Shown here in pieces: positions 1-37,699 of a DNA stretch of 37,699 nucleotides. The notes under the pieces are model-generated. The model was not told the DNA's origin. It ran no database searches and saw only the letters and a program-made list of their open reading frames with translations. Origin of the DNA: Bacillota bacterium (GTDB taxonomy: Bacteria > Bacillota > Clostridia > Lachnospirales > CAG-274); NCBI GenBank assembly GCA_017444985.1, contig JAFSVK010000150.1:1-37699 (forward strand), given 5' to 3'. A program made the position numbers and the translations under genes. Position 1 is the stretch's first letter. Every line of letters begins with the position of its first letter.

Positions 1-142
1 AAATCGTAAAATTGGCTATCTTGCCCGAGTACGTCGTCAATGTCTCTCACCAATGCTCTACATTGGCTTCGAGCCATTTCCTAGTCCTCGAACAAGCTAT
101 CTCAATTTTACTTCAATAGCACTTTTTAGAGGTACCCTTTAG
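1..142. other. Left flank, no gene assigned
   Basis: No gene can be assigned. Short open frames run off the window edge on both strands. The best minus-strand candidate starts at an ATG at 75-77, with a weak GAGG upstream, and would run leftward out of the window, but only 25 codons are visible and I recognise no family. This is probably chromosomal DNA outside the conjugative element. Confidence 0.3.
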
Positions 143-181
143 AAAAAACAAGACCCGAAGTTGCCTTCGGGTTTTGTTTTT
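143..181. terminator. Bidirectional intrinsic terminator
   Basis: The stem ACCCGAAG (153-160) pairs with CTTCGGGT (165-172) around the loop TTGC. A T-rich tail follows on the plus strand and an A-rich run precedes it, so the structure can stop transcription in both directions. It lies about 40 nt beyond the stop of the minus-strand pectate lyase gene. Confidence 0.85.
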
Positions 182-219
182 GGGGGTCAATATGTTATTA
201 CCGGGGTGTTATACACTTA

Positions 220-1728
220 TCAGGTGTTAAATGTACAACCCGAGCAGTTAGCATTCTTTATAACGTCCTTGTTTGTTCCGTTGCTGGATACACAGTTCTT
301 TAATGTATGTGTTCCGCAGCTGTAACTTGAGGATATCGTTATATAGAAGTTAACGTTGTTCTTAGTACCTGTACAGCTTACCAATGTAAGAGCACCGGTG
401 TTGTTGTTCTGGTCGTAGCCACGCTTAGCGTTGCCTGTTGCAGAACAGCTTTCAAGGTAGTGGTTGTCTGCAGAGTAGTCTCCGCCGATCTTAAAGCCGT
501 TACCGTTACCTTCGCCTACGCCTGAGTAGTTAGCCTGGCAGTTGTAGAGCTTAACGGGATAACCTGCTCTGTAGAAATCGAAACCGTCATCCGAGTTATA
601 GTTAGCGTAGCAGTACTGAAGAACATTGCCGCTACCTACATCGAGCTTAACAGCAAAACCGTCAGCGTTCTCGCCACTTGTCTTATCGTCATAGTTGTAG
701 TTGGATGTTACATTGTATATAGTGTTGCCGGATCCGCCGTTGGAGATCTGAAGACCTGTATCCTGGCACTTTGTGATAGTAACGTTCTTAACAGTGTTGC
801 TTGCACCGCTTATATAGATACCGTTATCTCCTGCCTGTGTTATGGCAAGGTCTTGTATAACAGCACCCGTTGCGGAAACCTGTATACCTCTTGCGGAGTC
901 GCTTGTGCTCATTTTTGAGTAGTTGAGTGTAGTCTTTGACTGACCTGCACCTACTATTGAAACCTTCTTTGTTACCTTTGTTGTAGCTGTCTCATAGAAT
1001 GTACCGCTTCCCAAAGAAATGGTGGAACCGCTGCTTGCTTTTGCGTATGCAGCCGCAAGTGTGGTATAGCTACCGCTTCCGTCAACTGTTATGGTTCCGC
1101 TTGAAGCTGTGGAGCTTGAAGAAGAACTTGAAGATGAGCTGCTGCTTGATGATGAGCTACTTGAAGAGCTGCTGCTTGAAGATGAGGAAGAATCACTGGA
1201 GTCTACCTGTATCTTGTAAATGTTTATGTTGCTGTTGTTTGAGTAAAGATATACAACAGAGTTGTTACCTGTATATGTATATGTCTGTGTGCTTATGGAT
1301 GTACCTGCGGTAAGTGTTGTGAATGTACCGCCGTTAGCATTACCTATAACAAGGCTTCTTGAAGAAGAACCCGTAGATCTCATAGTTACTTTGATAACAT
1401 TGCTTCCGTTCTTTGTAACGGGTATTCTCACAGCTCTGTATCTGCTTGATGAGTTAACGGCACCTGCACCGCCTGTTGCCAAAGCGTATGTATAAGATGT
1501 ACCGCTTAATGTTTGACTATCGGATACAACGCTCATTGTCTTTGAACTGTTGGCATAAAGGTCGAGATTGTCAACAGATATGTTTGAGCTTATAGTTCCC
1601 AGGCTCTTGAATGAAGAGTCTTTGAAGTTCCAACTTGTTGTTGTGCTTGCCATGGTGGTAGATACCAACAGGGAACCTGTGATTGCAAGTGATAGTGCCG
1701 ATGCTGTGATCCTTTTGAGTAAATTCAT
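220..1728 (-). CDS. Secreted pectate lyase, PL9 family, with N-terminal beta-sandwich-like module
   Basis: A secreted enzyme predicted to cleave pectate by calcium-dependent beta-elimination. In order (502 residues): a signal peptide (1 to about 27), a beta-rich module (about 30-175), an almost pure serine linker of about 30 residues, and a right-handed beta-helix domain (about 212 to the end). PL9 signatures are visible: ADGF, then SDDGFDF (calcium-binding aspartates), then GNGFKIGG with the lysine expected to be the catalytic base. The start is the ATG at 1728, because GGAGG (1737-1741) sits 8 nt upstream; the longer frame from 1743 begins upstream of that site. The gene has its own promoter region and terminator and points away from the conjugative element, so it is probably a host gene. 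The N-terminal module resembles modules in the 30.7-kb cargo protein. Confidence 0.9.
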   Translation of the reverse strand: MNLLKRITASALSLAITGSLLVSTTMASTTTSWNFKDSSFKSLGTISSNISVDNLDLYANSSKTMSVVSDSQTLSGTSYTYALATGGAGAVNSSSRYRAVRIPVTKNGSNVIKVTMRSTGSSSRSLVIGNANGGTFTTLTAGTSISTQTYTYTGNNSVVYLYSNNSNINIYKIQVDSSDSSSSSSSSSSSSSSSSSSSSSSSSSSSTASSGTITVDGSGSYTTLAAAYAKASSGSTISLGSGTFYETATTKVTKKVSIVGAGQSKTTLNYSKMSTSDSARGIQVSATGAVIQDLAITQAGDNGIYISGASNTVKNVTITKCQDTGLQISNGGSGNTIYNVTSNYNYDDKTSGENADGFAVKLDVGSGNVLQYCYANYNSDDGFDFYRAGYPVKLYNCQANYSGVGEGNGNGFKIGGDYSADNHYLESCSATGNAKRGYDQNNNTGALTLVSCTGTKNNVNFYITISSSYSCGTHTLKNCVSSNGTNKDVIKNANCSGCTFNT

Positions 1729-1773
1729 TTTTTTTTCCTCCAATACCTTTTACTCTTTATAATCGTTACCTAC

Positions 1774-1810
1774 GGCGATTTATTTCGCCAACGGAGAGAA
1801 TAATATTATA
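1774..1810 (-). promoter_or_regulatory. Putative promoter and leader hairpin of the pectate lyase
   Basis: On the minus strand a TATAAT hexamer (1805-1810) lies about 80 nt upstream of the start. No good -35 is seen, the best being TTCCAT. Just downstream in the leader is a GGCGA/TCGCC hairpin (1774-1789). Confidence 0.45.
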
Positions 1811-2326
1811 AAATTTAAAAAAATAAAATGGAAAAAATAGCTAAGAATTACGATGAAAATTGTGCAAAACGCACAAGAGAGCTGTAGAGAATGTTAAAAA
1901 CTCACACAAGTAATAGTGGGTGTTGCATATATTTAAAGAGAATTTTAGTGAAAATTAACTAAAAATCGAAATATTAGAATTTCATTAGAAAAAAGAAGAG
2001 GCCGTTTATATAAAATTAACCAATAGAAAGTGTCAAAAAGGCAAATAGAAGACTATGGATTGTGGAAGTTGCACATAGGATAAAGTGAATATTAAAATTA
2101 GATTAGAAAATAAAAAAAGTTTTTTAATTTTCTAATGGTTTATAGAGGGGAATTGTGGGTGAAAATAGATTTTTAGCTTTGCATAGAAAGGATTTTAAGT
2201 TCATTGGATTTGATAAATACAAATTTGTTGAGCTAAATTTGTTGACCCAAATCAATTTTTAGCTAACGCGAAAAAATTGATTTTCCGGCATTTGTTTCTA
2301 TAATTACAAATTTGTCGCTACAGCGG
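1811..2326. other. AT-rich gene-free stretch, probable boundary zone
   Basis: Very A/T-rich, with no convincing open frame, RNA gene or terminator. It separates the chromosomal-type pectate lyase from the first element promoter, so the left attachment site probably lies here or in the repeat that follows. I could not identify an att core without the right end. Confidence 0.4.
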
Positions 2327-2560
2327 GACCTCTCCGTCAGCTAAAGCTGCCACCTCTCCGTCAGCTGCGGCTGTTCAGGCGAGGCTTGGGTGTCGATGTG
2401 ACAACGTGGGAAGTTATGGCGACATATTTTGAAATGACAACAAAGTAAGAAATAAAAACAAAACTTGAGGTAACGGAAAAGCCTCCCTTGAAAGGGGAGG
2501 GTATGCAACGGAAGTTGCATCGGAGAGGTACCCACCCCGGGAGGGGAAGGAAGCCCATAG
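2327..2560. repeat. Palindrome-rich dispersed repeat (MITE/REP-like)
   Basis: This is a G/C-richer island in AT-rich DNA. ACCTCTCCGTCAGCT occurs twice (2328-2342 and 2352-2366, period 24). It is followed by self-complementary blocks: CCTCCC pairing with GGGGAGG near 2485-2508, and ATGCAAC pairing with GTTGCAT near 2501-2521. From memory, sequences of this style recur at many intergenic sites in clostridial genomes. Short overlapping frames across it show no protein signature and are not called. Confidence 0.6.
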
Positions 2561-2649
2561 GGCTGACTATTTTTGTTTTTCATTAGGTGTTTTTTTCATT
2601 CTTACTTGCTATTCTACCTGATTTTCACTACCTTGCAAGTATACGCATT

Positions 2650-2658
2650 TGATATAAT
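2650..2658 (+). promoter_or_regulatory. Extended -10 promoter of the leftmost element operon
   Basis: TGATATAAT is an exact extended -10 element (TG-N-TATAAT). The nearest -35-like hexamer, TTGCAA (2633-2638), is only 14 nt away, as expected if the extended -10 compensates. It is the last promoter-like sequence before the leader, attenuator and rep genes. Confidence 0.55.
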
Positions 2659-2705
2659 TAGCATAAGTCAGATAAACTTTAGTAAACAAGGGGGTTTAAG
2701 AAAAA

Positions 2706-2750
2706 ATGGGGAGCATTTTTAATGCTCGTATTATATATTTATGGAGGTGA
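2706..2750 (+). CDS. Possible 14-residue leader peptide
   Basis: The frame MGSIFNARIIYLWR starts 11 nt after a G-rich stretch (AGGGGG) in the leader between promoter and attenuator. A GAGCATT/AATGCTC hairpin (2711-2727) is embedded in it. A second micro-frame, MEVIFFT, overlaps its end (2741-2764). Position alone suggests a leader peptide coupled to the terminator at 2797-2849; there is no direct evidence of translation. Confidence 0.35.
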   Translation: MGSIFNARIIYLWR

Positions 2751-2796
2751 TATTCTTCACTTAACACATTAAAAACTTAATAAAAAATATACCTAT

Positions 2797-2849
2797 AAAG
2801 GAACAGAGCTTACGCTAAATGTAAGCTTACTGTTCCTTTTTTGTTTTTT
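2797..2849 (+). terminator. Attenuator-like terminator abutting the first gene
   Basis: AAAGGAACAG (2797-2806) pairs with CTGTTCCTTT (2830-2839), and GCTTAC (2808-2813) with GTAAGC (2821-2826). The T-run (2837-2849) ends right at the AAGGAG ribosome binding site (2851-2856) of the next gene. Transcription from the upstream promoter must pass this terminator to reach the rep region, which suggests conditional readthrough. Confidence 0.8.
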
Positions 2850-2863
2850 AAAGGAGATAAAAA

Positions 2864-3148
2864 ATGTATTGTTCAAATAAATTTGAAAAAGAGCTTTCTT
2901 TAAATGCTATTGGTTTGTATTCAGTCATGATCGACTTGCCTGTTAGGTATTTGGTTCCGATAGAGTTTTTGGCTCTTAAGAGCGGAGCTACCATTAAAGA
3001 AGTTGAAGAGGCTCTTAATGAGCTTATTATAACAGGATATGTGCTTTGTGTAAATATGCTTTATACGATAAATATTGAAAAGTTTATACAGGATATAAAC
3101 GAACTTATGGAAGATGATGAAATGTTTTTTGAAATGGAGGAAATGTAA
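2864..3148 (+). CDS. Small winged-helix-like protein
   Basis: 94 residues. Residues about 10-65 have the pattern of a replication-type winged helix (LSLNAIGLYSVM, then VEEALNELIITGYV), similar in layout to the N-terminal domains of Firmicute replication initiators. The tail is very acidic (MEDDEMFFEMEEM). AAGGAG lies 7 nt upstream of the ATG, directly behind the attenuator. The stop overlaps the next start (TAATG). A DNA-binding accessory or regulatory role is inferred from fold pattern and position; no named family is certain. Confidence 0.6.
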   Translation: MYCSNKFEKELSLNAIGLYSVMIDLPVRYLVPIEFLALKSGATIKEVEEALNELIITGYVLCVNMLYTINIEKFIQDINELMEDDEMFFEMEEM

Positions 3149-3318
3149 TGGTCAAAGTTAGAGTTATGGGAACACCCGATGATATTAAGTTTTTTATGAA
3201 GTTACTTGCGAATAATAAGTATCTCGAAATTGAGAGCATGTCGGATATATATGACAATGCCGGCACGAGAACTTACAAGAGAGCTTATGCGAATGTAATA
3301 CCAAAGGTTAAAGGTTAA
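3148..3318 (+). CDS. DUF3970-like small protein
   Basis: 56 residues, coupled to the upstream gene by a TAATG overlap and preceded by GGAGG inside that gene's last codons. The N-terminus VKVRVMGTPDDIKFF, followed by a short beta-rich stretch with YDNAGTRTYKRAY, matches my recollection of the DUF3970 family, which occurs next to rep genes in Firmicute mobile elements. Function is unknown. Confidence 0.6.
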   Translation: MVKVRVMGTPDDIKFFMKLLANNKYLEIESMSDIYDNAGTRTYKRAYANVIPKVKG

Positions 3319-3324
3319 AAAATA

Positions 3325-3353
3325 TGTCTGCGGTGCTATTGGTGCCGCAGACA
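3325..3353 (+). promoter_or_regulatory. Perfect hairpin before the initiator gene
   Basis: TGTCTGCGG (3325-3333) pairs perfectly with CCGCAGACA (3345-3353). No T-run follows, so it is not a standard terminator. It sits 20 nt upstream of the initiator start and could regulate its expression. Confidence 0.5.
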
Positions 3354-3373
3354 ATAAAGAGAGGTACAACGAT

Positions 3374-4540
3374 ATGAATATAACTGCAACGATATACGGA
3401 ATTTTAAATCAGAGCCACAACATCAGTGTGAGCCTTCCCCTTATTCACGCTATAGGGAATAATGAAGCACTTTTGTTTCAGGCACTTATTTCAAAGCACA
3501 ACTATTATTGCGAGAAAGGAATGCTTGATGATAATGGGTATTTCTACGCTACGGCTTTGGATATTGAGGTGTCTACCGGTCTTTCCCAGAGACAGCAAAA
3601 AGCTCTTATCAATAACCTTGAAGAGATTGGATTGATTGATACCGTCAGGAAAGGTATGCCGGCGAAGAAATATTTTAAATTGACTGAAAATATGACAGTT
3701 TTGGCTGAGCTCATTACGAGAGGGATTGAAAAGTTGAATGCTTTAAAAACAGAAAAAAAAGCTGTTACTGCTACTGTTTCTCACAGTTTCGACAAAATGT
3801 CGAATCAAGTTTCAACGGAATGTCAAAACAAGAATGAACAAAATGTTCAAACATGTATCGACATAATGTCAAATCAAGAATCGACAAAATGTTCAAACAT
3901 GTATCGACATAATGTCGATGAAAAACATATATATAAATCAAATATAAAAAATCATATTAATAAAAATCATATTAATAAATCCATCAATCAATCTATCGTT
4001 GCTGACAAAGATGCTTATAGGCAAGAGAGAGATAGATTGAGGGAGAAGATAGCCGAAAACATCAATATTTTTAATCAAATTCCGAGTTTGGAAACAGAGG
4101 ACATACTTGAAAACGGAAAGTTTAAAGTAAACTTAAATACGGAGGGATATCAGTGGCAGAGTATGTATTTCGAGGCTTTTAACATTATCTGTGATGTTGT
4201 AACTGCTAAAGGAAATAAGCCGTACATTATCTGCGGTCACGAATACTCGCAAGAGGTTGTAAGGTCTGTATTTATGAAACTTACTGAAGATCATATTTGT
4301 GCAGTTCTTGAGTCTCTTATGGCAATGACTGAGCCTGTGAGAAATATGCGTAAATATTTGATTTCATCGCTGTACAACTCGCTTTTTACACTCAATACGA
4401 CAGAAATGCAAGGCACTAAGCCAAAAACTGTTGATACGAAATTATTACCAAAGCCCAATTCGTTTAACAACTATCAACAGCGTGAATATGATGACACATA
4501 TCTTGAAAGAGTACTGCGGGCTAAGGGAAATTTGATTTAA
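3374..4540 (+). CDS. DUF6017-type replication initiator (RepA-like)
   Basis: 388 residues. Residues about 20-110 form a winged-helix initiator domain (ALLFQALISKHNYYC, later LSQRQQKALINNLEEIGLI). Residues about 135-210 are a low-complexity Asn/Ser/Lys linker. Residues about 255-345 match the DUF6017 C-terminal domain as I recall it (IICDVVTAKGNKPYIICG, then VRNMRKYLISSLYN). Start choice: GAGG lies 9 nt upstream. The linker coincides with six 23-bp DNA repeats (3791-3928). RepA_N plasmid initiators are known to carry the origin inside their own gene at this point, so this protein probably binds those repeats and starts replication of the excised element. That binding is inferred. Confidence 0.8.
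   Translation: MNITATIYGILNQSHNISVSLPLIHAIGNNEALLFQALISKHNYYCEKGMLDDNGYFYATALDIEVSTGLSQRQQKALINNLEEIGLIDTVRKGMPAKKYFKLTENMTVLAELITRGIEKLNALKTEKKAVTATVSHSFDKMSNQVSTECQNKNEQNVQTCIDIMSNQESTKCSNMYRHNVDEKHIYKSNIKNHINKNHINKSINQSIVADKDAYRQERDRLREKIAENINIFNQIPSLETEDILENGKFKVNLNTEGYQWQSMYFEAFNIICDVVTAKGNKPYIICGHEYSQEVVRSVFMKLTEDHICAVLESLMAMTEPVRNMRKYLISSLYNSLFTLNTTEMQGTKPKTVDTKLLPKPNSFNNYQQREYDDTYLERVLRAKGNLI
3791..3928 (+). repeat. 23-bp iteron array inside the rep gene, putative origin
   Basis: Six head-to-tail units begin at 3791, 3814, 3837, 3860, 3883 and 3906. Their shared start is GACAWAATGTC, with the variants AACGGAATGTC at 3814 and the ATGTTC form at 3837 and 3883. The last unit keeps only the core. 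Positions 3838-3870 and 3884-3916 are identical over 33 bp. The period is not a multiple of 3, so the repeat appears in different reading frames of the host gene and was conserved as DNA rather than peptide. A/T-rich DNA follows. This fits an initiator-binding origin. Confidence 0.8.
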
Positions 4541-4549
4541 GGAGGATAT

Positions 4550-5002
4550 ATGACATTTGATATTAACAATCTTGTTTCTCCGTCTGTCAGAAATGACTAT
4601 TTGAGTATAAAAGACCCGGAGGAAAAAGCAGATTTTTTGCTCAAGTTGCTTGACTATGAAGTGAATTTTAAAGATAAGGCGGATGATATTGCAAGCTATT
4701 TTAATGACCATAGCTGCGTCGAATACGATCCGATGGTTTTAAGACCCGTGGTTAAAGCGAAAGAGAATATATGTTCCTATGCGGCAGAAACCAAGGATAT
4801 TAAGAAAACCATTCGTCTTATAAATGACCTTTGTGACGATTGTATTCTTGAAAACGATAACTTTGAAACGATAATCGACAAGGCAAAATCGGAGTTTTCT
4901 ATGATAGATGATTTAAACGGTGCGGAGTTTACTTTTGAAGAAAAGAAAAGTACCGGAAAGGTAACTATAGACAGGGTTTTAGCCATGAAAGGAGGTGGTT
5001 GA
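4550..5002 (+). CDS. Hypothetical acidic element protein
   Basis: 150 residues, with AAGGAGG closely upstream of the ATG and 9 nt after the rep gene. It is mostly charged and predicted helical, with no signal peptide, membrane segment or Walker motif, and cysteines near residues 56, 75, 94 and 98. I do not recognise the family. Its place between rep and the transfer operon suggests a cytoplasmic replication or transfer accessory, but this is guesswork. Confidence 0.7.
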   Translation: MTFDINNLVSPSVRNDYLSIKDPEEKADFLLKLLDYEVNFKDKADDIASYFNDHSCVEYDPMVLRPVVKAKENICSYAAETKDIKKTIRLINDLCDDCILENDNFETIIDKAKSEFSMIDDLNGAEFTFEEKKSTGKVTIDRVLAMKGGG

Positions 5003-5003
5003 A

Positions 5004-5042
5004 ATGTGCGTTGAAGCAAGACTTCCCCCAATAAGCGAATGA
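5004..5042 (+). CDS. Possible 12-residue micro-ORF
   Basis: The frame MCVEARLPPISE follows AGGAGGTGG within the end of the previous gene and stops just before the pcfB-like gene's AAGGA site. It could be a translated coupling peptide or simply the spacer left by an excellent ribosome binding site. There is no family support. Confidence 0.2.
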   Translation: MCVEARLPPISE

Positions 5043-5056
5043 AAGGATGTGATTAA

Positions 5057-5530
5057 ATGCTTGAAGAACAGGGACAAGGACTTGTAACAGGTACGATAAA
5101 GAAACTGCTGAAATTTTTGGGCAGTAATATATGGCGAGGTGTTGTGTCCGTTGACAGTCAAGCTTATAGCAAAGCGGCACAAAAGCGGCAAGAAACAGGT
5201 AAGAAAAGCGTACAAGAATTGGTTCGTAAAGGCAGAGATCTAAAACTGAGCGAAGTGATTGAAGATAAAAAGCAGTTTACGGATTTCTGTAAGAACTGCC
5301 AAAAAGAAGGACTTGCATTTGCCGTAAAGCCCGAAAAAGACGGTGGTTACAGATTGCTCTATCAAAGCAAAGATGCCGTACTTGTGGAACAGACATATAA
5401 AAAGACCATATCGAAGGAATATAAACAGCCTAAAATCGACCTTGTTGAACTTCTAAAGCGAAACACAAAGCTTATGGATAAGGTGAACACGCAGGAACAG
5501 AACAAGCAAAGAGAGGACAGAACACGATGA
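5057..5530 (+). CDS. pcfB: PcfB/DUF3801-family protein
   Basis: 157 residues. The N-terminus has a short hydrophobic stretch (LVTGTIKKLLKFLG), followed by a basic region and the DUF3801-like core (about residues 50-115) with LSEVIEDKKQFTDFC and FAVKPEKDGGYRLLY. The Lys-rich tail ends in a 4-nt overlap with the VirD4 gene. In the pCF10 system PcfB is an accessory factor that works with the coupling protein PcfC and the relaxosome. The same neighbour here supports that role. Confidence 0.8.
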   Translation: MLEEQGQGLVTGTIKKLLKFLGSNIWRGVVSVDSQAYSKAAQKRQETGKKSVQELVRKGRDLKLSEVIEDKKQFTDFCKNCQKEGLAFAVKPEKDGGYRLLYQSKDAVLVEQTYKKTISKEYKQPKIDLVELLKRNTKLMDKVNTQEQNKQREDRTR

Positions 5531-7401
5531 AAGACAGAAAAATGCCCTTATACATATTGATTGGGATAATTCCGTTGTATGTGGGGAATGTTTGTGGCTA
5601 TGCTTATTTCACAACAGATGGAGATTTAAACACAAAACTGACCGCCATATCCAAAGCGTTTGAAACGGTGAGCCTTGGCTTTAATCTTAAATCTTTGCTT
5701 GTAGGCGGTGTGGCTGTGTTCTTCTACTCTCTTGCCGTTATATACAAGATATTCTGCAAAAAAAAGATAATGCCGGGTATAGAACACGGTTCGGCTGATT
5801 GGGGTACATCTGCGGATATAGAAAAGTTCAGAGACAAAGAAAACAAAGACAACAATATGATTTTTACCGAAACAGAGCAAATGAGCCTTAATACAAGGCA
5901 AACAATGCGTAACAACAATGTACTTGTTATAGGTGGTTCGGGTTCGGGCAAGACAAGGTTTTTCATAAAGCCCAATTTATTACAGCTTCACTCGTCTTAT
6001 GTGGTAACAGACCCAAAAGGAACTGTTTTGAATGAGGTCGGTAAAGTTCTTGCAGACGATGGCTATATAATCAAGGTTTTTAATACCGTGGATTTTTCAA
6101 AGTCTATGCGTTATAACCCTTTCACATTTATAAAAAACGAGGCAGACATAAAGGTGTTTGTGGATATATTGATAAACTCGACCAATGAAAAAGGTCAGAA
6201 GTCAAGCGATCCCTTTTGGGAAAATTCTGAAAGACTCTTATATATGGCACTTATCGGGTATATCTATTACCAATGCGATAAGAAGCAACATAACTTTGCT
6301 TCACTTTTGAGAATGCTCAACGCTATGGAAGTAAAGGAAAATGATGAGAACTTTATGAATTCAATTGACTTTGCTTTTGAGGAATTAAAGCTTGGAACTG
6401 TTGAGTTTAACAAGAAGTACAAGATAACTGAAAAGCCCGAAGTAATAATAGAACCTCAGCCGGAACACTTTGCGGTTACTCAATATACGAAGTTTAAAAT
6501 GTCTGCCGGCAAAACAGCAAAGAGCATACTTATAAGTTGCGGTGTAAGGCTTTCCGCCTTTGATATTGCCGAAGTAAGAGAGATGACAATGTACGATGAA
6601 ATGGAGCTTTCTACTGTGGGGGATAAGAAGACGGCACTGTTTATCATCATTGATGATAAGGTTTCAACTTTTAACTTTCTTGCAAATATGATGTATAGCC
6701 AGTTGTTCAAGGAATTATGTGATAAAGCAGATAATGAGTATCACGGCAGATTGCCGGTTCATGTTAGGTGTTTGCTTGATGAGTTCAGTAACATCGGACA
6801 AATTCCAAATTTCGAGAAAATAATTTCAATAATCAGGTCAAGGGAAATTTCTGTGGATGTTATTGTGCAAAATATGGCTCAAATAGAGGCTTTATACGAT
6901 AAACAAGCCGGCACTATCGTAGGCAACTGTGATACTACATTGTTTTTGGGAAGTGGTGAAAATTCCACTATGAAAAATATATCCGAGAGAGTTGGTAAAG
7001 CAACAATTAGTCATAAATCAAGCAGTACCACAAAGGGACAACAAGGCTCTTTCAGCTTACAAAATCAGATTTTAGGCAGAGAACTTATCACTCCCGATGA
7101 AGTGGGTAGGCTTGACAATGGGGAATGTATCTTGTTTATAAGGGGCTTAAAACCTTTTAAGTCAAAGAAGTACAACTATACAAAGCATCCGAGATACAAA
7201 CAAACGGGTGATGCAAACGAGGAATTTATGTTTAAAATATCCGACTATAAAAAAGCAACGGAAAATAATAAGAAAGATGAGTTCAACCTCAATGATTATG
7301 TCATCACGAATGAGGACATCGTATTCCTTTCCAATGGGGAAAACAACATAAATTCAATTGATGAAGAAACACTATTAAAAATACAGGAGGAAAATCTATG
7401 A
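5527..7401 (+). CDS. virD4: VirD4/TraG-type coupling ATPase
   Basis: 624 residues. Two N-terminal membrane helices (about 7-28 and 53-76) are followed by a cytoplasmic ATPase with Walker A GGSGSGKT (136-143) and Walker B-type LLDEFSNIG (about 414-422), then IISIIRSREISVDVIVQN and a C-terminal FIRGLKPF segment. It should bring the relaxase-DNA complex to the secretion channel (family knowledge of VirD4, TraG and PcfC). It overlaps the PcfB gene by 4 nt and the Maff2 gene by ATGA, so the three are translationally coupled. Length and motifs look intact. Confidence 0.95.
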   Translation: MKDRKMPLYILIGIIPLYVGNVCGYAYFTTDGDLNTKLTAISKAFETVSLGFNLKSLLVGGVAVFFYSLAVIYKIFCKKKIMPGIEHGSADWGTSADIEKFRDKENKDNNMIFTETEQMSLNTRQTMRNNNVLVIGGSGSGKTRFFIKPNLLQLHSSYVVTDPKGTVLNEVGKVLADDGYIIKVFNTVDFSKSMRYNPFTFIKNEADIKVFVDILINSTNEKGQKSSDPFWENSERLLYMALIGYIYYQCDKKQHNFASLLRMLNAMEVKENDENFMNSIDFAFEELKLGTVEFNKKYKITEKPEVIIEPQPEHFAVTQYTKFKMSAGKTAKSILISCGVRLSAFDIAEVREMTMYDEMELSTVGDKKTALFIIIDDKVSTFNFLANMMYSQLFKELCDKADNEYHGRLPVHVRCLLDEFSNIGQIPNFEKIISIIRSREISVDVIVQNMAQIEALYDKQAGTIVGNCDTTLFLGSGENSTMKNISERVGKATISHKSSSTTKGQQGSFSLQNQILGRELITPDEVGRLDNGECILFIRGLKPFKSKKYNYTKHPRYKQTGDANEEFMFKISDYKKATENNKKDEFNLNDYVITNEDIVFLSNGENNINSIDEETLLKIQEENL

Positions 7402-7751
7402 GAAATTTAACGAAAAATGAACTTAAAGATAAGAAAATGACGAAAGTTTGGCGAGTTGTCGGCTCAACAGCCGTGCTTATTATGACGGTGTTCTGTATGA
7501 ATGCATTTGCGGCAGAAGCGGCAGGTGGCGGAGCGACTGCTATAACTACCGCTAAGAACCTGTTAAGCAAGGCGGCAACCGCAGGCGGTGGTTTGTGGGC
7601 TGTGTGGGGACTTGTAACCCTCGGTATGAGTATCAAGGACTCCAACGGACCCGGTATCGGTAACGCAATTTGGCAGATCTTGGGTGGTGCTATTATCATC
7701 GCCGCAGGAGTTGCTATCGGGGCACTTGATTTAACTATGGCTACAAGCTGA
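7398..7751 (+). CDS. Maff2-family small membrane protein
   Basis: 117 residues. A hydrophobic segment ending in NAFAAEAAG looks like a signal sequence. It is followed by a Gly/Ala-rich region and two hydrophobic stretches (GLWAVWGLVTLGM and ILGGAIIIAAGVAIGAL), the layout of a VirB2/TrbC-like pilin or the Maff2 family of Firmicute ICEs. GGAGG lies 7 nt before the ATG, which overlaps the VirD4 stop. A surface or channel subunit role is inferred. Confidence 0.8.
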   Translation: MRNLTKNELKDKKMTKVWRVVGSTAVLIMTVFCMNAFAAEAAGGGATAITTAKNLLSKAATAGGGLWAVWGLVTLGMSIKDSNGPGIGNAIWQILGGAIIIAAGVAIGALDLTMATS

Positions 7752-7802
7752 TTTGAGTAGTGGTTTGGGGGTGAGGTCTTCCTCACCCTGCGGAGGTGAA
7801 GT

Positions 7803-8654
7803 ATGAGTTTTATTGAAGTTATGATTTCCGACCTCTGTAATCTTTCTCTTGGGGACACCATTTCATCATCCTTGACCAAAACCCTCGGGGAGTACAATTC
7901 CACTACCAACACTACTATTGTCAATTTGATGAAGAATTCGGTTTTTGCGGTGGGTGCATCCTTGCTTACACTATTTATGCTTTTAGAACTTGTGGCTATG
8001 GTGAACCGTGCTAACGGTGGGGAAGCCGGGCTTGGGAGTATTAAGCTTCCGGCACATATACTCATAAAGTTTGCTGTATTTTCGGTAGTTTTCTGTAACA
8101 TTCCGGCTCTTTTAAACGGTATCGAGGCTACAGCTGCATCTGTTGGAAACGGTATGATAACAAATGCTAATTACAACTTTGGTGTGGGGGTTCAAGAAAC
8201 ACAGGTTATTGCCATTGCAAACGCCATTGATAAAATGGGATTCTTTAATAAGATTTTTACTTACATCGTGGTGTTTGTATGTTGGCTCTTCGTTCATATC
8301 GTGTCGGGAATTATCAGTATAACAGTTATTTTCCGTGCTTTTGAACTTTGGCTTATGCTTTTACTCTCGCCTATCCCTTTGGCTACACTTGCAAGTCAGG
8401 ATTTCAGGCAAACTGCTATTAACTTTCTTAAAGGGTTTGCTTCTGTGTGTTTGCAAGGTTCTACGATTGTAGCTTGTTTTTTGATTTATCAAGCATTGAT
8501 GGGTTCTTTTATAAAGTCCTACGATGCTACGGCTATGGATATAAGTGTGTTTATAAACTCATTCCTATTGCAAAACATCATATACACGGCGGTGCTTGCG
8601 GTGTCGGTGTTTAGTAGCGGAAAGATAGTTAAACAGATAATGGGGGCGATGTGA
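7803..8654 (+). CDS. VirB6/TrbL-like polytopic membrane protein
   Basis: 283 residues with an extracellular-looking start and about six hydrophobic segments, including VGASLLTLFMLLELVAM, FAVFSVVFC, IVVFVCWLFVHIVSGIISI and LWLMLLLSPIPLATLAS. Its place between Maff2 and PrgI, and its size, match the VirB6-type channel protein of Gram-positive ICEs. GGAGG lies 7 nt upstream. The stop overlaps the PrgI start by 1 nt. Function is assigned by topology and synteny. Confidence 0.8.
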   Translation: MSFIEVMISDLCNLSLGDTISSSLTKTLGEYNSTTNTTIVNLMKNSVFAVGASLLTLFMLLELVAMVNRANGGEAGLGSIKLPAHILIKFAVFSVVFCNIPALLNGIEATAASVGNGMITNANYNFGVGVQETQVIAIANAIDKMGFFNKIFTYIVVFVCWLFVHIVSGIISITVIFRAFELWLMLLLSPIPLATLASQDFRQTAINFLKGFASVCLQGSTIVACFLIYQALMGSFIKSYDATAMDISVFINSFLLQNIIYTAVLAVSVFSSGKIVKQIMGAM

Positions 8655-9226
8655 TGAGTATTGAAGTCAGAGTGCCTGAGGAAATAAAGGACTATAAAGA
8701 AAGTATTGTCGCAGGTCTTTCTATCCGTCAGCTTGTCTGCGGTGCTTTTGCCCTTGGGTGTGGAGTGCCTACATTTTTATTGCTACGCAATATCAACAAC
8801 GATATTGCAACCTATACCACTATGGCTATTGTTACCCCGGCTTTTTGTGTGGGTTTTATAAAAAAAGGTGGATATACCTTTGAAAAATTTATTGCCATAA
8901 AAATCAAGGCGATGTTTGGAAAGAATAAGAGGACCTATGAAACAAAAGGCAACTTACCACCGATAGAAATGGAAGAATACAGAGATTATTACACGGAATT
9001 GCAGAACGAAGAAAAGGAGAGTGATAGACCTAATGGCAAAGAAAAGCGTGTTTCAGGAAAGGTACGAAGAACAACGCAAAGAGAGTTTGACCTTGTTGAA
9101 ATCTCAACGCAAAGCCCTCAAAGAAAAAGAAAAGCAGCGTACAAAGCAATTGCAACAGCAGAAAGAGTCGGCAGAAAAGAGAAACAAGAAGAAAAAGAAG
9201 AAACTAAAGGCGGAGGCAGCACCTAA
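8654..9226 (+). CDS. prgI: PrgI-family membrane protein with long basic tail
   Basis: 190 residues. SIEVRVPEEIKDYKE followed by LSIRQLVCGAFALG and a second hydrophobic segment is the PrgI signature: a small two-helix protein that partners VirB4 in pCF10-like channels. I chose the ATG at 8654 over the GTG at 8651 because it gives the usual MSIEV start. The last 64 residues are Lys/Arg/Glu-rich and are read from DNA that also encodes the N-terminus of VirB4 in another frame (194-nt overlap). Confidence 0.85.
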   Translation: MSIEVRVPEEIKDYKESIVAGLSIRQLVCGAFALGCGVPTFLLLRNINNDIATYTTMAIVTPAFCVGFIKKGGYTFEKFIAIKIKAMFGKNKRTYETKGNLPPIEMEEYRDYYTELQNEEKESDRPNGKEKRVSGKVRRTTQREFDLVEISTQSPQRKRKAAYKAIATAERVGRKEKQEEKEETKGGGST

Positions 9227-11603
9227 GACCTGTCAAGATACTTTGCATTATAAGCTTATGATGGAAAACGGAACTTGTCAATGTGGGGATGATTTCTTTT
9301 CAAGAACAATAAAGTTTAGCGATATTAACTATCAAGTAGCACAAAGAGATGAACAAATCGAGATTTTTTCAAGATATTGCGAAATCCTCAACTACTTTTC
9401 CCCCGATATAAATGTACAAATAACCGTGCATAACAGACGAATTGATATTGAAAATTTCAAGTCAAATATGCTTTTCCCTATGCGTGATGATAAGCACAAT
9501 AACCTCCGTGAGGAATACAACACAATGCTTGAGGAAAAGGCGTTGCAAGGACAAAATTCCATCGTTAGAGAGAAATATATAACCTTCGGTATAACTGCCG
9601 ACAATTTTGAAGTAGCATACCCCGCACTTTTAAGGATTGAGGCTGATATTACAAGTCAGCTGAAAAGCCTTGGTTGTGATGTGATGAGCATTTCGGGAGC
9701 GGAAAGGCTTGAATATATGAATTCTATTCTAAACCCCAATGAGCCTATGAAGTTTAACTACACCGACCTTTTAGGTACGGGGCTTTGCACGAAAGATTTT
9801 ATTACCCCTTACTATTTTGATTTTAAGCCGAATAGCAAGCAGACTTATTTTGAATTTGGGGATTATTTCGGACAGGTGTTGATGATTAAAAAATTACCCT
9901 CTGATCTATCGGATAAACTTTTGAATGCTTTGGCTGAAATACCTTGTAATTCAACCATAAATATTCATACAAATTCAATGGACAATGCCTCTGCAATGGA
10001 TATGGTGAAAACAAAGCTTGCTTTTATGGAGCAAGATAAGTGTAACAGACAGCAAAAGCTTTTGCAACAAGGTACAGACCCGGAAATGATACCACAACAC
10101 TTAAAAAGGCATATAAGTGAAACAAATATGCTCATTGACGATATGCAGAATAAAAATCAAAGACTATTTCAAGGCTCTATATTGGTGTTTACATCTGCAA
10201 GAACTTATGAAGAACTACAAGAAAATGTAGAAAAGCTAAAAGGAAAAGCAAGAGCCTTTGGGTGTGAATTATCGCCTATCGCTTGCGAGCAAGAAGCCGG
10301 ACTTAATGCAACTCTTCCATTTGCAAGGAATGAGATACAAATAAGGCGAACGCTGACAACGGCTGCACAAGCCATATTTATTCCATTTACAACACAGGAA
10401 TTGTTTGATACGGGTGGTATGTATTACGGATTAAACGCTTTATCCCGTAACCTTATCTTTTTCGATAGAAAAGCACTTAAAAATCCTGCGGGATTTGTGC
10501 TTGGTTCTCCCGGTTCGGGTAAATCCTTCTCTACAAAACGCTGTCTTGTGGATGTTATGCTTAACTCGGAAGACGATGAAATACTCGTTATCGACCCGGA
10601 AAGTGAGTATTTAACACTGTTTGAGAACTTTGACGGGGAGATAATAAAAATATCAAACGACACCGACACATTTTTCAATCCCTTGGATATATCGGCTGAT
10701 TATTCGGGCGGTGATGAGGATGAGAACAAAGCTAATAACCCATTATCCTTTAAAACAGAGTTTCTATTCAGTTTTCTTGATGTGATAGTTACCAAAGAAA
10801 GCGGTGCGGGACTTACAGGTGCGGAGAGGACACTTGTAGATAGAGTATTGACAGACCTCTATAAAAGTTATTTCAAGAAAAGAAATGCCGAAATGCCCAC
10901 TTTAGTAGACTTCTATAATGCTTTAGAGAAAATCAACATTAAGGAACTACAGCCCGAAAAGGAAAATCTTTTAAAGGTGCTTGGATTATATACTTCGGGT
11001 TCTTTTAATCTTTTTGCACACAAGACAAATATCAATGTGAATAATCGCTTTGTGGTATTTGATATTAAGGAGTTAGGTGACCAACTTAAAACATTGGGAA
11101 TGCTTGTTATTCTTGACCAAATATGGAACAGAGTTGTTAGTAACCGGCTTATAGGTAAAACTACTTGGATTGTGGTAGATGAAGCACATTTGCTTTTTAG
11201 CAATCCCTTTTCTGCACAGTTTTTGGCAAGCCTATGGAAGCGTGCCAGAAAGTATGGTGCTATATGTACCGGGATAACCCAGAATATCGCAGACCTTTTG
11301 GAAAGTCAGCTTGCAAGCAAGATGTTATCAAACAGTGACTATGTGCTTATGCTAAATCAAGCACCACAGGACAGAACAAAGCTTGCGGAGATACTAAACA
11401 TATCCCCTACGCAGCTGTCATTTGTCACCAATGCCAATCCCGGGCAAGGATTGTTATTTGCCGGCAATAGTATAGTTCCCTTTGTGGATAACTTCCCGAG
11501 AGATACACAGCTTTACCGTATGATGACAAGTAAACTCAGCGACATAATGAAGTACAAGGCGGAGGAACTGGAAAATGAAGGACATTATCAAGGAGAACAA
11601 TAG
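9033..11603 (+). CDS. virB4: VirB4-family secretion ATPase
   Basis: 856 residues from the ATG at 9033. A GTG at 9021 in the same frame is only 1 nt from AAGGAG, so the ATG, 13 nt away, is preferred though spaced widely. The charged coiled-coil N-terminus (1-70) leads to the VirB4 N-domain (about 75-430) and the ATPase domain: Walker A GSPGSGKS (about 490-497) and Walker B WIVVDEAHLLF (about 710-720), followed by a GITQN sensor-like segment. It powers assembly and transfer at the membrane. It overlaps PrgI at the start and the M23 gene by 29 nt at the end. Confidence 0.95.
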   Translation: MAKKSVFQERYEEQRKESLTLLKSQRKALKEKEKQRTKQLQQQKESAEKRNKKKKKKLKAEAAPKTCQDTLHYKLMMENGTCQCGDDFFSRTIKFSDINYQVAQRDEQIEIFSRYCEILNYFSPDINVQITVHNRRIDIENFKSNMLFPMRDDKHNNLREEYNTMLEEKALQGQNSIVREKYITFGITADNFEVAYPALLRIEADITSQLKSLGCDVMSISGAERLEYMNSILNPNEPMKFNYTDLLGTGLCTKDFITPYYFDFKPNSKQTYFEFGDYFGQVLMIKKLPSDLSDKLLNALAEIPCNSTINIHTNSMDNASAMDMVKTKLAFMEQDKCNRQQKLLQQGTDPEMIPQHLKRHISETNMLIDDMQNKNQRLFQGSILVFTSARTYEELQENVEKLKGKARAFGCELSPIACEQEAGLNATLPFARNEIQIRRTLTTAAQAIFIPFTTQELFDTGGMYYGLNALSRNLIFFDRKALKNPAGFVLGSPGSGKSFSTKRCLVDVMLNSEDDEILVIDPESEYLTLFENFDGEIIKISNDTDTFFNPLDISADYSGGDEDENKANNPLSFKTEFLFSFLDVIVTKESGAGLTGAERTLVDRVLTDLYKSYFKKRNAEMPTLVDFYNALEKINIKELQPEKENLLKVLGLYTSGSFNLFAHKTNINVNNRFVVFDIKELGDQLKTLGMLVILDQIWNRVVSNRLIGKTTWIVVDEAHLLFSNPFSAQFLASLWKRARKYGAICTGITQNIADLLESQLASKMLSNSDYVLMLNQAPQDRTKLAEILNISPTQLSFVTNANPGQGLLFAGNSIVPFVDNFPRDTQLYRMMTSKLSDIMKYKAEELENEGHYQGEQ

Positions 11604-14600
11604 TTCTAAAGCCGTAAAAAAGAATACTGAGAATGTAAACAAGGAACAGGTTGAAAGCAGTCAAAGCAAGGCTGTTAAGGGAAAGGAGGATGTGCTAAAG
11701 GTAGTCGAAGAAAAGGCTACCTTTAGGGACTACTCCGGGAGAATAAGGTATGGAACGAATGAGGCTAAAGAAGAAACCTCACCTACAAAAGGCTTTGAGA
11801 AAGTTAAAAAGGCGAGGATCAAGGAAAAACAGAGGGAAATTGTTAAAAGTGGCAATGATAAGGGAGTTGTAAGGGAACATAATTCTACCGATATTGTAAA
11901 ACCGGAGAGTAATGAGGGGATTGTAAAACCTCAGTACTTTGAGGGGATAAGGACAGAAACAAAATCGGAGGTTAAAAGCCGTTGGAAGAGAGTTAAAAAC
12001 GGCATTATTAAGGAAAGTTCAAGGGTTGATGTTGTCAGACCGGAGCTTAAAAGTGATGTTATTAGGGATAAAAGCATAAGTGTTGTAAAGGCTGAAAATA
12101 AGGGTTCTGTTATTAAAGATAATTCGTTTTTACAAGAAAACAAGAACGAAAACAAACCACAGCAAAGCAATAATATTTACAACAAAAAAGTAAAGGAAAA
12201 GCTTAAAAATAGACAGCAAAGAAATATTTCCTCAAAAAATGAAAATGCCACAGTAATTGAGCGAACTTATGCCGATAGTATCATATCCAATAAGCACGAC
12301 TATGCCGTGACTGCAAGCTTTGGGGAGTATGCAAACACAAAACCTGAAGAACCCACGGAGCATAAATCACGGTATGAACAGGCTATTCACAGGACACAGC
12401 TTGAAAAAGCAAAGGCAAATATCAATAAATCAGCCGATACTGCCGATATAGTCACATACCGTGATGATACGGAAGAAAACAAGCTTGATACCAATAAACA
12501 AGCGGTTATTGAGCATAAGGTTGAAACCGTTAATAGCCGCGAAAACATCGTAAATACAAGCGAAAATACACCTTCTACCGAAGAAAAAACTTGGTCAAAG
12601 TATGGTCAAGTTGTTAAGGATAAGCTAAGGGATAAAGCTAAAAAGGACAAGCACAGCAAAGATACTGTAGCACCGAATAGTAAGACTGCTTCTACCCTTA
12701 TAAAGCAAAGTGCCGCAAACACTGTTCATTCTACCCTACAGGAAACAGATGATGAAGGCATAAAGGCAACGGATAAGGCTGTCACAGCTGTTGCAACTGC
12801 CACAGATATTCTTAAATCCGAAAGCGTTGAAAACGCTCGACGATTACATCGACAAGGATCAAAAAAAGCGATAGATTCAAGCACTTTAGGTATAAAGGAA
12901 GAATTCAAAGCCAATGTCAAAACGGTAATTTCCGATACCAATGCTTCCGTACACAAAATGATAAACACCGTAGGCAAATCAGCCGTAAATGGTATTAAAG
13001 ACGGTATATCAGAAAATGCGGAGGATGACCTATCATTCCGTGCCGTGGATGATGTAATTAAGGGTGTTGAGGGTGTAAAGCGTGCCAAAGAAATATATAA
13101 AGCCGATAGAAATAGTGTAAATAAAGCTATAGAAGGTGTAAACAGCACAACAAAAGCGATAAAAAACGCTCCCACAACCATTAAAAACACAGTAACGGGA
13201 GTTAAAACCACATCACAAAAATTCAATGCCTTTCGCAGACTTCAAAACCGTAGGAAAGCGGAAATTATCCGTGCAAAGGCAGCTAAAAACACTAAAAAAA
13301 TAGCCGGTCTACTGATGAAATCCGCAAAATCTGCCGCCCTTAAGTTTATGGCGATAATAATGTCTTTTGTTATAGTCACCGTCACAATATGTGGTGCTGT
13401 GGTAGCTGCCATAGGAGGATTTATCTGGAATACTTCTTCCCTTTTGGACACCACACAGATAATCAAATACCTTTCGGAACTCGATTACAACCGCCAAAAT
13501 GCTTGGTTTGGGAAAGGCAAGACCGCTGTGGATATCGCAAAGCAAAATTACGGCAAAGATACCACATACAAATATGTATATGCTCTTGCGGTAGATGTGG
13601 AGCCGGATGTGGCAAAGATTGACGACTTGGATGTGGAGAATATCAACTGCCTTGTAAAGGTGGGAGAGGATAGCGACGGGGATAACATCAGACCCACTCA
13701 AAAGGGTTTTACTCACTTTTACTACTCTGCCGATGAGATGCTTGAAAACTATCGTTGGACTACGGATGATTACCGTGCCGCCCTTGCTTATATGCAAGTC
13801 AAGGACGATAACCTCGGTTGGATAGAGTCCCACATTGGATTTGTGGGCAAGGATAAGCTGAAAAAGGCTTGTAAGTCCTTACATAATGCCACATACACCC
13901 AAAACATAGTTATAGAAAACTATGACGGAAAGAGTGACACAAGCAAATACACCCTTGAAAGTGGCATTTATACCGCAAGCTTCGGAAAAAACAATGTGTC
14001 TAACAAATACTTTTTCGGCAGAAAGTTTTCCGTAAAGTACCTTATAGACCACAATATGATCAAATTCAGCAACGATGAGGAGAAAAACGAGGAAATGCGA
14101 AAACAATTTTATTACACCTACAGCTACGGCAACTATGAGCTGGCAAACCTCCAATTCCCTTTGGAACTAAAGGACGGCGAAAAAATATCCGATAGGATAA
14201 GCAAGCATTTTGGGGCACAGCTTGTTTTAAGCTATGAACCACCCGAGCCTAACGAGAAAAAAGTGGTATTTGGGAAGATAAATAAGTCTAAATCCTACCA
14301 CTATGCAATAGACCTTTCGGCAGAGGAAGGCGATGTTATCTATGCCCCTATAGGTGGACTATGTAAAGCGACACAGCGTGAAGGACGAGGTTTTGAATAT
14401 GTCATATCCACAGCCTACAGCGGAACGGATTTTGACTTTACCAAAGACGGTTATGTATGCAAAATATCTTGTTCAAGTGCATCCTATGTAGGCACGCAAG
14501 TGGTCACGGCAGGCACTCCCTTAGGACTTGTTGGCGGGGATATGGGAGTTAATTATTATGCACCGAGTATAGATAACGACACGGAAAGCGAAGACTTATC

Positions 14601-14814
14601 AGCAAGTGCCGTTTTCCCTTGCTACACCGATACCACCTTCCACACCATAGACGGAGATTTTTTCGAAGAACACCCGGAAGCAAGCAGACCCCACATTCAC
14701 ATAGAACTCTACAAAACCCCCTGTGATTTCACAAAGATAACAGATTTAGATGCAAATATTTTAGCCCCGGAGCTATTTTTTGACTATTCAAGTGAGGAGG
14801 ATACAGATGAATAA
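11575..14814 (+). CDS. Large membrane-anchored protein with M23 peptidase domain (CD1108-like)
   Basis: 1079 residues. A Lys/Glu/Ser-rich N-terminal part (1 to about 580) contains degenerate repeats of about 9 residues (for example DIVKPESNE, GIVKPQYF and DVVRPELKS near 100-190). One membrane helix lies at about 589-618. Then comes an extracellular part whose C-terminus is an M23-type (LytM) zinc peptidase: HYAID with H909 and D913, and HIHIE with H1040 and H1042, so all expected zinc-site residues are present. It probably opens peptidoglycan for the conjugation channel, the VirB1-like job. The unusually long cytoplasmic arm may bind other channel parts. It sits in the slot of CD1108-type proteins after VirB4. 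Confidence 0.85.
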   Translation: MKDIIKENNSSKAVKKNTENVNKEQVESSQSKAVKGKEDVLKVVEEKATFRDYSGRIRYGTNEAKEETSPTKGFEKVKKARIKEKQREIVKSGNDKGVVREHNSTDIVKPESNEGIVKPQYFEGIRTETKSEVKSRWKRVKNGIIKESSRVDVVRPELKSDVIRDKSISVVKAENKGSVIKDNSFLQENKNENKPQQSNNIYNKKVKEKLKNRQQRNISSKNENATVIERTYADSIISNKHDYAVTASFGEYANTKPEEPTEHKSRYEQAIHRTQLEKAKANINKSADTADIVTYRDDTEENKLDTNKQAVIEHKVETVNSRENIVNTSENTPSTEEKTWSKYGQVVKDKLRDKAKKDKHSKDTVAPNSKTASTLIKQSAANTVHSTLQETDDEGIKATDKAVTAVATATDILKSESVENARRLHRQGSKKAIDSSTLGIKEEFKANVKTVISDTNASVHKMINTVGKSAVNGIKDGISENAEDDLSFRAVDDVIKGVEGVKRAKEIYKADRNSVNKAIEGVNSTTKAIKNAPTTIKNTVTGVKTTSQKFNAFRRLQNRRKAEIIRAKAAKNTKKIAGLLMKSAKSAALKFMAIIMSFVIVTVTICGAVVAAIGGFIWNTSSLLDTTQIIKYLSELDYNRQNAWFGKGKTAVDIAKQNYGKDTTYKYVYALAVDVEPDVAKIDDLDVENINCLVKVGEDSDGDNIRPTQKGFTHFYYSADEMLENYRWTTDDYRAALAYMQVKDDNLGWIESHIGFVGKDKLKKACKSLHNATYTQNIVIENYDGKSDTSKYTLESGIYTASFGKNNVSNKYFFGRKFSVKYLIDHNMIKFSNDEEKNEEMRKQFYYTYSYGNYELANLQFPLELKDGEKISDRISKHFGAQLVLSYEPPEPNEKKVVFGKINKSKSYHYAIDLSAEEGDVIYAPIGGLCKATQREGRGFEYVISTAYSGTDFDFTKDGYVCKISCSSASYVGTQVVTAGTPLGLVGGDMGVNYYAPSIDNDTESEDLSASAVFPCYTDTTFHTIDGDFFEEHPEASRPHIHIELYKTPCDFTKITDLDANILAPELFFDYSSEEDTDE

Positions 14815-15049
14815 AAATAAAATTTTAAAAACAGTTGCAGATTACGATAAAAAAATCGAGAAAACAAAAGAGAAACTTGAAGACCTTGAAAACAAGCGTA
14901 ATGCCGTACTTCTTGGAGGTATGATGGGCAAACTTGAAGAAGGCAACTACTCTCTTAATGATTTTTTCGGCATTATAGAAAAAGATATAAATGAGAAAAA
15001 CAAATACAACAATAAAACAGATATAAAGATGGGAGAATACAACAAATGA
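14807..15049 (+). CDS. DUF4315-family small coiled-coil protein
   Basis: 80 residues from the ATG at 14807, 6 nt after GAGGAGG; a longer frame from 14780 lacks such a site. KILKTVADYDKKIEKTKEKL and EDLENKRNAVLLGG are typical of DUF4315 proteins, which lie in this position in many Firmicute ICEs. It is a helical, cytoplasmic protein of unknown function. It overlaps the M23 gene by 8 nt and the next gene by ATGA. Confidence 0.8.
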   Translation: MNKNKILKTVADYDKKIEKTKEKLEDLENKRNAVLLGGMMGKLEEGNYSLNDFFGIIEKDINEKNKYNNKTDIKMGEYNK

Positions 15050-15708
15050 GAAGAATAATTTTAATCTTGCTGTCTACACTTGCTCTTTCGTGTACGGTTC
15101 AAGCAAAAACACCCTTTGAACAGATTGATAATGCCGTAAGCAAACATCAAAGCTATGTTGCTTTTACGGACAAACAACTTTCCTGTTTGGAACTTTCACA
15201 GGTGCTTTCGGCATATTTTGCGAGCAATATAAATTCAAGTTTTATAGAGCGTACATTTAACGCCCATGATGAGGACAACAACGGTCTTTTCGATGGCATT
15301 GATATTCAATATAAATACGACATAAGTGAGAATAAGCGAATAATTGAATTTATAAATTCAAAGGAAAATGAACTGATTTCAAAGGTTTTAAATATGCCAC
15401 AGAGAGAGCAAGTAAGCTATATTTATAGGTATTTTTGTCGTAAGTTCAAGTATGATGAAGAATTACACAGCGATATATATTATCTCTATAAGTATAACAA
15501 AGGAATATGCTGTAGTTTTTCTTATGCCTTTAAAAGGCTTATGGACAAGCTTGATATACCTTGCCGTTTAGAACTTAACAACGGCAGAACTCACCAGTGG
15601 AACAGCATATTTATAGACGGTAAGTGGCAGAAAATAGATATAACAGACGGTATCAGGCTTTACGAAACAGGCTTTCCCAATGCCGAAATGAGAGCGTTTT
15701 TGAAATAG
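15046..15708 (+). CDS. Secreted transglutaminase-like protein
   Basis: 220 residues. A signal peptide (about 1-20, cleavage after VQA likely) is followed by a helical region and a transglutaminase-like core. The expected triad is visible as KGIC (Cys155, next to Cys156), THQWN (His183) and KIDITD (Asp198). Such domains act as cysteine peptidases or crosslinkers on surface or wall proteins. It is translationally coupled to DUF4315, so it belongs to the transfer operon. The place where a DUF4366 gene is usual in related ICEs (from memory) is occupied by this gene instead. The substrate is unknown. Confidence 0.75.
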   Translation: MRRIILILLSTLALSCTVQAKTPFEQIDNAVSKHQSYVAFTDKQLSCLELSQVLSAYFASNINSSFIERTFNAHDEDNNGLFDGIDIQYKYDISENKRIIEFINSKENELISKVLNMPQREQVSYIYRYFCRKFKYDEELHSDIYYLYKYNKGICCSFSYAFKRLMDKLDIPCRLELNNGRTHQWNSIFIDGKWQKIDITDGIRLYETGFPNAEMRAFLK

Positions 15709-15786
15709 TTTTATTATACATGCTTTTCTTTCAATAAAATATTGTTAACCTATTAAAAAATAACAGTAAACAATGACACTTGAAAT

Positions 15787-15815
15787 TTGACAAAAAAAAA
15801 AACAAAGTGTATAAT
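15787..15815 (+). promoter_or_regulatory. Consensus SigA promoter of cargo cassette 1
   Basis: TTGACA (15787-15792), a 17-nt spacer containing an A-run, and TATAAT (15810-15815) give an exact consensus promoter. It lies 34 nt upstream of the secreted protein's start and makes the cassette independent of the transfer operon. Confidence 0.9.
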
Positions 15816-15849
15816 GTAGAAAATATTTTTATAGGGAGGAATGTTTTTA

Positions 15850-16908
15850 ATGATTAAAAATATTTTTAAATCATCTATAGCCGTAGCTATATTTGTTTTA
15901 GCTATGGGGGCATCGGCTTATTTGCCTGTTATTTCGTCTTTGTTTGATACAGCAGTGACGGTGGAAGCGGCAACATATAGTGTTGATTACTCATACAATT
16001 CAAAAAAATACAGTGTTTCGTCTGTATCGGGGGATTCAACTGTTGATCTTGAAGATATTTTGTCTGCAATTGAATTGACGGGAACAGTATCGAATGTTAG
16101 TAGTTTCAACGATACATATATTTCTGTGAGTGAAACAGAAGGTAATTGGACTGTTACTACACATGAGGCATTTGGTGAAGGTGAGTTATATGTTACTATT
16201 GATAATACGGAGTATACGCTAAAAGTCCTAAGTCTACCCGATTCAATAAGTGTTGTTCTTTATAGTTATATTCATTTTAATTCAAACGGCGGTAGCGGAA
16301 CGATGACAACTGTTGATAAATGGAATACAAGTCATACTGATTCCGCTTTGATACGCGAAGAAGCATATTATACTTTACCTGAGTGTGACTACACTGCACC
16401 TGAAAACTATATATTTGATGGTTGGGAAATCAATGGATTAAAATATTTACCCGGTGATCAATTTTACTACACGCACGCTTTGGTTGGTTGTACGGTAAAA
16501 GCTACTTGGAAAGAAAAAATTAGTTCAACATATGTTAAATTGACAGATACTATTGGGTACTGTGTTGACAGTACGAACAATAAAACTTATATAATCTACG
16601 GATTTACCCCCGAAGATGGAAAGAGTGCTACCGATTATGAATATGTTGCATTTTATGACTCATCTAACGATAAAATTGCACCTGCCGACACAAATTCGCT
16701 ACCGGAATATATCGATACCGAAGGTAAAATTAACACCGTTTACAGCAAGATACAATTTGCCGAAAATGATGTGCTTACAAGCGAAACTGTAGGTAAGAAT
16801 TATATAGTTGCCATTGAAATAGACGAAAAAACCACACCGAGTGCAACAGCATTTTCAGCAAGGGCAATAGATGATTTTGAACAAGGTGATGATGTGAATG
16901 ATCCGTGA
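15850..16908 (+). CDS. Secreted cell-surface protein with InlB-like repeat (cargo cassette 1)
   Basis: 352 residues from the ATG at 15850, with GGGAGG 10 nt upstream; an in-frame ATG at 15841 is too close to that site. A signal peptide (about 1-41, ending VEA) is followed by a beta-rich region (about 43-130). An InlB-B/Listeria-Bacteroides type repeat (about 138-222) shows FNSNGGSGTM, then YIFDGWEING and CTVKATW. The C-terminal domain (about 243-340) resembles the end of the 513-residue cargo protein: both have a TYI strand, a VYS strand and a (N/K)(D/N)YI-A-(I/V) strand in the same order. There is no LPxTG or membrane anchor. A binding or adhesion role is inferred. A small peptide gene follows 25 nt later. 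Confidence 0.8.
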   Translation: MIKNIFKSSIAVAIFVLAMGASAYLPVISSLFDTAVTVEAATYSVDYSYNSKKYSVSSVSGDSTVDLEDILSAIELTGTVSNVSSFNDTYISVSETEGNWTVTTHEAFGEGELYVTIDNTEYTLKVLSLPDSISVVLYSYIHFNSNGGSGTMTTVDKWNTSHTDSALIREEAYYTLPECDYTAPENYIFDGWEINGLKYLPGDQFYYTHALVGCTVKATWKEKISSTYVKLTDTIGYCVDSTNNKTYIIYGFTPEDGKSATDYEYVAFYDSSNDKIAPADTNSLPEYIDTEGKINTVYSKIQFAENDVLTSETVGKNYIVAIEIDEKTTPSATAFSARAIDDFEQGDDVNDP

Positions 16909-16933
16909 TAAAATTTTTATAGGAGAGCAGAAA

Positions 16934-17074
16934 ATGAAACAAAAATATATATCTCCCGAATGTGAGATAATAAAATTTAATTCTAAGGATATTATAACAA
17001 CCTCAACAATTACAACCCAAACTACACAAACGACATTTGCTGTGTTTGATAAAACAAAATTTTTAAATTCATAA
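16934..17074 (+). CDS. 46-residue DIIT peptide 1
   Basis: AGGAG (16921-16925) lies 8 nt upstream of the ATG. The peptide begins MKQKYISPECEIIKF, has DIIT at residues 19-22, a Thr/Gln-rich middle (residues 22-34), one Cys (residue 10), and ends FLNS. No signal peptide or membrane segment is seen. It is the paralogue of the peptide at 32216-32359: both start MK-K-Y--P, both have DIIT at 19-22 and both end LNS. Each follows a secreted protein gene. Function is unknown; a secreted ligand, a precursor of a modified peptide or a chaperone-like partner are possible. Related short proteins occur in clostridia as far as I recall. Confidence 0.7.
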   Translation: MKQKYISPECEIIKFNSKDIITTSTITTQTTQTTFAVFDKTKFLNS

Positions 17075-17097
17075 AAACTAAATAACACATAGCTATA

Positions 17098-17140
17098 GAG
17101 CAAGTATCGAGGAAACAACAACGATACTTGCTCTTTTTTT
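17098..17140 (+). terminator. Strong terminator abutting the topB ribosome binding site
   Basis: GAGCAAGTATCG (17098-17109) pairs perfectly with CGATACTTGCTC (17122-17133), followed by seven T. It ends cassette 1, but also stands 4 nt before AAGGAGG of the topoisomerase gene, so topoisomerase expression depends on readthrough or on a promoter I do not see. Confidence 0.9.
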
Positions 17141-17156
17141 CTAAAAGGAGGACAAA

Positions 17157-18878
17157 ATGAAAAAGTTAATTATAAGCGAGAAACCCTCTGTTGCACAGTC
17201 CTTGGCTAAGGTCTTGGGAGTGCGAGGCCGAAAGGACGGATACATTGAGGGGAAGAATTATATTGTGACTTGGTGCATTGGACATTTGGTGGGGACAGCT
17301 AATCCGGAGGCTTATGGGGAAGAATACAAGGATTGGTCGAAGCTTCCCATTATACCTACCGAGTGGAAATATCAAGTGCTTTCGGGGACTAAAAAGCAGT
17401 TTGATATTATTAAGAGGCTGATGAAGTCTAAGGATGTAGGAAGCGTGGTTTGTGCCACCGACGCAGGGCGTGAAGGTGAACTGATATTCAGACTTGTGTA
17501 TAACGAGGCAAAATGCACCAAACCAATAGAAAGGCTTTGGATCTCTTCTTTGGAAGATAATGCCATTAAGCAAGGCTTTGAAAATTTAAAGCCCGGAACA
17601 GAGTTTGACAATCTTTATAAATCGGCACTTTGCAGAGAGCGTGCAGACTGGCTTATAGGTATAAATGCTTCAAGGTATTATACCGTCAAAAATAAGAAAA
17701 CCACAAGTATAGGGAGAGTTCAAACTCCTACTTTATCTATGATAGCACAGAGGGATAAAGACATTAATGATTTTGTAAAGGGATATTACTATACGGTGGA
17801 GGTCTCTTGTAAGGGTATGATTGCTCAAAGTGATAAGTATGAAAACAAAGAAAACGCTGTACAAATTGCCAATTCCTTAAAAAATGTTACGGTAACGGAC
17901 ATTGAAAAGGAAAACAAAAGCGTAAATCCCCCTAAACTTTATGACTTGACCTCATTGCAAAGAGATGCCAATAAGATATTGGGCTTTACGGCACAGGAAA
18001 CTCTTGAAATGTTGCAAAAGCTTTATGAGGCAAAACTTGTTACATATCCTCGTACAGACAGCTGTTATCTTACGGAAGATATGGAGCAAACGGCAATTGA
18101 TGTGATAAATGTTATTGTTGAAAAGATGGGCTTTGCGACAGCAACAAAGCCCGATATAAATCCAGTAATGAATAATAAAAAGGTGTCGGATCACCACGCA
18201 ATAATACCCACAATAAATATAAAGGGCTTTGAAGAAATGGGCTTAAATGAAAAGTCAAGAAATCTGCTTATACTCATATCCGCAAGACTACTTACGGCAA
18301 CTGCCCCTAAACATACTTACGAAAGTACCGTGATAACCTTAAAGTCAGATGATACGGAATTTAAGGCTAAAGGAAAAACAATTGTATCACAAGGATTTAA
18401 GGTAATTGAAAATGAGTTTTATAGAAAAATCAATTACAAATCTACGGAAGATGAACAGAATATTGCTTTACCCACCGTTAGCAAGGATGAAAAGTTACTT
18501 GCCATAGGAACGGTAAAAGAACACGAAACCAAACCACCTAAACAGTATACGGAAGATACACTACTTTCGGCTATGGAGAAAGCAGGAAATAAAGAGTATA
18601 CGGAGGAAGTGGAAAGAAAGGGTCTTGGTACCCCCGCTACAAGAGCATCAATAATAGAAACTCTGATAAAGCGTGGATATGTTGAGAGAAAAGGCAAATG
18701 CCTTATTGTAACCGATAAAGGCAAGGAACTTATAAATACAGTACCCGAAAAGTTGCAGTCAGCTTCTATGACAGCCGAGTGGGAAAACAAGTTATCACTC
18801 ATAGCACAAGGTAAATCCGATAGCGATAGCTTTATGCAGGGGATACAAGAATTTGTGAAAGAAATAGTAAATCAATAA
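17157..18878 (+). CDS. topB: DNA topoisomerase III (type IA)
   Basis: 573 residues. A toprim domain at the start (LIISEKPSVAQSLAKVLGV, then TDAGREGELIF near 101-111) is followed by the type IA core with RVQTPTLSMIAQRDKD and the catalytic tyrosine in TYPRTDS (Tyr297), then GLGTPATRASIIETLIKRGY. It ends soon after the core, without a C-terminal zinc-finger region; the usual bacterial enzyme is about 650-700 residues. ICE-borne versions probably resolve replication or transfer intermediates of the single strand. AAGGAGG precedes the ATG by 5 nt. Confidence 0.93.
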   Translation: MKKLIISEKPSVAQSLAKVLGVRGRKDGYIEGKNYIVTWCIGHLVGTANPEAYGEEYKDWSKLPIIPTEWKYQVLSGTKKQFDIIKRLMKSKDVGSVVCATDAGREGELIFRLVYNEAKCTKPIERLWISSLEDNAIKQGFENLKPGTEFDNLYKSALCRERADWLIGINASRYYTVKNKKTTSIGRVQTPTLSMIAQRDKDINDFVKGYYYTVEVSCKGMIAQSDKYENKENAVQIANSLKNVTVTDIEKENKSVNPPKLYDLTSLQRDANKILGFTAQETLEMLQKLYEAKLVTYPRTDSCYLTEDMEQTAIDVINVIVEKMGFATATKPDINPVMNNKKVSDHHAIIPTINIKGFEEMGLNEKSRNLLILISARLLTATAPKHTYESTVITLKSDDTEFKAKGKTIVSQGFKVIENEFYRKINYKSTEDEQNIALPTVSKDEKLLAIGTVKEHETKPPKQYTEDTLLSAMEKAGNKEYTEEVERKGLGTPATRASIIETLIKRGYVERKGKCLIVTDKGKELINTVPEKLQSASMTAEWENKLSLIAQGKSDSDSFMQGIQEFVKEIVNQ

Positions 18879-18890
18879 GGGAGAAAGTTT

Positions 18891-19670
18891 ATGAAAGAAT
18901 TACAGATATTCGAAAACAGGGAGTTTGGCAAGGTAAGAACAACAGATATTGACGGTAAGTTATATTTTTGTGGTAAGGATGTAGCAACAGCATTAGGTTA
19001 TGCGATCCCCTCTAAGGCAATTAATACCCATTGCAAAGGGGTTTCCAAAATGGAAGCCCCTACCAAAATGGGCATACAAACAATGCTTTTCATACCGGAA
19101 GGAGATGTTTATCGTCTTGTCATACATAGTAAGTTACCTGCGGCAGAAAAATTTGAAAAATGGGTATTTGACGAGGTTATACCTTCCATTCGTAAGACCG
19201 GCATGTATGCAGCCATTGACTATTTACAGTCACCGCAATTTCTTATTGATGTTGCACATAAGTTGCAGGCGGATAAGGAGCAGATATTAGCTCTCACGTA
19301 TACCGTTGAAGAACTTGCACCAAAAGCCAACTACTGTGACATCATTCTCGGTACTACCGACCTTGTACCCATAACTCTCATTGCCAAGGATTACGGTCGG
19401 ACGGCACAATGGCTAAACAAATACCTTACAGATAAGGGAATACAACACAAGATGGATAAAACATATGTGCTTAACAAAAAATATGCCGATAAGGGCTACA
19501 CAGGTACTAAAACCTTTGCTTATTTCAACAGCACATTTTCCTACCATAGCAGTGTACATACCTATTGGACACAAAAAGGAAGGCTATTGATATATGAGAT
19601 GTTAAAAGCTGATGGAATAATTCCCGTTATGGAACAAAATCAACTTTCGGAGGTGTTCTATGATGGCTGA
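18891..19670 (+). CDS. Phage-type antirepressor (Bro-N plus KilAC)
   Basis: 259 residues. The Bro-N domain (about 1-110) shows FCGKDVATALGY, then VYRLVIHSKLPAAEKFEKWVFDEVIPSIRKTGMY in the classic arrangement. The C-terminal half (about 140-250) fits the KilAC/ANT DNA-binding domain. Family members counter repressors or act as regulators in phages and ICEs. It lies 12 nt after topB and upstream of two small genes in the same direction. It may control the operator-like palindrome at 20576-20597 directly or through its repressor, which is inference. Confidence 0.88.
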   Translation: MKELQIFENREFGKVRTTDIDGKLYFCGKDVATALGYAIPSKAINTHCKGVSKMEAPTKMGIQTMLFIPEGDVYRLVIHSKLPAAEKFEKWVFDEVIPSIRKTGMYAAIDYLQSPQFLIDVAHKLQADKEQILALTYTVEELAPKANYCDIILGTTDLVPITLIAKDYGRTAQWLNKYLTDKGIQHKMDKTYVLNKKYADKGYTGTKTFAYFNSTFSYHSSVHTYWTQKGRLLIYEMLKADGIIPVMEQNQLSEVFYDG

Positions 19671-19854
19671 TAATATAAAACTTGAAGAAAACATACATTT
19701 TGAAGAAGAAATAAGCGTTAAAGTCGGAAAAATTACGGTTGAAAGTATCTCAAATGAAAATCAATCAAAGCTTGAAAATATTCTTCAAAAAGGCAAAGAT
19801 TTATCGGAAAAGCAGGTTCAAAACGCAGTTGCGACGGAACGAGGTGAAAGATAA
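19660..19854 (+). CDS. Hypothetical small acidic protein
   Basis: 64 residues. GGAGG (19649-19653) lies 6 nt upstream of the first ATG; a second ATG follows at once. The gene overlaps the antirepressor's end and the next gene's start (TAATG), so translation is coupled. It is rich in Glu and Lys, with no membrane segment. I do not recognise it. Confidence 0.6.
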   Translation: MMADNIKLEENIHFEEEISVKVGKITVESISNENQSKLENILQKGKDLSEKQVQNAVATERGER

Positions 19855-20267
19855 TGAATGTATTGGGTATTGTATCAATATGCTTTTCTATTGTAATTAC
19901 AATTATTTCGGCAATTGTAATATTTCGGTTTACAAAAGCCCGAAAGATACTGGAAAATAAGGTTACAACTTACGAACGGGAAATTGAAGATTTACAGAGA
20001 AATAGCAAACTTGAAAAAAGAAAAATCGAAAATTCCGTAATGCGTTATATACTTGAACAAGCCGATACAAATGCGGTTCGCCTTGCAAAAAAGGATAAAA
20101 GAACATATATAAACTTTTCTGATAAAAGGTTAAGCAAGTTCTTAGATGAGTGGTTTTCCGTACTGAAAATATATCAAACCGAGGGTATGAGCAACGATAT
20201 GTACAAAGTGTTTATCACTACATATAACCTTACAATAAACGAGGAAGAGGAAAATAAAGAGCCTTAA
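19854..20267 (+). CDS. Single-pass membrane protein with coiled coil
   Basis: 137 residues. One strong N-terminal membrane helix (about 3-26, VLGIVSICFSIVITIISAIV) is followed by a charged coiled coil (about 28-65) and a soluble helical domain. It starts by TAATG overlap with the previous gene. The short N-terminus and the following basic FTKARK suggest a cytoplasmic C-terminus. The stop overlaps the convergent ribbon-helix-helix gene by 4 nt. Function is unknown. Confidence 0.65.
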   Translation: MNVLGIVSICFSIVITIISAIVIFRFTKARKILENKVTTYEREIEDLQRNSKLEKRKIENSVMRYILEQADTNAVRLAKKDKRTYINFSDKRLSKFLDEWFSVLKIYQTEGMSNDMYKVFITTYNLTINEEEENKEP

Positions 20268-20473
20268 CTCTTATTTTCCCTCTCCATAGCCTCTTTAACC
20301 GCACGAACAATAAAGGCATTTACGCTTTCGCCGTTTTTAGCGGCGTGAGCGTAAATCTCAGCCTTTAAGCCCGATTCCTTGGGAACACGGAATTCTATGC
20401 GGTCAAGTTTTTCTTTGGTGTATTTGGTTACGGCTTTTGAATGAGCCTGTGGGGAGTATGTGTGGGATGCCAT
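20264..20473 (-). CDS. Ribbon-helix-helix DNA-binding protein
   Basis: 69 residues from the ATG at 20473; AAAGGA lies 9 nt upstream, and a longer frame beginning at 20491 starts within that region. The pattern TKEKLDRIEFRVPKESGLKA, then HAAKNGESVNAFIVRAVKEA, is a short beta strand followed by two helices, as in Arc/HicB-type regulators and antitoxins. It is divergent from the giant gene's promoter about 100 nt away, so it is a good candidate for the repressor of that promoter. No toxin partner is visible next to it. Confidence 0.8.
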   Translation of the reverse strand: MASHTYSPQAHSKAVTKYTKEKLDRIEFRVPKESGLKAEIYAHAAKNGESVNAFIVRAVKEAMERENKS

Positions 20474-20572
20474 AAAAACAAATCCTTTCATAAATATATT
20501 TTAGTATATCACAATTTCGTAAATTTTGACTTATTTACAATAAATTTTAAGAAATAAAAATATAAGTTTCTA

Positions 20573-20602
20573 TTGACTATACAATCGAATGTATAGTATA
20601 AT
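20573..20602 (+). promoter_or_regulatory. Promoter of the giant gene with palindromic operator
   Basis: TTGACT (20573-20578), an 18-nt spacer and TATAAT (20597-20602). ACTATACA (20576-20583) and TGTATAGT (20590-20597) form a perfect 8-bp inverted repeat with 6 nt between, overlapping the end of the -35 and the first base of the -10. A repressor bound there would exclude RNA polymerase. Confidence 0.8.
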
Positions 20603-20620
20603 TAGCAGGAAGTAGATGTT

Positions 20621-20757
20621 CGGGATAATAAGAAAAATTTGGAGAGAGTTTACTCTCGTATGAATTTTCCGTTTATCCCGATAAGGCTACGGAATTCCGT
20701 AGCCTTTACCCATATTTTAGAAAAATATGGGTAACATCGCCTCCTGCGATAAGGAGG
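20621..20757 (+). promoter_or_regulatory. Structured leader with mutually exclusive SD hairpins
   Basis: Three hairpins in order: CGGGATAA/TTATCCCG (20621-20680, with inner GAGAG/CTCTC and AATT-rich stems), AAGGCTACGG/CCGTAGCCTT (20683-20706), and ACCCATATTTT/AAAATATGGGT (20708-20732). Then CCTCC (20740-20744) can pair with the Shine-Dalgarno GGAGG (20753-20757), while ATCGC/GCGAT (20736-20750) competes for the same bases. This resembles a translational switch in front of the giant gene. No known riboswitch class is recognised. Confidence 0.65.
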
Positions 20758-20765
20758 TAAAATGT

Positions 20766-23700
20766 ATGCGAGATAAGTATACCTATATCAGCGAACTTCT
20801 TTTAGATGAAGTACAGAAGTTAACGAAAAGCGGTCACAACTGGCTGAAGTTTCTTGAACAGACCGGTACGCTTTACAAGTACGGTTTTAAAGACAATCTT
20901 ATAATAAACAGCCAAAGAGAAAATGCCACTATGTGTGCGGATTTTGATACTTGGACGAAAAAGCTCGACTACCGTATCAAGCAAGGCACAAAGGGTATTC
21001 CCCTTTTAAGGGACAGTAATGGTAAGAAATATATAAGATATGTCTATGATGTTACCGATACGGTGAGAACACCTGAGTCAAGAAATGTGGGACTTTGGAC
21101 TGTGAAAGATGAGTACCGAAGAGCCGTGGCAGACGGGTTTAAAATTCATAACAATCTTAATGGCAATGACAGCACCCTTGAGGGACTTATTTCGGAGAGA
21201 GTGAATAACTACCTTGATGAGAATATTAACAAGGCTATCAAGGAACTTGAACTCTATAAGGAAAACTCTTTACTTGAAGATTACGACAGAGATAACCTTG
21301 AAGTCACTTTAAGGGAGATAGCCGAAGAAAGCATTGAAATAGCCGTTTGCGGTCGTTGCGGTATAAATCGTGATTTTGATGAGTATTCTCTCAGAAACAT
21401 TGGTGACTTCAATACCGTTGATACCATTACACAGCTTGGCGAATTGGTAAGCAGCTGTTCGGAAACCGTACTGCGAGAAATCGAAAGAGAAGTTAAAAAC
21501 TGTGAAAAGCACATTGCGAAGGAGGAAAATTACTATGAAAGAGAAGATGATACAAGGAATGAAGCACCTTTACAGCGAGGAACAACAGAAGTGGTTGCCG
21601 GAGATAATGGAAGAAAACAATCTGACCTACAAGTTGGACAAGGCAACAATGACCTATTTTCCGATGTTGCAGACGGACGAGGAAGAGGATTACAATCTGA
21701 CGAGTTGGGGCAGAAAGAGACTCAGCTACATCAAGGAGAACAAGCCGGGATATTATCAAAGACTGATGATACAGGGCTTGTGGGAACATCTGGTGAGCGT
21801 AGACAAGCAAGCGAACGAGATGGAGAACAACTTAATGAAAGAAATGAGCAAAGCCGAGGGAATAACCGAGGAGTTGAAAGCCAAGGATCAAATGAGTTGG
21901 GTGGCACAGAGGAACAACCTCAAACAGAGAGTTCGAGAGATAGTGACGAACGAAGTAATATATCAATAAACAGCGATAAGGCAGAGGATTTTTCAAAGGA
22001 AAACTCTGCCTTTTCTAATGTTGTGGAAACTATTGAACTTGAAAAATACGAAAAAGGCGACAGACCCGGTACAGTTAAGGCAGTGGGTATGGCAACATAT
22101 CAGGAAGTATTCGACAAGTTGCAAGAACATCTTGAAAAGAGCGATATGCTCCCCGATGAGTATTTCAAATTAAGCTATCGTGTGACAGAACCGCAATTGC
22201 CTTTACCGAAGGACGTAAGTTTTATCTGTAATACCGATTTTGGCGGAAGTGAAGGTATCTATGTAGATATTTACGCCAAATCAAAGGAATATCCGGAGGG
22301 TTTGAGAGCGTTTGCCGTAGGAAAGATCCTTAACGAAGATTACAAAAGCTTTATGAGGATGGGAGTTATTGCCACAGAGTGCAGTCTTATGTTAAACGGT
22401 GGCGGTATGAAGCTTGAAAGAAATATAGGAATTGAACAAGCAGAAGAAAAAGTCGAGCAAAAATCGGAAGCAAAAGTTCCCGAAACAAAGGAAAAGACCA
22501 CCGTTGATGAATATAAAGAAAAGACCTTAAAAAGCTTTAATCCCATATCACCGTATGCAGAAAATACCGAAACGGAACTTTCGGACATTGAGGAAGATGC
22601 AAGAAATATTATAGCCGAGGCAACAGAAGATATGCCGATTGAAGTTGTGGATGTGGCAGTCTATGGTAGCCGTAGCCGAGGACTTGAAAACGAAAAATCC
22701 GATTTGGATATTGTTTTTGAATACAAGGGAGATGTCAGGGAAGATACCGTATTCAATATCTTGAATGAAAATTCAAAAGATTACTACGGTGTGGAGTTTG
22801 ATTTCAATCCCATAAGAGCCGAAGAAACCGGAACACTTGAACAATATTTGCCCGAAGCTGATAAATATCTTGAGCGTGAAATAAAAAATCGTGCAAAGTC
22901 TGTGGAAATGAATATCATCGGGAATACGGTGTATAGATACATTCCGCAGAAACGATACAAGAAATTCCCCGGTGTAGACGGTATGGCAATATCGGAAAGG
23001 CTTTCTAACGAAGATATAAAGCACAGCGGCAAGATAAACGGTGACGGTACTGTAACAATAACATATTCCGCAAACGATAAAGAAAAGGTTTTGCCTATAT
23101 TCGATGAGTATGCAAGGCAGTCTGAGAATAAGAAAATAATCTTCCCCGATAACTCCATTGATTACGGTGAAATGGTTGAGTATGGCTACAAAGAGGACAT
23201 TATGCATCCTTTAACAAAAGAGGTAGCACTTGACCTTTGGGAGAATAAAAATTTGCCTGTTTACAAGCTGTATGAAGATAATACGGAAAGTCTTGTTGAT
23301 AATATTGAAGATATACAAAACCATAAGGGTATTTTCGGTATTGAAACCGCTGATTGGGATAGATACATAAAGAAACAAAATATCCTAAATAACACGGAAG
23401 AAAGTCATGAAAACACTGAAGAAAATCATAAAACCACCGAAAAGAGTCAAGAAACCAAAGATAAAGAGCCTGCACAAATGGAACTCATTGACGGAGTTTT
23501 ACCCAAATCAATTGCTATAGCTTCCATTTTAGAGGGTACGGGCTTTGAAAACGGAAAACATCGTGTAGCCGAACTTTACGATAAAAATTTGACCAATAAA
23601 GAACGTGCCGAGGTTATTAAAAAGGAATACGGTATAGGTGGCAGATATAACGGTAACAACATTCCAAATGCCCTTGTGGGTACGCAGTCGGACAGTAAGG

Positions 23701-26700
23701 GCTTACAAATTGAGTGGAACGATGCGAACAGGCAAAGGGTTAACAAATTACTCACTTGGTCACAGGTGGAAAAGATAATTTCGGAATTGGTAGAAAAGGA
23801 CGCATATATCACTCCCGAAGAAATGGCACGCTACAACAAACACATTGAAACGGAAGCAAAAATCAAGCTGCTTGCCGAGGGTGATGTGATAAATGTAAAT
23901 GGGGATAAATTTACCGTTTTGGCTGTTGATGATAGCCGAATTAAAGTTCAATCACCGGAATTTGAAAATGATTTAAGCTATATAGTGGGTGATAATCATT
24001 ATATCAATAAATTCGGTCTTGAAAAGTACGGTTTTGATATTGAGGGAAAGACGGTTGAAAAGCCCGAAACCGACAAAGAAGACACGGTATATCGCTTTTT
24101 TAGAACAGGTAACGAAAGTGAACTGAAAATCTTATTCCCTAAAGATGATCATCATTTTACATCTTCAATCATTGATAAAGATGTGATTGATGTGGCAAAT
24201 AAGATATATGAGCAAGACGGAAAGACAGAGACATTCTTTTCTATGCTATTAGCATATGCAAATACGGAAACCTTTGACGACAGCACCTTGTTCTATATGG
24301 ATGCAAAAAACGAGTACAACGACGGTATAGCACTTATGGATGGTTTTACCGATGAGACCAAAGAAAAACTTATAAGTTTTACCGAAAATGAAGAGTTATC
24401 TTTAAATGATAAAGTTACGGAAGAATCAACTGTTTCCGATATTGAAACCGACAATAATACACAAGAATTACAAATCGGAGATAAGTTCACAGACCTCAGA
24501 AATGGTGAAATATGCGAAGTAGTATCTCTTACGGGTGCTATTCCTTGGCAAACAGATATGTGTGCTATAAAGCGTAGCCGTGGTTATTACGAAATAACCG
24601 AGGATATAAGCTTTGATGAGTTGTTGAATTCCGAAAGATTTCAGCGTTACGAGGAAACCGTCGAAAAAGCAGAGTCGATAAACATACCGTTCCTTGAAAA
24701 CATAGACCTTAACAGTGTTGACAGCATTTGCATAGAGCGTGGAGTCAGTACTTATGAGGGTGGTATAGACAGCAACGGTCACGAAGCAAAGGATAACTAC
24801 AGCTACAAAAAAGATACCTTTACTTTATATCCCTCCGATGATAAGACAAAGATATGGACAAGTGAGCCCTCCGGCAATGTGTTTGATGATTACTATGACG
24901 AGGTATACAACATCGATTTAGATGGGGAAATAGCCCTTGCAAACAAGATATACAAATATATAGATCGTGCCTACGATTATTCTATAGTAGCATATAAAGA
25001 TGGTGAAAAGCAGTACATAAATGCAGATGTTGACGACATTGCCAACTATCTTGAAAAGGCACTTATCACCGACTACACAAGAGGCGAATTCGATGATGAA
25101 CCGGACTTTACAAATCCCGAAAGTGTCGGAGTTGCATATACGACCGTCGATGATAAAGATGGTATAGAACACACCATAGAAGCTACCGTAAATCTTGAAA
25201 AACAAGAGATAAGCAAGTATCTTGATAACACAAAGGTTTATACCGAAGCCTACGGCAGTAAATGGGATTTTCTAAAGTGTCTTGAAGGTATTAATTTCGA
25301 TGACTTAACGGAAGTAACGGATGAAATGTGGGCTAAATATAACGAAGTTCATAAAAGTACGGAAGTAACAAACTCTGCCGAAAAGCTCACAAACTTCACC
25401 TTTACGGAAGAAAATATGAATGTCGGCTCACCCAAAGAGCAATTTCAAGCCAATATTGATGCTATTAAAATGCTTAAAAAGCTTGAAAGCGAAAATGCAC
25501 AAGCAACTCAGGAACAGCAAGCGGTACTTGCCAAATATATGGGCTGGGGAGGATTATCGGACGCATTTGACCCTCATAAAGACAGTTGGAGCAAGGAATA
25601 CAACGAGTTAAAGGAGCTTTTGACATACGAGGAATACAATTCCGCAAGAGCTACTGTTTTAAATTCGCACTTCACTTCACCAACAATCATACAAGCAATG
25701 TACAAGGGGCTTGAACAGCTTGGCTTTGACGGCGGTACTATTTTAGAGCCGTCTATGGGTATCGGTAACTTTTTCGGTGCTATGCCAAAAGATATGCAAG
25801 AAAACAGTAAGCTGTACGGTGTGGAACTTGACGACCTAACGGGAAGAATTGCAAAACAGCTTTATCCCGATGCCAATATACAGATAAAGGGATTTCAGAA
25901 AACAGATTTTAACAGTAATTCTTTCGATGTGGCTATCGGTAATGTACCATTTGGTACAAATAAGATATACGACAGCGAAATACAATCCCACGACCTTATA
26001 CACGATTATTTCTTTAAAAAAGCATTGGATAAGGTACACCCCAGCGGTATTGTTGCCTTTGTAACATCAATGGGAACAATGGACAAAGCAAACGAAGGTG
26101 TGCGTAAATACCTTGCAGAACGTGCGGAACTTGTGGGTGCTGTCAGACTGCCGGATACGGCTTTCAAAAATGCAAATACAAGCGTAACAAGTGACATAAT
26201 CTTTCTTAAAAAGCGTGATGAAGTACTTGATTTTGAAAAAGAACCCGAAAAGCAACCCGATTGGGTCGGTACACAAGAAAATCAAGAGGGATATGTTGTA
26301 AATGCTTACTTTGCCACACATCCCGAAATGATTGTCGGTGAAATGGTAGAAGAAAGCGGACCTTACGGCAATAGACTTGTTTGTAAACCGATTGAGGGTG
26401 ATTTTAAAGAGCAGTTAAACGCTGCCATAAGTAACCTGCAAGGCACATTTGAACGTGACGAACAGGCAAACAGTGTTGAAGAAGAAATAGACCCCGAATT
26501 TACTCAAGTAAGCTACGAAGGACACAGAAACTTCTGTTATTGTGTGGTTGATGATAAGGTTTACTTCCGCGAAAACGAGATGATGATACCGCAAGAACTT
26601 GAAGGTAAAAGACTTGAAAGAATGAAAGGACTTATAGATGTCAGTACCGTTCTGCAAGAGGTAATCCGCTTACAGCGAGAGGGATATTCGGACGAAGATA

Positions 26701-29700
26701 TAAAAGCGGTACAAGACAAGTTAAACACGGTTTATGAGGACTTTACAAAGAAACATGGACTTATAAACAGTGATGCCAATTTAAACCTTTTTAAAGATGA
26801 CGACACAAGCGAACTTATCGCCTCTCTTGAAAATTTGGACGATGACGGAAACCTCATCGGAAAGTCCGACATTTTCACAAAACGAACCATAATCCCCTAT
26901 GTAGCACCCACGCACGCAGACACCGTTAGCGATGCCCTCACAATAAGCATATCCGAAAAAGCGAAGGTTGACCTTGAATATATGACGCAACTTTGCGGAA
27001 AAGACAAAGCTACCATTCTTGAAGAAATGAAAGGTGTTATATTTGAAAATCCCGTAAATGGGAGATATGAAACCGCCGATGAATATTTATCGGGAGATAT
27101 TCGTGAAAAGCTCCGTTTAGCCGAGTTAATGGCAGAAAATAATGATAATTTTGCCGTAAATGTAGAAGCGTTGAAGGAGGTTATGCCCGAAGATCTAAAG
27201 CCCTCCGAAATATCGGTACAGCTTTGTTCTACTTGGATACCCGTAAAATATTACGAGCAATTCATGTATGAACTACTTGACACACCTAACCGCTGTAAAA
27301 GTAACAGTTGGTATGCGAACACAGACCCTTTTTCGACCTACAACAGCCAAACAATAAGCATACAGTTTGACGAAAGAACCGCCACCTACGGTATATCAAA
27401 CAAAGGTTCATCAAGGGCTGACAGTTACAACATAAAAGCAAACCAGACCTACGGAACAAGCCGAGTAAATGCTTATAAGATACTTGAAGACACTCTCAAC
27501 AACAAGATAATTACCGTAAAAGACTATGTGGAAGATGCCGAGGGCAAGAAGCACGCTGTAGTAAACCAAAAGGAAACCCTGCTTGCACAGGAAAAGCAGA
27601 ATGAAATAAAGGAAAAATTCAAAGAATGGATATGGGAAGATCCTGACAGAACGGAAGATTTATGCCGTATCTACAATGATAAATTCAATTCCATTCGCCC
27701 GAGGGAATACGACGGCAGTCATATAAACTTTGTGGGAATGAACCCCGAAATAAAACTCCGTCCCCATCAGCTGAATGCCATAGCACACACACTTTACGGT
27801 GGTAACACTCTTCTCGCCCACACCGTTGGTGCGGGCAAGACCTTTGAGGCTGTAGCAAGTGCAATGGAGGCAAAAAGGCTTGGACTTTGCCACAAATCCC
27901 TTATATGCGTACCGAAACACATAGTAAATCAATTCGGCAAAGAGTTTTTACAACTCTACCCCAACGCAAATATCCTGGTGGCAAGTGAAAAGGACTTCCA
28001 AAAGAAGAACCGCAGAAGATTTTTCAGCCGTGTGGCAACGGGAAATTACGATGCGGTAATCATAAGTCATTCACAGCTTGAAAAGCTCCCCATTTCTCCC
28101 GAACGCCGTATTGACTACGTACAAAATCAGATAGAGGAAATAACCTCGGCACTTGACGATATGCGTAAAATGGAGGGCAAGCGTGGGTTTACGGTGAAAC
28201 AGCTCGAAACGGAAAAAGCCAACCTCGAAACTAAACTTGAAAAACTCATAAACGAAGAAAAGTATGATACCAACATTTTCTTTGAAGATATGGGCTTTGA
28301 CAAGATGTTTATAGACGAGGCACATATGTTCAAGAACCGCCAATTTATCACAAAAATGGGCAGAAATGTATCGGGTATAAATGCAAGTTCAGCTTCCCAA
28401 AGAGCCACTGACCTTGCAATGAAAGTCCAATACATGGACGAGATAACCGGCAACAGAGGTTCCGTTTTTATGACGGGAACACCCCTCAGTAACAGCATGT
28501 CGGAGTTGTATATAATGCAGTCGTATCTACAAGAAAGCCTTTTGAAAGAGCGTGGTTTACATCTTTTTGATGCTTGGGCGGCTAATTTCGGCGAGGTGCA
28601 GAGAACTTTGGAACTTGCCCCCGAAGGGAAAGGTTATCAGGCGAAAACGAGGTTTGCGAAGTTTTTCAATCTACCCGAACTTATGAACTTGTTTAGGCTT
28701 TGTGCGGATATAAAAATGCCGGAGGATCTGAATTTGCCTGTACCGGAGGCTCACTACGAGTGTATTAAGACCGAGGCGAGCGAATTTCAGAAGGAAATGG
28801 TGGACGGTTTGGCAGAGAGAGCCGGTAAGATAAGAGGCGGAAATGTGGACCCGACAAAGGACAACATGTTAAAAATAACCAACGAAGGTCGTAAACTTGC
28901 CCTCGATCAAAGGCTGATAAACCCCCTTCTTCCCGACGATCCGGACAGTAAGGTAAATAAGTGCGTGGAAAAGGTGCTTGAAATATGGAACGGCAGCAAG
29001 GAAAGACTTGGTACACAGATGATTTTCTGTGATATGTCAACACCGAAACCCGATGAGTTTAATGTGTATGATGACATAAAGGATAAGTTAATCGCTAACG
29101 GAGTACCAAAAGAAGAAATTGCCTACATACACGATGCCAAAACCGATGTGCAAAAGCAAGAACTTTTTGCAAAGGTGAATAAAGGTGAGGTGCGAATACT
29201 CTTAGGTTCTACCAACAAGATGGGTGCAGGCACGAACTGCCAAAAGCACCTGACGGCGGTACATCATCTTGACTGCCCGTGGAGACCGAGTGACCTTGAG
29301 CAGAGAAACGGTCGTATTATCAGACAAGGGAACGACAATAAGGAGGTTAACATATACAATTATGTGACTGCCGGAACATTCGATGCTTATTTATTTCAGC
29401 TTGTGGAGAACAAACAAAAGTTCATCTCGCAGATAATGACAAGCAAGTCGCCGCAGAGAGAAGCGGAAGATGTGGACGAGGCTGTACTGAACTATGCACA
29501 GATAAAAGCTCTGGCGGCAGGTGACAGCAGAATAAAAGAAAAAATGGATCTTGATATGGCGGTTACTTCTTTGAGAACGGCTTACAGTAATTTCCTTGAT
29601 AACAGACGAAATCTGAGGACGGATATTGTGAAGAAATATCCGGAGATGATAGCACAAAAAAGCGAGGCTTTGAAAGGGTTAAAGGAGGATTTGGAGACCC

Positions 29701-30209
29701 TTAAAAATCACACAACAGACGGCTTTAGCGGTATGCTTGTGGGTCGTAATCATTACGATGAGAGAAAAAACGCAGGCGAAGCACTTTTGGCGGCTATAAA
29801 ATCGGTGGGATTGCAAAATACGGGTACTTTCATAGGTGCATACAAGGGTTTTGATATGTCGGTAGATTTCAATAAAACCAAGGGTGCTTATGAGTTGGTG
29901 CTGAAAGGTGCGATAAGCCACCGTGTGGAAATGGGCAGCGATGCCGTGGGTAATATTATGAGAATCGACAATTCACTGAAAGAGATTGAAAACATAATCG
30001 TAAAGGTGAGCGATAGCCTTGAAGATGTTCAGAAACAGCTGAAAATCGCCAAAGAGGAAGTGGAAAAGCCGTTTCCTAAGATGGAAGAACTTAAATCTAT
30101 GGAAAAGAGGTTGAATGAACTGAACAAGGAGCTTTCACTTGATAAGGCGGATGAGTCGGAGATACTCCCCGAAGAACAAAATAAAACCGCCTATGAAGCG
30201 GAACGATGA
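20766..30209 (+). CDS. Giant polyvalent protein: ArdC-like, nucleotidyltransferase, N6-methylase and SNF2-type helicase
   Basis: 3147 residues. Start: ATG at 20766, 7 nt after AAGGAGGT; the upstream in-frame ATG at 20727 lies inside a hairpin. Order of parts (approximate residues): ArdC-N-like domain 1-120; disordered Gln/Gly/Glu/Arg stretch 257-402, overprinted by a TnpV-like gene; unknown domain 436-555; MNT-like nucleotidyltransferase near 610-700 (YGSRSRG, then SDLDIVFEY); associated domains, including GIGGRYNGNN near 955; adenine methylase with LEPSMGIGNFFG (about 1659) and IGNVPFG, an NPPY variant (about 1723); helicase with HTVGAGKT (about 2350), FIDEAH (about 2514), MTGTPLSNS and QRNGRIIRQG (about 2845); C-terminal coiled coil. 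This is the polyvalent-protein layout that carries anti-defence activities into a recipient. Individual activities are inferred from motifs. Confidence 0.9.
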   Translation: MRDKYTYISELLLDEVQKLTKSGHNWLKFLEQTGTLYKYGFKDNLIINSQRENATMCADFDTWTKKLDYRIKQGTKGIPLLRDSNGKKYIRYVYDVTDTVRTPESRNVGLWTVKDEYRRAVADGFKIHNNLNGNDSTLEGLISERVNNYLDENINKAIKELELYKENSLLEDYDRDNLEVTLREIAEESIEIAVCGRCGINRDFDEYSLRNIGDFNTVDTITQLGELVSSCSETVLREIEREVKNCEKHIAKEENYYEREDDTRNEAPLQRGTTEVVAGDNGRKQSDLQVGQGNNDLFSDVADGRGRGLQSDELGQKETQLHQGEQAGILSKTDDTGLVGTSGERRQASERDGEQLNERNEQSRGNNRGVESQGSNELGGTEEQPQTESSRDSDERSNISINSDKAEDFSKENSAFSNVVETIELEKYEKGDRPGTVKAVGMATYQEVFDKLQEHLEKSDMLPDEYFKLSYRVTEPQLPLPKDVSFICNTDFGGSEGIYVDIYAKSKEYPEGLRAFAVGKILNEDYKSFMRMGVIATECSLMLNGGGMKLERNIGIEQAEEKVEQKSEAKVPETKEKTTVDEYKEKTLKSFNPISPYAENTETELSDIEEDARNIIAEATEDMPIEVVDVAVYGSRSRGLENEKSDLDIVFEYKGDVREDTVFNILNENSKDYYGVEFDFNPIRAEETGTLEQYLPEADKYLEREIKNRAKSVEMNIIGNTVYRYIPQKRYKKFPGVDGMAISERLSNEDIKHSGKINGDGTVTITYSANDKEKVLPIFDEYARQSENKKIIFPDNSIDYGEMVEYGYKEDIMHPLTKEVALDLWENKNLPVYKLYEDNTESLVDNIEDIQNHKGIFGIETADWDRYIKKQNILNNTEESHENTEENHKTTEKSQETKDKEPAQMELIDGVLPKSIAIASILEGTGFENGKHRVAELYDKNLTNKERAEVIKKEYGIGGRYNGNNIPNALVGTQSDSKGLQIEWNDANRQRVNKLLTWSQVEKIISELVEKDAYITPEEMARYNKHIETEAKIKLLAEGDVINVNGDKFTVLAVDDSRIKVQSPEFENDLSYIVGDNHYINKFGLEKYGFDIEGKTVEKPETDKEDTVYRFFRTGNESELKILFPKDDHHFTSSIIDKDVIDVANKIYEQDGKTETFFSMLLAYANTETFDDSTLFYMDAKNEYNDGIALMDGFTDETKEKLISFTENEELSLNDKVTEESTVSDIETDNNTQELQIGDKFTDLRNGEICEVVSLTGAIPWQTDMCAIKRSRGYYEITEDISFDELLNSERFQRYEETVEKAESINIPFLENIDLNSVDSICIERGVSTYEGGIDSNGHEAKDNYSYKKDTFTLYPSDDKTKIWTSEPSGNVFDDYYDEVYNIDLDGEIALANKIYKYIDRAYDYSIVAYKDGEKQYINADVDDIANYLEKALITDYTRGEFDDEPDFTNPESVGVAYTTVDDKDGIEHTIEATVNLEKQEISKYLDNTKVYTEAYGSKWDFLKCLEGINFDDLTEVTDEMWAKYNEVHKSTEVTNSAEKLTNFTFTEENMNVGSPKEQFQANIDAIKMLKKLESENAQATQEQQAVLAKYMGWGGLSDAFDPHKDSWSKEYNELKELLTYEEYNSARATVLNSHFTSPTIIQAMYKGLEQLGFDGGTILEPSMGIGNFFGAMPKDMQENSKLYGVELDDLTGRIAKQLYPDANIQIKGFQKTDFNSNSFDVAIGNVPFGTNKIYDSEIQSHDLIHDYFFKKALDKVHPSGIVAFVTSMGTMDKANEGVRKYLAERAELVGAVRLPDTAFKNANTSVTSDIIFLKKRDEVLDFEKEPEKQPDWVGTQENQEGYVVNAYFATHPEMIVGEMVEESGPYGNRLVCKPIEGDFKEQLNAAISNLQGTFERDEQANSVEEEIDPEFTQVSYEGHRNFCYCVVDDKVYFRENEMMIPQELEGKRLERMKGLIDVSTVLQEVIRLQREGYSDEDIKAVQDKLNTVYEDFTKKHGLINSDANLNLFKDDDTSELIASLENLDDDGNLIGKSDIFTKRTIIPYVAPTHADTVSDALTISISEKAKVDLEYMTQLCGKDKATILEEMKGVIFENPVNGRYETADEYLSGDIREKLRLAELMAENNDNFAVNVEALKEVMPEDLKPSEISVQLCSTWIPVKYYEQFMYELLDTPNRCKSNSWYANTDPFSTYNSQTISIQFDERTATYGISNKGSSRADSYNIKANQTYGTSRVNAYKILEDTLNNKIITVKDYVEDAEGKKHAVVNQKETLLAQEKQNEIKEKFKEWIWEDPDRTEDLCRIYNDKFNSIRPREYDGSHINFVGMNPEIKLRPHQLNAIAHTLYGGNTLLAHTVGAGKTFEAVASAMEAKRLGLCHKSLICVPKHIVNQFGKEFLQLYPNANILVASEKDFQKKNRRRFFSRVATGNYDAVIISHSQLEKLPISPERRIDYVQNQIEEITSALDDMRKMEGKRGFTVKQLETEKANLETKLEKLINEEKYDTNIFFEDMGFDKMFIDEAHMFKNRQFITKMGRNVSGINASSASQRATDLAMKVQYMDEITGNRGSVFMTGTPLSNSMSELYIMQSYLQESLLKERGLHLFDAWAANFGEVQRTLELAPEGKGYQAKTRFAKFFNLPELMNLFRLCADIKMPEDLNLPVPEAHYECIKTEASEFQKEMVDGLAERAGKIRGGNVDPTKDNMLKITNEGRKLALDQRLINPLLPDDPDSKVNKCVEKVLEIWNGSKERLGTQMIFCDMSTPKPDEFNVYDDIKDKLIANGVPKEEIAYIHDAKTDVQKQELFAKVNKGEVRILLGSTNKMGAGTNCQKHLTAVHHLDCPWRPSDLEQRNGRIIRQGNDNKEVNIYNYVTAGTFDAYLFQLVENKQKFISQIMTSKSPQREAEDVDEAVLNYAQIKALAAGDSRIKEKMDLDMAVTSLRTAYSNFLDNRRNLRTDIVKKYPEMIAQKSEALKGLKEDLETLKNHTTDGFSGMLVGRNHYDERKNAGEALLAAIKSVGLQNTGTFIGAYKGFDMSVDFNKTKGAYELVLKGAISHRVEMGSDAVGNIMRIDNSLKEIENIIVKVSDSLEDVQKQLKIAKEEVEKPFPKMEELKSMEKRLNELNKELSLDKADESEILPEEQNKTAYEAER
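21535..21969 (+). CDS. tnpV: TnpV-like gene overprinted inside the giant gene
   Basis: 144 residues in the +1 frame relative to the giant gene. AAGGAGG (21519-21525) lies 9 nt upstream of its ATG, which is unexpected inside a coding region. The protein matches my memory of the TnpV family (Tn4451-type elements): YFPMLQ, then WGRKRLSYIKENKPGYYQRL, then VDKQANEM and AEGITEELKAKDQMSWVAQR, ending REIVTNEVIY. In the giant frame the same DNA encodes only low-complexity, probably disordered sequence, so the TnpV-like frame looks like the constrained one. TnpV's role is not firmly known. Confidence 0.75.
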   Translation: MKEKMIQGMKHLYSEEQQKWLPEIMEENNLTYKLDKATMTYFPMLQTDEEEDYNLTSWGRKRLSYIKENKPGYYQRLMIQGLWEHLVSVDKQANEMENNLMKEMSKAEGITEELKAKDQMSWVAQRNNLKQRVREIVTNEVIYQ

Positions 30210-30211
30210 GC

Positions 30212-30243
30212 AAAAGGGACAGAATTCAGGTTCTGTTCCTTTT
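30212..30243 (+). terminator. Terminator of the giant gene
   Basis: AAAAGGGACAGAA (30212-30224) pairs with TTCTGTTCCTTTT (30231-30243) with one G-T pair and a 6-nt loop, 3 nt after the stop codon. The T-run is short. The stem sequence resembles the attenuator stem at 2797-2839. Confidence 0.8.
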
Positions 30244-30386
30244 GGGCATTTTTAACAAAATTTTATTACAAATATTACAATTACATTTCTTTTGTAAGCC
30301 AAAAACAACGCATTTTTGCGATTTTGACCATTAGTAAATATGCCAAATAGCTTTAAGAAGATAACAAGAAAATTTTTGCGAGTCGC

Positions 30387-30414
30387 TTGTTTTTTTTTTT
30401 CACAATGTTATAAT
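30387..30414 (+). promoter_or_regulatory. Promoter of cargo cassette 2
   Basis: TTGTTT (30387-30392), a 16-nt T-rich spacer and TATAAT (30409-30414). Transcription would start near 30421 and give a leader of about 240 nt. The stretch between the preceding terminator and this promoter (30244-30386) is AT-rich and holds nothing else I recognise. Confidence 0.7.
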
Positions 30415-30420
30415 AGACGG

Positions 30421-30654
30421 TAGAGGTACTTCTCACGCTCTCTTTTTATTCGTTAAGAGTTTCTCAAGGGCGTGTCCTTTCATGACTCTGTGAACTTTAC
30501 TGCAGATTGGTTCGAAGTCGATTCGTCGATGGGCCGTTTAGCCAACATTAGCCCGGGTCATCGGAGTGCCTTTTTGCAAATCGTGGGGGGAGGCAACTTC
30601 TCCCATTTTTAAAAGAGTCGGGCTGACTCTGGAAAAAATATTTTATAGGAGGAA
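30421..30654 (+). ncRNA. Long structured 5' leader, unknown RNA motif
   Basis: About 240 nt with no open frame, G/C-richer than its surroundings. Visible helices: AAGG/CCTT (near 30467-30479); TCGA-TTCG-TCGA with a UUCG loop (near 30519-30531); CGATG/CATCG, extended by GGC/GCC, enclosing 30528-30562; a GGGAGG/CTTCTCCC stem (near 30586-30604); and AGAGTC/GACTCT (near 30613-30631), just before the ribosome binding site. I compared it from memory with cyclic-di-GMP, cobalamin, glycine, THF and M-box classes and found no match. It may be a riboswitch, a thermosensor or a protein-binding leader. Confidence 0.5.
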
Positions 30655-30662
30655 ATGAGTAA

Positions 30663-32204
30663 ATGAGAAGATCATTTTTCACAAAGGCTGTTGTAGCTGT
30701 CGGTGTGATGGCAAGTGCAATGGCTTTGAGTAGTATGTGTGCATTTGCAGCTGCAATTACCGATTCAGCAGTTTTTGATGTTGCTACAGTTGCAGATGAA
30801 AACAGTTGGACAAAAGGTGACATAACCACTAGTGTTACAAAAAATGATATTACACTAGTTTCTACAAGTGATAGAAAGGGTTCTTATGATAATTCAACTT
30901 CTGCTTCATTTGGTGGAGAAACCTATACAAAAAGTTTTAATACTGCAGGTTCCACAAATGCTAAAGGTAGGTATTTTACTTTTGAAACAGCTAATGCTGT
31001 AGATGTAAATATTTATTGTAAAAGTAGTGGTTCAAGAACAATAGGAATTATTTCCGGAACACCGACCGCTCAAATAGGTACAGATGCAAGTTTTATTGGA
31101 AATACCGGTACTGATTCGGGAGATTTTATTCTTTCAAACACTTTATTAACAGCTGGAACATACAGCATTGTTACTTCAAATGGAGTAAGAGTGTATAAAA
31201 TTGAAATTACTAAACACGACGCATCATCTGATCCGGATAATTATTATACTGTAAGCGGACATTTAACCCTAAATAACGAAGCTGTTGCTAACACAGAAGT
31301 AAAGCTTAATGGTAGTAATTATGTTGATAATTCAACGTCAACAACAGATGCAACAGGTTATTTTGAATTTACAAATGTTGGAGAAGGCGAAAATATTACA
31401 TTATCAGTTGTTGCAACAGCCGGCTATGAAGGGTATAACTCAGATGCCATTACAATTAATTCAGCAACAACTTATGATATTTCTCTTGTTGAAATAGAAC
31501 AAGCACAAGCAATTGAAAGCTATGTTTCTTTAGCTGAAGAATTTACCGAATCATCTGCTAACATTACCGCAGGTGCAACATTTGGAACATATTTTTCATC
31601 AGATGAATCTTCTGCAAAAACTATTGTAGTCGATGCAAGTGAAAGAAAATATGGCAATGAAGATATTAGTTATATAAAAAGATTTAAAACTCAAGGAAAA
31701 GATGTAAAAATAAACTTTACTGTTAAACAAGACTCCCTCGTTCAGGTTTTCTTCGTAACAGCAAGTAGTTCTAATGAAGAAAGATCTTTATCTTTAAATA
31801 ATGTTACAGTTTCTAATAAAGATAGTTCAAAGATTTCTGTTTTAACAACAACAGTTAAGCCGAATGATACCATTAATGGTTCAACATTTACAGTAGCATC
31901 AAATGCAGGTGTAAATATATATGACATTAGAGTCACTCCCGGTGTTACATATAATACAAAATCCAACGGAGCAACTGTTGTTACATCAACAGATACCTAT
32001 ATTCTTGCAAACGTTAGTCAAGGTACAGTTGATACTACCTCTGGAGATTTAACAATGAGCGTTGGTGGACAGGAAATCACAACGGATTCTGTTTATAGTC
32101 TTGTTAAAATCGGCAACGCATTCTTTGAAGGAAATGACTATATTTTCGCACTTCAAGTAGAAGGTGCTAACGGTACTGATATTGATACATTTACAGTAAG
32201 CTAA
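30663..32204 (+). CDS. Secreted multi-module surface protein (cargo cassette 2)
   Basis: 513 residues; AGGAGG lies 10 nt upstream. A three-codon frame MSK starts at 30655 between the site and the real start. A signal peptide (1 to about 30, ending AFAA) is followed by beta module A (about 34-183), a CarboxypepD_reg/CnaB-like domain (about 195-277, VSGHLTLNNEAVANTEVKL), beta module B (about 285-427), and a C-terminal domain (about 440-513) like that of the cassette 1 protein. Modules A and B end with the same pattern as the pectate lyase N-terminal module (hydrophobic strand, SN-GV or SNINI, IYKI or IYDI, then V). No catalytic motif and no cell-wall anchor is seen. It probably binds carbohydrate or surface partners, by inference. 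Confidence 0.8.
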   Translation: MRRSFFTKAVVAVGVMASAMALSSMCAFAAAITDSAVFDVATVADENSWTKGDITTSVTKNDITLVSTSDRKGSYDNSTSASFGGETYTKSFNTAGSTNAKGRYFTFETANAVDVNIYCKSSGSRTIGIISGTPTAQIGTDASFIGNTGTDSGDFILSNTLLTAGTYSIVTSNGVRVYKIEITKHDASSDPDNYYTVSGHLTLNNEAVANTEVKLNGSNYVDNSTSTTDATGYFEFTNVGEGENITLSVVATAGYEGYNSDAITINSATTYDISLVEIEQAQAIESYVSLAEEFTESSANITAGATFGTYFSSDESSAKTIVVDASERKYGNEDISYIKRFKTQGKDVKINFTVKQDSLVQVFFVTASSSNEERSLSLNNVTVSNKDSSKISVLTTTVKPNDTINGSTFTVASNAGVNIYDIRVTPGVTYNTKSNGATVVTSTDTYILANVSQGTVDTTSGDLTMSVGGQEITTDSVYSLVKIGNAFFEGNDYIFALQVEGANGTDIDTFTVS

Positions 32205-32215
32205 GGAGAATGGAT

Positions 32216-32359
32216 ATGAAGAAAGAATATACAACTCCCGTTGTTACGGTAACTGCTTTATCTAACGAAGATATTATTACCGTAAGCGGTATAAAGACAA
32301 CTACGCAAAAAGGCGATTATAAAAGTGTAAGATTTAGTGATCTTAATTTAAATTCATAA
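32216..32359 (+). CDS. 47-residue DIIT peptide 2
   Basis: AAGGAG (32203-32208) lies 7 nt upstream of the chosen ATG (32216); an in-frame ATG at 32210 is too close. The peptide begins MKKEYTTPVVTVTAL, has DIIT at residues 19-22, a Thr/Lys/Gln middle and ends LNLNS. It has no cysteine. It starts 11 nt after the stop of the secreted protein, so the two are co-transcribed. It pairs with the peptide at 16934-17074 in length, start, DIIT position and end. Function is unknown. Confidence 0.7.
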   Translation: MKKEYTTPVVTVTALSNEDIITVSGIKTTTQKGDYKSVRFSDLNLNS

Positions 32360-32382
32360 TAATATCGTAATTTTAATATAAT

Positions 32383-32393
32383 TCTGCAGATAG
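32383..32393 (+). repeat. Left copy of TCTGCAGATAG repeat
   Basis: TCTGCAGATAG directly follows a TATAAT hexamer (32377-32382) and precedes a C5/G5 hairpin. The same arrangement recurs at 33229-33239 on the other side of the mobC-relaxase pair. It could be a duplicated promoter-leader unit or part of a transfer origin. Confidence 0.6.
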
Positions 32394-32428
32394 CAACTCC
32401 CCCATTCCATACGGTTTGGGGGATTGTT
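32394..32428 (+). terminator. C5/G5 hairpin after cassette 2
   Basis: TCCCCC (32398-32403) pairs with GGGGGA (32418-32423), extended by CAA/TTG around a bulged C. T-rich DNA follows. It can terminate cassette 2, but may also be the structured part of an origin of transfer. Confidence 0.6.
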
Positions 32429-32439
32429 ATTTTTACACC

Positions 32440-32465
32440 ACTCACGACACACTCGTGAGTTTTTT
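32440..32465 (+). terminator. Terminator abutting the mobC ribosome binding site
   Basis: ACTCACGA (32440-32447) pairs with TCGTGAGT (32453-32460), followed by a T-run. GGAGGTGA of mobC begins 5 nt later. This is the third case in the window of a terminator placed directly before the first gene of a module. Confidence 0.85.
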
Positions 32466-32481
32466 ATTTGGAGGTGATTTT

Positions 32482-32868
32482 TTGTCAAAAGTAAGATGTG
32501 AGCGATTTACCGTAAGGTTATCGCCATATGAAAAGGCTTTTATCGTGCGTAAAATGCGTGAAAGCGGGTATAACAATTTAGGGGATTATTTTATGCACTG
32601 TGTATCAAGCAACCGCACCACAGTCGTAGATACTATGCCTATATGGGAAATCAAGACAGAACTAAATAAAATCGGCACCAATATCAATCAGATAGCTAAA
32701 AAAGCCAATACCAACGGATTTTTGAGTGATACGGATATACGGGAGCTGAAGGAGGATATGCGGGAAGTGAAAGATACGGTCAATATGGGCTTGAACCCCT
32801 ATTTGAAAGGCGGTGATGTGGGTGGCTTATGTGAAGATAGTACCCATCAAGCAGAACACACACCTTGA
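32482..32868 (+). CDS. mobC: MobC-type relaxosome protein
   Basis: 128 residues from a TTG start at 32482; GGAGGTGA (32470-32477) sets it, while the ATG at 32416 lies upstream in the hairpins with no ribosome site. RCERFTVRLSPYEKAFIVRK, then GYNNLGDYFMHC, then EIKTELNKIGTNINQIAKKAN, is typical of MobC: a ribbon-helix-helix region followed by the conserved N-IG-N-NQIA stretch. MobC helps the relaxase open DNA at the origin of transfer. It overlaps the relaxase fragment, as in intact mobilization operons. Confidence 0.85.
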   Translation: MSKVRCERFTVRLSPYEKAFIVRKMRESGYNNLGDYFMHCVSSNRTTVVDTMPIWEIKTELNKIGTNINQIAKKANTNGFLSDTDIRELKEDMREVKDTVNMGLNPYLKGGDVGGLCEDSTHQAEHTP

Positions 32869-33196
32869 CACCGTCCTCAATAACATCGAAAACCCCGACA
32901 AAACCGAAAAAATGCTCTACGTCACAGGCTACATGTGTAGCCCCGAAACCGCGGTAGAGGATTTCAAGGTCGTACAAGCCAAAGCCATGAAAAAAGGCAA
33001 CAACCTTGCTCACCACATTATGATAAGCTTTTCGACGGATGACCCTATAGATCAAGAGTCCGCCATTGAGGCGGCACAGGAGCTTATGAAACAAATGTAC
33101 CCCAATAATCAATATATTTTGGCGATACATAACGACAGGGAGCAGCTGCACCCAGCTATAAAGAAAACCGCAGCAGCTCTTGGTTTAAATAGCTAA
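32822..33196 (+). pseudogene. Truncated MOBP-type relaxase
   Basis: 124 residues from a GTG at 32822 (giving AYVKIVPIKQ, the usual start); an ATG at 32816 is also possible. The N-terminal relaxase domain is recognisable: LNNIENPDKTEKMLYVTGY, then MKKGNNLAHHIMISF, then YILAIHNDREQLH. In full-length relaxases the last motif continues into the metal-binding histidine cluster (H-D-x-x-H-x-H type) and several hundred more residues. Here it breaks after LHP, and a short unrelated tail ends in a stop. No continuation appears in any frame before the next promoter. It is probably unable to nick. I infer loss by recombination. Confidence 0.8.
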
Positions 33197-33228
33197 TATT
33201 AAAGTATAAAAAATATTGATATTTATAA

Positions 33229-33239
33229 TCTGCAGATAG
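33229..33239 (+). repeat. Right copy of TCTGCAGATAG repeat
   Basis: Identical 11-mer to 32383-32393, again fused to a TATAAT hexamer (33224-33229) and followed a few bases later by a C5/G5 hairpin. It lies 32 nt after the stop of the truncated relaxase. Confidence 0.6.
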
Positions 33240-33266
33240 AAACCCCCGACCAACCATCGGGGGTTT
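33240..33266 (+). terminator. Terminator after the relaxase fragment
   Basis: AAACCCCCGA (33240-33249) pairs perfectly with TCGGGGGTTT (33257-33266), with T-rich DNA after it. It separates the mob genes from the polymerase operon. Confidence 0.85.
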
Positions 33267-33285
33267 ACTATTTTGTCTGTTTTTA

Positions 33286-33314
33286 TTGCCCGATAATACA
33301 AATTCTGTTATAAT
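33286..33314 (+). promoter_or_regulatory. Promoter of the polymerase operon
   Basis: TTGCCC (33286-33291), a 17-nt spacer and TATAAT (33309-33314), followed 23 nt later by the start of the Y-family polymerase. I see no LexA-type box. Confidence 0.7.
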
Positions 33315-33336
33315 AAACATATATGGAGGTGATGAG

Positions 33337-34803
33337 ATGAGCAGAGTATATATAGCGATAGACCTTAAATCCTTTTACGCAAGTGTGGAGTGTGTGGAGC
33401 GAGGGCTTGACCCATTGAACACAAATCTTGTGGTGGCAGATGCTTCACGCACCGAAAAAACTATATGTCTTGCAGTATCACCTTCACTGAAAAGCTATGG
33501 TATACCGGGGCGAGCGAGACTTTTTGAGGTGGTTGCCCGTGTGACGCAAGTTAACAGAGAACGGCAAAGGAAAAACAAGGAACTGACAGATAAAAGCTAC
33601 CTGTATTCGGAATTGAAAGAAAATCCAAATCTTGCCGTTGATTACATTGTTGCTACACCGCAAATGGCACAGTATATGCAAGTTAGTACGCAAATATACG
33701 GTATCTATTTGAAATATGTGTCCCCCGATGATATATTTGCCTATTCCGTGGATGAGGTGTTTATTGATGCAACGGCATACCTCAATACGTATCGAATGAC
33801 CGCACACGATTTTGCAAGAATGCTTATAAAGGATGTGCTTGATACTACGGGAATAACCGCAACGGCGGGTATAGGCACTAATCTGTATCTATGCAAGATA
33901 GCAATGGATATAGTGGCAAAACACATACCGGCAGATAAGGACGGAGTACGAATTGCGGAACTGAATGAAGAAAAATACAAGGAAACACTTTGGGAACACA
34001 GACCCATAACGGATTTTTGGAGAGTGGGTCTGGGTATCGCAAAGAGGCTCGATAGGATAGGAATACACACAATGGGTGACATTGCAAGGTATTCGCTTAA
34101 ACGAGATACAATAGCTATAATATACCGAGAATTGGGCAAAAATGCAGAGCTACTCATTGACCACGCTTGGGGTATAGAACCGACCACCATAGCAGATGTA
34201 AAGGCGTATAAGCCACAAAACAGCAGTATCAGCTCGGGACAGGTATTACAAGAGCCTTGCGACAGCAACAGAACAAGGCTTATTGTGTGGGAAATGGCGG
34301 ATATGCTTTCTCTTAACCTTGTGGAAAAGGGACTTGTAACGGATAAAATTGTGCTGACGGTGGGATATGATGTGGAAAGCCTTAAAAACACCGATTACAA
34401 GGGAGAAGTAACCATAGACAGATACGGCAGAAAGATTCCGAAGCACGCACACGGCACCATTGGGCTTGATAAGTATACATCTTCCACCAAAAAGATAATA
34501 GATGCCACTATGACATTATACGACCGTATTATAAACAAAGATTTATTATCAAGAAGAATAACCATAGTTGCCGACAATGTTATAAAAGAAGAAGATAAAC
34601 CCGAAAGGGAACAGCTTAGTTTATTTGATATGATAGATGGTAAAACCGAAGAGGAACACCGGAAAAAGGAGCGTTCAATACAAGAGGCAATGCTGAAAAT
34701 AAAGCACAAATACGGTAAGAATGCCATATTAAAAGGCAAAAACTACATTGAAGGGGCAACGGCAAAAGAAAGAAACAAGCAAATAGGAGGTCACAAGGCA
34801 TAA
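33337..34803 (+). CDS. Y-family DNA polymerase (UmuC/DinB type)
   Basis: 488 residues from the ATG at 33337, 7 nt after GGAGG. IAIDLKSFYASVE carries the first catalytic Asp of Y-family polymerases and YSVDEVFID carries the second acidic pair (SxDE). The helix-hairpin-helix region near GIAKRLDRIGIHTMGDIARY and a little-finger domain follow. It performs translesion synthesis and is common cargo of Firmicute ICEs and plasmids, where it may help replicate damaged or newly entered DNA. It overlaps the YolD-like gene by one base (TAATG). Confidence 0.9.
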   Translation: MSRVYIAIDLKSFYASVECVERGLDPLNTNLVVADASRTEKTICLAVSPSLKSYGIPGRARLFEVVARVTQVNRERQRKNKELTDKSYLYSELKENPNLAVDYIVATPQMAQYMQVSTQIYGIYLKYVSPDDIFAYSVDEVFIDATAYLNTYRMTAHDFARMLIKDVLDTTGITATAGIGTNLYLCKIAMDIVAKHIPADKDGVRIAELNEEKYKETLWEHRPITDFWRVGLGIAKRLDRIGIHTMGDIARYSLKRDTIAIIYRELGKNAELLIDHAWGIEPTTIADVKAYKPQNSSISSGQVLQEPCDSNRTRLIVWEMADMLSLNLVEKGLVTDKIVLTVGYDVESLKNTDYKGEVTIDRYGRKIPKHAHGTIGLDKYTSSTKKIIDATMTLYDRIINKDLLSRRITIVADNVIKEEDKPEREQLSLFDMIDGKTEEEHRKKERSIQEAMLKIKHKYGKNAILKGKNYIEGATAKERNKQIGGHKA

Positions 34804-35207
34804 TGGGAAAATATGACGATATAATGCATCTTACAAGACCTCAATATCCCGACCTTCCTCAAATGTCTGTACAAGACCGTGCCGTACAGTTTTCACCCTT
34901 CGCAGCTCTCACGGGGTTTGATGATGCCGTAAAGGAAACCGCAAGATTTACCGACACAAAAAGGGAACTTGCGGAAGATGAGGTACAGAAAATAAACGAG
35001 GCACTTAATCGTCTGTCGGATATGATAAATGAAAATCCTCAAATCGAGCTAACTTATTTCAAAAAGGACGAGAAAAAAGACGGCGGAGCCTATGTGCGTA
35101 AAGTCGGATATGTGAAACGACTTGACGAATATGAGAAAACGGTAATATTTACGGACGGGATAAAAGTTGATATAAATGATATTGGCGATATTGATATAAA
35201 ATGTTGA
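34803..35207 (+). CDS. YolD-like protein
   Basis: 134 residues. MGKYDDIMHLTRPQY, then MSVQDRAVQFSPFAALTGFDD and a C-terminal beta-rich part, match the YolD-like family, which usually accompanies UvrX/UmuC-type polymerases. AGGAGG lies upstream within the polymerase gene's end. It probably regulates or supports the polymerase; its exact activity is unknown. Its stop codon overlaps the -35 of the hsdM promoter. Confidence 0.85.
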   Translation: MGKYDDIMHLTRPQYPDLPQMSVQDRAVQFSPFAALTGFDDAVKETARFTDTKRELAEDEVQKINEALNRLSDMINENPQIELTYFKKDEKKDGGAYVRKVGYVKRLDEYEKTVIFTDGIKVDINDIGDIDIKC

Positions 35208-35232
35208 AAACAATGTAAAAATCGTGTATAAT
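35204..35232 (+). promoter_or_regulatory. Promoter of the type I restriction operon
   Basis: TTGAAA (35204-35209), a 17-nt spacer and TATAAT (35227-35232). The leader of about 60 nt is AT-rich. Confidence 0.75.
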
Positions 35233-35299
35233 AAAAATAAGATAATTATGATACTTAAATATGTATTAATATAATGTACAGTAGAAAGGGTGGGAACAG

Positions 35300-36904
35300 A
35301 TGACAACCAATGAAAACAGCAAGGATCTTTTAAGTGTACTTTGGGCAGGTGCGGATATACTTCGTGGTAAAATGGACGCAAACGAATACAAAAACTATCT
35401 TTTAGGAATAGTGTTTTACAAATACCTTTCGGATACTTTCCTTACACATGTTTACGATTTGTTGAACAACGAAAAGCCCGAAAATATGGCGGTGGCACAG
35501 GAAGCCTATGAGGAAGTTTACAGCACGGAAGATGCGGCGGAGCTTTTACAGGACATTAAGGAGAGTTACCACTACACCATAGACCCGGAACTGACATATA
35601 CCAAACTTGCAGAGGCGGCAAGCAAGAATGCTTTTCAGCGTGAAATGTTGAAAAAGGCATTTAACAATGTGGAACAGTCCGACCCGATTTTTGCAAACCT
35701 TTTTGCCGATGTAGATCTGTATTCCACAAGGCTTGGTTCGGGAGAACAAAAGCAGTCTGCCACCGTGGCGGAGGTGGTAAAAAAGATAAATGAAGCGGAT
35801 CTGCTTAATCACGAGGGCGATGTTCTCGGTGATGCTTACGAATATCTTATAGGTCAGTTTGCAAGTGAAACCGGAAAAAAAGCAGGAGAATTCTATACAC
35901 CGCAAGCTGTCTCACAGATACTCACGAGAGTTGCCATACAAGGACAGGAAGATAAGAGAGGACTTTTGGTATATGATGCCGCAATGGGTTCGGGTTCTCT
36001 TTTGCTCAATGCAAGAAAGTTTTCACATAAGCCCGATTTTATACGCTATTTCGGTCAGGAACTCAGCACTACCACATACAACCTTGCAAGAATGAATATG
36101 TTTTTGCACGGTGTAGACCCCGAAAATCAGACTCTTCGCAATGCCGATACCCTCGATGCGGATTGGCCTACGGATGAAGAGACGGATTTTGATATGGTGC
36201 TTATGAATCCTCCTTATTCGGCAAAGTGGTCTGCGGCACAAGGCTTCTTGAATGACAGCCGTTTTTCCGATTACGGTGTACTTGCACCCAAATCAAAGGC
36301 GGATTACGCATTTTTACTTCACGGATTTTATCACTTAAAAAATACCGGTACTATGGCGATCATATTACCCCACGGTGTTCTCTTCCGTGGTGCCGCCGAG
36401 GGGAAAATAAGGCAGAAACTTATAGACAGCGGTGCTATATATGCCGTTATAGGCTTGCCGGCAAACCTGTTTTATAACACTTCCATACCCACAACAATAA
36501 TAGCTTTAAAGAAGAACCGTGAGGGTCGTGATATACTCTTTATTGACGCATCAAAGCAGTTTGTTAAAGGCAAAAAGCAAAATACAATGAGCGAAGAAAA
36601 TATAGACCGTATTATTGAGCTTTATACAAACCGCAATAATGTAGACAAAGAAGCACACCTTGCAACATACGAGGAGATAGTGGCGAATGATTACAATCTT
36701 AATATTCCCCGTTATGTGGATACCTTTGAACAGGAAGAGCAAATCAGCCTAAGGGACTTGGCAACGGAGTTTGCCGATATTTCAAGTGATATGGATACAG
36801 CTGCGACAGACCTTATTACGCAAATGGGCGAGTTGACTGCAAAGGATGAAAACACAAAGGCGGAACTTGATGATTTGATGAGGGTATTGGAGGGGATTTT
36901 ATGA
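35300..36904 (+). CDS. hsdM: Type I restriction-modification methylase subunit
   Basis: 534 residues. An N-terminal helical HsdM domain (SVLWAGADILRGKMDANEYK, then GIVFYKYLSD) is followed by the methylase core with DAAMGSGSLLLNA (about 225-237) and NPPY in LMNPPYSAKW (about 300-309), and a C-terminal helical region. It methylates adenine at the site chosen by HsdS. The HsdS gene overlaps by ATGA. HsdR is not in the window and is expected downstream. Such a system may stabilise the element or protect against phages. Confidence 0.95.
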   Translation: MTTNENSKDLLSVLWAGADILRGKMDANEYKNYLLGIVFYKYLSDTFLTHVYDLLNNEKPENMAVAQEAYEEVYSTEDAAELLQDIKESYHYTIDPELTYTKLAEAASKNAFQREMLKKAFNNVEQSDPIFANLFADVDLYSTRLGSGEQKQSATVAEVVKKINEADLLNHEGDVLGDAYEYLIGQFASETGKKAGEFYTPQAVSQILTRVAIQGQEDKRGLLVYDAAMGSGSLLLNARKFSHKPDFIRYFGQELSTTTYNLARMNMFLHGVDPENQTLRNADTLDADWPTDEETDFDMVLMNPPYSAKWSAAQGFLNDSRFSDYGVLAPKSKADYAFLLHGFYHLKNTGTMAIILPHGVLFRGAAEGKIRQKLIDSGAIYAVIGLPANLFYNTSIPTTIIALKKNREGRDILFIDASKQFVKGKKQNTMSEENIDRIIELYTNRNNVDKEAHLATYEEIVANDYNLNIPRYVDTFEQEEQISLRDLATEFADISSDMDTAATDLITQMGELTAKDENTKAELDDLMRVLEGIL

Positions 36905-37699
36905 GCAATACACCAAAAATCAGATTTAAAGGATTTACCGAAGATTGGGAACAGCGTGAGTTAAGGACGGCTGCGACATTTTCCAAAGGATCAGGCTATT
37001 CAAAGAACGATTTGAAAGAAAATGGCACACCCATAATTCTTTATGGTCGGCTTTATACCAAGTATGAAACTGTTATCAGCGAAGTCGATACTTTCGTTGA
37101 CGTTCAGCCAAATTCAGTTTATAGTACCGGACGTGAAGTTATCGTGCCAGCATCTGGTGAAACAGCGGAAGATATTTCAAGGGCTTCTTTTGTCGCAAAA
37201 TCGGGCATTTTGCTTGGTGGCGATTTGAATATTATCGTTCCTGACGATTATATCAATCCTGTTTTTCTCGCCTTGACGATTTCAAATGGTAATCAACAAA
37301 AAGAGCTTTCAAAAAGAGCGCAAGGAAAATCTGTTGTTCATATTCATAATTCAGATTTGGAAAATGTTGTTTTGCTATATCCGTCTTACGATGAACAGAA
37401 AAAAATCGGAGCATATTTTTCTAAGCTCGACAACCTTATCACCCTTCATCAGCGTAAGTGTGACAGTTTACAAAAATTCAAAAAATCTATGCTTCAAAAA
37501 ATGTTCCCGAAAAACGGTGAGAATGTTCCCGAAGTAAGATTTGCCGGATTTACCGATGCTTGGGAACAGCGTAAGTTGGGTGAAGTGACTGAAAGCATTA
37601 AAAACGGTTACTCATATAAGGCTGATGGAAGTCGAGATCATACATATAAAATTACAAGAATAGAAAGTATATCAACAGGGATAATAAACACTGATAAAT
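36901..37699 (+). CDS. hsdS: Type I specificity subunit, cut by the window edge
   Basis: The frame is open to the end (266 codons visible). First target-recognition domain: about residues 1-160. Central conserved helices: about 160-205 (DEQKKIGAYFSKLDNLI, then LHQRKCDSLQKFKKSM). The second domain starts near 215 with RFAGFTDAWEQRKLGEV. The two domains begin with near-identical phrases, RFKGFTEDWEQREL and RFAGFTDAWEQRKL, as in other HsdS proteins. It selects the DNA target for HsdM. The C-terminal half is missing here only because the window ends. Confidence 0.93.
   Translation, partial: MSNTPKIRFKGFTEDWEQRELRTAATFSKGSGYSKNDLKENGTPIILYGRLYTKYETVISEVDTFVDVQPNSVYSTGREVIVPASGETAEDISRASFVAKSGILLGGDLNIIVPDDYINPVFLALTISNGNQQKELSKRAQGKSVVHIHNSDLENVVLLYPSYDEQKKIGAYFSKLDNLITLHQRKCDSLQKFKKSMLQKMFPKNGENVPEVRFAGFTDAWEQRKLGEVTESIKNGYSYKADGSRDHTYKITRIESISTGIINTDK

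Follow-up and report, generated by a model that had tools for sequence, protein, structure and literature searches.

A 23-bp iteron array inside a DUF6017 initiator gene of a conjugative element as a candidate in-gene replication origin

Introduction

Can a gene for a replication initiator also hold the origin at which its product acts? This question is raised by a tandem repeat located in the middle of an initiator gene in the window, i.e., the whole analyzed stretch of 37,699 nucleotides from a Clostridia bacterium. A sequence-only reading had claimed that this repeat is organized like the origins found inside the rep genes of RepA_N plasmids. In this study, the repeat was analyzed together with the encoded protein, its relatives, and known in-gene origins. 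Of the readings considered, an in-gene origin that works like those of RepA_N replicons explains the results best by a wide margin. The array is proposed, with a probability of roughly 0.85, to be the initiator-binding part of a theta-type origin, composed of iterons plus a melting region, that lies inside the initiator gene and works like that of pSK41 rep. The features discussed below are as follows.

3374..4540, plus strand: initiator gene, 388 aa, with a winged-helix N-domain, a disordered linker, and a DUF6017 C-domain (PF19481, phrog_9773)
3416..3769, plus strand: winged-helix DNA-binding N-domain with a RepA_N-like fold, residues 15-132 (Foldseek, VIA-align, profile, hhalign)
3790..3928, no strand: array of six iterons, 23 bp each, core GACAWAATGTC (repeat searches, shuffles, genome motif count)
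3838..3916, no strand: 46-bp higher-order repeat, in which 3838-3870 and 3884-3916 are identical over exactly 33 bp and have differing flanks
3919..3998, no strand: AT-rich stretch, candidate DNA-unwinding element, with the 15-bp tandem AAAAATCATATTAAT at 3947-3979 (AT scan, TRF)
4172..4396, plus strand: DUF6017 domain, presumed replisome-recruiting C-domain (PF19481, AF2)
5527..7401, plus strand: VirD4-like coupling protein of the CD1115 family, in the conjugation module downstream of the initiator (NF045973, 1.4e-163)

Results

Iteron Array in the Initiator Gene

Six units were found at positions 3791-3928, following each other at an exact 23-bp step (starts at 3791, 3814, 3837, 3860, 3883, and 3906). 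This step and the 33-bp identity, both reported by the sequence-only reading, were recovered by TRF, by a repeat search, and by direct comparison. TRF called 3785-3916 with a period of 23 and 5.7 copies as well as 3819-3916 with a period of 46 and 94% matches, and the repeat search returned copies spaced by 23, 23, 23, and 23 bp. Most of the units, besides being direct repeats, form imperfect inverted repeats centered on an A-tract. The core of unit 2 is degraded (AACGGAATGTC), and the core of unit 3 is symmetrically altered (GAACAAAATGTTC).

The exact 13-mer core GACAWAATGTCRA has three copies in the 2.67-Mb genome, every one inside the array. A genome of the same genus contains four copies, all within its two relatives of the window gene, and the reversed control of this core had no occurrences in the genome-wide count for either genome. 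With up to three mismatches, the core was found only in the array, save one three-mismatch match at 9358.

DNA-Level Constraint on the Array

Because 23 is not divisible by 3, each unit is read in a shifted frame and the peptide encoded by the array does not repeat. The lag-23 self-match score of the window gene is 50. The best score was 10 among 100 dinucleotide shuffles and 37 (mean 10) among 1000 protein-preserving permutations of synonymous codons. Since lag 23 beats the synonymous permutations, it is the DNA that is conserved and not the protein.

One comparison was made with an ortholog 86% identical to the window gene. The two genes differ by 9 substitutions in the 138-bp array vs. 158 in the 1011 bp elsewhere, and third codon positions account for 1 of 9 substitutions in the array vs. 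103 of 153 in the N- and C-domains (Fisher p=0.0012). For nine pooled ortholog pairs, with no gene common to any two, third-position substitutions were 38 of 102 in the array vs. 281 of 431 in the N-domain (p=3e-7). Such loss of the third-position bias between close orthologs means that the constraint acts on DNA. Homogenization between units could add to this substitution pattern. The earlier claim of an unrepeated peptide, with selection or copying at the level of DNA, therefore stands.

Domains of the Initiator Protein

The DUF6017 family (PF19481) matched residues 267-341 (6.2e-13, 49.6 bits at a gathering cut-off of 27), and the PHROG family phrog_9773, "replication initiation O-like", matched residues 33-194 (2.8e-11). 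Residues 142-212 are predicted to be disordered and span nearly all of the array-encoded peptide; the array is thus located between the winged helix and DUF6017, as had been proposed.

In the Foldseek search of the N-domain model against PDB, the six best matches were N-domains of RepA_N proteins (best E 6.4e-4), and the fold matches include the Rep-DNA complex 5KBJ. VIA-align yielded Z-scores of 10.4 to 4PQL (111 residues, rmsd 4.4) and 10.2 to 4PT7, vs. 8.7 or less for unrelated entries. The best PDB match of the N-domain profile was the RepA domain 4PTA (E=0.0055), and hhalign of the window N-domain with the RepA_N group gave 96.8%. The Pfam RepA_N family (PF06970) had no match in the window protein; it was found at 1e-24 to 1e-29 in six relatives. 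By its model, the window N-domain folds like the N-domains of RepA_N initiators, and by sequence detection it falls outside RepA_N proper.

The AF2 model of the DUF6017 domain is compact and helical, with a core pLDDT of 80-90. Comparison of this model with PDB gave no confident fold match, the RepA C-domain 4PQK being reached only at an uninformative Z of 3.8. A comparison of DUF6017 with Bac_RepA_C showed no similarity (hhalign 0.6%, with two sequences only on one side).

AT-Rich Stretch Adjoining the Array

The richest 60 bp of the window (3919-3978, 91.7% AT) directly follow the array, and only 0.01% of the window 60-mers match that value. TRF called 3947-3979 with a period of 15 and 100% matches. 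In 19 of 31 genes, the 60 bp with the highest AT content in the gene start near the array end, with about 2 such genes expected. An Rfam search gave no match, and a promoter scan gave no excess over shuffles.

Tandems of a similar kind were observed in other genes. In the rep gene of an S. epidermidis RepA_N plasmid (L142, 1489-2493), the 15-bp tandem TGATACTGAGTTTAG comes immediately after a 23-bp array, and akin to it are the GATACTGAGTTTAG-like tandems that follow the array in several DUF6017 genes of Clostridia. It is possible that a 15-bp-type tandem after the array is a conserved melting or loading element.

The symmetric direct repeats would suit any dimeric DNA-binding protein, and a ParB gene adjoins the repA-DUF6017 gene of Monoglobus. 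The array might therefore be an autoregulation operator or a partition (centromere-like) site for the same or another protein, and no origin. We consider this unlikely: the array lies about 420 bp into the gene, away from any promoter position, the AT maximum directly adjoins it in those 19 genes, and its layout matches functional RepA_N and lambda O origins. The scanned proteins of the window included neither ParA nor ParB.

Under the preferred reading, that of an in-gene origin, dimers of the RepA_N-like winged-helix domain would bind the dyad-symmetric 23-bp iterons, and the AT-rich stretch at 3919-3998, just downstream of the array, would melt. The DUF6017 domain would recruit host replication proteins, and the linker peptide would be a by-product that need only stay open and flexible. 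The element would then replicate like a plasmid from an origin within its initiator gene.

Recurrence across DUF6017 Genes

Protein and Pfam searches yielded about 100 DUF6017-type genes, 76 of them non-redundant. An array was considered significant if its lag-23 score was beyond both nulls, i.e., dinucleotide shuffles and synonymous-codon permutations. Significant arrays were found in 37 of the 76 genes, which are mutually related, so that these counts are not independent events. By type of N-domain, the arrays were found in 6 of 7 O-like genes (the type of the window gene), 28 of 40 RepA_N genes, and 3 of 11 unassigned ones. The HTH_36 (Tn1549-like) genes have periods of 15 or 30 bp in place of 23 (16 of 18 genes). 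About half of the DUF6017 genes are without a significant lag-23 array, and 14 of the 76 have no array by the scores used. As a background, 296 other ORFs from the same loci were scored with a mark of 18 at lag 23. The sole raw match came from a split DUF6017 gene (L043), of which it is the first half, and none of the 295 unrelated ORFs reached this mark. Non-triplet DNA repeats in the linkers of relatives, as predicted from the window alone, were thus found.

The unit sequence differs by clade (ACAAAATGT; GTCAAGAAACTTGAC; GTTCGGAAATCGAAC; TCACCAGTCCGGAGTGGTGA). Despite these differences, dyad symmetry was detected at p<=0.05 in 32 of 41 arrays, often around an A-tract. In the HTH_36 class, the dyad test was mostly non-significant, and no symmetry is therefore claimed for this class. 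One DUF6017 gene (L121, 30-1208) has an unusually long lag-23 array of about 10 units with no detectable dyad symmetry in its consensus. In a Mantel test, iteron similarity had a partial r of 0.25 with the N-domain and 0.17 with the C-domain, too weak to assign the reading of the iterons to either.

The arrays change in length. The genes L043 and L059 differ by one clean 46-bp gap, i.e., two units, in the array over 1150 aligned columns. In L043 (922-2025), DUF6017 is out of frame because of this 46-bp shortfall; natural unit loss and short-read assembly collapse would be alike in appearance. Array units are gained and lost whole, with the reservation that assembly collapse would give the same picture for this pair. 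Such gain and loss, together with the 46-bp higher-order repeat, would also be expected of a functionless neutral tandem duplication that arose by slippage in a disordered linker. This explanation is very improbable, since the 23-bp period is kept over diverged clades with differing unit sequences, the arrays have dyad symmetry, the third-position bias is lost within them, and no control ORF has an array. In addition, successive units at a 23-bp period pass through all three reading frames, and keeping them free of stop codons in every frame that is used is a costly demand.

The repeat could also have been produced by selection on the encoded linker peptide, as the peptide does repeat in the HTH_36 class at periods of 15 or 30. 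This is hardly credible for the window gene: at lag 23 the peptide is unrepeated, and permutation of codons that preserves the peptide destroys the DNA repeat. Even among the HTH_36 genes, most have a DNA repeat stronger than that of synonymous permutations, and the pSK41 linker is dispensable (PMC5703833).

The in-gene origin proposed here may have a wide distribution. Of 392 genomes sampled from the order, 76 encode relatives of the window protein, and DUF6017 proteins are present on enterococcal conjugative plasmids. A 518-kb circular Monoglobus record labelled plasmid encodes a RepA_N+DUF6017 initiator with an adjoining ParB. In the viral_contigs search, a single-protein query gave no matches and an alignment query gave 14. 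Three phage contigs combine an O-like N-domain with other C-domains; two of them have lag 23 and the third has weaker signals at lags 45 and 22. It is rather likely that DUF6017 is a general replisome-recruiting domain of a large, unrecognized class of in-gene-origin initiators in conjugative elements of Clostridia. In this class, DUF6017 would be combined with no fewer than three kinds of DNA-binding domain (RepA_N, O-like, and HTH_36), each time with an iteron array in the inter-domain linker.

Element and Contig Context

Conjugation genes found in the window are those for VirD4, PrgI, VirB4-like, and MobC proteins. The conjugation module also includes a single ORF of 3160 aa (20727-30209). 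MobC/NikA and a relaxase fragment are located at 32416-33151, about 29 kb from the array. The fragment belongs to a 127-aa ORF (32813-33196) that immediately follows MobC and precedes an ImpB/UmuC-type gene; the PF03432 relaxase match spans only positions 2-93 of 132, and the gene looks truncated or interrupted. As the element is conjugative, the array might be a transfer origin or an accessory transfer site instead. The chance of this is close to negligible, given the distance to MobC/NikA and the relaxase fragment and the presence of like arrays in plasmid rep genes and phage O-like genes.

No match to the tyrosine integrase family PF00589, the only integrase type searched, was found in the window, which is a complete contig and may contain only a part of the element. 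A partial PF00589 match is present on the sister contig G046:C61, and the ICE label for the window contig is unproven. The same sister contig carries BREX-type genes for BrxL and a PAPS-reductase-domain protein (L132, 1169-11780). Upstream of the initiator operon, a 14-bp tandem CAAATTTGTTGACC of 2.4 copies (2220-2252) is a possible operator.

Discussion

Significance of the In-Gene Array

The results suggest that DUF6017-carrying mobile elements are able to copy themselves like plasmids, and they provide a testable function for DUF6017, an uncharacterized Pfam family of which no mention was found in the literature searched. Within that literature, no description appears to exist of a DNA-level array that recurs in DUF6017 genes with several types of N-domain. 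Because replication has already been proposed for RepA_N-carrying ICEs (PMC4701971), the kind of mechanism is a known one. The new part is that the in-gene array is widespread in DUF6017 genes and occurs with more than one N-terminal type. Such elements, perhaps including the Tn1549-like ones, are predicted to be capable of autonomous replication, with the origin located within the initiator gene, and a non-triplet array in the linker would be a simple marker for such origins by sequence alone.

Comparison with Known Systems

Iterons lie within the initiator gene both in lambda O, where they are annotated, and in the window, and the window N-domain matches the PHROG O-like family of lambda-type O proteins and phage replisome organizers. 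The lambda O iterons differ in being about 20 bp apart and gave a weaker signal in the same scan. The C-domains differ as well: the window protein has DUF6017 in place of an O-type C-domain recruiting a phage helicase loader. The next ORF (4550-5002) had no Pfam or PHROG match.

For RepA_N ICEs of the Tn1549, Tn5252, and TnGBS groups, episomal replication has been proposed (PMC4701971). These elements are likewise conjugative and have RepA_N initiators, and the available part of that source makes no mention of in-gene iterons.

The closest layout is that of the RepA_N theta plasmids, e.g., pSK41 and pTZ2162. In pSK41 rep, the prototype, the ori is central within the gene and has four Rep boxes, and the linker is dispensable (PMC5703833). 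RepA_N iterons are semi-palindromic direct repeats converging on a poly-A tract (PMC7145576), and semi-palindromic iterons are located centrally in the window gene, in agreement with the definition of both papers. Pfam does not detect the window N-domain as RepA_N, the C-domain is DUF6017, for which no similarity to Bac_RepA_C was found, and the window gene sits in a Tn1549/CTn-like conjugative module. Among the positive controls, lag 23 was found in the same place in RepA_N plasmid rep genes of S. epidermidis and S. saprophyticus and in the Monoglobus replicon, and lag 54 in rep genes of four plasmids of lactic acid bacteria (Lactobacillaceae, Lactococcus); an E. lactis signal at lag 42 was weaker. 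The topology claimed by the sequence-only reading was thus reproduced by the same pipeline in plasmid rep genes and is accompanied by the N-domain fold match. The window protein and the plasmid Reps have in common the winged-helix N-domain fold, central semi-palindromic iterons with an A-tract, a linker between two domains, and a separate C-domain.
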